Both the position numbers and the translations under genes were made by a program. From contig NZ_KB235914.1 in the NCBI RefSeq assembly GCF_000332175.1, forward strand, positions 3,654,868-3,718,867: DNA of 64,000 nucleotides. The letters are read 5' to 3'. Under the pieces are notes generated by a model. The model saw only the letters and a program-made list of their open reading frames with translations, was not told the origin of the DNA and did not search any database. The stretch comes from Pseudanabaena sp. PCC 6802. Its GTDB lineage: Bacteria; Cyanobacteriota; Cyanobacteriia; Pseudanabaenales; Pseudanabaenaceae. Shown here piece by piece: positions 1 to 64,000 of the stretch. Each line of letters begins with the position of its first letter. The stretch's first letter is position 1.

Positions 1-1446
1 ATTTTTGTGCGCGACTTAGACAACCGAATTATTTACTGGAACCGGGGGGCAGAGCGGTTGTATGGGTGGTCGGCTGAGGAGGCGATCGGGCAATTTGCCG
101 ATCTATTGCTCCAAGACCCGACCTCTACTATCGCAGTGATATTACAACGGCTGACAGAAACAGGAGAATGGCAGGGTGAAATCCACAACATAACCAAATC
201 TGGGGAAGCGGTTACTGTCGCAGTGCGTTGGACATTAATGCGGGATGTCGCAGGTCAACCGCAGGCGATTTTGACCGTTGATACCGACATCACCGAAAAG
301 AAAAGTCTGGAAGCTCAGTTCCATCAGGCTCAGCGCATGGAAAGTTTGGGTACATTGGCAAGCGGCATCGCCCACGATCTCAACAACGTCCTCACACCCA
401 TCGTGTCGATCTCTCAACTATTGCGATTGCGCCAACCCACGCTAGATCGACAATCGCAAGAGATGCTAAAGGTTTTAGAAGAAAGTGCCAAACGCGGTGC
501 AAGCATCATCAAACAAATTCTGACCTTTACCAGAGGCACCGGAGGAGAGCGACAACCCGTCCAGATTGCACCCATATTGCAGGAAGTAATCGACGTTACC
601 CAACAAACGTTTCCCAAATCGATTTCCATTCATGCATCCACACTCGACCCAGAACTTCAGCTAATTTCTGTCGATCCCACCTATTTGCATCAGGTTTTGA
701 TGAACCTCTGCGTCAACGCCCGCGATGCTATGCCCAATGGCGGTGCGATCGCGCTGTCTGCCGAAAATTTCCACGTTGACGCACTCTTTGCCCAAATGCA
801 CCTGGAGGCTCGCGTCGGTAACTACGTGTTAATTACTGTTGCCGATACGGGCAGCGGCATTCCCCCAGAGGTGCGCGATCGCATCTTCGAGCCGTTTTTT
901 ACTACCAAAGCGCTCGGGCAAGGCACTGGCTTAGGACTTGCCAGTGTCCTGGGCATTGTCAAAGCCTATGGTGGATTTATCGAGGTGCAGAGCCAGCCAG
1001 GAACGGGCAGCCAGTTTAAGATATATCTACCTGCCCTAGTGGAAATGGAAGCAATCCCCTATGAGGCTCTAACCGAGTTGCCCCGAGGGCGCGGAGAATC
1101 GATTTTGATCGTCGATGATGAGAATGCCATTCTTCAATCCGCTCAAGTCATTTTAGAAGCTTACAATTATCGGGTTATTACTGCTAGTCGGGGCGCTGAT
1201 GCGATTGAAATTTATCGCGATCGCCAGGATGAGATTCACGCCGTGTTGATGGACATGATGATGCCCGAAATGGATGGTATCAATGCGATCCAGGCACTGC
1301 AAGCGATAAATCCCCATGTCAAGATCGTCGCTACGAGCGGACTGGCGGGAAACTATCGGCCAACTTTGCAAACCCTTGGTATCGCGATCGTATTGACCAA
1401 ACCATTCAACACGATAGAACTCTTACACAGTATCTCCCAACATTGA
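1..1446 (+). CDS. Hybrid sensor histidine kinase (PAS-HisKA-HATPase-REC), 5' truncated by window edge
   Basis: The frame is open to base 1, and the codons before the first GTG (Ile-Phe) fit a PAS domain, so the N-terminus lies outside the window. In order I see a PAS domain (about residues 1-95), an HisKA H-box (GIAHDLNN, His near residue 123), an N-box ([10 protein letters not shown]), G-boxes (DTGSGIP, GTGLGLA) and a C-terminal receiver with the acidic IVDDE pair and acceptor Asp in [12 protein letters not shown]. It should autophosphorylate on His and relay to its own receiver. The architecture resembles soluble PAS hybrid kinases. The signal is unknown and no response-regulator gene is adjacent downstream. 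Confidence 0.93.
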
Positions 1447-1463
1447 CGCTCCCTATTAATTAC

Positions 1464-1563
1464 CCCTAATATTGCCTGACGATTGGAAGTCGCGACTACA
1501 CAAACAAAATTGCCTGGCGATTGGAAATCGCGGCTATACGAGCAAAGTCCGCTTGCGCGGGCT
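1464..1563. repeat. Dispersed intergenic repeat, family D, copy 1
   Basis: This stretch contains gcctgacgattggaagtcgc and agtccgcttgcgcgg. A related copy lies in inverted orientation at 7304-7393. Within this copy a short unit (attgcctg-cgattggaa-tcgcg) is itself repeated at about 1471 and 1510. The rest of the gap after the kinase (1447-1771) holds a MITE-like element and a terminator and no gene. Confidence 0.7.
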
Positions 1564-1580
1564 GTCAAGGAAAAAGGGGT

Positions 1581-1681
1581 TATACCAATTCTCTAAAGTA
1601 AAATTACAGATTACTGGAGGGGCGAACGGCCGTTCGCCCGTACGTAGATTGATATGTAGTTCAATTTTGAAGAATTGGTAT
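1581..1681. repeat. MITE-like element with inverted ends and a palindromic core
   Basis: The left end TATACCAATTCT is mirrored by AGAATTGGTA at the right end, about 100 bp apart, with possible TA flanks. The centre carries the palindrome GGCGAACGGCCGTTCGCC, which recurs in a longer perfect palindrome at 44434-44461. No coding potential is seen. The shape fits a small non-autonomous transposon, but only this copy has both ends in the window. Confidence 0.6.
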
Positions 1682-1712
1682 TAGCAACCCAGGACTTTGT
1701 ATCGCTACTCCC

Positions 1713-1747
1713 AATAAAAAACGTGCAGGTCGTGGAGATCTGCACGT
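1713..1747 (-). terminator. Rho-independent terminator of the first porin gene
   Basis: On the minus strand an 8-bp stem (ACGTGCAG / CTGCACGT, 1721-1728 with 1740-1747) is followed by a T-run (1715-1720 read in reverse). It lies about 25 bases past the porin stop. Confidence 0.8.
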
Positions 1748-1771
1748 CAAAACTCAGAGAAACTACGAACT

Positions 1772-3520
1772 CTAGAAAGTGAACACTGTGCGCAATGTCC
1801 CAACTGTAACCGTGCCGTTCGCGCTGTTGTTATTGGGATTAAAGATGAACTGGATATCAGGCGTAATTGTAATATTGTTGCTAATTGGGAAGTTGTAGAA
1901 CAATTCCAAATTAGTTTGAGAACTATTACCCACCTGGCTGGAGATGAACGGCTGACCCACAGCGATCGCAGCTAGAGCGCCTGGCTTGAACAGATCTGGG
2001 AACGCAAATCCAAACATCCAGGTTTGCGGACTGATACTGGTGGAAGTAGCATTGGCGTTGACAAAGTTGTTGAGTGCAGGATTGGCATTAACTGGTACGC
2101 CATTGCGACTGTTGATACTGCCAAATCCATAGCGTCCAAACAGAGCTGCACCCTTCGCAAATGCCCACTCCACATTTACACCACCCGTGTTGAAGTCGAG
2201 ATTGCTGATAGAAGCATTGGTGTATTGCAGGCGAATTGCAAATGGGCCTTTCTTATCGCCATCCTTGGGTGCAAATTCCAATTCAACTGTGCCCTGGTAT
2301 GGGTCGCCGAACAAGCCGCGATTGGTGACGATGCCACCCGTGGTGACGACGGAGTTAATCGCCGATCTATTCAACCCAGCCGCAGCATCGGAGGCATTTG
2401 CCGCTATATATACGGCTCGAATGCTGAATGGCCCATTCCCCGGATTCCAGTCAAAAGCTGCGCCTGCGCCGCCTGTTTGTGGATTGACCAGGACTGTCAG
2501 GGGATTATTAATAAAGAAGGTGGACGAGAAATCCACTGCTTCGTTGTTGGCAAAGCTATTTAGATCGACGTGGTCGTAGACGTGCATAACGGGTCCCACG
2601 GAAACCTTGAGATCCTGCCCCAATTTAAAGTCGTAGCGCAGTTTTGCCAGGGTAAAGTTGCTACTTGCGCCAGCATAGTCGAGACCGAAGGTATCAAAAC
2701 CCAGGTTGCCCACATCACCTGCTGGTACGTTACCGAGGATGGAACCTGCGGTACCGCCACCATTGCCTGCCTCTAAGCGCGTAATCAGGAGATCGCTACC
2801 AGTGAAGCTGGTATTAAAGTCAAGGCGAATTCTGGAGTTGAAGGTGGTGTTAACATTCCCGGAAGGAATGCTGAAGGCACCATTGCCAGCCGCACCGGGT
2901 AGCGCGCCGACATTGGAACTGAAAAAGCGCCCGCCACCGCCGTTGCCACCTGTGATGGCGAAGATCGCTTGCGCGGATAGTTTAGTTGTGGTGGAAAACT
3001 GTTGGGCTTCTAGCGTGGCGGTCTTGGACTCTAGGGCATCGACCCGTCCCTTGACTACAGCTAGTTCTGCGGCAAATTCTTCCTGTAACTTTTGGAGGGC
3101 AGCTAGATCCTCTTTGCTAGCCTTATCTGCCAAACCAGCCGTGAGAATTTCGTTAATTTTATCCAGGCAAGCATTTAAGCCTGCGGCGAACTCAAAGCGC
3201 GTTAGGGAACGCTGGCCGCGAAAGGTGCGATCGGGGTAGCCAGCAATACAGCCGTAACGTTCTACCAAGGATTGCAGCGCTGTAAATGCCCAGTCGGTAG
3301 GTTTGACATCGCTCAACTGAGACACAGAGGTCACGTTTTGGGCAACTTGACTGGAATTTTCATCCATCTTCTGCGTCAACTGCTCGACAGTTGTAGTTGC
3401 AGGCGATGTTTCATTTGCATTTGTATTTGTAGTCTCAGCTAAAGCTGGGCAACTGGCAGATAATCCAGCGATCGCCATCACGCCCAGGCAACTAGCCAGA
3501 CTAAACTGATAATTCTTCAT
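1772..3520 (-). CDS. Iron-uptake-type cyanobacterial porin (SLH + OprB barrel)
   Basis: A 582-residue outer-membrane porin. It has a signal peptide ending near PALAET and then an SLH domain (VTSVSQLSDVKPTDWAF ... GYPDRTFRGQRSLTRFEFA) that should anchor it to the cell-wall glycan. A short coiled coil with two KTATLEAQQF-like segments follows, then a Gly/Asn-rich OprB-like beta-barrel ending in aromatic Phe, the usual C-terminal sorting residue. I chose the ATG at 3520 because GAGGGGAG lies just upstream; the frame is open 12 codons further. It is a close paralogue of the gene at 3928-5556 in the same orientation, probably a tandem duplication. Substrate (iron or other inorganic ions) is inferred from the family. 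Confidence 0.92.
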   Translation of the reverse strand: MKNYQFSLASCLGVMAIAGLSASCPALAETTNTNANETSPATTTVEQLTQKMDENSSQVAQNVTSVSQLSDVKPTDWAFTALQSLVERYGCIAGYPDRTFRGQRSLTRFEFAAGLNACLDKINEILTAGLADKASKEDLAALQKLQEEFAAELAVVKGRVDALESKTATLEAQQFSTTTKLSAQAIFAITGGNGGGGRFFSSNVGALPGAAGNGAFSIPSGNVNTTFNSRIRLDFNTSFTGSDLLITRLEAGNGGGTAGSILGNVPAGDVGNLGFDTFGLDYAGASSNFTLAKLRYDFKLGQDLKVSVGPVMHVYDHVDLNSFANNEAVDFSSTFFINNPLTVLVNPQTGGAGAAFDWNPGNGPFSIRAVYIAANASDAAAGLNRSAINSVVTTGGIVTNRGLFGDPYQGTVELEFAPKDGDKKGPFAIRLQYTNASISNLDFNTGGVNVEWAFAKGAALFGRYGFGSINSRNGVPVNANPALNNFVNANATSTSISPQTWMFGFAFPDLFKPGALAAIAVGQPFISSQVGNSSQTNLELFYNFPISNNITITPDIQFIFNPNNNSANGTVTVGTLRTVFTF

Positions 3521-3524
3521 TTCT

Positions 3525-3535
3525 CTCCCCTCACA
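3525..3535 (-). promoter_or_regulatory. Candidate Yfr1 sRNA target over the porin ribosome-binding site
   Basis: The leader reads TGTGAGGGGAG on the minus strand, directly upstream of the start codon and overlapping the Shine-Dalgarno. It can pair, with one G-U, with the conserved Yfr1 core ACUCCUCACAC. Yfr1 repression of som porin mRNAs is known from Prochlorococcus; its operation here is inference. Confidence 0.5.
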
Positions 3536-3605
3536 AGAGTTGTCGGTGTATATCACTATGGGGATTATCTTAGCACTGAATAAATACTCATATAGCTTTT
3601 ATAGC

Positions 3606-3703
3606 TATAGCCAATAGGCTTAGGACGGGGTGCAGGGGTTCCACCCCTGCGTGGGGGCGCAGCCCCCACACCCCCTGTCCTAACAGATCTGTCTACGGCT
3701 ATA
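3606..3703. repeat. GC-rich MITE-like repeat, family A, copy 1
   Basis: About 98 bp starting TATAGCCAATAGGCTTAGGA and ending ACGGCTATA. The core is strongly palindromic (caggggttccacccctg; gtgggggcgcagcccccac). Copies occur at 16025-16124, 46428-46524 (inverted) and 50594-50683. All are intergenic. Confidence 0.85.
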
Positions 3704-3737
3704 GCGGTTGGCTTTCGGCAGTCAGCTTTTTAGGGAC

Positions 3738-3774
3738 AACAATAAATAAGGCATTCTCAGTATTGAGAATGCCT
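3738..3774 (-). terminator. Probable terminator after the second porin gene
   Basis: A perfect 11-bp stem (AGGCATTCTCA / TGAGAATGCCT, 3749-3774) is followed on the minus strand by TTATTTATTGTT. It lies about 155 bases past the porin stop. A second larger hairpin (GGTCAGGTTT...AAACCTGACC, about 3836-3893) sits between. Confidence 0.55.
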
Positions 3775-3927
3775 GAAATTTTAACTACTTTTAACCCGAA
3801 ACCTGCTTAGCTGGTTGACTGGCAGATACCTGTAAGGTCAGGTTTAGTAGAGCCGTTATTGGCTCGCAGTCAAGCTTTTGGCAAAACCTGACCCTACGAT
3901 AAAATGCGGATCCCAGCACTAACTAGC

Positions 3928-5556
3928 TTAGAAGCTGAATACAGTCCGAATTGTTCCAACTGTAACCGTGCTGTTGGCACTGCTGTTGTTGGGGTTAAAG
4001 ATGAACTGGAGGTCGGGAGTGATTCTGATGTTGTCAGAGATGGGGAAGTTGTAGAACAACTCCAGGTTAGTTTGAGTGCTGTTACCCACCTGGTTAGTAA
4101 TGAATGGCTGACCCACAGCGATCGCGGCGAGAGAGCCTGGCTTAAATAAGTCTGGGAAGGCAAACCCAAACATCCAGGTTTGAGGGTTAATGTTGTTGCC
4201 TGTGCCGGGGTTGACAAAGTTGCTGTAGGATGATGCGGTAGCGCTAAGCGGCACGCCACGACCATCTATACTGCCGAAGCCATAGCGACCAAACAAAGCT
4301 GCACCCTTCGCAAACGCCCACTCAACGTTGACCCCGCCAGAGTTAATATCCACATTGCTGATTGCACCTCTGGTATATTGCAGACGCAAAGCAAATGGGC
4401 CTTTCTTATCGCCATCCTTAGGCGCGAACTCAAGTTCGATCGTCCCTTGGTAGGGGTCGCCGAATAAACCACGGTTGGTAATAGCGCCAGTACCGTTATT
4501 GCCTGAAGAAGCGATCGAGCCATTGGCAGCAGCATACACGGCTCGGAGGCTAAATGCTCCACCACCAGGGTTCCAATCGAGAGCAGCACCGGGTACGCCA
4601 TTGAATGGGTTAATCAGCACTATCAATGGATTGTTGATGAAGAAGGTAGACGAGAAGTCAACGGCTTCGTTGTTGGCAAAGCTATTTACATCAACGTAAT
4701 CCCAAACGTTGATTGCAGGACCAATAGCGACCTTGAGATCTTTGAATGGTTTAAATTCATAAACCAGTTTTTGCAAGCCAAAGTTAGATCCAACCCCAGC
4801 ATAGTCCAGGGCAAATGTGTCAAAGCCAATGTTGCCAAGGTCGCCAGCCGGAGCAATGCCAATGATATTACCGGCAGTCGAACCACCGTTACCAGCTTGC
4901 AGTCGGGTAATTAAGATGTCATCTCCGGTAAAACTGGTATTGAAGTCAAGGCGAACTCTGGAATTGAAAGTCGTGTTGGTATTGTTGTTATTGCCACCAC
5001 TAGAGCCAGTAACAGCAAAAATGGCCTGACCGCTGAGTTTAGTTGTGGTGGAGAACTGCTGTGCTTCTAGAGTTGCAGTCTTAGATTCTAAGGTGTCTAC
5101 GCGACCTTTCAGGGCAGCTAGTTCGGCTGCAAACTCTTCTTGCAGTTTTTGGACGGCGGCGAAGTCTTCTTTACTGACTTTATCTGCCAGACCAGCCGTG
5201 ATGATTTCGTTGATTTTGTCCAAGCAAGCATTGAGACCTGCAGCAAACTCAAAGCGCGTCATGGCGCGTTGACCGCGATAGGTGCGATCGGGATAACCAG
5301 CAATACATCCGTAGCGCTCGACCAGGGACTGCAAAGCCGTAAATGCCCAGTCGGTGGACTTAACGTCGCTTAGTTGCGAAACAGAAGTAACATTTTGAGA
5401 TAGAACCTCATTGTTATTCAGTACTTCCGTAACCTGGCTAACCTGGTTTGGTTGAGTAACTTCTGCTGTAGTTTCGGCTAATACCGGACTGCCTGCCACT
5501 AGACCGGCCATAGTCAGGACACTGATACCGCCTGCTAACCTAAGGTAATTTTTCAT
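3928..5556 (-). CDS. Iron-uptake-type cyanobacterial porin, second paralogue
   Basis: A 542-residue outer-membrane porin with the same order as its neighbour at 1772-3520: signal peptide (cleavage near PVLAET), SLH domain with the LSDVKSTDWAFTALQSLVER block, short coiled coil, then an OprB-like barrel ending NSTVTVGTIRTVFSF. It is shorter mainly because a Gly/Asn-rich loop after the coiled coil is reduced. The start ATG at 5556 is preceded by GTGAGGAGT. The two genes point the same way with a repeat element and terminator between them, so they are probably transcribed separately. Confidence 0.92.
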   Translation of the reverse strand: MKNYLRLAGGISVLTMAGLVAGSPVLAETTAEVTQPNQVSQVTEVLNNNEVLSQNVTSVSQLSDVKSTDWAFTALQSLVERYGCIAGYPDRTYRGQRAMTRFEFAAGLNACLDKINEIITAGLADKVSKEDFAAVQKLQEEFAAELAALKGRVDTLESKTATLEAQQFSTTTKLSGQAIFAVTGSSGGNNNNTNTTFNSRVRLDFNTSFTGDDILITRLQAGNGGSTAGNIIGIAPAGDLGNIGFDTFALDYAGVGSNFGLQKLVYEFKPFKDLKVAIGPAINVWDYVDVNSFANNEAVDFSSTFFINNPLIVLINPFNGVPGAALDWNPGGGAFSLRAVYAAANGSIASSGNNGTGAITNRGLFGDPYQGTIELEFAPKDGDKKGPFALRLQYTRGAISNVDINSGGVNVEWAFAKGAALFGRYGFGSIDGRGVPLSATASSYSNFVNPGTGNNINPQTWMFGFAFPDLFKPGSLAAIAVGQPFITNQVGNSTQTNLELFYNFPISDNIRITPDLQFIFNPNNSSANSTVTVGTIRTVFSF

Positions 5557-5563
5557 GATTTCT

Positions 5564-5572
5564 ACTCCTCAC
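5564..5572 (-). promoter_or_regulatory. Candidate Yfr1 sRNA target over the second porin ribosome-binding site
   Basis: The plus strand reads ACTCCTCAC, so the mRNA leader has GUGAGGAGU about 8 bases before the start codon. This is an exact complement of the first nine bases of the Yfr1 core ACUCCUCACAC and includes the Shine-Dalgarno. The Yfr1 gene itself is not in the window. Confidence 0.55.
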
Positions 5573-5890
5573 GAGAGCAATTAGCTATTGAACGTTGTAT
5601 TTGGACTAGTAGTGGAACTAGTGAATACCCTCACAATCTCGTTTCTTCTATTTTGAGATAGGCGTAGCACAGGAGGGCACAATTTGTCTGACTTCTAGAG
5701 TCTAGATATTAGTAAGCCAAATGTAGCAGATTACTTTGCTATAGATGGTTTCATAACTCATTCTTCTAGCTTAAGCCAGATTAGCATAGATATAGGCGTT
5801 TCATGCTAGCATCTCAAGCATTCAAGTTAAGTAAATGTTAAGAATGGTTAACTCCGACAAAGCTCGATTCTGCGAGTTCTTAGAGGTGGG

Positions 5891-5940
5891 TAATTGTATT
5901 TAAGGTTATTTAAGGTTATTTAAGGTTATTTAAATTTATT
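5891..5940. repeat. 10-bp tandem repeat in the divergent porin/glk promoter region
   Basis: Three perfect copies of TAAGGTTATT (5901-5930) are flanked by one degenerate copy on each side. The period is about one helical turn, which suits a cooperative activator or repressor site. It lies in the 599-base gap (5557-6155) between the divergent porin and glk genes. Apart from scattered A/T-rich stretches I see nothing else there. The motif does not exactly match the 11-bp spacing of known Pho boxes. Confidence 0.6.
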
Positions 5941-6155
5941 GCCGTGTGATGAATTCTTGACAAGCAGTTGGTCGTGTTGAATTGCTAAGGTTTTCATAAC
6001 TCCAGCTAGAATAGCGCATTAATGCGCTCGTACATTGCTATAGCACTCCTATTTGAGTTGTAAAATTTCTGCGCTGACCGCTGGCTGCTAACTTGCACGA
6101 ATCATTTTGGATTGCTATATAACCTTGTAACGATCTAGGAAAATCTGAATTCGGT

Positions 6156-7199
6156 ATGGCAATAGTATTAGCTGGCGACGTGGGTGGCACCAAAACCTTA
6201 CTGCGTTTGGCAGACACCACAACTTCCAAATATGGGCACCTGCCCTTACTCCTATTTGAAGCGAGTTATGCCAGCAACACCTACGAGCATTTAACGGTAA
6301 TCGTGCAGAAGTTCCTGACCACGTCGGAGGCTAGCTTGGGATATTTGCCGCAGCCGAAAACTGCCTGTTTTGGCATTGCTGGGCCAGTGGTCGATCGTAC
6401 TTCAGAACTGACAAATTTGGGCTGGTCGTTGCAAGGCGATCGCCTTGCGGCAGCTTTGGGCATTGGGCGGGTAGAGTTAATCAATGACTTTGCGGCTGTA
6501 GGCTACGGCATTGAAGGGCTTGCTCCCCAGGATTTGCATACGCTCCAGGTTGGGGAATCACAACCACATGCCCCCATAGGGTTGATTGGAGCTGGTACGG
6601 GACTGGGAGAGGGTTTCATGATCTGGGATGGGAGCGGCTACAAGGTTTATAGTTCGGAAGGCGGACATACTGATTTTGCTCCGCGCGATCGCTTGGAAAT
6701 AGATCTACTGCAATATCTCTTGCAAAGACACGAGCGCGTATCCGTCGAGCGAGTAGTGTCCGGACAGGGAATAGTCTCAATTTATCAGTTTCTTCGAGAT
6801 AGCCAATTTGCCACTGATGAGGTTGGACTCGATGCGATCGTAAGAGATTGGGAACAGGGTAAGCAAGCTCTCTCTCCAGCCGCTGCTATTTCTCAAGCCG
6901 GAATTGAAAAGCGCGATCGCTTAGCGGTACAAACTATGCAGATGTTTGTACGGGCTTATGGTGCGGAGGCAGGCAATTTGGCACTCAAGTTGCTCCCCTA
7001 TGGTGGGTTATATATTGCTGGTGGTGTGGCGGCTAAGATCTTGCCACTGATGGAACAGGGCGAATTTATGATGGCATTTCAGCAGAAGGGGAGAATGCAA
7101 CCGATTTTGAAGGATGTTCCCGTCCACATCATTTTGAATCCAGAGGTAGGATTGATTGGCTCGATGCTTTATGCGACAAGAGCTTGCTTGGAGGATTAA
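6156..7199 (+). CDS. glk: Glucokinase
   Basis: A 347-residue ROK-unrelated bacterial glucokinase that phosphorylates glucose with ATP to glucose 6-phosphate in the cytosol. The N-terminal phosphate loop is LAGDVGGTKTLLRL, the catalytic Asp lies in ELINDFAAVGYG, the second glycine loop is GAGTGLGEGF, and the sugar-binding segment is EGGHTDFAPR. The C-terminal GGVAAKILPL matches the adenosine-binding helix. Length and order match cyanobacterial Glk. The gene stands alone, divergent from the porin, and is followed by a strong hairpin. Confidence 0.95.
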   Translation: MAIVLAGDVGGTKTLLRLADTTTSKYGHLPLLLFEASYASNTYEHLTVIVQKFLTTSEASLGYLPQPKTACFGIAGPVVDRTSELTNLGWSLQGDRLAAALGIGRVELINDFAAVGYGIEGLAPQDLHTLQVGESQPHAPIGLIGAGTGLGEGFMIWDGSGYKVYSSEGGHTDFAPRDRLEIDLLQYLLQRHERVSVERVVSGQGIVSIYQFLRDSQFATDEVGLDAIVRDWEQGKQALSPAAAISQAGIEKRDRLAVQTMQMFVRAYGAEAGNLALKLLPYGGLYIAGGVAAKILPLMEQGEFMMAFQQKGRMQPILKDVPVHIILNPEVGLIGSMLYATRACLED

Positions 7200-7246
7200 G
7201 GGCAGCCTCCCATAGGCGATCGACGCTTAGTTATGGGAGTCTGCCC
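7200..7246 (+). terminator. Strong hairpin after glk
   Basis: GGGCAG plus CTCCCATA pair with TATGGGAG plus CTGCCC around a 17-base loop, right after the glk stop codon. There is no T-run, so it may be a termination or mRNA-protecting structure. Confidence 0.5.
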
Positions 7247-7303
7247 TAATATCCAATGGATGATAGATATTATCCCAAATCCTGTTGAGTTACTCCCTTT
7301 CAC

Positions 7304-7393
7304 TTGAAGTCCGCGCAGGCGGACTTTGTTCGTGTAGCCGCGACTTCCCATCGTCAGGCAATATTAGGGATAACTAACGCGGATTGGTATTAC
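7304..7393. repeat. Dispersed intergenic repeat, family D, copy 2 (inverted)
   Basis: The reverse complement contains gcctgacgatgggaagtcgc and aagtccgcctgcgcgg, matching the copy at 1464-1563. It lies between the convergent ends of glk and clpP. Confidence 0.7.
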
Positions 7394-7396
7394 CCC

Positions 7397-7993
7397 CTAG
7401 GCAGCTATTTCTGCCATGGGGCGTTTGACGACAACGCGGTCGATCAACCCATAGCTTTCCGCTTCTGCAGCAGACATAAAAAAGTCGCGCTCCGTATCTT
7501 GCATAATGCGATCGATCGGTTGACCTGTGTGGAATGCGAGCAGTTCGTTAATGCGATTTTTATGGTAGAGAATTTCCTTTGCCTGAATCTCAATATCAGT
7601 TGCTTGACCTTGAGCGCCACCTAGAGGTTGGTGGATCATAATTCTGGCATGGGGTAGGGATAATCTCTTTCCGCTAGTTCCACCTGCTAGCAAAAATGCC
7701 CCCATACTGGCAGCTAATCCCACACAGATGGTAGAAACATCGGGGCCAATGTGCTGCATGGTATCGTAGATTGCCATGCCTGCGGTCACGGAGCCGCCAG
7801 GAGAGTTGATGTAGACAAAAATGTCCTTTTCAGGATCTTCTGCTTCGAGGAACAGTAATTGGGCGACTACCAAGTTTGAAATAGTGTCATCGATGGGCTG
7901 GCCCAAAAAAATGATCCGCTCTCTTAGCAGGCGAGAGAAAATATCGAAGGCACGCTCTCCACGGCCAGACTGTTCAATGACGGTTGGGATCAT
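7397..7993 (-). CDS. clpP: ATP-dependent Clp protease proteolytic subunit
   Basis: A 198-residue serine protease subunit that forms the tetradecameric ClpP chamber with ClpC or ClpX. The catalytic Ser is in [11 protein letters not shown], the His in [10 protein letters not shown] and the Asp in TERDFF, so it is an active-type ClpP and not an inactive ClpR. I chose the ATG at 7993 (MIPTVIEQ), the usual N-terminus; a TTG seven codons upstream is possible. Cyanobacteria carry several clpP genes, and I cannot say which paralogue this is. It is divergent from the next gene with about 95 bases between. Confidence 0.95.
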
Positions 7994-8088
7994 AATGACG
8001 TTTAATAATTTCAAGTAGTTATATTTTAGCTCTTTAGCATATAGCGTTATGACGCATGGCAGAATTAGATTGAGGAAGTTTGCTCAGT

Positions 8089-9258
8089 ATGCCGCGTTTT
8101 CAAAGTTGGTTGTTTAATTCTGTCGATCGCTCATTGCCCGTAGAACTGGGTCGTCGGGCCAGATGGGCTTGTCAGCGGTTTATCGATCGCTTCAAGCGAG
8201 ATCGGCCACTACTGCGACCATCCGAAGTTTGGGCACAGGTTACCAAGCAGGTAGCAAAGGTCGTGCTCTATCCCGTATACCTGATTGCAACCGCTGCCAA
8301 ACGCAGCGATCTTCAATTGCGTCCGGATAGTACAAAACCGCCGCTGCTGCTTCGACCATTTCAGCAATTGGTGGTATGGGCAGAATCCACCGATCTATAT
8401 ACGGCTAGATCGGCATCCGATCGAACCGACCCGGAAATCGATCGAGAAATCGGTATAGAAGGCGATCGGCCTCAGTTAGGGGCTAATCCAGAAAGTAGCA
8501 ATCCCAAACTGCCTCCATCTCAAGCCGAGCAGGCAAAGATAGCGCCCCGCACCAATATTTTTCCGCAAATCTGGCAGCCGCCAGCCAATCTTGGGCACCC
8601 GAAAGCCTTTAAATTAGTGTCGATCGCCTACGAACAACAGTTGGAGCGCATCCGTCGCTTAATTAAAGCCGCAATCGACTATTTCTTTGGTAAAAAAACG
8701 ACTAAGCCACAGCTTGAAACTGCGGAAGTGCCATCGCAGCCCTGGTTGACCATGGCCGATCTGTTTGATGATGGCGAGCCTTGGCCTCAAATCGAACAGC
8801 GACATGCGGAGCGATCGCACGAGCAGTTACCCGCACATGTGAAGCAATCCCAACAAGCTTTTACTGGCAAGCGCGAGCGATCGCTCTCCCAACGCAGCTC
8901 TGCTACGACAACCCCAGCAATAGCAGCAGAAAGCCGATCGAGTAGCATAACCAGACGTGCGACTGGTAGTATAACCAGCAGTGAGGCAAGCGATACGGCT
9001 ATTACACCTAGTAGCGATTCTCCTGGAGAGATAGTGCCTGACTTGAGTGGTTGGTTAGAAGAAGTTCCAGACTTAGAACCCGAAGAACCCTATCGTACCT
9101 TACAAGCCTGGATTGAAACTCAAGCTACATTTCTTGGCTATGTTTACAGTCCGATTATGGAGTTTATCCATCGCCTGGATCGCTTAATCGCTAGGTTCGA
9201 GCAATGGCTGGTTAGTTTATGGCGAAAATTATGTCAAATGTTGCGCCGTAGTTCTTAG
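8089..9258 (+). CDS. Conserved-looking cyanobacterial hypothetical protein
   Basis: A 389-residue protein that I do not recognise. The first 90 residues are basic and helical (RRARWACQRFIDRFKRDRP; VAKVVLYPVYLIATAA, a possible membrane-associated helix). The middle (about 130-330) is low-complexity, rich in Ser/Thr/Glu/Pro and probably disordered. The last 70 residues are again helical and tryptophan-rich (LQAWIETQATFLGY; RFEQWLVSLWRKL). TGAGGAAG sits 10 bases before the ATG at 8089, which I prefer to the TTG at 8080. Two ordered ends joined by a linker suggest an adaptor or membrane-proximal protein, but that is only inference. Confidence 0.75.
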   Translation: MPRFQSWLFNSVDRSLPVELGRRARWACQRFIDRFKRDRPLLRPSEVWAQVTKQVAKVVLYPVYLIATAAKRSDLQLRPDSTKPPLLLRPFQQLVVWAESTDLYTARSASDRTDPEIDREIGIEGDRPQLGANPESSNPKLPPSQAEQAKIAPRTNIFPQIWQPPANLGHPKAFKLVSIAYEQQLERIRRLIKAAIDYFFGKKTTKPQLETAEVPSQPWLTMADLFDDGEPWPQIEQRHAERSHEQLPAHVKQSQQAFTGKRERSLSQRSSATTTPAIAAESRSSSITRRATGSITSSEASDTAITPSSDSPGEIVPDLSGWLEEVPDLEPEEPYRTLQAWIETQATFLGYVYSPIMEFIHRLDRLIARFEQWLVSLWRKLCQMLRRSS

Positions 9259-9266
9259 CTGATAGC

Positions 9267-9410
9267 TATAGCGATGCTAAATCATTTATGAACGGGGTGG
9301 GGTAGAACACGGCAGTGGCTTTAGGGGGAAACCCCCAAGACCGCCCTGCCTCCCCTGCGTGGGGCGCAGCCCCACATCCCCTTTTTCACAAATCATTTGT
9401 GATTGCTATA
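9267..9410. repeat. MITE-like repeat, family B, copy 1
   Basis: About 144 bp with TATAGCGATGCTAAATCATT at the left and AATCATTTGTGATTGCTATA at the right. The GC-rich core (gaacacggcagtggct; gtggggcgcagccccac) is shared with the element at 47088-47245. With the next repeat it fills the 447-base gap between genes (9259-9705). Confidence 0.8.
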
Positions 9411-9515
9411 TATGCGATCGCGATCGCTAACTTCCAGGATCGAAATCACAATACTCTAATAACTCAAATCACAGAAATCTGCGATGGAGCGATCGAGAAT
9501 ATTGGTAATTAAGCT

Positions 9516-9609
9516 TATAGCACTACGAAATTAAGGGGTACAGGGATAGCAGCCCTTCATAGGGACGCAGCACCTCCAGCCCCATCTCACAAACCAGTTT
9601 GCTGCTATA
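9516..9609. repeat. MITE-like repeat related to family B
   Basis: It begins TATAGCACTACGAAATTAAG and ends CAAACCAGTTTGCTGCTATA. The terminal TATAGC/GCTATA rule is the same as in families A and B, but the core is more decayed. Confidence 0.6.
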
Positions 9610-9705
9610 TATGCTTAAAGCACGTAAAACAATCGTTAAACATCACCAAGCGATTGTTAAACATCCTCTATATTTTCTAGATATTAAGGTTGAGGTAATT
9701 TGGTT

Positions 9706-10104
9706 ATGACTACTCGTAAGTTATTACAGCAGGTGGTTCTGGCTGGACTTGTGACAATGCCGATTATGGCAATGGGTGCTACTGCGGTATCCGCACAAAA
9801 CTTATATGGCGCGATCGCCCGTTCCCGTTCCACAGGAGATAAAGGCTTTGCCTGGAACTATAGTACTCGCTATGAAGCCGAAAGAAGAGCGATCGCCGAA
9901 TGTAATAGTTACTCTGGAGCTGGTGATTGCCGCGCATTGCTGTGGTTTAGAAATGCCTGTGGCAGCATAGCCGAGTCTAACGATGGTGGGGCTGGTACTG
10001 GCTGGGGTACGACTAGAGCTTTATCCCAAGATTACGCGATCGATTCATGCAGCGGTGTAGGTAGTGGCTGTCGGGTCACCAGAACAATTTGCACTGGTCG
10101 GTGA
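9706..10104 (+). CDS. Secreted Cys-rich DUF4189 protein, copy 1
   Basis: A 132-residue exported protein. It has an N-terminal signal peptide (VLAGLVTMPIMAMGATAVSA, cleavage before QNLYG) and then a DUF4189-type domain: YGAIARSRSTGDKGFAWNY, ERRAIAEC, an AC residue pair, and a C-terminal SGCRVTRTICTG. Six Cys remain after cleavage, which suggests three disulfides. I prefer the ATG at 9706 to an upstream TTG, with GAGG upstream. The gene at 10198 is nearly identical over the mature part, so this is a recent tandem duplication. Function is unknown; related proteins are periplasmic or extracellular. Confidence 0.85.
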   Translation: MTTRKLLQQVVLAGLVTMPIMAMGATAVSAQNLYGAIARSRSTGDKGFAWNYSTRYEAERRAIAECNSYSGAGDCRALLWFRNACGSIAESNDGGAGTGWGTTRALSQDYAIDSCSGVGSGCRVTRTICTGR

Positions 10105-10197
10105 TTTGCTTTTTAGGAGGCAGGGAAGAATTATGAAAAGTACCGCAAAGTACCTCCTAAATTAAGCATACACAAATAACTAATAGGGATAACTTAC

Positions 10198-10596
10198 ATG
10201 ATGATGCGTCAATTAGGTCGACATCTAGTTCTGGCCGGAGTGATGGCAGTGCCAATGGTAGCAATGAGTGCGGCGGCTGCTTCTGCAGGAGATTTATACG
10301 GGGCAATAGCCCGTTCCCGTTCCACCGGAGATAAAGGATTTTCGTGGAACTATAGCACTCGCTATGAAGCTGAAAGAAGAGCGATCGCCGAATGTAGTAG
10401 TTACTCTGGAGCTGGTGATTGCGAAGCTTTGTTGTGGTTTAGAAATGCCTGCGGCAGTATCGCCGAGTCTAACGATGGTGGTGCCGGGACTGGTTGGGGT
10501 ACGACTAGAGCTTTATCCCAAGATTACGCGATCGATTCATGCAACAGCGTAGGCAGCGGTTGTCGGGTCACCAGAACAATTTGTACTGGCAACTAA
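10198..10596 (+). CDS. Secreted Cys-rich DUF4189 protein, copy 2
   Basis: A 132-residue paralogue of the gene ending 93 bases upstream. The signal peptide has diverged (HLVLAGVMAVPMVAMSAAAA, cleavage near ASAGD), while the mature domain is almost unchanged, with the same Cys positions and the same GAGTGWGTTRALSQDY block. The contrast suggests selection on the mature fold after duplication. No catalytic motif is recognised. Confidence 0.85.
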   Translation: MMMRQLGRHLVLAGVMAVPMVAMSAAAASAGDLYGAIARSRSTGDKGFSWNYSTRYEAERRAIAECSSYSGAGDCEALLWFRNACGSIAESNDGGAGTGWGTTRALSQDYAIDSCNSVGSGCRVTRTICTGN

Positions 10597-10678
10597 AACT
10601 TTACTGCTGGAGTTGTCTGGCAAATACCCCCCTATGCGTGCATATTATTAATGTTGTCAAAAAGCTGACCACTAGTAA

Positions 10679-11683
10679 GTGCTTGTGGAAATTCCGTTAA
10701 TTCGAGATGTGGGCGAGCAGGGACTTTTGCAACTGTTTCGCCCCTTTTGCTCTGACCTGGTTGGCGACGATGCCGCTGTGATGGGAGCGTTGCCAGAAGA
10801 TCGCGAGCTGGTAGTAACGACGGACATGCTTGTTGATGGCGTGCATTTCAGCAATGCTACTACCAGTGCCGGAGATGTGGGCTGGCGAGCAGCGGCAGTT
10901 AACTTATCAGATCTGGCTGCTATGGGTGCCCAGCCTTGGGGCGTGACGATCGCGGTAGGATTGCCCCCCACAACTTCAGTGGATTGGATTAAATCTGTCT
11001 ATCAGGGCTTCCACGACTGCTTGCAACAGTATGGCGTGCAGTTAGTGGGAGGGGATACGGTGCGATCGCCCCATACTTGCATATCCGTCACGGCCTTTGG
11101 CACGGTGATGCGGGGTCGAGTTATCCAAAGACACGCAGCACAAGATGGCGATCTAATTCTGATTACGGGAAACCACGGACTATCCAAAGCGGGCCTAGAA
11201 CTACTACTACATCCTGAATTGGCCGATCGATTATCAGATTCCTCGTTCAGAGAGGAAATCATCTCTAGTTTAGTGCGATCGCATCAAAGGCCAACACCTC
11301 GTTTGGATGTCCCACCATTAATCTGGTCGATTTTGCAAGAACAAGCTCTATCGCCTCCTATTAGACTGGCGGGTATGGATAGCAGTGACGGGCTTGCAGA
11401 TGCAGTTCTGCAAATTTGTCGTGCCAGTGGTGTCGGCGCTCGTTTAGATTGGCAGGAAATTCCAATCCCAGAAGTAATAGAACCCCTGGCAGGCGATCGG
11501 GCATTAGATTGGGTACTGTATGGTGGTGAGGACTTTGAACTGGTTTTGTGCTTGCCCCCTCGCGTAGCAAAAGCCTTAGTAGCACGGTTGCCAGAGGCAG
11601 CTATTATAGGGGAGATTATCAGTGGCGATCGCGTTGAAGGTTTAGCTTGGCAAAGCACGTTTCAACATTTCCAGAGCCAGTAG
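10679..11683 (+). CDS. thiL: Thiamine-monophosphate kinase
   Basis: A 334-residue enzyme that phosphorylates thiamine monophosphate to thiamine diphosphate with ATP, the last step of TPP synthesis. Family motifs are clear: GDDAAVMG near residue 29, TTDMLVDGVHF, DLAAMGAQPWG, VGGDTV and GMDSSDGLADAV. The start is GTG, at 10679 or two codons later at 10685; no ATG is available at the expected N-terminus (VEIPLIRDVGEQGLL). I see no TPP riboswitch in the upstream gap. The ferredoxin gene follows after 13 bases, so they may be cotranscribed. Confidence 0.95.
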   Translation: MLVEIPLIRDVGEQGLLQLFRPFCSDLVGDDAAVMGALPEDRELVVTTDMLVDGVHFSNATTSAGDVGWRAAAVNLSDLAAMGAQPWGVTIAVGLPPTTSVDWIKSVYQGFHDCLQQYGVQLVGGDTVRSPHTCISVTAFGTVMRGRVIQRHAAQDGDLILITGNHGLSKAGLELLLHPELADRLSDSSFREEIISSLVRSHQRPTPRLDVPPLIWSILQEQALSPPIRLAGMDSSDGLADAVLQICRASGVGARLDWQEIPIPEVIEPLAGDRALDWVLYGGEDFELVLCLPPRVAKALVARLPEAAIIGEIISGDRVEGLAWQSTFQHFQSQ

Positions 11684-11696
11684 ATATTGGCATATT

Positions 11697-12068
11697 ATGG
11701 CGGTCTATCAAGTACGTCTGCTCAATCCCTCGCTAGGTCTCGATCGCACGATCGCGGTACCAGATGACGAATATATCCAGGATATGGCGATCGCAGAGGG
11801 AATTAGATTGCCCGCCGGATGCCGTCAAGGTAACTGTTCTGCTTGTATTGTTAAAGTAGCGATCGGTGAGGTCGATCAAAGCGAGCAGAAGTTTCTGCGC
11901 CCAGAGGAAATTGCCGCTGGCTATGCCATTACCTGTGTTGCCTATGCCTTGTCGGACTGCACCTTAGAAACTCATCAAGAAGGAGTTTTATACAAGTCCT
12001 CTCTTTATGCACCCGTGCCGGAGTTAAAGAAAAGTGAAAGCCAAAGCGATCGCCAATCGGAAACATAA
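11697..12068 (+). CDS. Plant-type [2Fe-2S] ferredoxin with C-terminal extension
   Basis: A 123-residue electron carrier. The cluster ligands are all present: AGCRQGNCSACIVK gives the CX4CX2C triplet and ITCVAY gives the fourth Cys. The usual photosynthetic PetF is about 97 residues, and this one has a charged tail of about 25 residues (ELKKSESQSDRQSET), so it is likely one of the minor PetF-like or FdC-type ferredoxins. It lies 13 bases after thiL. Its last 35 bases overlap the start of the methyltransferase gene in another frame, suggesting an operon. Confidence 0.9.
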   Translation: MAVYQVRLLNPSLGLDRTIAVPDDEYIQDMAIAEGIRLPAGCRQGNCSACIVKVAIGEVDQSEQKFLRPEEIAAGYAITCVAYALSDCTLETHQEGVLYKSSLYAPVPELKKSESQSDRQSET

Positions 12069-12609
12069 ACCCATCGTACCGCCGCCAACTCCAATTCGGC
12101 AGCAGTACGAACAGCATAGCGTGCGCGGTTTTTACGAACAATTTGGTGCCGAATATCGCAATCCCCATGAAAGCGCGATCGTGGCTCTAGTTACATCCGC
12201 AGTCGAGCGCTGGCAATTAAATTGCGATCGGGTGTTAGATTTAGCTTGCGGTAGCGGTGAAGTAACTCTGGCTCTACGCGGCTCAGGCTATGCAAATATT
12301 ACTGGGATCGATCCCTACACCTATGCAGCCTATCAGCACCGCACGGGTCTAGAAGCTGAAACCTATAGCTTTGAAGATATTGCCGCTGGTATGCTTAGTG
12401 ACAGGTACTATAGTTTAATTGTTTGCAGTTTTGCCCTACATTTAATTCCCTCATCCTGGTTACCTCTAGTTGTTTATCAACTCAGACAAATCGCGCATAG
12501 CCTGGTGGTAATTACCCCTAATAAATCCCCACAACTAAAACCAGAATGGGGATGGACTTTTCTAGATGAGATAGAAAGCGATCGCGTTCGAGCGAGGCTA
12601 TATCAATAA
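12034..12609 (+). CDS. Class I SAM-dependent methyltransferase
   Basis: A 191-residue protein with a Rossmann methyltransferase core: motif I VLDLACGSGEVTLAL, a motif II acid in ITGIDPY, and a motif IV-like YSLIVCSFALHLIP. The substrate cannot be told. The GTG start at 12034 gives a basic tail (KAKAIANRKHK) and overlaps the ferredoxin gene; no good ATG exists before the conserved part. The stop TAA abuts the next ATG (TAAATG), a sign of translational coupling with the unknown 620-residue gene. Confidence 0.85.
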   Translation: MKAKAIANRKHKPIVPPPTPIRQQYEQHSVRGFYEQFGAEYRNPHESAIVALVTSAVERWQLNCDRVLDLACGSGEVTLALRGSGYANITGIDPYTYAAYQHRTGLEAETYSFEDIAAGMLSDRYYSLIVCSFALHLIPSSWLPLVVYQLRQIAHSLVVITPNKSPQLKPEWGWTFLDEIESDRVRARLYQ

Positions 12610-14472
12610 ATGCCACACCAGAATAAAGGAAATTTAACAAATTCCAGTGACGCTGACGATCTCCCAGGTCATGACTTGGCAGATCGCCTCCTCAATGCGC
12701 TCGCACAATCGGAAGTTGCGCAGCTAATTGATGCTTTGTTTCAGGTTTTACCCCCTCAATTGCAAGAGCAAGCGATCGCTCAGCTCTCTCCTAACACGCA
12801 ACAAGTTATAAAGCAAATTCTGGCTCTACCACCTACAGATAGGCCAGCTCAGACAAATGCTCCAACCGAGCAAACTGTTTCGCTAGCTAAACAGGCGCAG
12901 ATCTGGTCTGAACTATGGCAAGATTGGGATGCGATCGTAGAAGAAGCTGCCCAAGAAGAGGGAAAGTATATTGTCCAAGAAGAGCACTGGGAGCCACCCT
13001 ATTTTGATGCCACCACATTTAATGAGGATTTAGAGAAACTTGCTGACAAGATGCTGCCAATGGTTCAGATCGCATTTGAGCATGGATTTACACCCGATCG
13101 TAGTTTTGTTGCTGCCCTTTTGGATGCAGAGGCAGATATTTTGACAAGCATCCCAGATTGGATGGAAATTACCGACGGAATATATTTAGAGCGGCAATTA
13201 ACCCACTGCGCACTGCAATGGGAATGGCTAACTATTCAGCAACAAGGACAGGATGCCTTTGATTTTACTCAACACATGTGCCAGTACGAGCAAGAATTTC
13301 AAGAGGTAAAGTTTGATAGTGATGTAATTCCCGATTTCCTGGTGCAGTTATCTCAATCCGATCGGCGGTGCATTTTAGCAGGATTAAACGCGAACAAAGA
13401 AACTCCTCTATGGAGTCGCGTGCTGAGTGATGTCCATTCTCATTGGTACGATCTCTATCTAAACCTTATCGAGCAATTTACGCCTGAAGTCTATTTGGAT
13501 AATCTGCGCGAAACGATTCCACAACGGTGGCAAAATGGTTTGCCCGTTATTAATGCCTTACTGACCGCACGTAACTATACAGAAAGTCTGAATGCGATTT
13601 CAGAAACACTGAGAGCATTTCTGAAATCAAATCGGGGAGAGGCGAATTGGATGCCTGAAACTTCACTTTTGCTGTCTAGCTCGGGCTTTTACTATCTGAG
13701 CGAGTCGGAAAATATTCTTCTACTATTGCGCTATTACCAGCAAACCACACTGGAGTTAAATCAAACAGAGCGAGCAAATGCTCTAGAGATTCAGCAGACA
13801 GCGATCTCCGAGTGGTTTAACTGGTCGGAAATGTTTAAGGTCTTTGCTGAAGTATCCCTATCTAAATCTACGCACCAAGCACTGTTTACATCATGGCGAG
13901 GTTACATCGATCGCCAATCTAAACCCCATGCTTGGGGTGGATATGGCACAGTCAAAGTCGATGATTGGTGGGTTCCCTGGCTGATTGATAGCATTGCCGA
14001 TCCCCAAAAAGGAGCAACCTGGTTTGGGGAGAAAATTACCCAATGGATTGCAAATCTACCTGGAGACAAAACTCAGTTAGGTGAGAACTACGACATACTA
14101 CGACTTTTAACTAAAGATCTAGTCGCAATCCAACCCCAGAGGCAGTCATTCTATCCTCAGTTCCATCAGGTTGTGATTCATCCGCAAATGGCATCTCAAC
14201 AAAGCGATCGATCTCGGCAAGAGTATCTTCAACAATACGCACCGACTGATTTGTGGGATCGGGTAATGAATTATTGGAAAACCAACCTGCAGTACTTTAT
14301 CCCGAAGCCGGAGTTTGCTCAAAAATCTGACTATAAGGAACATGCGCGTTGGATGCTGACTCTGAAGGAGTTATCCCCACAGGACTATGCAACTCTCTTG
14401 GCTCAGTGGCAAGTAGTTCACCAACGACGGAGCAATCTGTGGAAAGCGATGGGACAGATGGGATTAGTTTAA
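12610..14472 (+). CDS. Large helical protein of unknown function
   Basis: A 620-residue acidic, Trp- and Gln-rich protein with no recognised domain. The N-terminal 90 residues look like a small helical module followed by a Pro/Thr linker. The rest is alternating amphipathic helices with many aromatic residues (WSELWQDWDAIVEEA; EWFNWSEMF; DDWWVPWLIDSI). There are no membrane segments, signal peptide or Cys motifs. It starts at the stop codon of the methyltransferase, and the equally unknown gene at 14516 follows after 43 bases, so the two probably act together. Confidence 0.8.
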   Translation: MPHQNKGNLTNSSDADDLPGHDLADRLLNALAQSEVAQLIDALFQVLPPQLQEQAIAQLSPNTQQVIKQILALPPTDRPAQTNAPTEQTVSLAKQAQIWSELWQDWDAIVEEAAQEEGKYIVQEEHWEPPYFDATTFNEDLEKLADKMLPMVQIAFEHGFTPDRSFVAALLDAEADILTSIPDWMEITDGIYLERQLTHCALQWEWLTIQQQGQDAFDFTQHMCQYEQEFQEVKFDSDVIPDFLVQLSQSDRRCILAGLNANKETPLWSRVLSDVHSHWYDLYLNLIEQFTPEVYLDNLRETIPQRWQNGLPVINALLTARNYTESLNAISETLRAFLKSNRGEANWMPETSLLLSSSGFYYLSESENILLLLRYYQQTTLELNQTERANALEIQQTAISEWFNWSEMFKVFAEVSLSKSTHQALFTSWRGYIDRQSKPHAWGGYGTVKVDDWWVPWLIDSIADPQKGATWFGEKITQWIANLPGDKTQLGENYDILRLLTKDLVAIQPQRQSFYPQFHQVVIHPQMASQQSDRSRQEYLQQYAPTDLWDRVMNYWKTNLQYFIPKPEFAQKSDYKEHARWMLTLKELSPQDYATLLAQWQVVHQRRSNLWKAMGQMGLV

Positions 14473-14515
14473 TTATGACTATTTCATTTCCCCAATTGGA
14501 TAAAGGAGGTTAAAG

Positions 14516-15631
14516 ATGAGCGAGCATCAATATTACGAATTTCAGACAATCGATCGCCCGCTCTCCACAAGCGAACAAGCGGAGATTAAAAAGCTATCTA
14601 GCCGGGTTCAACTCACTCCCACACAAGCGATCTTTGTTTATAACTTTGGTGATTTTCGTGGTAAGCCCGAGCAAATATTAACCCAATATTTTGATGCCAT
14701 GTTTTACATCGCTAACTGGGGTACCTGGCAACTAATGTTTCGGTTCCCCAAAGCGATTATTGACCCGAGTTGGTTTGTACCCTATGACCTGCCCAATGCG
14801 ATTACTGTTACCACAACCCCTAAATATATAGTCCTTGATATTCAAATTATCGAGGAAGATGGATTTGGATGGGTTGAAGGTGAGGGGTGGTTGCCAGAGC
14901 TGCTGCCGCTGCGCAACGATCTATTGAGTGGAGATTTACGCTTGCTGTACCTGGTGTGGTTGCGAGTAGCTCCCTACCTAGCTGGAGAAGAGCTGGATGA
15001 CGATCCGATTGAACCACCAATTCCTCCTAATTTAAGTCAGCTATCCCCACCGTTGGAAGCGTTTATTAAATTAGTAGAACTCAATCCCGATTTAGTTGAT
15101 GCTGCGGCTCAGGCAAGTACTCGCCACCAAGCATCTTCAGATTTGCCTTTGGAGAATTGGTTGTCTGCTCTTTCGGAAGCCGAGAAGCAGAAATTTCTGC
15201 TTAAACTCTTGCAGCGAGAACCCCATACCGATCTGCAGTTGATTAATCGCTTGAAGGAGTTAGCGGGGGCAGGTCGATCCTCTCCTCCATTCACTCCAGG
15301 TCAACGCCGATTATCCGAATTAGAAGCGATCGTCGATACATTGAGAGCGAAGCGCGAACAAAAAGAACAAAATGCGGCAAAGAAAAAACGCATTAAAGAA
15401 CTAGAAGCACTAGCGCCCCAAGAAGCTGAAGCATGGCAAAGAGTAGGGCAGCTAATCGAATTTAAGCAGGCTAAACCTTATGATGAAGCCGCTGCCCTAC
15501 TCAAAGATTTGCTCGATCTTGCAGACTATCAAGGGCGATTGCCGGAATTCGATCGACGCTTTGAAAAGCTCAAGTCAGACTATAGTAATCGCCCAGCCTT
15601 AATCGCGCGTCTCAGAAAAATTAGATCGTAG
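14516..15631 (+). CDS. Conserved hypothetical protein (QYYEFQxIDRPL type)
   Basis: A 371-residue protein with an excellent Shine-Dalgarno (AAAGGAGGT) before the ATG. The N-terminal half has a recognisable signature seen in many bacteria (QYYEFQTIDRPLS; LSSRVQLTPTQAIFVY; YGDFRG-like NFGDFRG; GFGWVEGEGWL). The C-terminal half (about 270-340) is a Lys/Glu-rich coiled coil. In other genomes I recall relatives lying beside SWIM zinc-finger genes; here the partner is the unknown 620-residue protein instead. No function is assigned. Confidence 0.82.
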   Translation: MSEHQYYEFQTIDRPLSTSEQAEIKKLSSRVQLTPTQAIFVYNFGDFRGKPEQILTQYFDAMFYIANWGTWQLMFRFPKAIIDPSWFVPYDLPNAITVTTTPKYIVLDIQIIEEDGFGWVEGEGWLPELLPLRNDLLSGDLRLLYLVWLRVAPYLAGEELDDDPIEPPIPPNLSQLSPPLEAFIKLVELNPDLVDAAAQASTRHQASSDLPLENWLSALSEAEKQKFLLKLLQREPHTDLQLINRLKELAGAGRSSPPFTPGQRRLSELEAIVDTLRAKREQKEQNAAKKKRIKELEALAPQEAEAWQRVGQLIEFKQAKPYDEAAALLKDLLDLADYQGRLPEFDRRFEKLKSDYSNRPALIARLRKIRS

Positions 15632-15702
15632 CTTATTGAGGTATAGCGGCTGCAATCGAGCTATACTGGGAACAGTAGGCAAAGAGAGCAATCCTTTATT
15701 CA

Positions 15703-15927
15703 GATAGCAGTTTGGATAAGGATTTAGATATAAAAAGCAAGATCTACGCTGAAGCAGGAATTCCTGAATATTGGGTAGTCGATCTCAGAAATAGGCAGCT
15801 TATCGTATTTCGAGATCTCCAGTATGGGGAATATAGATCGAAATCCACCCTAACTGGTGGGACGATTTATCCTCTAGCTTTTCCCGATCTCCCTGTATCG
15901 ATTAGCGAAATTATCAGTAATGCATGA
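15703..15927 (+). pseudogene. Uma2 (DUF820) nuclease, C-terminal fragment
   Basis: The frame begins in the middle of the conserved core (DSSLDKDLDIKSKIYAEAG) and continues through IPEYWVVDLRNRQLIVF to the normal C-terminus. About 110 N-terminal residues, including the upstream strand of the PD-(D/E)XK fold, are missing, and an in-frame stop lies at 15676. A TTG at 15712 could start a 71-residue peptide, but a working nuclease is unlikely. Confidence 0.7.
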
Positions 15928-16024
15928 TATATTGCTCCGGCAACCTGAGATATTACAGGAGATACGGTTGTTTCAAGGGTCACTACCTAAAAAATGCAGG
16001 CTGTATTATTGCCGGAGCAATAGC

Positions 16025-16124
16025 TATAGCCAACAGGCTTAGGACGGGGGGCAGGGGTAGAACCTCTGCGTGGGGGCGTAGCCCCCACACCCTCTTGTAC
16101 TAACAGATTCTGAATATAGCTATA
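16025..16124. repeat. GC-rich MITE-like repeat, family A, copy 2
   Basis: It begins TATAGCCAACAGGCTTAGGA, has the tgggggcgtagcccccaca core and ends in GCTATA, one base before the aspA stop codon region. It may serve as the transcript end for aspA. Confidence 0.8.
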
Positions 16125-16125
16125 T

Positions 16126-17523
16126 TCAACTGTGAATTATCTTGCTCATTTGTTCGAGGTTTAAGACTTCTGCTAGTTGCTCCTCTGACATTAAACCCTT
16201 TTCTAAGACGATTTGGCGGAGGGATTTACCCGTCGCCAGCGACTCCTTGGCAATGTCCGCGCTATTAAGATAGCCAATGTGCGTGTTTAGAGCCGTGACC
16301 AGAGATAAACTGCCTTCCGCATAGTCAAGGCAGCGATCGCTAACTGCGGTAATTCCTCTAATACACTTCTGCGCTAAGCTTTGCAGTGCATTACCCAAAA
16401 TTTCAATACTGTGTAGCAGGTTATAGGCGATCGAGGGCATCATCACGTTTAGCTCCAATTGACCTGCTTGTGACGCGATCGCAATGCTAGCGTCGTATCC
16501 CATCACCTGAAAACAGACCATATTCGTCATCTCAGCAATCACGGGATTGTATTTACCTGGCATGATCGAAGATCCTGGCTGTACTGGGGGGAGTTGAATT
16601 TCCTTCAAGCCTGTTTTAGGCCCAGAGTCGAGCAGGCGCAGATCGTTGGCTATTTTGTTGCAATCCTGGGCCAGGTTGCGCAAAGCCCCCGATACATGCA
16701 CGAATGGAGCCATACTCTGCATGGCTGCCATCAGATGCGGTGCTGGCTGCAAATTGAATTTAGTTAATTCACTCAGAACGGCAGCGACGCGATCGCAGTA
16801 TTGGGGGTGGGTATTCAGTCCCGTGCCAGCCGCACTACCGCCCAAACCAAGTTGCTTGAGATCGTCAGCAGCTTGACAAATCCGTCGTGTGTGGTCGGTA
16901 ATAATCTGAGCATAGGCACCAAACTCATCTCCCAGTCTGACAGGTACGGCATCTTGCAGGTGCGTGCGCCCCGACTTCACAATATCCTGAAACTCCTCGG
17001 CTTTTTGGGACAGCTCAGCCTCAAGACTAGAAAGAGCCGGATACAGAAATCGCTCTAACGCCATCAACGCCCCAACCCGAATCGCTGTAGGAATAACGTC
17101 GTTGGTAGACTGGCCGTAGTTGACCAGATCGTTGGGACTAACGCGCTTGTAATTACCTTTGACATCGCCCAAGATCTCCAGAGCTAGATTTGCCAGCACC
17201 TCGTTGACGTTCATGTGATGCGACGTACCTGCACCTGCTTGGTAAATATCGACAACGAATTGATCCCGCAGATTGCCGTTCAAGATCCGATCGCAGGCTG
17301 TAGCGATCGCCGCGCCCACATCCGCAGGAATGCAACCTAACTCGGCATTCACCAGTGCCGCCGCCTTTTTGATTAGCAGGCAAGCATCCACATAAATGGG
17401 TAAAGGCTTAATTCCACTAATCTCGAAGTTAGCGATCGCCCTAGCAGTTTGAATGCCGTAATAAGCCGTATCAGGTATGAGCATCTCGCCCATAGAGTCT
17501 CGCTCAATTCGATTTTGGTTCAT
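16126..17523 (-). CDS. aspA: Aspartate ammonia-lyase
   Basis: A 465-residue member of the fumarase/aspartase superfamily that converts L-aspartate to fumarate and ammonia in the cytosol. The signature loop is present as GSSIMPGKYNP (the usual residue after GK is Val), together with GTSHHMNVNEV (aspartases usually read GTSxNMN) and SGRTHLQDAVP. The SGRTHLQDA block and overall length favour aspartase over class II fumarase. The start ATG at 17523 gives the usual R-x-E-x-D-x-(M/L)-G N-terminus (RIERDSMGEM). It is a single-gene unit ending at a family A repeat. Confidence 0.9.
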   Translation of the reverse strand: MNQNRIERDSMGEMLIPDTAYYGIQTARAIANFEISGIKPLPIYVDACLLIKKAAALVNAELGCIPADVGAAIATACDRILNGNLRDQFVVDIYQAGAGTSHHMNVNEVLANLALEILGDVKGNYKRVSPNDLVNYGQSTNDVIPTAIRVGALMALERFLYPALSSLEAELSQKAEEFQDIVKSGRTHLQDAVPVRLGDEFGAYAQIITDHTRRICQAADDLKQLGLGGSAAGTGLNTHPQYCDRVAAVLSELTKFNLQPAPHLMAAMQSMAPFVHVSGALRNLAQDCNKIANDLRLLDSGPKTGLKEIQLPPVQPGSSIMPGKYNPVIAEMTNMVCFQVMGYDASIAIASQAGQLELNVMMPSIAYNLLHSIEILGNALQSLAQKCIRGITAVSDRCLDYAEGSLSLVTALNTHIGYLNSADIAKESLATGKSLRQIVLEKGLMSEEQLAEVLNLEQMSKIIHS

Positions 17524-17896
17524 ACGTTATCGATCGGATATTTATTAAGTATTTATACAGCAATTGCAGGAGCGATCGCGGCTAATACAAGGGAAGCGTA
17601 TCAGTGTGGGGCATTTCCCCCACATCCGATCTCAAACCAGATCGATTTTTGCGATGAGTGTTTATACATGCCTGGTGAACGGGAATAATAAGCACAAATA
17701 ATAAGGGAAATATCAAATTTTGAAGACATTATTAAATTAACTTCTTCTTCGGGATCGCTGCATGATAATTCCAGTAACGATCCCAATGTGATTGATTCCC
17801 TAAGCCCTACTGCATAATTATGCACGTATCTAAATTCTGAATCGCTTTAAGCACACTTTGAGCAAACACGCACACATTGTAATGGCTTTGCAATAA
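17524..17896. other. Intergenic region upstream of aspA and the zinc-motif gene
   Basis: A 373-base gap between divergent genes, so it should hold both promoters. A small hairpin (tgtggggcatttcccccaca, near 17606) and A/T-rich stretches are visible. No gene or clear operator is seen. Confidence 0.5.
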
Positions 17897-18292
17897 ATGA
17901 ATTTCTTTACAAATTCAGGTTTAACTTGTCGTTTTTGTCATCATTACGATCCCATTGGTAGGAGGGGTGGCAACTGTCAGAAACTACAAGCTTTAGTAGA
18001 GGCTACCTGGGAAGCCTGCTCCCTTGCTGTTCCAGCCTTCGATCGCGAATGGGAAACTCCGGCGGAAGTAGCAAATACCTATAGCACCCAAGTGGCTAAC
18101 AGAGTCAATCATAGGGTTGCTCAACAGGAAGAGCAATGCAGGCAATTGATCGAAGAAACTTTGCTAGAGCGCAACTCACTTAAAAAGGGCGATCGGAAGA
18201 TCGCACAGGAAGAGCAATATATACAGGCGATCGAAGAAGTGCTAATGGAGCATAACTCGTTAGCTTTTGTAAGGCTCAAACAAGACTCTTAG
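17897..18292 (+). CDS. Small protein with N-terminal CxxC-type motif, conserved-looking in cyanobacteria
   Basis: A 131-residue protein. The N-terminus has a probable metal-binding pattern (CRFCHHYDPIGRRGGNC, then EACSLAVPAF), which I recognise as recurrent in cyanobacterial hypotheticals. The remainder is charged helix with two similar segments (QEEQCRQLIEETLLERNSL and QEEQYIQAIEEVLMEHNSL), an internal duplication. A Zn-binding regulator or small adaptor is possible. A hairpin (GGTGGGGGAAATGCCCACC) follows the stop. Confidence 0.75.
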   Translation: MNFFTNSGLTCRFCHHYDPIGRRGGNCQKLQALVEATWEACSLAVPAFDREWETPAEVANTYSTQVANRVNHRVAQQEEQCRQLIEETLLERNSLKKGDRKIAQEEQYIQAIEEVLMEHNSLAFVRLKQDS

Positions 18293-18424
18293 TTGAATGG
18301 CACTGATGGAAGGTGGGGGAAATGCCCACCCTATAATAAATTAAGCCTTAAAAGTTTTAGAGAGCTTGATTCTAAACCGTTTCAAGCTCATTTGTCTCCA
18401 CATTTTGTATTCCGCATGAATAAT

Positions 18425-18495
18425 CCAGGTTAGGGTGAAAGTCCCCGATAGGTCAATAGCAGTAGCTGTACCGAGCAAGATCCATGTCCTAAACC
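18425..18495. other. Possible group II intron domain I remnant upstream of tRNA-Thr
   Basis: The stretch containing ttagggtgaaagtccccgat and agcagtagctgtaccgagca resembles the 5' domain of bacterial group II introns. No intron reverse transcriptase, domain V or 3' end follows here. The resemblance is from memory of such introns, so the call is weak. Confidence 0.25.
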
Positions 18496-18589
18496 AAATT
18501 AGGCAATTTGTGCTTTCTTGTAAAAAACGTAAGTATGTATGTAATAATTTAAAAGCTAAATTAATCGCATTTAACTGTGGTTAAGCGTT

Positions 18590-18661
18590 GCCCTCATGGC
18601 TCAGGGGTAGAGCATCTCCTTGGTAAGGAGAAGGTCACGGGTTCAAATCCCGTTGAGGGCT
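18590..18661 (+). tRNA. tRNA-Thr (anticodon GGT)
   Basis: A 72-base cloverleaf. The acceptor stem is GCCCTCA/TGAGGGC, the D arm GCTCAGGGGTAGAGC, the anticodon stem TCTCC/GGAGA with loop TTGGTAA (anticodon GGT), and the T arm CGGGTTCAAATCCCG. No CCA is encoded. The genes beyond its 3' end look foreign, so it is a plausible island attachment site. I did not find a second copy of its 3' end in the window. Confidence 0.96.
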
Positions 18662-18710
18662 TGAGTTAGAGAAAATCACCTTCAGTTATCTACCCAATTT
18701 CTACCCAAAC

Positions 18711-19037
18711 TCATTTGGGTTTATTGAAGTTTCTTTGATTACTGGGTAGACTTCTCTGCCAATTTTCGATAGCTCGTAAATGAGAATTAGGATCGTGCTG
18801 ATTTGCTACCCAATCTTGCAATAAGTAGGCATTGTATCGAATCGAGGTTCTGCTCGTGTGCTGGTAGTGAATGCCAGCCAACAACTTACCAGACTCGCGC
18901 AGTTTTTTAAGTGTTTCTGTAGACTTCCCAATAATTCTTGCTGCTTGATGCTTGTCTACCCAAACTGAATTCGTCAGCTTGCCAATACCTAGTAGCTTGA
19001 GTGCTTGATATTCTTGGTCTGTAACTTCGATCGGCAT
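18711..19037 (-). CDS. Small HTH / excisionase-like DNA-binding protein
   Basis: A 108-residue protein. The middle (VDKHQAARIIGKSTETLKKLRESGKL) has the layout of a MerR/excisionase-type winged helix, followed by HYQHTSRTSIRYNAYLLQDWV, the wing and final helix seen in such proteins. It lies 20 bases downstream of the truncated methyltransferase on the same strand and points at the tRNA-Thr 3' end. A directionality factor or regulator of a tRNA-integrated element is plausible. Confidence 0.7.
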   Translation of the reverse strand: MPIEVTDQEYQALKLLGIGKLTNSVWVDKHQAARIIGKSTETLKKLRESGKLLAGIHYQHTSRTSIRYNAYLLQDWVANQHDPNSHLRAIENWQRSLPSNQRNFNKPK

Positions 19038-19056
19038 GATGATTTCATCTACCCAA

Positions 19057-19671
19057 TCAATTCAGCTTCGATTTATGGTGGTGACTTTCGAGATAGAGAA
19101 CCCGTTGCAAAGCGATCGCAGCTAAAGCAGGGACAACGGCGTTGCCGATCGCTGCAAGTCTGTCCAATCGGCGGGGAAGCCCATGAGCCACTCCACAAAT
19201 TGGGGGTTCAACACCTCGCCAGGGGGCAAGTATGGTTTGATTTCCTTGACCAGTCCGTAGCCCTGCGATGCCGTCGGGGTCGGTAACAGCCGCAATTTGC
19301 GATCTAATTTGGTCTGACCAGGGCGGCGCTTGCCCGCATAGGCTACGGGTGTAGGCAACCGCAAAGATACGTTCGCGCAGATGGGGCGCTCCGATTGCCG
19401 CTGCTGATAGGATCTCCACATCGAAGCGATAGCCCAATTGACAGAGTCCTTGCAAAACTTCGGCAAGCCCTCCCGTATAGAAGGCACCTTTGACGTTCTC
19501 CCAGATGACGAAATTGGGCTTTGCCTCCTCGATGACTCGGAGCATCTCGAACCAGAGTCCTGAGCGATTTCGTTCCGAATGCCTTCGGCCGCCTGAAATT
19601 CCGGTTCTTTTTCCAGCGAGGCTAAGGTCTTGGCAGGGCGATCCGCCTGTGATGATGAGGTTGAATTGCAT
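19057..19671 (-). pseudogene. DNA cytosine-5 methyltransferase, N-terminally truncated
   Basis: The 204-residue frame begins at motif IV: GGSPCQDLSLAGKRTG holds the catalytic Cys, then VIWENVKGAF (motif VI), GAPHLRERIFAVAY (motif VIII) and a final RLAAIGNAVVPALA (motif X-like end). Motifs I-III, including the SAM-binding FxGxGG loop normally about 70 residues upstream, are missing, and the sequence upstream does not encode them in any frame I checked. It should be inactive unless the missing part is supplied by another gene. It faces a divergent restriction-like module. Confidence 0.75.
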
Positions 19672-19729
19672 CGCGAAGTTACTATAGAAGAGGATTTCAG
19701 CCGTAAAACGTAAAACACGTAATTCATTA

Positions 19730-19758
19730 TTGACAAATTAAACATCCTGTGGCATTAT
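19730..19758 (+). promoter_or_regulatory. Candidate sigma-70-type promoter of the 19815-21548 module
   Basis: TTGACA, a 17-base spacer and CATTAT lie about 57 bases before the first gene of the module. The neighbouring TAAAACGTAAAACACGTAA is a short direct repeat that could be an operator. Confidence 0.5.
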
Positions 19759-19814
19759 TACTTGTGACCAATAGCTAGTGAGAGCCATGACAAAAACATC
19801 ATGGATTTAAAATC

Positions 19815-20207
19815 ATGAGCTACAGTTTCAAACAGATCCCTATGTCTGAGATGAGGGTAAAACTCCCTAAACTTAGGCGACTTGTGCAGTTGGGGAAGCA
19901 GCGAATCGTAGTGACCTATTATGGTGAAATTATTGGATTTCTCTTACCCATAGATGATTTGGTGAATGAACAGATACCTATCACCGCGTCAGAAGAGATG
20001 CCTTTAACAAAATTTCGAGATCAGATGACGGAGGCGTGGGAACTTTTACAGTCAGGAATAGATTGTATCTACCTAACTTTTCACAATAGACGGGTTTTAG
20101 TTTTTCTTAGTCCGAAGCTATCACAGTATCTCTCTCTACCTGTTATTGGGGATGCTGACAAAATAATATTTCTTCTGTCCACTCAACTTGAAAGTTCTAA
20201 ACTTTAG
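19815..20207 (+). CDS. Phd/YefM-like antitoxin-type protein
   Basis: A 130-residue protein. Its first 55 residues (MSEMRVKLPKLRRLVQLGKQ, RIVVTYYGEIIGFLLPIDD) have the layout of a Phd/YefM-type DNA-binding antitoxin, in which the same stretch reads roughly as do not divide, accessory strand, xGxPVAVLVP. The C-terminal half is not recognised. It has no clear Shine-Dalgarno. The next gene starts 10 bases later with a strong one, so this is the head of a three-gene operon. The domain resemblance is by eye and moderate. Confidence 0.6.
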   Translation: MSYSFKQIPMSEMRVKLPKLRRLVQLGKQRIVVTYYGEIIGFLLPIDDLVNEQIPITASEEMPLTKFRDQMTEAWELLQSGIDCIYLTFHNRRVLVFLSPKLSQYLSLPVIGDADKIIFLLSTQLESSKL

Positions 20208-20216
20208 GGAGGAAAA

Positions 20217-21076
20217 ATGTTTCGATTTGATTATGTGACTCATGAAGTTAAACAGAGACTCTGCGATCGAGACACATTCTGGGATGACTTGTTGACAGGG
20301 GAATTACACTCAAGCAACTGAAGGAATCTGGAGAATCATCCTCTGATTTTGGGATCAATCCAGTTGTCAGTGGCTCAATGCACAAGATTAGGGGCAGGAC
20401 ATTTGAACTAACATATGCTGTTTCCCCAGAGCTAAAACTTGTCAAGTTTTATGACTTCCAGTTGGTCGCTCAAGATATTGACTGGAGGACAATTATTCAG
20501 ATGAATTCAAACTTGAATGAACGCGAAATCTATCTCCCTCAAATCGGTATTGATCGGATTATTAATCCTCTGAAACTGATATATAAAGGAGAAAACACTC
20601 CATATAAGCTTGGTAAAGCATCAGGCAGTAAAGCACTAAAAGAAAGATACGTTTCTCGACATGGGCAGTATACTGCCAGATTTTTGAAAGAGTTAAGGTT
20701 GATTGAGGGTATCAAAGAAGAAAAATCTTCTGAAGTGTACAAATGTGCCCCGAGAATTCAAGCTAGCTTAGAACGAGGTGATGAAGACACTACTCACCGC
20801 CTTATTGCTGAAGCACTGCTTGGATTTGCTCCTATTCAACTTATCATTGAACAGACAACTAATGGTGAGAAAGAACTAACTAAGGAGTTGATCCAGGAAA
20901 TTTTCAAGCAACTAGAGATCTCAGAATGTGGAGGGACTACAGCTCCCAGACGAGCGCAGTCGATTAGAGGACTAACAAACTGGGTTGCACGAATGGCAGG
21001 TATTCCTATACGTCGTCAAGGACAAAAACATCTTCAACCTTATATTCCTTACATCTATGCAAGCCAAGCAATATGA
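20217..21076 (+). pseudogene. Frameshifted gene of a restriction-like module
   Basis: An ATG behind AGGGAGGAAAA opens MFRFDYVTHEVKQRL but stops after 34 codons. From about 20300 the next frame (ITLKQLKESGESSSDFG, then GSMHKIRGRTFEL) is open to 21076. A one-base indel in the GGGG run near 20301 explains this. The joined product would be about 285 residues, with a winged-helix-like C-terminal part (ERYVSRHGQYTARFLKEL; LTNWVARMAGIPIRRQGQ). An independent start at 20378 could still give a 232-residue protein. Its last 20 bases overlap the next gene, so the genes were coupled. Confidence 0.7.
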
Positions 21077-21548
21077 TTTCAATGTCCAACATGAAATCGG
21101 CAAAAAAGGGGAACAGATTTTAGATCGATGGTTAGGAACTACGTACAAAATTACTGATGTTTCTCACGATCCAAAATATCAAGGAGTTGGGATAGATCGA
21201 ATTCTAACTCGTCCTGATAGCTCTGTTATCACTGTTGAATACAAGTTTGACTTAGCTGCTAAGAGAACTGGCAACTTATTCTTTGAGACGGTTTCCATAG
21301 ATTGCAAAAGTATTCCAGGGTGGGGGTGGAGTTCACAAGCTGACTACTGGATATTCTTGATTCCCGATCAAGAGATTCTTATTATTAAGCCACCAAGTTT
21401 ACGCGCTTTGATTTGGAGGAAATATCGAGAAAACTCTGAAAAACAAATTCCCAATCGTGGCTATAATACTCTTGGCTTGCCAATTCCTCTATCTGAAGTG
21501 CGAAAAATCGCAACTCAGGTTCAAAAGCTCTATCTTGACAACTTGTAG
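21057..21548 (+). CDS. Putative PD-(D/E)XK nuclease
   Basis: A 163-residue protein. The segment GVGIDRILTRPDSSVITVEYK matches a PD-(D/E)XK core: an Asp after a helix, then a strand with E-x-K (VEYK). A helix with EIGKKGEQILDRWL precedes it and could supply the first acidic residue. ATG at 21057 overlaps the previous gene. Together with the frameshifted partner, the antitoxin-like gene and the divergent broken C5 methyltransferase, it looks like the nuclease of a decayed restriction or defence system. The family is not certain. Confidence 0.6.
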   Translation: MQAKQYDFNVQHEIGKKGEQILDRWLGTTYKITDVSHDPKYQGVGIDRILTRPDSSVITVEYKFDLAAKRTGNLFFETVSIDCKSIPGWGWSSQADYWIFLIPDQEILIIKPPSLRALIWRKYRENSEKQIPNRGYNTLGLPIPLSEVRKIATQVQKLYLDNL

Positions 21549-21571
21549 AATTTGTTTCCTCATGTGATTTT

Positions 21572-21826
21572 TCAATAGTTGGAAGAAAAATATGTTGGAA
21601 TGTTTGAGCCATAGCATTTGGAATGTTTGAGCCATAGCATTTGGAATGTTTGAGCCATAGCATTGAGTTTGCGAGCGCACTCGCGGTTAATCAGAGCTAT
21701 GACCTCGTTCCTGATGGATTTAGGGATGCGGATCATCTCGGTTTCACCAGACTTGAAGATTTGGGGTCGTCTTTCAGCGGCCACTACCATATACCTGCTA
21801 CTAGCGTGGTGTTGACAGACTAGCAT
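21572..21826 (-). CDS. Small basic protein, possibly DNA-binding, with repeat-altered C-terminus
   Basis: An 84-residue frame on the minus strand, divergent from the HTH gene at 21878. ERRPQIFKSGETEMIRIPKS and NEVIALINRECARKL look like real protein. The last 35 residues are read through three copies of a 23-bp repeat (21596-21664), so the C-terminus is probably not original. No family is recognised. Confidence 0.35.
   Translation of the reverse strand: MLVCQHHASSRYMVVAAERRPQIFKSGETEMIRIPKSIRNEVIALINRECARKLNAMAQTFQMLWLKHSKCYGSNIPTYFSSNY
21596..21664. repeat. Three perfect 23-bp tandem repeats
   Basis: The unit starts TGGAATGTTTGAGCC and ends ATAGCATT, three times without a mismatch. The period is not a multiple of three, so it would shift a reading frame. 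It lies between the nuclease-like gene and the HTH gene; it could be an iteron-like binding array or a slippage product. Confidence 0.9.
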
Positions 21827-21877
21827 CTCTTTCCCGTCTATGGCAAGATATAGTCTGGTCGCTAGCAAGTTAGATTC

Positions 21878-22294
21878 ATGGAATTGCAAAAGTGGGTGCA
21901 GTCCGAAGTGGACAAGCATGGTTCGGCTAATCGGTTTGCGGCAGTGCTGGGCGTGGCTCGCCAGGCTGTTGGCGATTGGCTATCGGGTAAGAAAATATTG
22001 AAGGATCGCTCGATTGAGGCGATCGCTCAGTACATGGGCAAGTCTGCGGCGGAAGTGCGTCGGCAATTTAATCTGGAGGATTTTGCCGCGTATCAGTCGA
22101 AAGCACGAACGCGAGGTGCGAGTTTGCCCAAGGGGCAGGCGGCTAAACTGGAGGCAGAAAATCGGCAAATCAAGAAAGAAATCGACGAACTGCGCGAGGC
22201 GATCGAGGATTTAACTGTTGTTGTGAAAGAGTTGGTGGCGCGCGATGGAACCAAGAGAAATATGGGCACCAAAACAAAGATTCAGGAGCCTTGA
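21878..22294 (+). CDS. XRE-type HTH protein with coiled coil
   Basis: A 138-residue protein. The N-terminal helix-turn-helix is clear (NRFAAVLGVARQAVGDWLSG, then SIEAIAQYMGKSAAEV). After a basic linker comes a coiled coil (KLEAENRQIKKEIDELREA) that should dimerise. It is a likely phage-type or island repressor. The next gene starts inside its last 50 bases. Confidence 0.8.
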   Translation: MELQKWVQSEVDKHGSANRFAAVLGVARQAVGDWLSGKKILKDRSIEAIAQYMGKSAAEVRRQFNLEDFAAYQSKARTRGASLPKGQAAKLEAENRQIKKEIDELREAIEDLTVVVKELVARDGTKRNMGTKTKIQEP

Positions 22295-22529
22295 ACTTTT
22301 ACTGAGTCTGTGCGATTGGTCTTTGCAGGAACGGGCTTTATCCATTTCCGGTTCTGAGGCGATCGCGACAAAGTTAAAGACAAAGGTGGAGATTTTGCTG
22401 CTTTACTTCGGGCAGTTGGAGTCCATTGCCATCAACAATGAGGTTGTCCACAGGACGTTACCCGTAATTCTCGACCCGCCGAAGCGGGATATCAAACTGG
22501 AGCGGGTCGAGATAGATCTGACTAAATAG
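22245..22529 (+). CDS. Hypothetical protein overlapping the HTH gene
   Basis: A 94-residue protein of unknown function, starting 50 bases before the end of the HTH gene in another frame. It contains EAIATKLKTKVEILLLYFGQ and ends PPKRDIKLERVEIDLTK. The overlap and shared direction suggest an operon with the regulator. No known domain is visible. Confidence 0.55.
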   Translation: MEPREIWAPKQRFRSLELLLSLCDWSLQERALSISGSEAIATKLKTKVEILLLYFGQLESIAINNEVVHRTLPVILDPPKRDIKLERVEIDLTK

Positions 22530-22617
22530 GTGACAATTCCGCTGTATCGGATGAAAAGGGACTAGATCGGCTGGGATTTTTATGCTTTGATAAGAGTACA
22601 GTATTCCGAGTCCTATT

Positions 22618-23040
22618 ATGCCTATCAATCCTTCTGACATCGATTTTTCGATTCTGGTAGAAATACCTCTGTTTCTATGCCCTGTTTCGGCGGGACAGCC
22701 TTCATCTACAGACGATTACGTTCAGAGTAGCATCAAGGTTCCAGCAGCGCTGGGGCTTCTTCCTGAGACATCATTTGCATTAGTGGTGGCTGGGGATTCG
22801 ATGAGTGGTGTGGGTATCGTCGATCGAGATATAGTTTTTGTGAATAAATCTATCGAACCCGTACATGGCAAGATTGTAGTAGCGGCAATTAATGGCGAGC
22901 AGACGATTAAGCGACTGTACAGGCGAGACGGACAGGTGAGGTTATTGCCTGAGAATCCAGACTATCAGCCGATTGCGATCCATCCTGAGATCGATCTGAT
23001 TATTCAGGGGGTGGTAATAGGTATGTACAGACCGTATTAA
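22618..23040 (+). CDS. umuD: UmuD-like S24 self-cleaving peptidase
   Basis: A 140-residue LexA/UmuD-type serine peptidase. The cleavage site is CPVSAGQPSSTDDYV (Ala-Gly), the nucleophile is in VAGDSMSGVGI, and the general-base Lys is in GEQTIKRL. It has the short N-terminal arm of UmuD and no HTH of its own. In UmuD the cleaved form joins UmuC to make polymerase V, but no umuC follows: the next gene is an HNH nuclease on the other strand. It may act with the separate HTH protein at 21878, or with a UmuC elsewhere. Confidence 0.85.
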   Translation: MPINPSDIDFSILVEIPLFLCPVSAGQPSSTDDYVQSSIKVPAALGLLPETSFALVVAGDSMSGVGIVDRDIVFVNKSIEPVHGKIVVAAINGEQTIKRLYRRDGQVRLLPENPDYQPIAIHPEIDLIIQGVVIGMYRPY

Positions 23041-23041
23041 T

Positions 23042-23506
23042 TTAGAGTGTTTGGGGTGGTGAGTGGCGAGGATCTTCCTTGGGAGGATGCCAGTTACCCC
23101 GAACCCAGAGCTTGCGCGATTGCTGGATGAAGCGATCGCTTCTGCGGTCGTCATTGAGAGCCAGACGATGACAAGTAGCTCTTCCTGTAGGTGTCGTGCC
23201 AATAATTCTTGAGCCGTCTACTGACCAGATAAAATGCTCCGACCAGGATTGTTGTCTTGGATTAAATAGAGCTACTTGTTGTTGCGAATCTGGATCGATG
23301 CCAAAGGTAAAGTTGTAGTGGCGCTCGTTGCAGCGGCGGCAAGCCAGAGCCAGGTTATCAGCATCATCGCTGCCGCCCAGAGATTGAGGCTGGATATGGT
23401 CGATGGTTAGAGGAGATGTACTGAGAAATTCAGGATAGTGGCAATATTCACAACGATAGTTTGCCCGTTGCCTTACAAATTCCTGCGTACTGCTTGAAAT
23501 GGTCAC
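23042..23506 (-). CDS. HNH endonuclease
   Basis: A 154-residue HNH nuclease. The zinc-binding frame CEYCHYPEF ... LACRRCNERH encloses the HNH core LTIDHIQPQSLGG ... DADNLALAC. The C-terminal part holds repeated His/Trp residues (WSEHFIWSVDGSRIIG; TATCHR-like ATCHRLALND). It starts with GTG overlapping the stop of a small upstream gene as GTGA. Such HNH plus small-protein pairs are frequent in cyanobacterial chromosomes, so it may be resident and not part of the island. Confidence 0.88.
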   Translation of the reverse strand: MTISSSTQEFVRQRANYRCEYCHYPEFLSTSPLTIDHIQPQSLGGSDDADNLALACRRCNERHYNFTFGIDPDSQQQVALFNPRQQSWSEHFIWSVDGSRIIGTTPTGRATCHRLALNDDRRSDRFIQQSRKLWVRGNWHPPKEDPRHSPPQTL

Positions 23507-23670
23507 GATTGCGAGGCAGTAATAGCATTAATGTAGCTGAAGATCGTGTCTAGCTCGCCAATGGCATCGAGTTCGGCGGATTCCTCTTGCGTTAGCGCGT
23601 CAGCTTTTTTCTTGTTAAGTAGCTCGTTCATGCGATCGCCTAGTTCTGGCGTAAATTTAAACAGATTCAG
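23503..23670 (-). pseudogene. Small HNH-associated protein, N-terminus lost
   Basis: On the minus strand NLFKFTPELGDRMNELL, then KKKADALTQEESAELDAIG and a stop that overlaps the HNH start (GTGA). This matches the small acidic protein often found before cyanobacterial HNH genes. The N-terminus is replaced near 23670 by transposase sequence. A 43-codon peptide could still start at 23631. Confidence 0.55.
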
Positions 23671-24084
23671 GTTGTGGATACGCTCGACCCGGACTTGGGT
23701 GATGCCCCGCGCTTTTTACTCACGGATGCCCAACATTGGGAAAGCACGCGCATCATGGAAACTTGGAACTATCGCTGGTCTTGTGAAGTCTTTCATGAGT
23801 TCTGCAAGCAAGTTACAGGATTGGAAGCGGCTCAGGTACGCAACCAGCAAGCGGTCAAACGCCACTTGCGTTTATGTTGTCTAGCGCAGTCTTTGCTCCA
23901 ACGCGTAACGGGCTCGGGCGGAAAATCGGAAAGTTTTTCGTTTGCTAAGGGAACGCAAACCATCGGGCAGAAGCTCCATTCCCTCTCGCGTGAAGCGCTT
24001 GCTCAACTACTGGAGTTGGCTCATGGCTTGTTTGCCAACGGACGTTCTATAGCTCAGGTATTGGAGGTGCTTATGCCTGCTTAG
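23665..24084 (+). pseudogene. IS4/IS701-like transposase, C-terminal fragment
   Basis: The frame carries LTDAQHWESTRIMETWNYRW, EVFHEFCKQVTGLEAAQVR and VKRHLRLCCLAQSLLQR, the C-terminal part of a DDE transposase including the final catalytic Glu region. The catalytic core upstream is absent. The fragment ends at a TAG inside the target site of the IS5-family element that follows. Confidence 0.7.
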
Positions 24085-24158
24085 AAGCCATTTAGGAAGT
24101 AAAAGGCGCACCAAAAGCAGGTATAAATACTGATGAAGTCTAGTATAAACCTGAAGAG

Positions 24159-24950
24159 ATGCGCCGATCCTATAATACCGATTTATCCAACCAAGAATGG
24201 GAAATTATCGCACCCATGCTACCCAAACCATCAAAATGGGGTAGGCCACCCAAAACAAATATGCGAGAGTTACTGAATGCCATTTTCTATATACTCAAAA
24301 ATGGTTGTACATGGCAGAATCTACCCCATGACTTTCCGCCTTACTCAACGGTCTATTTCTACTGGCAAAGGTGGGAAAGAACTGGGCTACTGGAGGAGAT
24401 TAATCGCAAATTGAGCCAACAATTTAGGGAAAAGGTTAGTAAAGAGGCGACCCCAAGCTTGGTGAGTATCGATAGCCAGAGTGTGAAGACAACAGAAAGT
24501 GCGGGCAGTCGAGGTTTTGATGGCGGTAAGCAAATCAAGGGCAGAAAACGCTTCGCTATGGTTGACACCTTGGGCTTAGTTGTAAAGGTGTTGGTGTGTG
24601 CAGCTAACATCGGTGAAAGAGCAGGAGCTAAGCAGTTGTTACAGAATCTCACATCTCCATTACCACGATTAGAGAAAATTCTGGTTGATGCTGGATTCTC
24701 TGGTGATGAAATCACACAATGGGTCAACGACAACTTCGGATGGCTTTGGGAAGTTAGCAAACGGGCAGACAATCAGAAAGGTTTTGTAGTGGAGTCAAAG
24801 CGTTGGGTGGTAGAGCGAACCTTTGCTTGGTTAGGTAATTGTCGTAGACTAAGCAAGGATTATGAATTTTATGAGCAAATGTCTGAATCGTTTATTTACT
24901 TGGCTTTAATCCGCAAAATGCTAAGAAATCTGGCAACTGCGACTTCCTAA
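24159..24950 (+). CDS. IS5-family transposase
   Basis: A 263-residue DDE transposase, full length. It has an N-terminal DUF4096-like domain (YNTDLSNQEWEIIAPMLPKP; GCTWQNLPHDFPPYSTVYFY) and then the DDE core: SIDSQSVKTTESAG (first Asp), LVDAGFSGDEI (second Asp) and WVVERTFAWLGNCRRLSKDY (Glu with the Y-2-R-3-E-6-K-like segment). The frame is intact, so the element may still be active. The start context is GAAGAG ATG. Confidence 0.9.
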   Translation: MRRSYNTDLSNQEWEIIAPMLPKPSKWGRPPKTNMRELLNAIFYILKNGCTWQNLPHDFPPYSTVYFYWQRWERTGLLEEINRKLSQQFREKVSKEATPSLVSIDSQSVKTTESAGSRGFDGGKQIKGRKRFAMVDTLGLVVKVLVCAANIGERAGAKQLLQNLTSPLPRLEKILVDAGFSGDEITQWVNDNFGWLWEVSKRADNQKGFVVESKRWVVERTFAWLGNCRRLSKDYEFYEQMSESFIYLALIRKMLRNLATATS

Positions 24951-25086
24951 ATGGGTTCTTAGGTAATTGTCGTAGACTAAGCAAGGATTATGAATTTTAT
25001 GAGCAAATGTCTGAATCGTTTATTTACTTGGCTTTAATCCGCAAAATGCTAAGAAATCTGGCAACTGCGACTTCCTAAATGGGTTC
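24831..25086. repeat. 128-bp tandem duplication at the IS5 right end
   Basis: Bases 24831-24958 and 24959-25086 are identical. Each unit starts TTAGGTAATTG and ends at the terminal GGGTTC. The duplicate repeats the transposase 3' end and the right inverted repeat, so two right ends exist. Confidence 0.95.
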
Positions 25087-25092
25087 TTAGAT

Positions 25093-25545
25093 TCATCTGA
25101 CATTCTGTCCTCGGCTTGAATAACCTTCCAAGTCGTGATAAGTAAGATGATTCTTCAGAGTGCCGCTACTATCTGCCAGATCGCGTACAGAATTCTGATG
25201 GTCGTTCAACGTCCACAGCGTACTACCACTACTTTCATCAGCCAAAATCTCATCAATACTATTGCCATGCAAGTAACGATTAGTAAGCGTACCGCTACCA
25301 TCGAATTTCAAACCAATATTTTGATTCTGCCCGTAGATATATCGCTCAGTCGTCCCGTTTGCAGTCCTGCCAATCCTTAGATCGTTGGGATCGTAAGTCT
25401 GGTTGCTTTGATTGATTACCGTGTCAGCAGAATTTTTCTCTGTGATCTGAGTCAACCTGTTTCGATAATCCCAGGTGTAGGCTGTGACTTCGCCTGTGAG
25501 GATGTCGGTTTGCCTGATGACATTGCCCTTGGCAGGTTGGGTCGA
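25093..25545 (-). pseudogene. RHS/YD-repeat protein, C-terminal core fragment
   Basis: On the minus strand AKGNVIRQTDILTGEVTAY, TWDYRNRLTQITEKNS and NDHQNSVRDLADSSG are the last YD repeats and the conserved core close to the toxin junction. The upstream side joins the 3' end of a group II intron, and the downstream stop lies just after ...YSSRGQNVR beside the IS5 element. Neither a full RHS shell nor a clear toxin tip is present. Confidence 0.8.
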
Positions 25546-25578
25546 GGAGGAATATGACTTCCTGCCCCTCCCAATTAG

Positions 25579-25611
25579 ATCGCAGCGTGCGACTTTCACC
25601 GCACTGCGCTC
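25579..25611 (-). ncRNA. Group II intron domain V
   Basis: A 33-34 base hairpin with the characteristic AGTGCGGTGAAAGTCGCACG apex and AGC-side pairing, located 10 bases after the RT stop as expected for an intron-encoded ORF in domain IV. Confidence 0.75.
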
Positions 25612-25621
25612 CCGATATTCT

Positions 25622-26739
25622 CTAGCTTGCGCTTTTGCCCATGTGGAAATAGGTATGGCAACTCTCATGAATCGCTAACAGGTTTTCTTTCTTCCAGTTG
25701 TTGTGGTTGCCATCGGCATGGTGGAGATGAACTCTTTCGTCCGATAATAATTTGTGACCGCAGGAAGCACATGAATGGTTTTGCCTTTTTAGGGCTTTAG
25801 AGGTTTGACCGTCATAGAGCTTGCTGTTTCGCTCACTCCAGTAGACCAAATCGCCATCAAAGGGAGATTTATTTCCTCTGACATTTACGTGTTTGTTTTC
25901 AGAGTAAGGAACAGATGGGAATGCTTTCTCAATCAACTGCTTGGTTGAGTATCGATCCTGCTTCTTCTCCTGATTGAATACCTTCCATGCCCTGTGACTG
26001 ATGTGCCATAGGCTATGCTTAGCCCCATCCATCTTGCAGTACCTGTGGTATCTCCTCCATCCTCTCACGAGCGGCGCTAGCTTTTGAGCTTTCACCTCTG
26101 CACCATAGTTTGAGTTGTTGACTATGGCTTTGACTTTCTTGCGGAAAGCTTTGTAGTTGTCCACTGAAGGGAAACTTCTAAACTTGCCGTTGTTTTGGAC
26201 TTTAAAGTGCCAACCGAGAAAATCGAATCCATCTGTCGTTGCGGTTAGCTGCGTTTTGTTTTGGCTAATGTTCATGCCTCGTTTGGCAAGGAACTGGCTG
26301 ATTTTGACCAGTATCAAGTCTGCGTTGTCTTCTGGCTTGAGCATAAACACCATATCATCAGCATAGCGGATGGATGGATGCATATCTTCTATGCCATTTA
26401 GGGCAATGTTCGCTAATAGAGGACTGACCACTCCGCCTTGAGGCGTTCCTTGTTCAGGAAATTCAACACTGGTTCCTGCTTTTAGGCATCGGAATATGCC
26501 GAGCTTTAGCCCTGATGGGGCAATTAGGTTGTCCATTATTGCTTTGTGGTTGATGCGGTCGAAGCATGTTTCGATATCAAGCTCAATCACTCTTTTACCT
26601 ATGCCATTGCTTCTGGAGCTTAAATTGTTGAACAAAAGTCTCTGGGCATCATGTGCCGAGCGTCCTGGTCTAAATCCATAGCTCCTAGCATGGAAGGTTG
26701 CTTCGTGTGCTGGTTCTAAGGCGAACTTAGCCAGACAAT
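25622..26739 (-). pseudogene. Group II intron reverse transcriptase/maturase, N-terminally truncated
   Basis: The frame starts inside the RT domain (LAKFALEP, then ARSYGFRPGRSAHDAQ) and contains ELDIETCFDRINH, GTPQGGVVSPLLANIAL and the catalytic IRYADDMVFM. A maturase X-like helix region (KLAPLVRGWRRYHRYC) and a C-terminal HNH domain (CASCGHKLL ... HLHHADGNHNNWKKENL) follow. RT blocks 0-1 are missing because an IS5-family copy sits at 26740; any start there would use IS bases. Mobility is therefore lost unless helped in trans. Confidence 0.85.
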
Positions 26740-26873
26740 AGACCTCTTGCAGATTAGGTTGAGGTTGAGTTGCCAAAGAACCCCAAGATAGGAAAATATC
26801 AGGACATAGCAATAACGAAAAAGCGTCCTGATGATGAACTATATAATAGCGCAAACCCTACCTGCTGCACACT

Positions 26874-27820
26874 AGACCTCTTGCAGATTAGGTTGAGGTT
26901 GAGTTGCCAAAGAACCCCAAGATAGGAAAATATCAGGACATAGCAATAACGAAAAAGCGTCCTGATGATGAACTATATAATAGCGCAAACCCTACCTGCT
27001 GCACACTTTAAGCGTCGATTTGGTATCGAGACTAATACGTTCAAAGCAATTGTGAAAGTGCTTAAACCAGAGTGGCGAGCAACGCCAACACCTGGAGCCA
27101 AGCCTAAACTCGGACTAGAAGACCGCATATTGGTTGCCTTCGAGTATTGGCGGGAATATCGCACCTACTTTCACATCGCCACTAGTTGGGGCATCAGCGA
27201 GTCTACAGTTTGTCGAATAGTGCATTGGGTAGAGGAGACTTTAATCCGCTCACGTCGCTTTCGACTACCTGGGAAGCGCCAGTTGGTGCGGGGCTTTGGG
27301 ATACCTACAGTCGCGACGTTGATGTGACTGAAACTCGCATTGAGCGTCCTAAGCGGCACCAACGTGCCTTTTATAGCGGCAAACAGAAAGGGCACACGCT
27401 CAAATGTCAACTCATAATTGACGCTCTTACTGGGCAGATTATCTGTACGTTTTTCGGCAAGGGGCGACGGCATGATTTCAAGCTGTTCAAAGCTTCTGGC
27501 ATCCATTTCCATCCTCAAACCGAGAGTTTGCAGGACAAGGGTTATCAAGGCATCCAGAAACTGCATCTCTACTGCCGCTTACCCCACAAGAAACCGAAAG
27601 GTGGTCAGCTTACGCCTGAGCAGAAAGCGTTCAACCGCCAACTTGCGCGCCAACGGGTTGGCATTGAGCATGTTAATCGCCGCTTGAAGATCTTCCGCAT
27701 CTTATCTGGACGCTATCGCAATCGTCGTCACCGCTTTGGTTTGCGTTGCAATCTAATTGCTGGTCTCTACAATTTTGAACGCTCTCAAGGCTCCTCAGTT
27801 GGCTAATTTGCAAGAGGTCT
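26874..27820 (+). mobile_element. IS5-family element (inner copy) nested in its own kind
   Basis: A 947-bp copy with the same ends inserted into the outer copy in the same orientation. ACT is duplicated on both sides (26871-26873, 27821-27823), and removing the insert restores the outer element exactly. Confidence 0.9.
26965..27806 (+). pseudogene. IS5-family transposase, frameshifted (inner copy)
   Basis: The reading frame starts MMNYIIAQTLPAAHFKRR, as in the intact copy, but stops after PTVATLM because one T is missing at GTCGCGACGTTG (the intact copy at about 33250 reads GTCGCGATCGTTG). The second half (DVTETRIERPKRHQRAFYSG onward) is in another frame. The DDE residues are split between the halves. 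Confidence 0.9.
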
Positions 27821-27823
27821 ACT

Positions 27824-28622
27824 TTAAGCGTCGATTTGGTATCGAGACTAATACGTTCAAAGCAATTGTGAAAGTGCTTAAACCAGAGTGGCGAGCAACG
27901 CCAACACCTGGAGCCAAGCCTAAACTCGGACTAGAAGACCGCATATTGGTTGCCTTCGAGTATTGGCGGGAATATCGCACCTACTTTCACATCGCCACTA
28001 GTTGGGGCATCAGCGAGTCTACAGTTTGTCGAATAGTGCATTGGGTAGAGGAGACTTTAATCCGCTCACGTCGCTTTCGACTACCTGGGAAGCGCCAGTT
28101 GGTGCGGGGCTTTGGGATACCTACAGTCGCGACGTTGATGTGACTGAAACTCGCATTGAGCGTCCTAAGCGGCACCAACGTGCCTTTTATAGCGGCAAAC
28201 AGAAAGGGCACACGCTCAAATGTCAACTCATAATTGACGCTCTTACTGGGCAGATTATCTGTACGTTTTTCGGCAAGGGGCGACGGCATGATTTCAAGCT
28301 GTTCAAAGCTTCTGGCATCCATTTCCATCCTCAAACCGAGAGTTTGCAGGACAAGGGTTATCAAGGCATCCAGAAACTGCATCTCTACTGCCGCTTACCC
28401 CACAAGAAACCGAAAGGTGGTCAGCTTACGCCTGAGCAGAAAGCGTTCAACCGCCAACTTGCGCGCCAACGGGTTGGCATTGAGCATGTTAATCGCCGCT
28501 TGAAGATCTTCCGCATCTTATCTGGACGCTATCGCAATCGTCGTCACCGCTTTGGTTTGCGTTGCAATCTAATTGCTGGTCTCTACAATTTTGAACGCTC
28601 TCAAGGCTCCTCAGTTGGCTAA
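27824..28622 (+). pseudogene. IS5-family transposase, frameshifted and 5' interrupted (outer copy)
   Basis: This is the 3' part of the outer transposase gene, resuming at FKRRFGIETNTF after the inner insertion. It carries the same one-base deletion as the inner copy near 28130, so both copies share one defective ancestor. Confidence 0.9.
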
Positions 28623-28739
28623 TTTGCAAGAGGTCTATTATCAAATTCCTGAATTTAACAGCTATGACCTGAGGTGGACCCCAAAAACTGGACAGGGGGT
28701 TAAGCTCTGAACCACACAAAATAATGATAGGAGTAGTTC

Positions 28740-29057
28740 ATGAGTAACAAACGCAAGCAGTACAATCCGCAATTCAAAGCGAAAGTTGCCCTGGAAGCGA
28801 TTCGGGGCGAGAAGACCATCTCGGAATTGGTAAGTCAGTATGAAGTTCATGCAACGCTGATTAACAACTGGAAACGACAGTTGCTGGATGAAGCCATTAG
28901 CCTGTTTGAGAAAAGTAGTGGGGCGCATAAAGCTGATGAGAGCCAACAAGCCGAGATTGACGAGTTATATCGTCAGATCGGACAGTTGAAGGTAGAACGG
29001 GATTTTTTAGCCAACAGGTCAGCACAGTTGGGGTTGAAGAACGCAAAGCCCTGGTAG
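28740..29057 (+). CDS. IS3-family transposase OrfA
   Basis: A 105-residue protein with an HTH_Tnp_1 domain (RKQYNPQFKAKVALEAIRG, then SELVSQYEVHATLINNWKR) and a leucine-zipper-like C-terminal helix (EIDELYRQIGQLKVERDFL). It binds IS ends and is normally fused to OrfB by -1 frameshifting. Its stop overlaps the GTG of orfB by one base. GGAG lies 9 bases before the ATG. Confidence 0.9.
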   Translation: MSNKRKQYNPQFKAKVALEAIRGEKTISELVSQYEVHATLINNWKRQLLDEAISLFEKSSGAHKADESQQAEIDELYRQIGQLKVERDFLANRSAQLGLKNAKPW

Positions 29058-30015
29058 TGTCTGACCATTGTGAACTGAGTATGGTGCGGCAATGCCAATT
29101 GCTAGGGATTGCTCGTTCCAGCTTCTACTATCAACCGCAAGCACCCACAGAGGAAGAGTTGAGATTGTTAAAGCTGATTGACCAGCAATACTTAGAAACA
29201 CCATTTTATGGTAGTCGTCGCATGACCGTAGTGCTGCGCCAACAAGGTCATGAGGTGAATCGCAAACGGGTACAACGGTTGATGCGTCAGTTGGGGATAG
29301 CAGCGATTTATCCCAAGCCCCGTTTAAGCCAGGCACATCCAGAGCATCAGGTATATCCCTATCTGCTGCGTGGATTAGCTATTACCGACGCCAATCAGGT
29401 CTGGTGTACTGATATCACCTATTTGCCAGTACTGAAAGGGCATTTCTATCTCGTGGCAATGATGGACTGGTACAGTCGGAAAGTCTTGTCTTGGCGGATT
29501 TCAAACACCTTAGAAGTAAGGTTTTGCATTGAAGCCTTGCAGGAGGCAATTGCTCAGTATGGCAGTCCTGAGATTTTTAACTCGGATCGAGGCAGTCAGT
29601 TTACCGCAAATGCCTTTACAGGATGTCTGAAAGCCTCTGGAGTGCAAATCAGCATGGATGGGCGTGGACGGTTTTACGACAACATTTTCATCGAACGGTT
29701 GTGGCGATCGCTGAAATACGAGTTGATTTACTTAATCGCTTTCGAAGATGGTATTCATTTGAATAAGGAAGTACGAAAATGGTTTAATTGGTATAGCGGT
29801 TTTCATCTGAAAACGAGAAGGGGGTTTGGGGCGTTGCCCCCAAGAAGGGGTTTCACCCCTTCACCCCGTCAATAAAACCTGTTCTCAATTGAAAAACGCT
29901 ATATAATCAAGAGCGTCCGCATCAAGCATTGAATTATCGCACCCCAGAACTTGTTTACTGGGAAAGGCTTTCAGGTAGTGTCTCCACTGGAGAATCATTT
30001 CCTAAAACCACTTGA
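29057..30015 (+). pseudogene. IS3-family transposase OrfB, disrupted by a MITE
   Basis: The rve-type integrase core is clear: WCTDITYLPVLKGHFYLV (first Asp), IFNSDRGSQFT (second Asp) and DNIFIERLWRSLKYE (Glu). After RKWFNW the frame enters inserted sequence and stops at 29875. Past the insert, YNQERPHQALNYRTPELVYW resumes the normal C-terminus and stops at 30015. The natural sequence WFNWYNQERPHQAL is restored by removing 29794-29901 plus one TA. Confidence 0.92.
29794..29901. mobile_element. 108-bp MITE inserted in the IS3 transposase (family B)
   Basis: The element runs TAGCGGTTTTCATCTGAAAA ... TTGAAAAACGCTA, with imperfect inverted ends and GC-rich internal hairpins (gggcgttgcccc; aaggggtttcacccctt). 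A TA is present on both sides (29792-29793, 29902-29903), matching TA-target, IS630/Tc1-type transposition. Its reverse complement is closely related to 47088-47245. It has no coding capacity. Confidence 0.85.
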
Positions 30016-30236
30016 TGAGGAAATTAGAGATCTCAATTTCTCAGAGCTTAGAGATCCCTCAAAGTTGTTCAGGCGATTGGAGCCACTTCACATGTTGCGG
30101 TCTCCTTGATTTTTGTGATTCTAGACCGCTTACACAAAATTCTGATCAGTCTCTTTCCTAAAACCACTTGATGAGGAAATTAGAGATCTCAATTTCTCAG
30201 AGCTTAGAGATCCCTCAAAGTTGTTCAGGCGATTGG
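29998..30236. repeat. 83-bp direct repeat in the IS3 3' tail
   Basis: Bases 29998-30080 recur at 30154-30236 (from tttcctaaaaccacttgatg to ttcaggcgattgg). Both are followed by a terminal-repeat-like end (agccacttca, gtccacttca), so two right ends exist about 156 bp apart. Confidence 0.9.
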
Positions 30237-30280
30237 GTCCACTTCAGACTTACTGATTTTCCTGTAACCAGCGATCGCCT

Positions 30281-30445
30281 TTAAATGTCATTAGGATTTA
30301 CCCCAAGCGATCTGAGGTATGCTGCTAGTCTTTCCTTTTCTTGACGTTCTTGGATGGAGATCGCTTCGGCTTGTTCTTTAGCTAGTTTTTCTTGTAGGGC
30401 GATCTTATGATCTTGAATGGCGATCGCTTTTATGATTGTGAACAG
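30281..30445 (-). pseudogene. Uma2 nuclease, C-terminal coiled-coil fragment
   Basis: On the minus strand AIAIQDHKIALQEKLAKEQ, ISIQERQEKERLAAYLRS and a final LGVNPNDI closely match the tail of the Uma2 gene at 31416-32378. The nuclease domain is absent. Confidence 0.75.
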
Positions 30446-30519
30446 CGATCGCATAGATTGCCATGAGATTTTATGACTAATTCTGCAACCAAGTTACAAG
30501 ATCGTCGGTGAGATTACTT

Positions 30520-30729
30520 TTAACATTGCCTTACAGACTTTTGCTCATCCTCTTTATCCAGGGTTTTCCTAACTCGTTCTGACTTGCGTTGGCAAATTTC
30601 CAGTCCTAGCCTAGCGTTAAGCGCAGCCAACTCCAGGTTTAATTCTTTCAGTTCTAAGCGCGATCGCCTTAAATTAGCTAGACCGCGATCGCGCGTTTCA
30701 GGATTTGGAATACGTGGTTGCTCGATCAT
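30520..30729 (-). CDS. Small basic helical protein, second gene of a pair
   Basis: A 69-residue protein of unknown function. It is one charged helix (RRSRLELKELNLELAALNAR; ICQRKSERVRKTLDKEDEQK). Its ATG overlaps the stop of the 114-residue gene upstream as ATGA, a sign of coupled translation. The pair sits among RHS and Uma2 fragments. Confidence 0.55.
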   Translation of the reverse strand: MIEQPRIPNPETRDRGLANLRRSRLELKELNLELAALNARLGLEICQRKSERVRKTLDKEDEQKSVRQC

Positions 30730-31070
30730 GACAAATTCCAGTCAACTATTGCCTCTTGGATGCTACGTTCTAAAGCAGGAATTCTTGCTTGAAACCGAGG
30801 AATCATCCTTGCCATCAAATTTAGCATATCAGCAGAAGCAAAAGGTTGAGCTTGTGAAACTTGGATCTGAAATGTCGATAACTGAGTAAATGACGAAATT
30901 GACTCCTCTACAACATTTTGCAGTTCCTCAAGGTATGGCTGCGTTGCTTCTGTCTCCCCAAAGGTCTCAAACAATATAAACTCAGTTGCTGTTGCTCGAT
31001 CGACAATTTCTAAAAATTGGCGTTTTAACAACCAGATAGTTTCGATAGTCTCTTCAGGAATCTTAGCCAT
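30726..31070 (-). CDS. Hypothetical helical protein, first gene of a pair
   Basis: A 114-residue acidic helical protein (TIWLLKRQFLEIVDRATATE; PYLEELQNVVEESISSF; LNLMARMIPRFQARIPALER). No domain is recognised. Its coupling to a 69-residue basic partner and its place beside RHS debris could suit a toxin-immunity or antitoxin-type pair, but nothing in the sequence proves that. Confidence 0.6.
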   Translation of the reverse strand: MAKIPEETIETIWLLKRQFLEIVDRATATEFILFETFGETEATQPYLEELQNVVEESISSFTQLSTFQIQVSQAQPFASADMLNLMARMIPRFQARIPALERSIQEAIVDWNLS

Positions 31071-31212
31071 CTATGAATCTTGCGCGATCTCACTTCTTTG
31101 TAAACTTTACCCGCATAGCGATCGCTCGGCAAAAAATCCACTAACTTGGATTCAGATCCTGACCTAGTGGTGACAATTCGGCCAGGCAAGATGGTGTTTC
31201 TGCAACGATTTC

Positions 31213-31320
31213 GTTCCGAATGCGTTCCGACGCCTCATCTCTGAAACCAATGCATCAGGAGCAACCCGCACCTATACTTACGATGCCGCAGGCAACCGCA
31301 CGGGCATCAGCGATCGCATT
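31213..31320 (+). pseudogene. RHS/YD-repeat fragment
   Basis: AFRRLISETNASGATRTYTY and DAAGNRTGISDR are an isolated pair of YD repeats, nearly identical to 32455-32570. This is a short duplicated scrap with no start codon context. The rest of the 345-base gap (31071-31415) holds nothing else I can identify. Confidence 0.7.
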
Positions 31321-31415
31321 TTAGTTTTCGGTCAGCCAGCGATCGCCATCAAGGAATATTTGCAGAGCGATCGCTGTTTTTATGGGATAAACTTTTTGGA
31401 ATAGCGATCGCTTCA

Positions 31416-32378
31416 TCAAATTTCATTAGGATTTATGCCCAAAGACCGCAAGTAAGCAGCAAGTCTCTCTTTTTCTTGACGTTCTTGTTGGGCGATCGCT
31501 TCAGCTTCTTGTTTAGCTAAATTTGCTTGAATGGCGATCGCTTCAGCTTCTTGTTTAGCTATACGCTCTTGTAATTTTTCTTGACGTTCTTGGGTGGCGA
31601 TCGCTTCGGCTTGTTGTTTAGCTAAACGTTCTTGTAATTTTTCTTGACGTTCTTGTTCGGCAATCGCTTCAGCTTGTTGTTTAGCCAGTTCAGCTTGCTC
31701 TTTCGCCAATTTTTCTTGGGCTGCACGTTCTGAATCTGTCGGGTATTTTACGCCAGAGCGATCGTACCAATACAGCCAATCGCGTTCCCAATCCCCTCGC
31801 ATCCCTTGCTCGTAGCCAATCCCCAACCCAATTTCATTCAGCCATACCATGCGTCCCCCGTCTGGCAGGATCGCCAAGGGCATCAACTCATACTTGCCAT
31901 CAACTAACTTGTATACGTCCATGAATTGACGTTTTTTGTACGGTCTTTTGCCACTAAACGGGTTGTAAATTACATAGTACAAAACCCCTAAATCCTGATA
32001 CTTGGTGACCTTGTCATCGTATTCCCCGTTATAGGTCTTAGAAACTACTTCTAAAACTAAAATCGGTACCTTCTCCTGCCACAGCGGATAACTAGAGCGT
32101 CCATCTTTATCCGGTCTTCGTTGCGCCACACCCAAAGCCAGAAAACCATCAGGCACAATTGCCTTGGAATTTTCAGGCTGTTCGAGGTCAGGTTCGTAGT
32201 AGACACCCATATCAACACCCCAATACCAGTCCGAGCGATCGCGCCAAATCCACCGCAGTATCTCTAGCAGGATATTGGGGGTATCGTTCTGGAGTTCGTT
32301 ATCCACGGGAGTGTCATCGGAGTCGGGCAGTTCTGCGGCTGTAGGCAAGCGGAGTTGTTCAGAGGCTAGAGTAGTCAT
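31416..32378 (-). CDS. Uma2-family nuclease with long coiled-coil tail
   Basis: A 320-residue protein. The Uma2/DUF820 fold spans about 20-215: VDMGVYYEPD, KAIVPDGFLAL, VPILVLEVVSKTYNGEYDDK, KYQDLGVLYYVIYN. It has the PD and E-x-(V/I) acidic pattern of this PD-(D/E)XK subgroup. The C-terminal 100 residues are repeats of QERQEKLQERLAKQQAEAIA, encoded by imperfect tandem DNA repeats. Function of Uma2 proteins is uncertain; transposon links are common. It ends LRSLGINPNEI, like the fragment at 30281. Confidence 0.88.
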   Translation of the reverse strand: MTTLASEQLRLPTAAELPDSDDTPVDNELQNDTPNILLEILRWIWRDRSDWYWGVDMGVYYEPDLEQPENSKAIVPDGFLALGVAQRRPDKDGRSSYPLWQEKVPILVLEVVSKTYNGEYDDKVTKYQDLGVLYYVIYNPFSGKRPYKKRQFMDVYKLVDGKYELMPLAILPDGGRMVWLNEIGLGIGYEQGMRGDWERDWLYWYDRSGVKYPTDSERAAQEKLAKEQAELAKQQAEAIAEQERQEKLQERLAKQQAEAIATQERQEKLQERIAKQEAEAIAIQANLAKQEAEAIAQQERQEKERLAAYLRSLGINPNEI

Positions 32379-32439
32379 AGGTTTCTGCCACTCTTAGTTA
32401 CATTAGCTTCATTCTGCCATAGTTCTGGCTGTAGTGACC

Positions 32440-32808
32440 GTATCTGCAGGCGATTTCGTGCCGAAAGCGTTCCGCCGCCTCATCTCTGAAACCAACGCCT
32501 ACGGAGCAAATCGTACCTACACCTATGACGCACAGGGTAACCGCACGGGCATCACAGACCGCAATGGCAAAACCCGCCGCTTCACCTACGACCCCCTCAA
32601 TCGCCTCACGACCGAGACATGGGTGGGAACGGGACGTACCACCACTTCCACTTACGATGCGACAGGACAGCTAACCAACATTAGCGATCCAGATGCCACC
32701 TACGCTTACAACTACGACCCCAACGGGCGCTTGCTCTCAGTCAACAATGCTGGCACGGCGGGTAGTCCGAACGTCCTGATGACATACGGTTACGACGCGA
32801 CAGGCAAT
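32440..32808 (+). pseudogene. RHS/YD-repeat fragment cut by an IS
   Basis: Several YD repeats are in frame: RTYTYDAQGNRTGITDRNG, RRFTYDPLNRLTTETW, STYDATGQLTNISDPDATY, MTYGYDATGN. No signal or start is evident, and the 3' side ends at the IS5-family insertion at 32809. The base sequence beyond the IS is not RHS, so the gene was already broken before that insertion. Confidence 0.85.
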
Positions 32809-33756
32809 AGACCTCTTGCAGATTAGGTTGAGGTTGAGTTGCCAAAGAACCCCAAGATAGGAAAATATCAGGACATAGCAATAACGAAAAAGCGTCCTGA
32901 TGATGAACTATATAATAGCGCAAACCCTACCTGCTGCACACTTTAAGCGTCGATTTGGTATCGAGACTAATACGTTCAAAGCAATTGTGAAAGTGCTTAA
33001 ACCAGAGTGGCGAGCAACGCCAACACCTGGAGCCAAGCCTAAACTCGGACTAGAAGACCGCATATTGGTTGCCTTCGAGTATTGGCGGGAATATCGCACC
33101 TACTTTCACATCGCCACTAGTTGGGGCATCAGCGAGTCTACAGTTTGTCGAATAGTGCATTGGGTAGAGGAGACTTTAATCCGCTCACGTCGCTTTCGAC
33201 TACCTGGGAAGCGCCAGTTGGTGCGGGGCTTTGGGATACCTACAGTCGCGATCGTTGATGTGACTGAAACTCGCATTGAGCGTCCTAAGCGGCACCAACG
33301 TGCCTTTTATAGCGGCAAACAGAAAGGGCACACGCTCAAATGTCAACTCATAATTGACGCTCTTACTGGGCAGATTATCTGTACGTTTTTCGGCAAGGGG
33401 CGACGGCATGATTTCAAGCTGTTCAAAGCTTCTGGCATCCATTTCCATCCTCAAACCGAGAGTTTGCAGGACAAGGGTTATCAAGGCATCCAGAAACTGC
33501 ATCTCTACTGCCGCTTACCCCACAAGAAACCGAAAGGTGGTCAGCTTACGCCTGAGCAGAAAGCGTTCAACCGCCAACTTGCGCGCCAACGGGTTGGCAT
33601 TGAGCATGTTAATCGCCGCTTGAAGATCTTCCGCATCTTATCTGGACGCTATCGCAATCGTCGTCACCGCTTTGGTTTGCGTTGCAATCTAATTGCTGGT
33701 CTCTACAATTTTGAACGCTCTCAAGGCTCCTCAGTTGGCTAATTTGCAAGAGGTCT
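32809..33756 (+). mobile_element. Intact IS5-family element, 948 bp
   Basis: The ends AGACCTCTTGCAGATTAG and CTAATTTGCAAGAGGTCT are inverted repeats with one mismatch, and AAT is duplicated on both sides (32806-32808, 33757-33759). It is the only one of three copies with an unbroken transposase. Confidence 0.93.
32900..33742 (+). CDS. IS5-family transposase (HTH_Tnp_4 + DDE_Tnp_4)
   Basis: A 280-residue intact transposase. The N-terminal HTH includes YFHIATSWGISESTVCRIVH. The DDE core has IVDVTETRIERP (first Asp), FGKGRRHDFKLFKAS, LQDKGYQGIQ (second Asp) and VGIEHVNRRLKIFRIL (Glu). The base missing in the two other copies is present here (GCGATCGT), so this copy may supply activity to them. 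The start uses the double ATG at 32900. Confidence 0.93.
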   Translation: MMNYIIAQTLPAAHFKRRFGIETNTFKAIVKVLKPEWRATPTPGAKPKLGLEDRILVAFEYWREYRTYFHIATSWGISESTVCRIVHWVEETLIRSRRFRLPGKRQLVRGFGIPTVAIVDVTETRIERPKRHQRAFYSGKQKGHTLKCQLIIDALTGQIICTFFGKGRRHDFKLFKASGIHFHPQTESLQDKGYQGIQKLHLYCRLPHKKPKGGQLTPEQKAFNRQLARQRVGIEHVNRRLKIFRILSGRYRNRRHRFGLRCNLIAGLYNFERSQGSSVG

Positions 33757-33945
33757 AATTTATTCTCGTCTAAAAACTCATAAATGCAAGCATACACCTC
33801 CGAAATTTCTTGCAGAAACCCATTAAATAAATGACAGTTGGTAGTACGATTAGCATCGATCGCACCTCTAAATTCATTCTGGATAAGATCGGCTCGGTTG
33901 CAGAGCGCTTGACAATTTTCACGATCGATTACCTGAAGGATAAGT
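33757..33945 (-). other. Open frame truncated by the IS, overlapping the TPR gene end
   Basis: On the minus strand the frame LILQVIDRENCQALCNRADL, then QNEFRGAIDANRTTN and EVYACIYEFLDENK, is open from within the TPR gene 3' end up to the IS right end. It reads like real protein but I find no start codon. It may be the remnant of a downstream gene, or of a C-terminal part once fused by frameshift. Confidence 0.25.
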
Positions 33946-36048
33946 GGGATAGAATCCAGATGGAAGGCCGAAGATAGCGTTTACAGCTTCCTGCGATCGC
34001 GCCATCAAATTCTGGAATTCAGGGCGATCGCGGATTAGATCGAATCGCGGCTCGCCAGCCACGATGTCGTGATAAGGCCATATCGAATTGGACTTTTTGG
34101 TAGCGATAATTTCTATAGCTTGAGTGAGATTGGCGATTGCATCCTCAGCCTTATCCTGGATAGCGCAGAGCAACGCTTTGCCGTAGAAAGATGGGTGGTG
34201 ATTGACATCGATGGCAAGACCGCGATCGTAGCTAATCAGAGCTTCATCATAGCGATGCAGTTCTACCAGAATGCTGCCGTGATGGTAATGAGCATAGGGT
34301 TCGGGCAGGAGTGCGATCGCGCGATCGTAGCTTTCTAGAGCTTCTTCGTAGCGTTTCAGCGATTTCAACGACCAGGCGCGGTTGAACCAGGCATCGCGAT
34401 CTTCGGGTTTGAGTGCCAGCAGCCGCTCGTAGTCCGATACCGCCTCAGTGTAGCGTTCCAGTTTGAGAAAGGCATAGGCGCGATGTTCTAACTGCGTCGC
34501 GGGATCGGCACCGAGATCTAGGGCTTTAGAAAGTACGATAATCGCAGCGGTGTAGCTGTCATCGTTGTTGCAGATCAACTTGTTGCCCCAATGGCTCCAG
34601 AGTGCAGGTTCGGTCAACCATTGCGCCACATTCTGTAACTCCTCAGAGTTAAAATTACCCTCCAGGTAATGACAGATGAAAGCTTCTTCAAATCGTTCCA
34701 GTTCGATCGCCGCCACACCGCGCTTGTAATTAATCCATTCTAGTTGCTGGGTTCCTATGGTAGCAACCGCAGCCGCCCGTGTGTAACTCGCGATCGCATC
34801 TTCATAACGTTGTAAGCGGAACAGGGTATCGCCCCGTTTGCACCAGGCATCGCTCGCTAGCGAATCGTCTGAGAGAGAATGCTCTAGGGCGCGATCGAAA
34901 GCAGCGATCGCATCGTCATAGCATTTCAAAGCACGTAGCGCCAAGCCGTGCAAAATCCAAATTTTGGCATTACGTTCGTCGAGCGCGATCGCGCGATCGC
35001 AACTGGCAAGTACGTCATTGTAGCGGCCTAGCTCGAATAGTGAAGTACCGCGATCGAGCCATACTTCAGCGAGATCGGGCTGGATCGCCAGGGCGCGGTC
35101 GTAGAATTGAACTGCTGCCGCCCGATCCTCTTGTTTGGAAGATTCCTTCCCTCTGGCATACCACGCTTCCCAGTCGTCGGGATGCGCCTGCGTTCTTTCT
35201 TCTAGTTGTTTAATTTGAATCTTTTGCCGTAATTGCTTGGCGCGACTGTGACTGTCGCTACCACCATATTGGAGCGATCGCTCGTAACTCTCTAAAGCTT
35301 CTTCATCTCGCCCCAGTTGTTCGAGGGCAATGCCGCGACCGCGATAGGCTCTCAATCTTTGCGTGCCGTCTGTTTCTGGTGCTAGGAATAGGACGCGATT
35401 GTAGGAGTTCAAAGCATCTTGAGGTCGGCTCAAATTCCACAACAATAGAGATGCGCGTTTATTCCAATTGATGTAGTCTTCAGGAACCAGTTCCAAAACT
35501 CGCTCCGCACTTTGATATGCCTCATCGAAGCGGCTTAGTTTTTCTAATACTTTGATACGAGTTACCCACATGTCTGGATTGTCAAGTGCCAAGGCGATCG
35601 CCCGTTCGATACTCTGCAATGCTTCAAGATAGGCATTGGTACGACCTTCCAGATTATTGTGAATGCAATCGCCCAGCCATAGCGAATGTTCCGCTCGCAC
35701 CTGATGGAGTTCGGCGGTTGTAGGTGGAACTGCGAGAAGGCGATCGAAACTGGCGGCTCTCTCTCGTTCGAGCGCAGGTTTCCAAGTCAGAGAATCTTGA
35801 GCAGCGATCCAGGTATCGGAATGCTGCGGGGGTAATAGCGCCCTGCGATCGTCATTGAGAGGCAATATCAACCACATTTTAGTTAAGACAATGCCCCGCC
35901 AGCCCCACAATACCGCATTCTCAGGTTCCAGCTCCAATGCACGCTCGAACTTTAGGAAGGAATGGAGATATTCCTGATATTCCTCACTGCGAAAGGAACC
36001 TATCCCCTGTTGTAGCAGCATACGTGCGGCATCTTGATTTGCACCCAT
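33919..36048 (-). CDS. TPR-repeat protein
   Basis: A 709-residue protein made almost wholly of tetratricopeptide repeats (about 15), many with the ALxxYxxAL pattern: QFYDRALAIQPDLAEVWLDR, ALESYDRAIALLPEPYAHYH, ISYDRGLAIDVNHHPSFYGK. TPR arrays form superhelical scaffolds for protein partners. No catalytic domain, signal peptide or membrane segment is seen. I chose the ATG at 36048 because GGAGGG lies just upstream; the open frame extends 41 codons further without a Shine-Dalgarno. The downstream end abuts the mobile island. Confidence 0.88.
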   Translation of the reverse strand: MGANQDAARMLLQQGIGSFRSEEYQEYLHSFLKFERALELEPENAVLWGWRGIVLTKMWLILPLNDDRRALLPPQHSDTWIAAQDSLTWKPALERERAASFDRLLAVPPTTAELHQVRAEHSLWLGDCIHNNLEGRTNAYLEALQSIERAIALALDNPDMWVTRIKVLEKLSRFDEAYQSAERVLELVPEDYINWNKRASLLLWNLSRPQDALNSYNRVLFLAPETDGTQRLRAYRGRGIALEQLGRDEEALESYERSLQYGGSDSHSRAKQLRQKIQIKQLEERTQAHPDDWEAWYARGKESSKQEDRAAAVQFYDRALAIQPDLAEVWLDRGTSLFELGRYNDVLASCDRAIALDERNAKIWILHGLALRALKCYDDAIAAFDRALEHSLSDDSLASDAWCKRGDTLFRLQRYEDAIASYTRAAAVATIGTQQLEWINYKRGVAAIELERFEEAFICHYLEGNFNSEELQNVAQWLTEPALWSHWGNKLICNNDDSYTAAIIVLSKALDLGADPATQLEHRAYAFLKLERYTEAVSDYERLLALKPEDRDAWFNRAWSLKSLKRYEEALESYDRAIALLPEPYAHYHHGSILVELHRYDEALISYDRGLAIDVNHHPSFYGKALLCAIQDKAEDAIANLTQAIEIIATKKSNSIWPYHDIVAGEPRFDLIRDRPEFQNLMARSQEAVNAIFGLPSGFYPTYPSGNRS

Positions 36049-36198
36049 TTTCCCTCCGATTGTGAAACCCACCAAAGTAAATAGGCAGGAATTATTGTCT
36101 AGATTATGCCCAATATTGGTAGTAAATAGATCTCCTGCAATGAAGAGGTGACAAGCTCGACTTCGCATCAAAGTCCCTCTCCATGCTAAAATCCGTCA

Positions 36199-37071
<873 letters not shown>

Positions 37072-37185
37072 TGTTTCAGACTTGTTGCTACTGTTCAGGT
37101 ACCCCTTGTACAGCAGGGTATCTAGATGAGGTGTCCACACTTTTGCAACACTACCGGGATTTGCTCGGAAATAAAATAATAGCGG

Positions 37186-37212
37186 CGCGTTACGGCTAGC
37201 GCCTAACACGCC
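37186..37212. repeat. Palindromic intergenic repeat, family E, copy 1
   Basis: GCGCGTTACGGCTAGCGCC and its partner TAACACGC form an imperfect palindrome related to the one at 57229-57257. It lies in the 245-base gap before the Uma2 gene, in which nothing else is evident. Confidence 0.6.
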
Positions 37213-37316
37213 CCCTAGAGGAGGGACACTATTTGTTAGCAATTCCCTAACTGCTAAGGTAATTGATGCGAAAAATGTTAGGATCGACATACTGAAGCCT
37301 GGCTGGAGGTAAGATA

Positions 37317-37907
37317 GTGACTGTTGCAACTCAAAAGTTATTAACCTTCGAGGAATTTCTCAACTACGATGACGGTACTGATGCATTGTACGAACTAGAG
37401 AATGGGGAGTTGATTGACATGTCTGCTGAAAGCGAAATAAATCGACGAATTGCAGTATTTCTGCTGATTTATTTTAGCCAGCTAGGAATTTCTCCCAGTC
37501 GCTTGACAATGAAGACTGAGGTGGTAGTGAGCAGCACGCGTTTATCAGTGCGCGTACCCGATCTACTGATTCTATCCGAGGAACTGGCGATCGCGCTTGA
37601 AGGAGCCAGTCGTTCGATTATCCTAATAGATATGCCACCCCCATCGTTAGTAGTGGAAGTAGTAAGCCCGAACCAGGAGAAGCGCGATTATCGTTACAAA
37701 CGGTCTGAGTATGCGGCAAGGGGAATTAAAGAATACTGGATTATCGATCCAATTCAGCAACAGGTAGTCGTATTGGAATGGGTGGAGGGACTGTATGAGG
37801 AGCATGTATATACTGACGAGCAAAGACTCATCTCGCCATTGTTGAGCGGTCTGGTGACAGAAGGTCGATTGGAATTGACTGCTGCCCAAATCCTGAAAGG
37901 AAGTTAG
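37317..37907 (+). CDS. Uma2-family (DUF820) nuclease
   Basis: A 196-residue, standard-length Uma2 protein: LLTFEEFLNYDDGTDALYEL, RVPDLLILSEELA, PPSLVVEVVSPNQEKRDYR, YKRSEYAARGIKEYWIIDP and a final TEGRLELTAAQIL. The acidic residues of the PD-(D/E)XK-like core are retained. It starts with GTG behind GGAGGTAAGATA. No adjacent partner is evident. Confidence 0.9.
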   Translation: MTVATQKLLTFEEFLNYDDGTDALYELENGELIDMSAESEINRRIAVFLLIYFSQLGISPSRLTMKTEVVVSSTRLSVRVPDLLILSEELAIALEGASRSIILIDMPPPSLVVEVVSPNQEKRDYRYKRSEYAARGIKEYWIIDPIQQQVVVLEWVEGLYEEHVYTDEQRLISPLLSGLVTEGRLELTAAQILKGS

Positions 37908-37979
37908 CATAGCGACTCGAGCAATGCGGTAGCCCTAACCAAGTAAGGATGAATTACAATCTGAGAAATCCTGTGTTCG

Positions 37980-39176
37980 TCACTTCAAAAAGACAAATCT
38001 GCCATTATTCCCATCCGCATCCATCTTTATCTGCGCTACGTAAAAATTCTTTTGCAGCACCTCTCCTTCTGGTGTGAAGGCAATCTCTCCGAGGGGAGTA
38101 TTGTAAGTGCCTTTCAGAAGTTGCTCGTTCAAAGCCGTCCGCAAGTCCGCAAGTAAGAATTGGCCGAGCTTTTGCCTGCGATCTAGCGATCGCAATGCTT
38201 CTACAAATACCTGAACGGCGGTGAAAGCCTGGGCGCTAAACTGCGGCGGTGCTTTCTGGTAGCGATCGCGATAGAGCTGGCGAAAGGCGAGATTGATTTC
38301 ATTTTCGTAGTCGGGACTGTAGGCTTGCGCGATTAACACGCCATCGCACAGTGTTTTGCATACCGCGAACAGATTGGAGGTATTCAGTCCGTTGCCACCG
38401 ACGATAATTCTGCCATAACCGAGTTCGCGCAACTGTCTCACCAAATTGCCCCCATCCGCTGCCAGACCAGAAATTACAATCAAATCCAGTTTGAGATCGA
38501 TCGCGCTGGTGGCTTGTGTTTGGAAGTCCGTATCCGTAGTCTGAAATTTTTGCACTGTAACTAGCTGCAACCCTTGAGATTTTATTGCTTGCTGGAATAT
38601 CTCTGTCTCTGAGGTCGTAAATGCATCGTTCTGCGCGTAGAATACGGCAACGCGCTGGATGTTGGGATCGAGCTTCAGAGCTGCCGCGATCGCGCTAGGA
38701 GCGACTTCGGCAATGGGAGCGGAGACGCGCGCGATATAATTCCCAATTTGCGGTATGCCCTTGGCTGTATTTGAAGCACCGATGACAGGTACCTTAGCGC
38801 GTTCGGCGACCGGATCGGCACTGAAAGCCTGCTGTGAAGATGATGGCCCCACAATTCCCACCACCGCATCTTTAACTATCAGCGTTTGAAAAGCATTAAT
38901 CGCGCTCGTTTCATCGCCACCCACATCCTGAAAAATCAGCGCGATCGGCACGCCATTAATACCACCCTTCGCATTGAAATATTCGCCCGCAATTTTGGCA
39001 CCCGCCACCGATTCCTGACCGAGCAGGGCAATGTTGCTGGTCTGAGCGAGGGCGATGCCAATCGGGATGTTGCCAGTTGCATTGGAGGTGGGAGAAGGGA
39101 TATTGCGATCGCAAGCAATAAATAAAACCGCGCAAATTAGCGATAGCAGAATGTAAAGCGCTTGCCGTCTCAGCAT
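37980..39176 (-). CDS. ABC-type branched-chain amino acid/amide substrate-binding lipoprotein
   Basis: A 398-residue periplasmic-binding protein of the LivJ/LivK/UrtA fold. The N-terminus is a lipoprotein signal (LLSLICAVLFIACDRN, Cys in the lipobox). The two-domain binding fold follows: IPIGIALAQTSNIALLGQES, GVPIALIFQDVGGDETSA, VGIVGPSSSQQAFSADPVAE, APPQFSAQAFTAVQV. No permease or ATPase genes flank it, so it either joins a transporter encoded elsewhere or acts as an orphan receptor. The ligand is not predictable. It lies 15 bases downstream of fghA on the same strand. Confidence 0.9.
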   Translation of the reverse strand: MLRRQALYILLSLICAVLFIACDRNIPSPTSNATGNIPIGIALAQTSNIALLGQESVAGAKIAGEYFNAKGGINGVPIALIFQDVGGDETSAINAFQTLIVKDAVVGIVGPSSSQQAFSADPVAERAKVPVIGASNTAKGIPQIGNYIARVSAPIAEVAPSAIAAALKLDPNIQRVAVFYAQNDAFTTSETEIFQQAIKSQGLQLVTVQKFQTTDTDFQTQATSAIDLKLDLIVISGLAADGGNLVRQLRELGYGRIIVGGNGLNTSNLFAVCKTLCDGVLIAQAYSPDYENEINLAFRQLYRDRYQKAPPQFSAQAFTAVQVFVEALRSLDRRQKLGQFLLADLRTALNEQLLKGTYNTPLGEIAFTPEGEVLQKNFYVAQIKMDADGNNGRFVFLK

Positions 39177-39191
39177 GGGTTTGGTATGGGT

Positions 39192-40037
39192 CTAAAGCAA
39201 AGCTTGGGCGTGATGGCGGATATGATCCTCCATAAAAGTAGAGATAAAGTAGTAGCTGTGATCGTAACCCTTCTGTCGCCGCAAAATCAAGGGTTGCCCC
39301 ACCTTGGCGCAGGCTTGCTCGAATATTTCGGGTTTGAGTTGTTCGTTTAGGAAGCGATCGCTCGTTCCCACATCGATGAGAATCGAGCCGTGAAACTGTC
39401 GCTCCAGAACTAATTCACTAGCATCGTAGGCACGCCAATTCTCCCGATTCTCACCGAGATAACCTGCAAGCGCCTTGTTACCCCAAGGACATTGCATGGG
39501 AGCGACAATGGGAGCAAACGCCGAAACCGAACGATAGCGATCGGGGTTGCGCAAAGCGCAAACCAGCGCTCCGTGTCCGCCCATGGAATGACCGCAAATA
39601 CCTTGCCGTTCGCTCTGGATTGGAAAATTAGCAGCAATCAAAGCGGGTAATTCATCGGTAACGTAGGAATACATGTTGTAATGCGATCGCCAGGGATGTG
39701 CGGTAGCGTCAACGTAAAAACCCGCCCCCGCACCAAAATCCCAGTCATCGTCTTCGCCAGCAATACCCGTCTGGCGCGGACTGGTATCGGGCACGACAAG
39801 CATCAAACCGTACTCCGCCGCAAATTGTTGCGCTCCCGCTTTAGCCATAAAATTCTCTTCGGTACAGGTTAAACCGGAAAGAAAGTAAAGTACTGGCACG
39901 GACTGCAATTTCGCCTGCGGTGGTTGATAAATGGAGAATCTCATCTCACCGTTGCAAACCTGCGATCGATGTCGATAGAGCCCAACCGTGCCGCCATAAC
40001 ATTGATGCTCCGATGTTAGATTTAGAGGGATAGACAT
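39192..40037 (-). CDS. fghA: S-formylglutathione hydrolase
   Basis: A 281-residue alpha/beta hydrolase of the esterase D family that hydrolyses S-formylglutathione to formate and glutathione. The nucleophile elbow is GICGHSMGGHGALVCAL, and the oxyanion segment is YFLSGLTCTEENFMAKAG. The acid and His are near DVGTSDRFLNEQL and YDHSYYFISTFMEDHI. It follows the class III alcohol dehydrogenase gene by 10 bases on the same strand, the classic glutathione-dependent formaldehyde oxidation pair. Confidence 0.96.
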   Translation of the reverse strand: MSIPLNLTSEHQCYGGTVGLYRHRSQVCNGEMRFSIYQPPQAKLQSVPVLYFLSGLTCTEENFMAKAGAQQFAAEYGLMLVVPDTSPRQTGIAGEDDDWDFGAGAGFYVDATAHPWRSHYNMYSYVTDELPALIAANFPIQSERQGICGHSMGGHGALVCALRNPDRYRSVSAFAPIVAPMQCPWGNKALAGYLGENRENWRAYDASELVLERQFHGSILIDVGTSDRFLNEQLKPEIFEQACAKVGQPLILRRQKGYDHSYYFISTFMEDHIRHHAQALL

Positions 40038-40047
40038 ACATTTACTA

Positions 40048-41877
<1,830 letters not shown>

Positions 41878-42045
41878 ATGTTGAGATTGATATTATCTCT
41901 AGCAATAGTTGTAACTTTATTTATTGCAGGTATCAGTCCTGTATCTGCAACGAAATACGATCCGTATAAGATGTCAGTAGCCGAGGTATTTTCTTGCTCT
42001 AACTGGCTTTGTTGCATGATTGAAAAACGGACAGATTCGCCTTGA
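41878..42045 (+). CDS. Small secreted peptide
   Basis: A 55-residue frame starting MLRLILSLAIVVTLFIAG with a signal peptide that ends SPVSA before TKYDPYK. The mature 31 residues hold three Cys (FSCSNWLCCMIEK). GAGGAG lies about 17 bases upstream of the ATG, farther than usual. The hydrophobic signal and AxA-like cleavage make a real gene plausible. No family is recognised. Confidence 0.45.
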   Translation: MLRLILSLAIVVTLFIAGISPVSATKYDPYKMSVAEVFSCSNWLCCMIEKRTDSP

Positions 42046-42122
42046 TATCTTTCTAGAATTAAGCCTCAACCTTGTAGCTATCGGGTTTAGCGATCTGAAT
42101 CATGCGATTGAGCGCAGCACAT

Positions 42123-42345
42123 TTATTGCGCTAAATCCCTACCAATCGCCTGGGTTACCGCTGTAAGATCCTCTATTTGCTCGTCAATGCGATTAGCTCG
42201 TTCGGCATTAGCTGCCTGTACTTGTTCTATCCTGGCAATCGCCTCAGCATTGGCTTTGACTAACTCATTAATTAGCCGCGATCGCAGTTACCACCGTTGC
42301 CGCAAACCGGTCTAGCGTCTCTTCCGTCCAGCGTTCGACAGTCAT
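42123..42345 (-). pseudogene. Frameshifted coiled-coil protein
   Basis: From the ATG at 42345 the frame reads MTVERWTEETLDRFAATV and stops after 25 codons. In the next frame LVKANAEAIARIEQVQAANA and NRIDEQIEDLTAVTQAI continue to 42123. A one-base change near GCTAATTAATGAG explains the break. The intact form would be a small coiled-coil protein of a kind common in cyanobacteria. Confidence 0.65.
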
Positions 42346-42524
42346 GACCGATCGCCTCCCATCAGTTTCCGTTGGGCTGCTTCGGTGATGACTCGCCTCA
42401 GCCATGCCGACCGATTGGGTAGCGATCGCACTAAGGCATCGATATCGCTAAACAAAGCAATACATCTAAGAGAAAACAGGCGCCGACGACCAATCTCTCT
42501 CATAATCCCGATCGATCTGAGCAA
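42342..42524 (-). CDS. Small CopG/ribbon-type-like protein, partner of the coiled-coil gene
   Basis: The conserved-looking part is SDIDALVRSLPNRSAWLRRV followed by ITEAAQRKLM, resembling a short regulator or antitoxin. Its stop overlaps the next ATG as ATGA. The start is uncertain (42524 or 42503), and the 5' part overlaps the end of the GDSL gene. Confidence 0.5.
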   Translation of the reverse strand: MLRSIGIMREIGRRRLFSLRCIALFSDIDALVRSLPNRSAWLRRVITEAAQRKLMGGDRS

Positions 42525-43209
42525 TGGGATGCCAGTTCGTCACATCTTCCCACAGAGAGCGATAACCCTCCACATTAGGATGGAGTCCATCGGAACTGAG
42601 GCGAGAACGCCACCAACTTTCTCCCCGCGACATCCAAAGGTCGAAAATGTCCAAATACGGAATCTGGCGAACTGCGCAGGCACTTTTTGTCGCTTCCTTG
42701 TAACGGAACTGGTCGATATGGTTGAAATAGAAGCAGTCGAGGAAGGGCATCCTGGTTTCATCGACAGGAACCAGGCCGACAAAGAGAACGGGGCACATTT
42801 GCTTCGCCTCATCCAGCAAATTATTAATTTCTCCCTGGAAGTCATCAAAATCGGTAAAAGAACGCCCATCAGAGCGACCCAAACGCGCCGAGTCATTAAT
42901 GCCAACGGACAGAATAATTAAATCGGGGACGCGGTTGCGCAGTTCGCCCCGATAACGAAATTCTTGGCCCAGCCGTTCTCTGACCTGGAAGGTACGATCG
43001 CCACGAATACCCAAATTGTAGAGGACGTGTCCGCCATCGCTGGCTGCCATCCACTGCCGACGCAGGCGCTCTACCCAACCGCCGCCTTCAGGATCGCCAA
43101 AGCCATAAACCAGGCTGTCCCCCAGCGCAACAACCTTGAGCGGTTGAGCGTAGCGATCGGCAGACCTGGCTGTAGAAGGTAGAGAAAGGGTTAGCATGGG
43201 GCAATTCAT
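42466..43209 (-). CDS. GDSL-type (SGNH) esterase/lipase
   Basis: A 247-residue SGNH hydrolase. Block I is VVALGDSLVYGFGDPEGGGW with the catalytic Ser, the block II Gly is in LYNLGIRGDR, block III is ILSVGINDSARLG, and block V is LSSDGLHPNVEGYRSLW with catalytic Asp and His. No signal peptide is apparent, so it acts in the cytosol on an unknown ester or thioester. The start may be 43209 or 43197. The small gene pair below overlaps its 3' end. Confidence 0.92.
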   Translation of the reverse strand: MNCPMLTLSLPSTARSADRYAQPLKVVALGDSLVYGFGDPEGGGWVERLRRQWMAASDGGHVLYNLGIRGDRTFQVRERLGQEFRYRGELRNRVPDLIILSVGINDSARLGRSDGRSFTDFDDFQGEINNLLDEAKQMCPVLFVGLVPVDETRMPFLDCFYFNHIDQFRYKEATKSACAVRQIPYLDIFDLWMSRGESWWRSRLSSDGLHPNVEGYRSLWEDVTNWHPIAQIDRDYERDWSSAPVFS

Positions 43210-43435
43210 TGTAACGGGCTTTACGTAACTTTACATTTCTATATAGATGTATAAAGAGTGTACCCTAACTAGCTATTGTCAGTAAGTAATTATTCTTACA
43301 AATTATTCTTGCAAAATCGGACTAGGTCATCTGCCGCCAGTTAGAAACTCCTGCTCTACTGCATTCAGGTGTAGCAGAGGTATAGGCTTGCTAAAATGGA
43401 GCCTATCCGCCTCCAACATCGTGAGGAACGACGCT

Positions 43436-44314
43436 ATGTATCAACAGCATCCGCGATCGCCTGCGGAATCTATGCCAACCATGTATGACTTGCCGAGCGA
43501 AGATCCGGAGGAACCTGGTTTGCCCGATGAATTCCATGACTTTCAGCCCAAGTTGCTACGCGAAACTTGTAAGCCGATCGCTTATCCACCTGAAGAAGTT
43601 TTCATTGGCGCAGATTTAAACCTCTACTACGATGGTCGCCACCCCCAGTGGTACAAGCGCCCCGACTGGTTTTTGGTACTGGGGGTGACAGCAGGCGATC
43701 GCGTTGAGAATCTGCGCTGGAGCTATGTAGTGTGGCAAGAGAGCGTAAATCCCTTTGTGGTGGTGGAATTGCTATCTCCGGGTACAGAGGATGAGGATCT
43801 GGGGTCGAAGGTGCGAGAGATTGGGAAACCACCACTGAAGTGGGAAGTGTACGAGCGGATTTTAAGGGTTCCTTTCTATGTCGTTTTCGATCGCTACGAA
43901 CAGCAACTTCGCATCTTCGTATTGGAACAGGCGCGTTACCGATCTGTCGAATTAGATGAGCTGCGCTACTGGTTTGAACCATTAGAACTAGGCTTAGGTG
44001 TGTGGGCCGGTCGCTATCAGGGGATTGAAGGACAGTGGTTGCGATGGTACGACCGATCGGGCAACTGGATTCCCACAGATGCAGAACGTAGCGAACAAGC
44101 CGAACAGCAGGTACGAGAAGAAGCTCAAGCCAGACAGCAGGCCGAACGGCAGTTGCAGGAAGAAACCCAAGCTAGACAGCAGGCCGAACGGCAAGCAATA
44201 GCTGAAGCGCAGGCTCGACGAGAAGCAATTCCTCGTTTATCAGCACTGGGCTTGACTTCAGCTCAAATTGCCGAAGCTCTAGGGCTGACAGTTGCAGAGG
44301 TAGAAGCATTTTGA
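43436..44314 (+). CDS. Uma2-family nuclease with Gln/Ala-rich coiled-coil tail
   Basis: A 292-residue protein starting MYQQHPRSPAESMP with GAGGAACG before the ATG at 43436; the frame is open 16 codons upstream. The Uma2 domain has VFIGADLNLYYD, KRPDWFLVLGV, PFVVVELLSPGTEDED, LRVPFYVVFDRYEQQLRIF and WLRWYDRSGNWIPTDAER. The tail is a repeated EEAQARQQAERQLQ coiled coil ending in a small HTH-like end (LSALGLTSAQIAEALGLTV). It is related to the protein at 31416-32378. Confidence 0.88.
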   Translation: MYQQHPRSPAESMPTMYDLPSEDPEEPGLPDEFHDFQPKLLRETCKPIAYPPEEVFIGADLNLYYDGRHPQWYKRPDWFLVLGVTAGDRVENLRWSYVVWQESVNPFVVVELLSPGTEDEDLGSKVREIGKPPLKWEVYERILRVPFYVVFDRYEQQLRIFVLEQARYRSVELDELRYWFEPLELGLGVWAGRYQGIEGQWLRWYDRSGNWIPTDAERSEQAEQQVREEAQARQQAERQLQEETQARQQAERQAIAEAQARREAIPRLSALGLTSAQIAEALGLTVAEVEAF

Positions 44315-44433
44315 GGAACGGAATCGCTCGTCATGCTGAAACATTTCTAGCGATCGCTGAAGATACTCTGTCAGTTAAGATGTGCTAACCCCCAAATGTA
44401 CTAAGGGAGTTGCAGGTTGATAGGATACCAATC

Positions 44434-44461
44434 GTAAGGGCGAACGGCCGTTCGCCCTTAC
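44434..44461. repeat. 28-bp perfect palindrome
   Basis: The left arm is GTAAGGGCGAACGG and the right arm its exact reverse complement with no spacer. The inner 18 bases equal the core of the MITE-like element at 1581-1681. It may act as a terminator for the Uma2 gene, as a protein site, or be a MITE core. Confidence 0.9.
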
Positions 44462-44515
44462 AGAAGCGCATTCCCGATCGTGGTAGGTTATTTAATTGCG
44501 GATCCCTAATTATTT

Positions 44516-45484
44516 ATGGCAATGGCTATAACTGCAAGTTTTGACAGGCTCAGACAAATCCTTGGAGTTGCATCGCTCATAGTAGGTTTAGGAATATTGG
44601 CTCCAGTCTCGGTATCGGCGCAAAACCTGGCGCGATCGCTCCAGTTAATCGCCCAGACCAATCCTCCTGGCACGCCCGTTAAACCTGTCGCTGAACCGAG
44701 CAATGAGAAGGTAAGCCGAGCTAAGTTCGATCGGGTTATGCAGTATGCGATCGCCCAAAAATTGCACCAGAAAACCATGCCCGAAATTATGCAGGCGATC
44801 GCTACTCAATTTATCGGCACGCCTTATCAAGCTGGACTGCTGGATATAACATCGAAAGAACGACTCATACTTGCCTTAGATAAGTTTGACTGCGTGCTGT
44901 TTGTAGAGGCGGTATTGGCGATCGCGCGGGGAATTGCCATTCAGGACTACAACTATGCCACCTTTGGCGAACGGATTAGCGATTTACGTTACCGCGACGG
45001 CAAACTGGATGGCTATTGCAGCCGCCTGCATTACTTTTCGGAATGGATTGCGGAGAATCAAGCACGCGGTACGGTCAAGCAAATTACGCAGGAATTAGGT
45101 GGGGTAAAAACGAACAAGTCCCTCAATTTCATGAGCAACCATCGCCAGAAATACGCTCAGTTGAAAAGCAATGAAGTATTTCAATGCATCGTCCAAGCGG
45201 AACAACAATTGGTCGATCTAGATTTTATTTACATTCCGTCCGATAAAATTAAGCAGGCTTACAGCAAGATGCAAGCTGGGGATATCGTGGCGATCGCCAC
45301 TAAAGTCAAAGGTCTAGACTTCACCCACACCGGCCTGGTATATCGCAATCGCGATCGCAGTATCGGGCTAATTCACGCTTCTCCCAGCGGCGCGGTCAAA
45401 ATCTCCCCCGATTTGCACGCCTACGTCAATCAGGTCAAAGAACAACAAGGTATAGTCATAGCTCGCCCCACCGATCCGCGCTAA
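44516..45484 (+). CDS. DUF1460 (N-acetylmuramoyl-L-alanine amidase-like) exported protein
   Basis: A 322-residue protein with a signal peptide (VASLIVGLGILAPVSVSA, cleavage before QNLA). The DUF1460 domain shows the NlpC/P60-like catalytic Cys in DKFDCVLFVEAVLAIARG, the His in VKGLDFTHTGLVYRN and a C-terminal GLIHASPSGAVKI. It is likely a periplasmic cysteine peptidase or amidase that acts on cell-wall peptides. The ATG at 44516 has no strong Shine-Dalgarno. The gene before it ends at the 28-bp palindrome. Confidence 0.88.
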   Translation: MAMAITASFDRLRQILGVASLIVGLGILAPVSVSAQNLARSLQLIAQTNPPGTPVKPVAEPSNEKVSRAKFDRVMQYAIAQKLHQKTMPEIMQAIATQFIGTPYQAGLLDITSKERLILALDKFDCVLFVEAVLAIARGIAIQDYNYATFGERISDLRYRDGKLDGYCSRLHYFSEWIAENQARGTVKQITQELGGVKTNKSLNFMSNHRQKYAQLKSNEVFQCIVQAEQQLVDLDFIYIPSDKIKQAYSKMQAGDIVAIATKVKGLDFTHTGLVYRNRDRSIGLIHASPSGAVKISPDLHAYVNQVKEQQGIVIARPTDPR

Positions 45485-45577
45485 GGCGATTCTCGCCAGG
45501 CAATATTTGGTTATTTGTCTGCCAAATGCGAGTGTAATTAGGTAAAGTGACATAAGAACTCCTGGCAGCAACTTAAA

Positions 45578-46333
45578 ATGAGCCTTCATTCCGTCGAATT
45601 ACCAACACTTGGCAATACATCGCCCATGCAGTGGCAGCGTCTTGACGGTCGCAGTTGGGATCAATTGCGTGCGGTCAGCTTCAAGAAGCACTTTACAGAC
45701 ATACCAGCAGGCTCGGTGTTAGCTAAATTCGGCAATACCCAACTCATTTGCACGGTATCGATTGAATCGGGAGTCCCCAAGTTTTTAGAAGATAGCGATC
45801 GCGGCTGGCTCACCGCCGAATATCGTTTTTTGCCCGGAGCGACCAAACCACGCCAACCCCGCGAACTGCAAAAGCTATCCGGGCGCACCCAAGAAATTCA
45901 GCGCCTGATCGGGCGCAGTCTCAGATCTGCCCTGGATCTCAAAGCGATCGCCAATTACACCATTACCGTTGATGTAGATGTCCTGCAAGCGGATGCAGGC
46001 ACCCGCACAGGAGGCGTGACGGCTGGGTTTGTGGGCTTGCAGTTAGCCATAGATCGCCTGCTGGCGGAAGGTGTCATTACGCAGTCGCCGATTCAGCGAG
46101 CGATCGCCGCCGTGTCGGTCGGCCTGATTAACGGCGAACCATTTTTAGATCTCGACTATACCGAGGATGTGGTTGCCAGCGTCGATCTGAATGTGGTGAT
46201 GGACGATCGCTTCAATTTAATTGAAATTCAGGGGACGGCAGAGTCAGAAACCTATAGCCGCCGCCAACTCAACCAAATGCTAGATCTAGCCGAAACAGGC
46301 ATCAAAAGTTTACTAGCTTTGCAGCAAGCCTGA
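45578..46333 (+). CDS. rph: Ribonuclease PH
   Basis: A 251-residue phosphorolytic 3'-5' exoribonuclease that trims tRNA 3' ends. Family motifs are [60 protein letters not shown] (phosphate-binding Arg), [20 protein letters not shown] (catalytic Asp) and [18 protein letters not shown]. Length is normal. A 93-base gap separates it from the DUF1460 gene. The FKBP gene follows after a family A repeat. Confidence 0.96.
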
Positions 46334-46427
46334 TAAAGGATTTGCGAACAGCGGAAATGTTAATATTCCAGAAGCCGAAATGCCGTGCCCATCTAAGTCA
46401 ATTCTGATTTAGTCAGGCATAGCATGT

Positions 46428-46524
46428 TATAGCCGTAGACAGATCTGTTAGGACAGGGGGTGTGGGGCTGCGCCCCCACACAGGGGTGGAACCACTGCAC
46501 CCCGTCCTAAGCCTATTGGCTATA
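46428..46524. repeat. GC-rich MITE-like repeat, family A, copy 3 (inverted)
   Basis: It reads TATAGCCGTAGACAGATCTG at one end and CTAAGCCTATTGGCTATA at the other, the reverse complement of the copy at 3606-3703 with very few differences. Confidence 0.9.
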
Positions 46525-46555
46525 GCTATACTTAAAATCTTTGGAGAAATATACC

Positions 46556-47086
46556 TTGAAAGGAATTCTAATTAGCTTCGGAATAGTCGCCGTAGCGGTT
46601 TTAGTCTTGTTTTTCGCCCAACCCAAAGGTGGCTCCGATCGGGCGATCGCCTCCGAACCACCTGCTACTGTTATTGCTAATACAACCGCAAATATCAAAA
46701 CAACTACCGAAGAACCTACTATGACTGCTGCCGCTAATGATGCCGACCTGGTAACTACTGAATCTGGACTCAAATATAAAGAAATCAAAGTGGGAACGGG
46801 GGCAACTCCTACCCAAGGACAAACCGTGACCGTCCACTACACGGGCACCCTGGAAGATGGCTCGAAGTTTGATAGCTCGCGCGATCGCAATAGTCCCTTC
46901 TCATTTAAGCTTGGTGTCGGTCAGGTGATTAAGGGTTGGGATGAAGGTCTATCGACAATGAAAGTAGGCGGTCGCCGTCAGTTAATCATTCCACCTGAAT
47001 TGGGCTATGGTGCTAGAGGCGCTGGTGGAGTGATTCCTCCAAATGCCGTTCTCATCTTTGATGTGGAACTGCTCAAAATCTCTTAG
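46556..47086 (+). CDS. FKBP-type peptidyl-prolyl cis-trans isomerase, exported
   Basis: A 176-residue protein with an N-terminal hydrophobic segment ([17 protein letters not shown]) that acts as a membrane anchor or signal, a Thr-rich linker, and one FKBP domain: [72 protein letters not shown] and [11 protein letters not shown]. It should accelerate prolyl isomerisation of extracytoplasmic proteins. I chose TTG at 46556 because GGAGAAA lies 8 bases upstream; TTG at 46541 is the alternative. Confidence 0.93.
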
Positions 47087-47087
47087 T

Positions 47088-47245
47088 TATAGCGTTTTTC
47101 AATTGAGAACAGGTTGTATTGACGGAGTGAAGGGGTAGAACACGGCAGTGGCTCTAGCGGGGAACCCCCGAGAACGCCCTGCCTTCCCTTCTTGGGGGCA
47201 ACGCCCCCAAATCCCCTACTCACCTCCGATCTGAAAACCGCTATA
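47088..47245. repeat. MITE-like repeat, family B, long copy
   Basis: TATAGCGTTTTTCAATTGAG at one end and ATCTGAAAACCGCTATA at the other match the reverse complement of the MITE at 29794-29901. The middle holds an extra segment (gaacacggcagtggct) shared with 9267-9410. It starts one base after the FKBP stop and, with a short leader region, fills the 275-base gap. Confidence 0.9.
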
Positions 47246-47361
47246 GGGATAATTAACGCGAATTTGGTATGAGAGATGGGGGCGATGGTGATGTCCGCTA
47301 CAGTTAGCAGTCATACACTGCTGGAGAATAAATAGTAGAACTTTTGTAAAACCCGTAACCT

Positions 47362-49092
47362 ATGGCTCTTGATGGTGTAGCAAAGGCGCGGATTATCGTT
47401 TGCGGACTTAACCGAACTGGTTACAAGATCCTGTGCCTTCTCAAACAGCAGGGAGCGTCAGTAATTGGCGTGCACGATCGCCGCCCCACCGATGCCCAGG
47501 ATCGCGATCTTGATGGAATTATCATTGGCGATTTGCAGGCTGCTGCTACGCTGCTCGCTGCGGGTATATCTGAAGCCCATACTTTGGTCTTGTCTGGCGC
47601 AGATGAAGCCCTAAATTTAGCTATCCTCATGCAAGCGCGGGCGCTCAATCCCCGCATTAGAATTGTGAATCGGCTCTTTAATGCTAGTTTGGGCGAACGG
47701 TTAGACCGCACGCTACCAGAGCATTTCACCATGAGCGTAGCGGCACTTGCCGCTCCGGTGTTTGCTTTCACGGCATTGGGTAATAAAGCGATCGGGCAAC
47801 TCCGCTTGTTCCATCAAACATGGCCGATCTACGAAGAATATATTGACGAGCGCCACCCCTGGCGCGGCCATACTTTAGCCGAACTGTGGGTCGATCGCTC
47901 TCGCATGTTGATCTACTATCTTCCCATCGATGGCAATATAGATCTGGTATCGGCGGTGACCGGAGAACAAAAGCTGCGCCTAGGCGATCGCCTGCTCATA
48001 GGCACGCAACCAAAGGTACGCACTGTCCAAAGAAAACTAAACCAAAAGCTCGGCAAGGTAGTATCTAGCCTGCGTCAACTCAAGGAATATAGCAACTCCA
48101 TGCTCGTGGTTGCTCTCGCTCTGATTAGCACTATCTTCGTGGCGACGCTTGTTTATACCAGTTTGCAACTGCACGTCTCTTTGGTAGATGCCCTTTACTT
48201 TTCTGTGGGCATGATTACTGGTGCGGGGGGCAACGAGCAGGTAGTAGAAAAATCATCGGATGGCATCAAGATATTTACGGTGGTGATGATGCTGACTGGT
48301 GCGGCGGTAATTGGCATTTGGTACGCATTGCTGAATGATTTTGTCCTCGGTACCAGGTTTCGGCAATTTTGGGATGCAGCGCGGGTACCCCAGCGCAACC
48401 ACTATGTTGTCTGCGGTCTGGGTAATGTAGGCGTGCAGATTGCCTCCCAGTTGCATAAATACGGGCATGAAGTCGTGGCGATCGAGCGCGATCCGAATAA
48501 CCGCTTTCTAGAAACCGTGCGATCGCTAGGCATTCCCGTAATCCAAAGCGATGCTAGCCTGCCAGCTACGCTGAAATTAGCAAACTTGGCGCAAGCTGAG
48601 GCATTGATGTCTGTAACCCGCAGCGATACTGCCAATTTAGAAATAGCGCTGAATGCTAAGGGTGTTGCGCCTAAAGTACCTGTCATCGTCCGCTACGAAG
48701 ATCCCCACTTTGCGCACATGGCACAGCAATTATTTGAGTTTGAATCAGTACTTAGCCCTACGGAAATTGTGGCACCAGCTTTTGCAGCAGCAGCTTTAGG
48801 AGGTAGAATCCTGGGTAATGGCATTCTGGGCGATAAGTTATGGGTATCGCTAGCAACGATAATCACGGTTAACCATCCTTTCTGCGGCAAGCAGGTGAAG
48901 GATGCGGCCAGGATGTCGGATTTCGTCCCACTTTACATCGAAACCGAATCTGGCACTATCCACGGATGGGATCTACTAGCAGCTCATCTTAGTGCCGGAG
49001 ATGTTTTGTACCTGACCATACCTGCAACAAAGCTGGATCAACTATGGCGGGTTACCCCACTTCAAGTTCCATCTAGTCAAAACACCATCTAA
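47362..49092 (+). CDS. RCK-TM-RCK ion channel-like protein (TrkA-N domains)
   Basis: A 576-residue membrane protein. The first RCK/TrkA-N domain (about 8-130: RIIVCGLNRTGYKILCLL) is followed by a TrkA-C-like part, then a two-helix pore unit (MLVVALALISTIFVATLVYT at about 247, pore FSVGMITGAGGNE at about 281, VVMMLTGAAVIGIWYALL), then a second RCK (HYVVCGLGNVGVQIASQL ... VVAIERDPNNRF) and TrkA-C. RCK domains bind NAD(H), nucleotides or Ca and gate the pore. The filter reads TGAGG instead of TVGYG, so K selectivity is doubtful. Confidence 0.88.
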   Translation: MALDGVAKARIIVCGLNRTGYKILCLLKQQGASVIGVHDRRPTDAQDRDLDGIIIGDLQAAATLLAAGISEAHTLVLSGADEALNLAILMQARALNPRIRIVNRLFNASLGERLDRTLPEHFTMSVAALAAPVFAFTALGNKAIGQLRLFHQTWPIYEEYIDERHPWRGHTLAELWVDRSRMLIYYLPIDGNIDLVSAVTGEQKLRLGDRLLIGTQPKVRTVQRKLNQKLGKVVSSLRQLKEYSNSMLVVALALISTIFVATLVYTSLQLHVSLVDALYFSVGMITGAGGNEQVVEKSSDGIKIFTVVMMLTGAAVIGIWYALLNDFVLGTRFRQFWDAARVPQRNHYVVCGLGNVGVQIASQLHKYGHEVVAIERDPNNRFLETVRSLGIPVIQSDASLPATLKLANLAQAEALMSVTRSDTANLEIALNAKGVAPKVPVIVRYEDPHFAHMAQQLFEFESVLSPTEIVAPAFAAAALGGRILGNGILGDKLWVSLATIITVNHPFCGKQVKDAARMSDFVPLYIETESGTIHGWDLLAAHLSAGDVLYLTIPATKLDQLWRVTPLQVPSSQNTI

Positions 49093-49146
49093 CAAGGCAA
49101 TGCCTCATAATTGGCTAGACTAGACACAGATTCGGTATCGCCACTT

Positions 49147-50571
49147 ATGAGCTACTGCCTCAACCCTAACTGCCCCCAGCCCCAAAATGACGATCGCTTC
49201 CAGTTTTGTCAGAGTTGTGGAGCGCGGCTACTGCTAAAAGACTCATATCTGGCGATCGCTCCCATTGGCGAAGGAGGTATGGGCAGAACCTTTCGCGCCA
49301 TCAATCGCGCTAAGTTCGACCAGCCTTGCGCGATTAAGCAATTAATGCTCCAGTACCAGGCTGGCAGTCATCGGCAAAAAGCGATCGAGCTATTCAACCG
49401 CGAAGCCGCACAACTGCAATCCCTAGGCAAGCACCCTCAAATACCCGAACTAATCGCCTACTTCGAGCAAGAGAATTCTCTCTATCTCGTCCAGGAGTTG
49501 ATCGAGGGACGGAATTTACTGGATGAAATGAAGGAACAGGGAGCGTTCGACGAAGCCAAAATTCGCGAGTTGCTGCTGGACTTACTGCCAGTCTTGCAAT
49601 TCATTCACGAGCGCGGCACGATCCATCGCGATATCAAACCAGAAAATATTATCCGACGGCGATCGCCCCTTACACCTGAGGGGTGGCAGCTAGTTCTGGT
49701 TGACTTTGGTGCCTCGAAGGTAGTGACATCTGCCACAGTATCCAAAACCGGAACGTTTATTGGCAGTGCAGAGTACACAGCACCGGAACAACTGAGGGGT
49801 AAAGCCACTTTTGCTAGCGATATTTATAGCTTGGGTGCGACTTGCATACATCTATTGACAGGAACCTCTCCGTTTGACCTATATAACGATATTGAAGATC
49901 GATGGATATGGCGACAATATCTCAAAGAGCCAGTCAGCGAGTCTTTAGGAAACATCCTGGATCGAATGCTGGCCAAACCCACCAGCAATCGCTTTGAATC
50001 GGCTGGTATTATCTTAGATATACTAAATAATAAGTCATCAATTTCATCTCTAGTAGTAACAAAAAAATCGAGTGATGATGATAAAATCGCACCTGTAGGC
50101 AATTACTCCAAATTGAAGGAATTACTGGAGACAGGGAATTGGCTGGAAGCAGATCGCGAAACTAGCGCCATCATATTAAAACTTACAGGTAAAGACAAGA
50201 TACGCGAGATCGCTCGCAAAGATATCGAAATTCTTTCCTGCGCCGATCTCTACGAACTAGATCGGATGTGGGATTACTACAGCAATCACAAATTCGGATT
50301 TAGCGTTCAAAAGGAGATTTGGCAAGGCTTGGGAGGAGTTTTATTCTATGACAGCAGAAATTACTGGAAATTTGCCGAAACCTATATCAAATTCGCCGAA
50401 CGCACGGGCTGGGCAAAGAAATCCTGGTTTTCAGAGTCAAGCTGGCTCAAATATAAAGATTTAAACTTCTCAATCGATGCACCTAGAGGACATCTCCCCG
50501 CCACTTTCCATTGGCACGGACACGAAGTCATGGATGCATTGTTCCTGCGCATCAAAGTCTGCGGCTATTAA
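49147..50571 (+). CDS. Ser/Thr protein kinase with zinc ribbon and GUN4 domain
   Basis: A 474-residue kinase. It starts with a four-Cys ribbon (CLNPNCPQPQNDDRFQFCQSC). The kinase domain has IGEGGMGRTFRAINRA (P-loop), CAIKQLML (Lys), IHRDIKPENII (catalytic loop) and VDFGASKVV (metal loop), so it should be active. A GUN4 domain (about 320-470: KLKELLETGNWLEADRETSA; FSVQKEIWQGLGGVL) ends it; GUN4 binds tetrapyrroles in chlorophyll synthesis regulation. I chose ATG at 49147 (MSYCLNPNCPQP), usual for this family, over a TTG at 49111. No membrane segment is seen. Confidence 0.93.
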   Translation: MSYCLNPNCPQPQNDDRFQFCQSCGARLLLKDSYLAIAPIGEGGMGRTFRAINRAKFDQPCAIKQLMLQYQAGSHRQKAIELFNREAAQLQSLGKHPQIPELIAYFEQENSLYLVQELIEGRNLLDEMKEQGAFDEAKIRELLLDLLPVLQFIHERGTIHRDIKPENIIRRRSPLTPEGWQLVLVDFGASKVVTSATVSKTGTFIGSAEYTAPEQLRGKATFASDIYSLGATCIHLLTGTSPFDLYNDIEDRWIWRQYLKEPVSESLGNILDRMLAKPTSNRFESAGIILDILNNKSSISSLVVTKKSSDDDKIAPVGNYSKLKELLETGNWLEADRETSAIILKLTGKDKIREIARKDIEILSCADLYELDRMWDYYSNHKFGFSVQKEIWQGLGGVLFYDSRNYWKFAETYIKFAERTGWAKKSWFSESSWLKYKDLNFSIDAPRGHLPATFHWHGHEVMDALFLRIKVCGY

Positions 50572-50593
50572 AGAAATTTCTAGTGGATATAGC

Positions 50594-50683
50594 TATAGCT
50601 AATAGGCTTAGGACGGGGTGCAGGGGTTCCACCCCTGCGTGGGGACGCAGCCCCCTGTCCTAACAGATCTATCTACGGCTATA
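50594..50683. repeat. GC-rich MITE-like repeat, family A, copy 4 (shortened)
   Basis: It begins TATAGCTAATAGGCTTAGGA and ends CTACGGCTATA, but lacks about 10 bases of the core hairpin. The last 20 bases (atctacggctataacatc) are repeated once more at 50692-50709. Confidence 0.85.
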
Positions 50684-50733
50684 ACATCTCTATCTACGGC
50701 TATAACATCCCCATAAGGGCAGGTTGTGCCAAG

Positions 50734-51003
50734 ATGGCGGAGTTGGTTGTGGCCGATCGCGAAGCAGCAATTGCGCAAGCAAAGCAACTCACGCAGCAGA
50801 TGCAGGAGGATTCGAGCAGTTCGGGTTTTGAGGAGGGCCTATTAAAATTAATCCAGGCAGTTATTGTTTACAAGTTAGAGTATAACGGTCTCCAGGATTT
50901 ACAAGCCACGTTCGCATTAGATGATGTCAGGAAAACACGTTTGTTTATAGTAAGTTACCCCTACTACTGGTCAGAACTTATCCTGATTGGTAACCAGTTG
51001 TAG
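50734..51003 (+). pseudogene. DUF2887-family C-terminal fragment
   Basis: AELVVADREAAIAQAKQLTQ, LIQAVIVYKLEYNGLQDLQA and FALDDVRKTRLF correspond to the C-terminal third of the DUF2887 proteins at 36199 and 58235 (compare LLETVLVSKF ... AMFQLSDIRQTRVY). The nuclease domain is missing, and the end runs into unrelated sequence. Confidence 0.65.
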
Positions 51004-51056
51004 AATAGGGGAGTGTAGAGTCTATATTCTCCTGTTTTCTAATTAAAAATGTCGCT

Positions 51057-51860
51057 ATGACTTCTCCCAATTTTCCTTTCTATACTGCAACTGCTGCACT
51101 ACTGGCATCTCTTAATCTTGTAGCTCTTCCCCTTGCACCAGTGTCTGCTCAGAAGATCTCAGGCGATCGGGGCGAAATTGCCAGCGCGATCGACAAGCTT
51201 AAGGGCGGTAAGGTAGTCTATACCCCACCCAAGGATGTTGGTACGCCTACAAATACCGTAGGAGGATTGTCGCGCGGCGAATGTAAAGAAGTTAGATGCT
51301 TAATGGCATTAATGCCCAATACTAAGTCTGGTGTCGATCACTTCCCGCAAACTGTCTCCTCCCATCCCGTTTTCTTTTTCAATGCCCCCAAATTCTCAGG
51401 TTGGGCTGAATTCAGATTGTACGAAGTAAGTACGAAGGCAGCGCCAAAACGCATCTACAAAACAAGATTCCCAATCGAAACCCAAGCCAGCATTATTAGT
51501 TTCCGCATGCCCCTGGATGCTCCAGAACTGAAAGTTGGGAAATTTTATCGCTGGGAATTTGCGTGGAATAACCCTGCCAATAGTACGTGCGTGGGTGTGG
51601 TACGGCGGGTAGACCTCGATCGCACCGTATTGCAACAGATAGCTAAAGCCAAGCCTATTGACAAAGCTAGCCTTTATGCCAAAGCGGGAGTTTGGTTTGA
51701 GGCGGTGGAAACTCTGGCAGAAGCTCGTCGCGATCGCCCCGACGCTCCCGACTTAATGACGGAATGGAGCGATCTGCTCAAATCGGTCGGTTTAGATGTC
51801 GTCGTCTTGCAGCCGATTAGCCCCGAATCGCTAAGTACAAAAGCAAGCAATAGCTATTGA
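51057..51860 (+). CDS. DUF928 exported protein
   Basis: A 267-residue protein with an N-terminal signal peptide (ATAALLASLNLVALPLAPVS, cleavage near SAQK). The DUF928 domain shows GGLSRGECKEVRCLMALMP, FSGWAEFRLYEVSTKA, FRMPLDAPELKVGKFYRWEF and ASLYAKAGVWFEAVETLAEA. DUF928 proteins are common in cyanobacteria, often next to CHAT or receptor kinases; their function is unknown. It is convergent with urtE, 15 bases apart. Confidence 0.88.
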   Translation: MTSPNFPFYTATAALLASLNLVALPLAPVSAQKISGDRGEIASAIDKLKGGKVVYTPPKDVGTPTNTVGGLSRGECKEVRCLMALMPNTKSGVDHFPQTVSSHPVFFFNAPKFSGWAEFRLYEVSTKAAPKRIYKTRFPIETQASIISFRMPLDAPELKVGKFYRWEFAWNNPANSTCVGVVRRVDLDRTVLQQIAKAKPIDKASLYAKAGVWFEAVETLAEARRDRPDAPDLMTEWSDLLKSVGLDVVVLQPISPESLSTKASNSY

Positions 51861-51875
51861 TGCCGAGCGCGATCG

Positions 51876-52628
51876 TTAAACAGCGAGGAATTGTTGAATG
51901 ATGTCATTACTGAGGCTTTTGGTTTCGCCAGAAGCAACGATCGTGCCCTTTTGCATGGCATAGTAGCGATTGGCCTGACGGACAAAATGGAGGTGCTGTT
52001 CCACTAACAGCACTGAGATACCTGTAGTCTTGACGATTCGTTGGATCGATGCTTCGATTTCCAGAACGATTGAGGGTTGAATCCCTTCGGTTGGTTCGTC
52101 CAAAAGTAAGAGTTGCGGTCTGCCCATTAAAGCGCGGGCGATCGCCAGTTGTTGCTGCTGCCCGCCGCTGAGGTTACCACCCAAGCGCCAGAGCATGGAT
52201 TTGAGCACCGGAAAAAGCTCGAATGCTTGTTCCATCATCTCGGTTTCTCTTCCTTTCGTTCTACCAGTTTCCAAACCAAGCAGCAAGTTTTCTTTTACGG
52301 TTAGCTTCGGGATAATTTCTCTGCCCTGTGGCACATAACCTATACCCAGCTTGGCACGGCGATCTGGCGATCGGCGCAGTATGGACTCTGTCATCAAGTT
52401 CACTTCACCGCTACGGGCAGACAGCAACCCAATAATGGTTTTGAGCAATGTTGTTTTACCGACACCATTGCGTCCGATCAAGCAGACCATTTCACCTGAA
52501 AACACGTTCAGATCGACATTGCGCAGGATGTGACTTTCGCCGTAATAAACATTAAGCCCCGATATGTTGAGAATGGGGTGGGTAACCTCCGGCTTGTCGA
52601 GCAGAGCGGAATTGAGATCTTTTGTCAT
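51876..52628 (-). CDS. urtE: Urea ABC transporter ATP-binding subunit UrtE
   Basis: A 250-residue ABC ATPase, LivF-like. Walker A is GRNGVGKTTLL, the signature LGGNLSGGQQQQLAIARAL, Walker B LLLLDEPTEGIQPS, and the H-loop is in LLVEQHLHFVRQAN. The start NISGLNVYYGESHILRNVDL and the end ASGETKSLSNDIIQQFLAV are typical of cyanobacterial UrtE. It would energise high-affinity urea uptake with UrtABCD, whose genes are not adjacent here. I chose ATG at 52628; the frame is open 25 codons upstream. Confidence 0.88.
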   Translation of the reverse strand: MTKDLNSALLDKPEVTHPILNISGLNVYYGESHILRNVDLNVFSGEMVCLIGRNGVGKTTLLKTIIGLLSARSGEVNLMTESILRRSPDRRAKLGIGYVPQGREIIPKLTVKENLLLGLETGRTKGRETEMMEQAFELFPVLKSMLWRLGGNLSGGQQQQLAIARALMGRPQLLLLDEPTEGIQPSIVLEIEASIQRIVKTTGISVLLVEQHLHFVRQANRYYAMQKGTIVASGETKSLSNDIIQQFLAV

Positions 52629-52842
52629 AGTAAACAGTCCAGGTGACGATCGTCTAGCTAACCTAACCCAATTAGTGTAGGGGTTTCTGTAGCCTTTATA
52701 CATTTTTTATTAGCAACGATAACGATGCCCGATATGGGTAAATAAGCGCGTAGCAATCCAATGTTGGATTGCTACGAAAAGTTATTGCTGCAAATTTCAG
52801 GCAGATCGGGGTTGGGGCTAGGGAATGCCAAGCAGGTTTTAA

Positions 52843-53172
52843 TTACCAAGTTTCCTCAGTTTGGTTTTGTTTCTCCCAAAATTCCAAGTCCAGTTCCTCC
52901 AGGTAAACCAGAGCACTTTGAATCTGTCGGTCAGTACCAACTAACTCCAGATTAAACCAACCATCTTCTCTGGTATTTTCTCCCAACAGGGCTGCAGTGA
53001 TGTTAACCGTCAAGCCGTGCTCTGATACGAAATTAGAAACAATCGGTTCCTGGTGATGGGTTTGCGGAACCCTGAGGGTAATGTGGTGCTTGGCTAGCCT
53101 TTCCTGGATAGCCTGTTGGCGATTAAGCTGGTGATCGAATTGAGCATTTTGCGTGCGAGCGGACATATTCAT
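52843..53172 (-). CDS. NIL-domain protein
   Basis: A 109-residue protein made of a short N-terminal arm and one NIL domain (HITLRVPQTHHQEPIVSNFV, EHGLTVNITAALLGENTRE, DGWFNLELVGTDRQIQSALV), the ferredoxin-like fold found at the C-terminus of methionine ABC transporter ATPases. Stand-alone NIL proteins may bind small molecules, especially sulphur amino acids. ATG at 53172 follows AGGAGA. It lies upstream of urtE on the same strand, with about 215 bases between. Confidence 0.87.
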   Translation of the reverse strand: MNMSARTQNAQFDHQLNRQQAIQERLAKHHITLRVPQTHHQEPIVSNFVSEHGLTVNITAALLGENTREDGWFNLELVGTDRQIQSALVYLEELDLEFWEKQNQTEETW

Positions 53173-53312
53173 GCTTGCGTCTCCTAAACGTTTTGCTTTT
53201 GTAAAACACGAAATTAATATCAATTGATACTGACTAATTAAGCGTTCAGTTACGTTCCCGATCGGGAGTGCTCTCTAGAACCACTATCAGGTTAACCAAA
53301 GATTGCAAAATG

Positions 53313-53326
53313 TAAAGCGATCTACA
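53313..53326. promoter_or_regulatory. Candidate NtcA site (GTA-N8-TAC)
   Basis: GTAAAGCGATCTAC matches the NtcA consensus exactly. It lies in the divergent 385-base gap between the NIL gene and the cyclase gene. A -10 hexamer at the usual 22-base distance is not clear on either strand. The rest of the gap shows no other feature. Confidence 0.35.
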
Positions 53327-53557
53327 TCACAGTTTTTAGTGTTTGTTGGTAGAGAAGTCTCGTCTGTGGAGCTTTTACAGCTAACTTGAGAAATTCAACA
53401 CCTGCATAAACTTTTTTTGCCATGCATAAATTTTGGGCGCACCAAGCAAACGTGCGGTATTGGGATTTGCTGCGATCGCTACCATTTGGTGCCTAAAAGT
53501 ATCTTAAGATACCAGTCCAAACTCAACAGCCCGAAAAGCTTGTAAGTATTTTAGATT

Positions 53558-55675
53558 ATGCGATCGCTCAGACACCTCAGTATCAAATCGCAATTGATTG
53601 TCATGCTTTTATCCGTTAGCGGACTATCCATTCTCGTTACCACCTATTTGGGCTACCGCAGCGGACAGGCGAACCTCACCGATCGCGCTTTCAGTCAGCT
53701 CACCAGCGTGCGAGCATCCAAAGCCTACCAAATCGAAGCTTACTTCAAAAATATTCGCAACCATACCCAAACTCTTAGCGAAGATCCCGCAATGGTGTCG
53801 GCACTTCAGGAATTTGCGCTTGCCTATCAGCAGTTACAAGGCGCGACTGTCCCCGAGGCGTTCGATCGACGAATTCAATCCTACTATCGCGATGAATTCC
53901 TGCCCAAACTTGCCAAGACCGAATCCGGGTCTCCCGTTTTGGCTGCCTACCTCCCTAAAGTCACTGCCTCCCGCTATTTGCAATACCACTACATTGCTGC
54001 TAATCCACACCCCCTGGGCAAAAAACATTTGCTGGATGCCGCCAACGATAGCAGTAACTACAGCCGCCTCCACGCCCGCTACCATCCGATTTTCCGCAAT
54101 ATCATCGAAAAATTTGGCTATTACGATATGTTCCTGATCGACACCCAGGGTAACGTGGTTTATACCGTGTTTAAAGAAACTGATTTCACCACAAATTTTA
54201 ATAATGGTGCTTATCAAGATAGCAACCTGGCCAGTTTGAATGCCACAGTGCGCTCGTCCAAGGAACGAAACTATGCCAAACTGGCAGACTTTGTAGCTTA
54301 TGCCCCTTCCTATGGCGCACCAGCAGCATTTATTGCTGCCCCCATGTTCGATCGCTCCGAATTTGTCGGCGTTCTCGCCTTTCAACTCCCCGTTGATGAA
54401 ATTAATAACGTGATGACGGGCAATCGCCATTGGGAAAGCGATGGTTTGGGCAAAACTGGGGAAACCTACCTGGTTGGGCGAGATCGGTTGATGCGATCGG
54501 TATCTCGCTTTTTAGTGCAGGATCCGCAAACTTACTTGAATACCCTGCGATCGCTGGGAATGCATGCGGCTACCATTAACCGGATCGAGCAATATGGCAC
54601 CTCCATTTTGCAGCAACCCGTACACACTGATGGCGCTACCGCAGCTTTGAACGGACAACAAGGCACCCAAATTATCAACGATTACCGAAATATTCCGGTG
54701 CTCAGCTCCTACGCGCCGATTCGGATTGATGGACTGGACTGGGCAATCTTAGCGGAAATAGATTTGGCGGAAGCTTATGCCCCCATCTATGACTTTGAGC
54801 GCCAGATTTTAATTTCGGCTACGCTTTTAATGCTGCTGGTGACCCTGTTAGCGATGGGATTGGCAAATCTATTTGTGAAGCCAATTCAACAATTGATCGA
54901 TAGTGCCCGTAAAGTTGCGGCTGGGGAATTGGATACCATTGTGGCTCTGGATACACGCAACGAATTTGGTGAATTGGCTCAATCTTTTAACCTCATGGTC
55001 GATAGCCTGCAAACTCAGACCAATTTGGTTGAGGAGAAAAATCGCGAGAACGAACAATTCTTGCTCAGCGTCTTTCCCGCCGCGATCGCAAAGCGTCTGA
55101 AGCGAGGAGAAAAAGATATCGCTGAAGATGTTTCCAATGTCTCCGTCCTGTTTGCCCATCTCACAGGGTTTTCCCAACTTTCTGCCGCTCTGACAGCCTA
55201 CGAAATAGTGACAATTTTGAACGAACTCGTGACAGCCTTTGACGATGCCGCCGAGCGACATGGCATGGAGAAGATTAAAACGATTGGAGATAGTTATCTG
55301 GCAGTTTGCGGCGTTTCTACACCCTATTTAGATCAGGATAAGCGGGCGGTCGATCTGGCAATGGAGATGCGTGCGATTATTCGTCGATTTAACCACGAAC
55401 GCAATTTTCATTTGAATATCTGCATCGGTCTGAATTCAGGAGATGTTGTGGCGGGAATCGTGGGGCGAAATAAATTTATTTATGATGTTTGGGGCGACAC
55501 GATTGACCTGGCGAATACCCTATGCACGACTTGCCCACCCGGTGCAATTCTCGGGTCTACGACAATTTACCAGCGATTGCACGATCTCTATGCTTGGGAA
55601 GCACTGGAAGTGTCGAATAACGGCACTAAGCTGCGTGCCTGGCAACTGAAGCCCTCTGAGTTTGCGGATCGCTGA
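53558..55675 (+). CDS. Receptor-type nucleotide cyclase homologue, probably inactive
   Basis: A 705-residue membrane protein: TM1 (about 13-33), a large periplasmic dCache-type sensor (about 35-405), TM2 (ILISATLLMLLVTLLAMGLA), HAMP (PIQQLIDSARKVAAGELDTI) and a class III cyclase domain (about 505-700). The cyclase fold is clear (KTIGDSYLAVCG, VWGDT), but the first metal Asp is His (VLFAHLTGF near 531), and the Asn and Arg of the VNxASR-type motif read IDLANTL (about 648). Loss of these residues predicts little or no catalysis. The channel gene follows after 60 bases. Confidence 0.9.
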   Translation: MRSLRHLSIKSQLIVMLLSVSGLSILVTTYLGYRSGQANLTDRAFSQLTSVRASKAYQIEAYFKNIRNHTQTLSEDPAMVSALQEFALAYQQLQGATVPEAFDRRIQSYYRDEFLPKLAKTESGSPVLAAYLPKVTASRYLQYHYIAANPHPLGKKHLLDAANDSSNYSRLHARYHPIFRNIIEKFGYYDMFLIDTQGNVVYTVFKETDFTTNFNNGAYQDSNLASLNATVRSSKERNYAKLADFVAYAPSYGAPAAFIAAPMFDRSEFVGVLAFQLPVDEINNVMTGNRHWESDGLGKTGETYLVGRDRLMRSVSRFLVQDPQTYLNTLRSLGMHAATINRIEQYGTSILQQPVHTDGATAALNGQQGTQIINDYRNIPVLSSYAPIRIDGLDWAILAEIDLAEAYAPIYDFERQILISATLLMLLVTLLAMGLANLFVKPIQQLIDSARKVAAGELDTIVALDTRNEFGELAQSFNLMVDSLQTQTNLVEEKNRENEQFLLSVFPAAIAKRLKRGEKDIAEDVSNVSVLFAHLTGFSQLSAALTAYEIVTILNELVTAFDDAAERHGMEKIKTIGDSYLAVCGVSTPYLDQDKRAVDLAMEMRAIIRRFNHERNFHLNICIGLNSGDVVAGIVGRNKFIYDVWGDTIDLANTLCTTCPPGAILGSTTIYQRLHDLYAWEALEVSNNGTKLRAWQLKPSEFADR

Positions 55676-55735
55676 TGGGGCTATCCATCCAATTCCTCCC
55701 GCCCCCCTAAATAACTTCCCCTCTCAACGGTATCT

Positions 55736-57202
55736 ATGAACAGCAGCACCCTTTGGCAAAGTAGCACCTGGATTTGGGCGATCGCGCTCGCAATTGGCTT
55801 TCCCTTCACGACTATTCTGCTGGGCGAAACCATCCACTGGTTAAGCCGACATGGCAAGCCCCTGGCTACCACCCTGCGGTTGGTTCGCAACTTGATCGTG
55901 CCAGTACTGGTATTCCTGCTGTTTATGCAACATGTCTTGCATCTAGAGGCCGATGGGCGCACGATCAAAACTATGCAAACCCTCCTCTGGGTCTGTATTC
56001 TCCATGCTTCTTTATCTCTACTGAATGTAGTGCTGTTTGAAGAAGCCGAGACCGATACGTGGCGCTCGAAGGTGCCAAAACTGCTGATCGATCTGTTGCG
56101 TTTAGTCCTGATCCTGGTGGGAACGGCAATCGTCCTCGCAACGGTGTGGAATGCCGATTTAGCCGGTCTAGCTACCGCTCTTGGGGTTAGTTCGATCGTG
56201 ATCGGTCTAGCTTTACAGGATACCCTGGGCAGCGTGACCTCTGGAATAGCCTTGCTGTTCGAGCGCCCCTTTTCCGTGGGCGATTGGCTGCAAGTGGGGG
56301 ATTTTGTGGGACAGGTGATCGACATTAACTGGCGAGCGGTGCGACTCCAAACCTTGGAGCGAGAAATGCTGGTGATTCCCCACAAAGTAATTAGTGCTGA
56401 AATCATTCGCAATTTTAGTCAACCGCTGCTGCTGCATGCAGAACGAATTAAACTGGGATTTTCTTACAATAATCCACCGAACCTCGCCAAACAAGTGCTG
56501 AAAAGTACGGCTTTGGGAACTCAAGGGATTCTGTCCGAACCCGAGCCTCAAGTTTTTACATTAGCCTACGATGATTCTGCGGTGACTTATGAAGTGAAAT
56601 TCTTTATCCACAACTATGGCGAGCTAGAAGAAATTCGCGATCGCTTCATGACGCGAGTTTGGTATGCTGCCCAGCGCAATGGTTTATCCATTCCCTTTCC
56701 CATTCGCACGCTTTATCATTTCCACGGCCCCACCGCCCAAGCTAAGCAAACCGCCAAACGCTTTGCCAATAGTTTGCAATCGCTGCCCTCGTTTGTGCCT
56801 TTGGAGGAAGAAACCGATCTGCAAAACCCCTCCGAAAATATCGAGCTACAGCACTTTGGAGCAGGTGAAAAAGTCATGCGCCAGGGGGATTTGAGCCACG
56901 CGCTGTACATCATTATCTCTGGCAGAGCGCGATTGACTACCCGCGATCGCCAGGGAGTGGAGCAGGAAGTTCTGGTGCTGCAAGCTGGAGAATTCTTTGG
57001 GATGATTACCTTATTTTCCGGCGAACCTAGCGCGGTATCGATCGCAGCAATTAACGATCTGGAGGTCATGCGCCTTTCCGCTACGGTGGTCGATCGAATG
57101 ATCGAGCGCCAGCCTCAATTTGCCCGCGAAATCGGACAAGTTTTAGAAAACCGCCGTCGGGCGATTCAAGCGGTGCAGCAGCCGGAGGAGAAGCCCGCTT
57201 AG
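55736..57202 (+). CDS. MscS-type mechanosensitive channel with cyclic-nucleotide-binding domain
   Basis: A 488-residue channel. Three to five N-terminal membrane segments lead to the MscS pore helix and beta domain (LATALGVSSIVIGLALQDTL, SGIALLFERPFSVGDWLQVG, LVIPHKVISAEIIRNFSQP). A C-terminal cNMP-binding domain covers about 365-480. Its phosphate cassette reads FGMITLFSGEPSAVSIAA, where the usual FGE(x)LL...PRSA has Glu and Arg; both are replaced here. Nucleotide binding is therefore doubtful. The gene lies 60 bases after the cyclase homologue on the same strand, which suggests a joint sensory unit. Confidence 0.92.
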   Translation: MNSSTLWQSSTWIWAIALAIGFPFTTILLGETIHWLSRHGKPLATTLRLVRNLIVPVLVFLLFMQHVLHLEADGRTIKTMQTLLWVCILHASLSLLNVVLFEEAETDTWRSKVPKLLIDLLRLVLILVGTAIVLATVWNADLAGLATALGVSSIVIGLALQDTLGSVTSGIALLFERPFSVGDWLQVGDFVGQVIDINWRAVRLQTLEREMLVIPHKVISAEIIRNFSQPLLLHAERIKLGFSYNNPPNLAKQVLKSTALGTQGILSEPEPQVFTLAYDDSAVTYEVKFFIHNYGELEEIRDRFMTRVWYAAQRNGLSIPFPIRTLYHFHGPTAQAKQTAKRFANSLQSLPSFVPLEEETDLQNPSENIELQHFGAGEKVMRQGDLSHALYIIISGRARLTTRDRQGVEQEVLVLQAGEFFGMITLFSGEPSAVSIAAINDLEVMRLSATVVDRMIERQPQFAREIGQVLENRRRAIQAVQQPEEKPA

Positions 57203-57228
57203 GGATTTGCGGAATGTACCAACTGTAG

Positions 57229-57257
57229 GATGTGTTAGGCGTTAGCCGTAACACATC
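57229..57257. repeat. Palindromic intergenic repeat, family E, copy 2
   Basis: GATGTGTTAGGCG and CGTAACACATC form an imperfect palindrome around TTAGC. It lies between the convergent channel and MBL genes and may serve as a bidirectional terminator. Confidence 0.65.
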
Positions 57258-57285
57258 GCCGTTTCGTGCAAGCTCCTTAACAACG

Positions 57286-58038
57286 CTATACGACAAATCG
57301 CTGGCCGGATACAGGTTCTATTACTTTTGTGGTGAGTTGATGCTCGGCCAGGGAAGTTCGCAAACAATCGGCACTGCCCTCTGAGCGCAGTAGAGAAAGC
57401 AGCACGCCCTTAAATTCGATATCGCCACCGGCAGCGGTCGGTACGATCGCTTTTGGTTTTAACCACTGCGCTAGCTGCAATGCGCTTTTGTGCCCCTGAA
57501 TCACTGGGCCTAACAAGGGGATGCGCAGATCGATGATGGGGGCGATCGCTACATCCACAGGTGCAAATTCCTTAATTTCAGGACTGTGAAACCCATGCGG
57601 TTCGTAGTATAGGGTTTTGCCGTCCTCAAGTTGCTCGATCAGGTAACCGTTTTCCACTAGCATCGGGCCGATGGGCGAACCGGGCAGAGCGCGAATTTTC
57701 ACGCGATCGCTGAGGGTAAATGTCTCGCCGTGTGCTAAAGCCGTGACCTGGGTAAATCCTGAGTGTTTGGCAACTTTTGCCGCATTTGGCGATGCCACCA
57801 CGGGTATATTTTTATCCAGTTGTTGCAGGGTAGCAGGATGAGCGTGATCCTCAATGCCTTGGGATAGCAAAATCAGGTCGATATCGGTTGGAATCGGCTT
57901 CGGTATGGTGCGCTCCCCCTTAAATAACCAGGTCATGTTGCCAAACACTAAAGGCCCGACCAACCAGGGATCGAGGAGGATATGCTTACCCCCCATTTCA
58001 ATCAGCCAGGAATTGCTGTCTAACCAGGTCAGGTACAT
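57286..58038 (-). CDS. Metallo-beta-lactamase-fold protein (plant/cyanobacterial type)
   Basis: A 250-residue MBL-fold protein. The N-terminus is WLDSNSWLIEMGGKHILLDP. The metal motif reads LLSQGIEDHAHPATLQQLD, in which only the Asp-His and a second His of HxHxDH are kept. Later blocks are VVASPNAAKVAKHSGF, ALPGSPIGPMLVENGYLIE and YYEPHGFHSPEIKEF. This subgroup is found in plants and cyanobacteria with no firm function. I chose ATG at 58038; the 37 codons upstream contain a duplicated transporter segment and look non-coding. Confidence 0.85.
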   Translation of the reverse strand: MYLTWLDSNSWLIEMGGKHILLDPWLVGPLVFGNMTWLFKGERTIPKPIPTDIDLILLSQGIEDHAHPATLQQLDKNIPVVASPNAAKVAKHSGFTQVTALAHGETFTLSDRVKIRALPGSPIGPMLVENGYLIEQLEDGKTLYYEPHGFHSPEIKEFAPVDVAIAPIIDLRIPLLGPVIQGHKSALQLAQWLKPKAIVPTAAGGDIEFKGVLLSLLRSEGSADCLRTSLAEHQLTTKVIEPVSGQRFVV

Positions 58039-58091
58039 AGCTTTAAGTTTTAACAATAACAAAGTATGTACTATTGTAAAGAAATCTTCGA

Positions 58092-58139
58092 CAACTATTT
58101 TCGCCGTAATAGCTGGCGATCGCCACGCCCAAACCGTAA
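58092..58139. repeat. 48-bp duplicate of a segment of the AEC transporter gene
   Basis: 47 of 48 bases match 59853-59900 inside the transporter gene (ttcgccgtaatagctggcga onward, same orientation). Here it lies in the region upstream of the MBL gene. Homology ends abruptly on both sides. Confidence 0.85.
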
Positions 58140-58234
58140 AAGCAATCACAAAAGCGATCTGAACGAGAAGAAGATCGATCGTACAAGTCGAGCTAAGCCT
58201 TGTTTTTTTAGTGTTAGAGAAAGCGATCGCGCTC

Positions 58235-59134
58235 TTAGTTTTCTGTCAACCAGCGATCGAGGTCGGTAATATTATTGAAGTCTAACAACGCCTCGCTGAG
58301 TGCTTCCATTTGCTCGAGATTAAGATTGTTAATTTGGGTTTGGTGGCAGTCTAAATTACCAAACTTTTTGTTTAGGAGACGTAATAAAAGCGATCGCGCC
58401 TCATTTTGTCTACCTTGCTGCATACCCTGCTGCATACCTTCTTGTCTACCTTGCTGCATACCCTGCTGTATACCCTGCTGCATGCCCTCTTGCCTAGCAT
58501 CCTGATAAACCCGAGTCTGCCGCAGATCGTCTAGTGTAAACATAGCTTGAATCTCCTCCCGACTTAGCTTAGGGAATTTATATACCAGGACAGTCTCCAT
58601 AAATTCTACTACAGTCTCTTTTAGCTCTGGCAAGCATCTCTGCTCCACCTCTGTTTTGAGGTTCGCAACCAATTCAGGAATTGTCGCCGATGGTGTGACG
58701 ATTAACTGCACGATCTTAATTGCCCAAGAATCAGTTTCGCGCTCCTGCCAATCGTCCAGGTAAACCCGCCTGATTCGATTACTGGCAAATAGTTCGCGAA
58801 AATGCTCGGCTTCACCAGGGTCGTAGCTGCGGCGGGCAAAGATTGCCACTGCTTGCCAATCTCGTTCCGGTTCGTACTGGCTGAGGTACATGCAAATCTC
58901 TGCCATGAATGCGCTGTAGAAATTATTCTTGGGCTGAGACTGCACCTCGGTAAAGACGATCGGGTTGTCAGAGTTTTTGGGTAAAAAAACGCCATCAAAT
59001 CGAAATGCCTTTTCCTTCACTTCGACAGAGACAAACTCATAATCATCTACGTTGGGAATTGGCTGCTCGGTTAGCTCAAACAGGAGCGAATGAAAGGTTT
59101 TTAGCAACTTATAGAACAGGGTGTCAGTTTTCAC
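58235..59134 (-). CDS. DUF2887/Rpn-like PD-(D/E)XK family protein, second copy
   Basis: A 299-residue paralogue of the gene at 36199: DTLFYKLLKTFHSLLFELTE, VEVKEKAFRFDGVFLPK, IVFTEVQSQPKNNFYSAFMA and METVLVYKFPKLSREEIQAM. The tail holds a longer run of QQGMQQGRQEGM-type repeats before the DUF4351-like end (LLLRLLNKKFGNL ... NNITDLDRWL). The repeats are 12-bp units at about 58407-58495. Such tails probably form a flexible helical linker. The two genes share the start MKTDT/MRTDT. Confidence 0.88.
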   Translation of the reverse strand: MKTDTLFYKLLKTFHSLLFELTEQPIPNVDDYEFVSVEVKEKAFRFDGVFLPKNSDNPIVFTEVQSQPKNNFYSAFMAEICMYLSQYEPERDWQAVAIFARRSYDPGEAEHFRELFASNRIRRVYLDDWQERETDSWAIKIVQLIVTPSATIPELVANLKTEVEQRCLPELKETVVEFMETVLVYKFPKLSREEIQAMFTLDDLRQTRVYQDARQEGMQQGIQQGMQQGRQEGMQQGMQQGRQNEARSLLLRLLNKKFGNLDCHQTQINNLNLEQMEALSEALLDFNNITDLDRWLTEN

Positions 59135-59386
59135 GACGAATTATTACAACTCAAGTTTGACAGTGCGTTTAGCTTGCCATCCAATTATCGCAACAGGAGA
59201 GACATGTTCCCAATCTCTGGGCAACAATCTTCCCACCATTCCTTCCGTATCACAAGCAGTCACGACATTGGAGCGCATCTATCAGTACGACCTGAACTTC
59301 AGGCCAGCCATAGAGTTTCTGTGTAAAATCCAACAGGTTATTGATTTACGACTCCTTATAGAGTTTTTCACATAGAAAACGCTATA

Positions 59387-60307
59387 TCAACCGTGAAACA
59401 GCCATAACCAGAGGGGAATTGTGATCAAGATACCGACGCTACTGAGCGCGATGCCGAGCAGGATTGTTTCCTGGCGCACGTTGTATTCTTCTGCCAAAAT
59501 TGCTCCGGCAAAGGCGCAGGGCATTCCTGCTTGTAAAACCATTGCCAAACGCGACATATCAGTAATGCCGAGCAAAGTCATCGCTCCACCCACGCACAAA
59601 GGTACGAGCAATAGCTTAATAACCACGGCAGGCATCGCTTTGCCAACACCATCCCACTGCTTCAATTGGCTCAAGCGCACGCCGATTAGTAGTAGTGCCA
59701 TTGGGATGACTATTTGCACCGATGTTTGGATGCCGCTAGTTAGAGGTGCTGCCAGTTCGACATGCTCCAACTTCAGCCAGATCCCGATCGCGCAGGCCCA
59801 GATCGATGGTGTGGCCATCATGGACTTGAGATGTGTAGACCAGTGAGTCGGCCAACTATGTTCGCCGTAATAGCTGGCGATCGCCACGCCCAAACCGTAA
59901 CTGCAAATCACGTTATGCGCCAAGCTGAATAACACCACCCAGGCGAGGTAGGCATCATCTACCAGGTAAGGTGCGATCGCCAAACCCACAAACCCCACAT
60001 TCCCCAAACTAGAGGAGAGCAGAAAGCCACCCCGTTCTGCCTTGGGCATCTGCCGTATGTGCGTCCACAGCCAGCCTAAGCCCAAACCTATTAAAAAGGC
60101 AAAAGCAACCACAAAAGGGACAAGCCCTACAGATCTAGTTAAATCTGCCCTCTGAATAAATGCCAATACCTGTAGAGGCACTCCCACCCAATACAGCGAT
60201 CGGCCCATAAACCTGGGTACTGTTTCAGGTAAATATCTGAGGAATAAAAGCCCCGCTAGTGTCCAGCCAACTAGAGGTAGGTAAATATCAGTAAGGCTGT
60301 CAATCAC
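59387..60307 (-). CDS. AEC-family transporter (auxin efflux carrier type)
   Basis: A 306-residue integral membrane protein with about ten hydrophobic segments in the 5+5 pattern of AEC transporters (LVGWTLAGLLFLRYLPE; GLVPFVVAFAFLIGLGLGWL; SSLGNVGFVGLAIAPYLVDD with the conserved N-x-G-F/G turn; GMPCAFAGAILAEEYNVR). It probably moves an organic anion across the plasma membrane; the substrate is not predictable. The 252 bases between it and the DUF2887 gene hold no feature I trust. Confidence 0.9.
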   Translation of the reverse strand: MIDSLTDIYLPLVGWTLAGLLFLRYLPETVPRFMGRSLYWVGVPLQVLAFIQRADLTRSVGLVPFVVAFAFLIGLGLGWLWTHIRQMPKAERGGFLLSSSLGNVGFVGLAIAPYLVDDAYLAWVVLFSLAHNVICSYGLGVAIASYYGEHSWPTHWSTHLKSMMATPSIWACAIGIWLKLEHVELAAPLTSGIQTSVQIVIPMALLLIGVRLSQLKQWDGVGKAMPAVVIKLLLVPLCVGGAMTLLGITDMSRLAMVLQAGMPCAFAGAILAEEYNVRQETILLGIALSSVGILITIPLWLWLFHG

Positions 60308-60355
60308 TAAAGTTTAGAGGTTAAGAGCAAGTTAAGTTTAAGTATCTTAGCTTTT

Positions 60356-60874
60356 TTACTCTAATCTTTCCAAATCTAGTGCTTGTTTTAACTCTGTCAG
60401 TTCGTCTTTATGCCCGCGCATCCACAGACTGCCATCCGATCGCAAGCTTAAACTAATTTCTTCGCGGCGATCGGCACCGCGCCAATAAAATATGCCAACC
60501 AATGGCGCGATCGGGACAAAGCACCACCACAGATCGCCTATTTCAGGAATTAACGCTTTGAGGACTAACCCCAAACAGCCAAATCCAACTGTGGCCAGAC
60601 CGACCAGAAATATTGCCAGAAATATGCTGGGTTTTACCTGTCCGGCCAGGGTTACGGAGTCGGTTTGGCGATCCAGTTTCTCGACTTCGTAGGCTCTACC
60701 AGTTAAGTAGTCTCTGACCTGTCGCAACAGTTCGTCGCTATCCAGGGTTTTGGATTTAAACAACATCTCCGTCGTGCGATCTTTGACCGACGATCGCAGG
60801 AAAGATACCAAACCAACCATCAGCAAGACTGTCAGGAGGAAGGTAGAAGACAAAACGCTATCTTTTAAGTCCAT
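60356..60874 (-). CDS. CCB2/CCB4-like cofactor assembly protein of complex C subunit B
   Basis: A 172-residue membrane protein. The N-terminal TM (LSSTFLLTVLLMVGLVSFLR) is followed by a soluble stretch (SDELLRQVRDYLTGRAYEVE) and two further TMs (IFLAIFLVGLATVGFGCLGL; WWCFVPIAPLVGIFYWRGAD). This order and the LRSSVKDRTTE segment match the cofactor assembly of complex C subunit B family, which attaches heme c to cytochrome b6. I prefer the ATG at 60874 (MDLKDSVLSS) over 60883. Confidence 0.82.
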   Translation of the reverse strand: MDLKDSVLSSTFLLTVLLMVGLVSFLRSSVKDRTTEMLFKSKTLDSDELLRQVRDYLTGRAYEVEKLDRQTDSVTLAGQVKPSIFLAIFLVGLATVGFGCLGLVLKALIPEIGDLWWCFVPIAPLVGIFYWRGADRREEISLSLRSDGSLWMRGHKDELTELKQALDLERLE

Positions 60875-61076
60875 TAAACGCACTAATGTCGTAGGTTCAC
60901 GATAATGATGATATTATTCTAGACTGGGTGGCTTACTATAAGCTGCTAGGCTGAAGATCGTGCCAAACCAGCTATGTCCCCTGAGCAATGTATTGTAAGC
61001 GTTTTGCGGGCAAATACAACGCTAATTGGGGCATACATGTTAGATGCATAAACATGCAATTGTGGGATGAGGAAAA

Positions 61077-63416
61077 ATGGCAGAATACTCAGTCACCTAT
61101 CGTGAAGAAGGCAGCTTGTCTAAGCTGCAAAGGATATTGCGGCGACGCTGGCTCGCAGCACTGGCAACATCAGTTACCGTATTTGCTGGCGCGGCAGCTT
61201 ATACTTTTACGAGAACTCCCATTTACGAATCCTCCACTTCTTTACTTGTCGATATCAATGCCAATCGGACTGGCAATTTGCAGGGTAAGCCCGATCGCGT
61301 TATCAATCTCGATCGCGTCAATGTCGCTACGGAAATAGCTATTCTGCGCAGCCTGCCTCTAATTGAAACCGCCGTCTCAAATTTGAGAGCTGCACAAACA
61401 ATTCCCATCCCAGCAGATTTCGTCACTAAAGTTTCCAGCAATCTCGCAATCAGGCAAGAGAACGATGCTATGGTGCTGTGGCTGACGTATCGAGATACCG
61501 ACCGAACTCGGATACCGCAGGTTTTGCGCGCTTTAACCGATGCCTACAACGAATACAAGCTTAAAGATCTGCGCTCCCAGACGACCTATGCCATTCAATC
61601 CATTCAAGCTAAGATACCGCAGTTAAAGAAGAAATCAGAGCAGTCTGCTCTGGCAATTACGCAGTTCCGCAGAAAGAATGGCATCACCGATCCCGATACC
61701 TATGCTGCTTCCGTATATGCCATGAAGCAAGCTTTGGAGCAGAAAGAGCAGGAACTCGAAATGAAGGCGATCGAAGCTGAGAAGAAATACAGCGAACTCC
61801 AAAAGCAGATTGGGAATCCTACCGATGTAGCTGTCGATCGGGCAATTTTGGCACAGGATACAACCTATCAAAATCTGGTCAAGCAGTTCCAAACAGCGGA
61901 AATAGACTATTTCATGGCACGTACCCGCTACCAGGAAGCCCACCCCTCCGTGCGCGTGCTTAGAGATAAGCGCGATCGCCTCTACAGCCTTTTGCAAGCC
62001 CAGGTGGAATCTACGCTTGGCGGCAGAGCCTCATCCGTGGGAGTAATCACCGATGGCGAATCGAATATCAGACAAACGCTGGCGAGCCAGTTATTTGACA
62101 CTAAGGTCGCGATCGCCGTGCAATCCGCCCAACGAGAAAGCGTGCGTCGCGCCAGCGAGCAGGTGGTAGCCGCATTCGCCCAAATTCCCCAGTTGCAACA
62201 AACCTATACGGAACTACAGCGCCAATTCTCCTTTGACTCTTCTTTACATGCGAAATTTGCAGAGCGATTAGAGGAGTTGCGCCTCGCTGAATCGCAAGAG
62301 AGTCCCTCCTGGCGCTTGCTCGATCGCCCAATATTACCAGAATATCCAGTCGATCCGAATATCCTTCTCAATCTCGTGTTGGGTGGTGTTGGTGGAGTTC
62401 TACTAGCTTTAGCACTCGTCCTCCTTTTGGAACGCAACGAGCGTCGCATTCAAGAGGTAGATGAGATTAAAGAGCTGACTGATATTCCTTTGTTGGGAAC
62501 GATACCCAAACTTAAGACATCGCCATTTTATGCCAGCAGTACTAGCGATCGGACTGACAAAAGCCATGAGAGCGTATCTAATGCTGTGGCAAACATCGTA
62601 TCGAACTACCAGCATGCTGCTTTTGTCGAGTCTCTGCGCTCCCTGGCAATTAACCTGCGCTATCTCGATGTGAACCGCTCCATCAAATCGATCGCGTTCA
62701 CTTCAGCGCTGCCAGCGGAAGGCAAAAGTACGTTGATTTACAACTTAGGTTGTATCTTAGCAGAACTGGACTATAGGGTACTCGTGGTCGATGCCGACCT
62801 GCGCAGGCCAACTATTCATAAACTGGCTGGACTATCTAACGGCTTAGGTCTATCTACAGCGATCGCGACCAATCATGCCTGGCGGGAAATAGTCCGTACC
62901 TTGTCCTTGCAAAATTCCCTGGACGTGCTGACATCAGGGCCGATTCCGCCTAACCCATTAGTGCTGCTAGAGTCCGTCAAGATGACAAACCTGATGCAAG
63001 CCTGGGAAGACGAATACGACTATGTTTTATTCGATACACCCCCCATCGTCGGTCTTGCCGACGCTCAAAGTCTGGCTGCTAAGGTCGATGCGGTGGTGAT
63101 GGTAGCGGCAATTCAAAAGTCTACTCGCACTGCGATCGCCCGCACTGTGGATATTCTCATCAAGCGACACGCTCGTATTGCTGGGATTTTAATTAACATG
63201 TGCGATCGGCACGATAGCAGTGACTACTACACCGACTACCGCAGCTACTATACGGAACCTCCCATCGAGCAAATCGATCGCATCGATGGCATTGATGGGG
63301 AAGATCGAGCCGATCGCTTTGCAGGCTCGGAAATTAATCCATCCCTAGCACTACCACAGGCGAAGGATATGGAACCAGACGACGATACCGCAGCCGTAAC
63401 TGAAATCGATCGTTGA
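61077..63416 (+). CDS. Wzc-like polysaccharide co-polymerase / tyrosine autokinase
   Basis: A 779-residue inner-membrane protein for exopolysaccharide length control. The Wzz domain has TM1 (about 25-45) and a long periplasmic coiled coil (about 170-400), with TM2 near 430-450 (NLVLGGVGGVLLALALVLLL). The cytosolic BY-kinase has Walker A ALPAEGKSTLI (about 544), A' VVDADLRRPTIHKL and B VLFDTPPIVGLADAQSLAA. A Tyr cluster (DYYTDYRSYYTEPP, about 716-728) is the autophosphorylation tail, followed by an acidic extension of about 50 residues. No glycosyltransferase genes are adjacent within the window. Confidence 0.93.
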   Translation: MAEYSVTYREEGSLSKLQRILRRRWLAALATSVTVFAGAAAYTFTRTPIYESSTSLLVDINANRTGNLQGKPDRVINLDRVNVATEIAILRSLPLIETAVSNLRAAQTIPIPADFVTKVSSNLAIRQENDAMVLWLTYRDTDRTRIPQVLRALTDAYNEYKLKDLRSQTTYAIQSIQAKIPQLKKKSEQSALAITQFRRKNGITDPDTYAASVYAMKQALEQKEQELEMKAIEAEKKYSELQKQIGNPTDVAVDRAILAQDTTYQNLVKQFQTAEIDYFMARTRYQEAHPSVRVLRDKRDRLYSLLQAQVESTLGGRASSVGVITDGESNIRQTLASQLFDTKVAIAVQSAQRESVRRASEQVVAAFAQIPQLQQTYTELQRQFSFDSSLHAKFAERLEELRLAESQESPSWRLLDRPILPEYPVDPNILLNLVLGGVGGVLLALALVLLLERNERRIQEVDEIKELTDIPLLGTIPKLKTSPFYASSTSDRTDKSHESVSNAVANIVSNYQHAAFVESLRSLAINLRYLDVNRSIKSIAFTSALPAEGKSTLIYNLGCILAELDYRVLVVDADLRRPTIHKLAGLSNGLGLSTAIATNHAWREIVRTLSLQNSLDVLTSGPIPPNPLVLLESVKMTNLMQAWEDEYDYVLFDTPPIVGLADAQSLAAKVDAVVMVAAIQKSTRTAIARTVDILIKRHARIAGILINMCDRHDSSDYYTDYRSYYTEPPIEQIDRIDGIDGEDRADRFAGSEINPSLALPQAKDMEPDDDTAAVTEIDR

Positions 63417-63430
63417 TAACCATGTAGTTT

Positions 63431-63766
63431 CTACGCAATCGCATATCCGCTAAATTGGCGTTTGAAGGGAGAGTGAAAACCTAGCACAATATCGGAGGGT
63501 GGAACGCCTTTTTCGGTCAAAACTTGAGCGATCGCCACTTCCGTTCCATTATGCTGAATCCAGATTTTGCCATCTTTAATATCAAAGTGCAGGATGAGAT
63601 TAAAAATTCGTTGCTGATCTTCCCAGCCGATATAGGTGAGTTGGTAATGATCGTGTTCGGTGTCGCAAATGATTTCAGTCTCTACCTCATTGGAATGAGC
63701 GTAGGGATGGGCTTGTTCTGTTAAGACCTGACGAATTATTTGTTGGTATTGTTGAAGCTTATCCAT
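63431..63766 (-). CDS. xisI: XisI-family protein
   Basis: A 111-residue protein of the fdxN-element excision controlling factor family: MDKLQQYQQIIRQVLTEQA, EIICDTEHDHYQLTYIGWED, RIFNLILHFDIKDGKIWIQH, VLTEKGVPPSDIVLGFHSP. XisH and XisI are needed for heterocyst fdxN-element excision in Anabaena, but most homologues lie far from such elements and their role is unknown. It overlaps the end of xisH by 31 bases, as in most such pairs. Confidence 0.93.
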   Translation of the reverse strand: MDKLQQYQQIIRQVLTEQAHPYAHSNEVETEIICDTEHDHYQLTYIGWEDQQRIFNLILHFDIKDGKIWIQHNGTEVAIAQVLTEKGVPPSDIVLGFHSPFKRQFSGYAIA

Positions 63767-64000
63767 TGTTTGATTTCCTCCTTGGTAGGGTTGTAAATAA
63801 TTAGCTTTACCGCATGACGTTTGAGAGATTTTTGGATGAAAGGGACTTGAAAAAAATCACGATAGGTTTCAAGGGGAACTGCAAGATACAAAACGCGATC
63901 GGGTTCTTTATCTTCGAGTGCCTGAAGATAGTTCAAATATTGTCCTAAAGCTGTGTGAAACTCATTAATGTCTGAGTCTGTAATAAAGCTTTTGATTTCG
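63736..64000 (-). CDS. xisH: XisH-family protein, 5' truncated by window edge
   Basis: The C-terminal 87 codons of XisH are present: EIKSFITDSDINEFHTALGQ, YLNYLQALEDKEPDRVLYLA, LIIYNPTKEEIKQWI. The E-x-K (EIKSF) is part of an endonuclease-like PD-(D/E)XK core that XisH is thought to have. The N-terminus lies beyond base 64000. It is translated just ahead of xisI. Confidence 0.92.
   Translation of the reverse strand, partial: EIKSFITDSDINEFHTALGQYLNYLQALEDKEPDRVLYLAVPLETYRDFFQVPFIQKSLKRHAVKLIIYNPTKEEIKQWISFNNTNK

Follow-up and report, generated by a model that had tools for sequence, protein, structure and literature searches.

The locus lies in a 64,000-nucleotide stretch of the genome of Pseudanabaena sp. 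PCC 6802 (hereafter, the window) and comprises two genes, one encoding a membrane receptor with a class III cyclase-homology domain (CHD) and the other a channel of the MscS superfamily that ends in a cyclic-nucleotide-binding (CNB) domain (Table 1). Both ORFs are intact in the window sequence and occupy one strand, with 60 bp between them. The host is a cyanobacterium with a 5.6 Mb genome, in which family searches returned six cyclase-domain matches (the receptor and five others) and 14 CNB matches. Elsewhere in the window, a minus-strand gene (58235-59134) encodes a protein of 299 aa that contains a repetitive stretch of Gln, Gly and Met (QGMQQGIQQGMQQGRQ).

Table 1. Features of the receptor-channel locus, with positions in the window
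Feature	Position	Strand	Description	Basis
Receptor ORF	53558..55675	+	705 aa; N-terminal TM, dCache-type sensor, TM, HAMP, signaling helix, class III CHD	ORF list, Pfam
dCache_1 match	54116..54574	+	Residues 187-339; E 1.5e-11, 44.7 bits, just below the cut-off of 45	Pfam
HAMP	54860..55012	+	Residues 435-485; E 2.9e-14	Pfam
CHD	55124..55582	+	Residues 523-675; Guanylate_cyc PF00211, E 9.4e-38	Pfam, Foldseek
His534	55157..55159	+	Replaces first metal Asp	Alignment to AC8 C1 and relatives
Lys574 and Asp578	55277..55291	+	Base-recognition Lys and second metal Asp, kept in KTIGD	Alignment to AC8 and relatives
Asp650 and Thr654	55505..55519	+	Replace catalytic Asn and Arg	Alignment to AC8 and relatives
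Intergenic gap	55676..55735	+	60 bp; in the whole family the channel follows downstream on this strand	
Channel ORF	55736..57202	+	488 aa; MscS superfamily with C-terminal CNB domain	ORF, Pfam, Foldseek
MscS beta domain and C-terminal domain	56222..56692	+	Residues 163-319; MscS 2nd and 3rd domains	Pfam
CNB domain	56849..57109	+	Residues 372-458; cNMP_binding, E 1.4e-18	Pfam
Altered phosphate-binding cassette	56996..57049	+	FGMITLFSGEPSAVSIAA; Met423 for Glu, Ser432 for Arg, Val434 for small Ala	

Catalytic and ligand-binding positions of the two proteins

Six positions of class III cyclases have well-established roles: two metal-binding Asps, a Lys and an Asp that recognize the base, and a catalytic Asn and Arg. 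The full set is absent from the window receptor. When aligned to adenylyl cyclase 8 (AC8), its His534 (VLFAHLTGF) falls on the metal Asp of LFADVKGF, and in YDVWGDTIDLANTL Asp650 and Thr654 occupy the positions of the Asn and Arg of the C2 motif VNLASRM. Lys574 and Asp578 are retained within KTIGDSY, as is Asp643, giving a six-site string of HKDDDT versus the catalytic DKDDNR (three of six lost). A preliminary description of this DNA had noted the His at the first metal-Asp position, the altered Asn/Arg motif and the preserved KTIGDSY, and the alignments to AC8 and relatives confirm all three. The Asn and Arg are likewise missing from the C1 half of mammalian membrane adenylyl cyclases (ACs; VDIANKL in AC8, IDLANTL in the window receptor), but C1 has both metal Asps and a C2 partner, whereas the window receptor has His and no linked C2-like partner. 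In domain order and cyclase fold, the receptor resembles those class III cyclases that are membrane receptors and carry an extracellular sensor, a HAMP domain and a signaling helix; it differs from these in its lost catalytic residues, a trait of most members of its family. All six residues are intact in L111 and L117, its closest receptor relatives from outside the family. An AlphaFold2 model of the receptor has a mean pLDDT of 86.5, and in this model the cyclase-homology fold is predicted to be intact, with Foldseek matching the CHD to Rv1625c and mammalian AC at TM scores of 0.82-0.90, depending on the target.

In the channel, alignment of FGMITLFSGEPSAVSIAA with FGELALIYGTPRAATV-type cassettes (PKA and CRP types) identifies the substitutions Met423, Ser432 and Val434. 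The canonical Glu and Arg of a cyclic-nucleotide-binding cassette are absent, with Met and Ser instead, as had also been described. A second MscS-CNB channel of the same genome (L218) has the canonical Glu and Arg. The MscS fold appears intact in the AlphaFold2 model (mean pLDDT 83.2), which Foldseek matches to MscK, MscS and YnaI. By architecture, an MscS pore and beta domain (from Pfam and the MscS/MscK fold match) followed by a CNB domain, the protein can be likened to bCNG channels, MscS-superfamily members that end in a CNB domain and are described as cyclic-nucleotide-gated where PMC4560390 cites Caldwell et al. 2010. The subfamily to which it belongs differs in its cassette Ser (Ala in two members), its own side of the channel tree and its linked receptor gene. 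The double loss to Met and Ser in the channel, together with His in the receptor, is particular to the window member; among relatives, most channels retain the Glu and about half of the receptors retain the first Asp.

Linkage and variants of the pair

Receptor and channel form an old, tightly linked pair. Among 58 near genomes, both genes lie side by side in most of those in which full-length relatives occur. Across the phylum, 28 of 386 genomes encode the receptor, 26 of them in cyclase-bearing form; in the other two (L148, L149) a chemotaxis output replaces the cyclase domain, and no close channel was found in those genomes. A channel of the subfamily is present in all 26 genomes with a cyclase-bearing receptor and adjacent to it in 25 (all except G155), where subfamily membership was called at E 1e-65 or better, a cut set after inspection of the data; the channel tree draws the border at the same place. 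In the fetched loci, a same-strand channel lies beside 120 receptor ORFs (some loci were fetched twice) and upstream of none. The pair also occurs in one Chloroflexi genome fragment (L108), and several genomes keep both genes kilobases or more apart (G002, G021, G024, G028, G032, G040, G155). Among the viral contigs searched for the channel, none encodes it. We found no paper on the receptor-channel pair in the open literature, a search with most subscription journals outside its scope.

A gene for a PBP_like_2 (PstS-type) periplasmic binding protein directly follows the channel, in the same orientation, at ~20 loci (e.g., L326:190-1476), which represent one deep branch of degenerate pairs and include some loci fetched twice. 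The Chloroflexi fragment provides an independent case, with an SBP_bac_3 gene in the same position and orientation (L108:6230-7435). These binding-protein neighbors would fit a periplasmic solute as the signal. The same deep branch contains receptors with a C-terminal globin behind a wholly degenerate CHD (L208, L216, L304, L307, L323-L326, L331, L299, L300), mostly followed by an Arg-less MscS-CNB channel. Separate globin-domain genes adjoin the pair at L211:6692-8674 (two globin domains, pentapeptide repeats) and L215:3-1619. At the window locus, there is neither a globin domain or gene nor a periplasmic binding protein gene.

Other variants concern the number and integrity of the genes. In L279 and L281, three tandem receptors precede one channel, whose cassette has Ala rather than Ser at the Arg position; only the channel-adjacent receptor lacks the catalytic Arg (DKDDSA versus DKDDTR and DKDDSR). 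Degenerate receptors are followed by two tandem Arg-less channels in L302 and L305. The receptor of L202 (G301) is split into ORFs of 564 and 218 aa by an insertion-like segment of ~950 bp within the cyclase domain, with an intact channel downstream. L313:2206-4923 (G661) is a single ORF of 906 aa in which a dCache-HAMP sensor is fused to an MscS-CNB channel without a cyclase domain; relative to L276, it corresponds to an 882 nt in-frame deletion, and the first ~64 channel residues are also gone. We do not accept this fusion as proof of physical contact between sensor and channel, for which it is suggestive only, since its source is a fragmentary genome, in which it occupies a single contig of 5.6 kb, and either a deletion or faulty assembly may have produced it.

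One fixed channel change and repeated receptor losses

None of the 107 distinct subfamily channels (after a 97% cut on the CNB domain) has the cassette Arg; the residue is Ser in 105 and Ala in two. The Glu is retained in 96 of the 107, and the small Ala near the Arg position has given way to Val or Ile. Related MscS-CNB channels outside the subfamily, 21 of 24 of which retain the Arg, are split from it by one branch (SH-aLRT 99), and the channel tree holds two Arg-state changes in total, including the one basal to the paired family. The change from Arg to Ser in the channel is single, ancestral and fixed, and preceded the radiation of the family; recent drift as its cause is rejected by the same tree. 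Also outside the subfamily, the MscS-CNB channels L191, L194 and L197 have Phe or Tyr at this cassette position; there the Arg was lost a second time, independently.

The receptor has a different history. All six catalytic residues are found in seven of 92 receptors (after a 90% cut), the Arg in 15 and the first Asp in 50; universal loss of the Arg, suggested by the motifs of close relatives, was overturned by wider sampling. Ranked by conservation among 185 receptor columns, the catalytic Arg comes 174th and the first Asp 125th, while the fold positions Gly585, Gly628, Tyr642 and Trp645 stay conserved. Parsimony requires at least 10 changes on the receptor tree at the first Asp, 10 at the Lys, 9 at the second Asp, 7 at the base Asp, 14 at the Asn and 9 at the Arg, counts that are rough because the tree was built rapidly and several of its branches are long. 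The cyclase residues have been lost many times independently, as recently as in L215, where Arg became Ser within a clade whose sisters retain it. Wholly degenerate receptors (e.g., HNTSYS) still adjoin the same channel type, and the CHD has a dN/dS of ~0.09-0.21 in two close pairs (pairwise values for the window's own genes are mostly saturated, and the L013/L028 row was left out). Because degenerate receptors persist beside the channel at low dN/dS, the CHD is kept without its active site, and the simplest reading is that it is kept for shape or contact.

Tree change counts and residue tallies lead us to conclude that the channel changed once and froze and that the cyclase eroded repeatedly. 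On the sequence comparisons, refitting and fixation of the channel pocket came first, and repeated decay of the cyclase site followed. By the same comparisons, the window substitutions appear to be beyond chance, given the Arg kept in most outside channels and the catalytic set kept in nearly all cyclases fetched from outside the family. The preliminary description had interpreted them as parallel degeneration of two genes that evolved together. The old linkage bears out a shared evolution of the pair, but the losses are neither parallel nor co-dependent: against one ancestral channel change stand 9 to 10 parsimony changes each for the receptor's first Asp, Lys and Arg. Degeneration is, moreover, the wrong word for a channel in which the Ser is the fourth most conserved of 115 CNB columns. 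Both partners are indeed altered: the Arg is missing from every paired channel, and very few paired receptors have their catalytic residues complete. Strict co-variation of the losses is nevertheless rejected as a general rule, since an Arg-less channel is the partner of apparently complete cyclases (DKDDNR in L211-L214, L295 and L297), and loss of the channel Glu and of the receptor Asp, although in the same direction, shows no significant association (median sign test, p 0.25). Despite their complete receptor set, the L295 and L297 pairs have a channel without the Glu as well. When orthologous pairs are compared for co-occurrence of the substitutions, canonical residues are found in one partner only, but just in part of the family; the preliminary description had named this outcome as one that would refute its reading.

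Signaling through the pair

We propose that the two genes constitute a module independent of canonical cNMP signaling. The dCache-HAMP receptor would sense a periplasmic signal and convey it as a conformational change to the cytoplasmic CHD, which in most members, the window receptor included, would be a non-catalytic transducer. The CNB domain of the partner channel, altered once, would no longer use the customary Arg to hold a cyclic phosphate. The receptor would most likely gate or tune the channel without made cAMP, with contact between the CHD and the cytoplasmic part of the channel as the leading candidate route. Co-inheritance, operon order, the fixed channel change and the repeated catalytic losses are directly seen, and the folds are preserved in the models; it is from these that we infer loss of activity, gating and the contact route. 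We give roughly even chances to a conserved sensor-channel module with a mostly non-catalytic CHD and gating without cAMP, likely by contact. More tentatively, signaling by contact from pseudo-cyclases to MscS-type channels may be widespread, with the CNB domain as a contact surface or a pocket for another ligand and a cNMP circuit having turned cNMP-free. The five other cyclase-domain matches in the genome could supply cNMP and count against a cNMP-free module, as do the several lineages with all catalytic residues in place, some of whose receptors may still be cyclases. In mammalian RI-alpha, mutation of the equivalent Arg left cAMP activation in place with a loss of only ~5-fold (PMC6440977), and loss of the Arg alone is therefore no proof of a lost cAMP response.

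It is possible, if unlikely, that the CNB pocket is functional and binds a nucleoside or other molecule without a cyclic phosphate, with the CHD sensing or handling a related ligand. The pocket looks refitted rather than eroded, with its fixed Ser, its widely retained Glu and its exchange of the small Ala for Val or Ile, and there is precedent in the PKA regulatory subunits of trypanosomes, in which loss of the phosphate-binding Arg is likewise a fixed family trait and which bind purine nucleosides (PMC6440977, PMC10959531). Those proteins, however, are kinase regulators with a Glu at the Ala202 position. In the channel domain, that nucleoside-binding signature is missing, most members having Ala, Thr or Ser at this site, and the window channel also lacks the ribose-binding Glu. 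The trypanosome-type Val directly follows the Arg position, whereas the Val or Ile of the subfamily channels lies one residue further on.

We consider rather improbable a local, low-affinity cAMP circuit in which the paired receptors were cyclases, the Arg-less CNB domain answers only high local cAMP, and window-type members are decaying or fed by other cyclases. The seven receptors that keep DKDDNR, most of them seen beside Arg-less channels, are consistent with such a circuit; the cAMP-responsive RI-alpha mutant (PMC6440977) and the report of MscS-CNB channels as cyclic-nucleotide-gated bCNG channels, as cited in PMC4560390, point the same way. Most paired receptors, however, lack catalytic residues, some of them all, and yet the two genes stay together in the same order. 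Cyclic-nucleotide binding is further disfavored by the missing small Ala and, in the window channel, the missing Glu. That both proteins are relics without signaling function, the channel being a tension-gated MscS valve with vestigial domains, would fit the free drift of several receptor catalytic residues but is very unlikely in view of the long-term linkage, the one fixed Ser, the intact ORFs and modeled folds, and the purifying selection.

The non-catalytic sensor-channel module that we favor would mean that the annotations "adenylate/guanylate cyclase" and "cyclic nucleotide-binding" are probably wrong about the function of these genes. The pair points to a probable receptor of an MscS-family channel; to our knowledge, receptors for such channels are rarely known. 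It also offers a case, clean in phylogenetic terms, in which a cyclase-channel pair gave up catalysis, and with relatives that have a complete cyclase versus none, this departure from messenger signaling can be compared across species. More broadly, the pair suggests that a device linking sensor to channel by a route other than ordinary cAMP is widespread in cyanobacteria.
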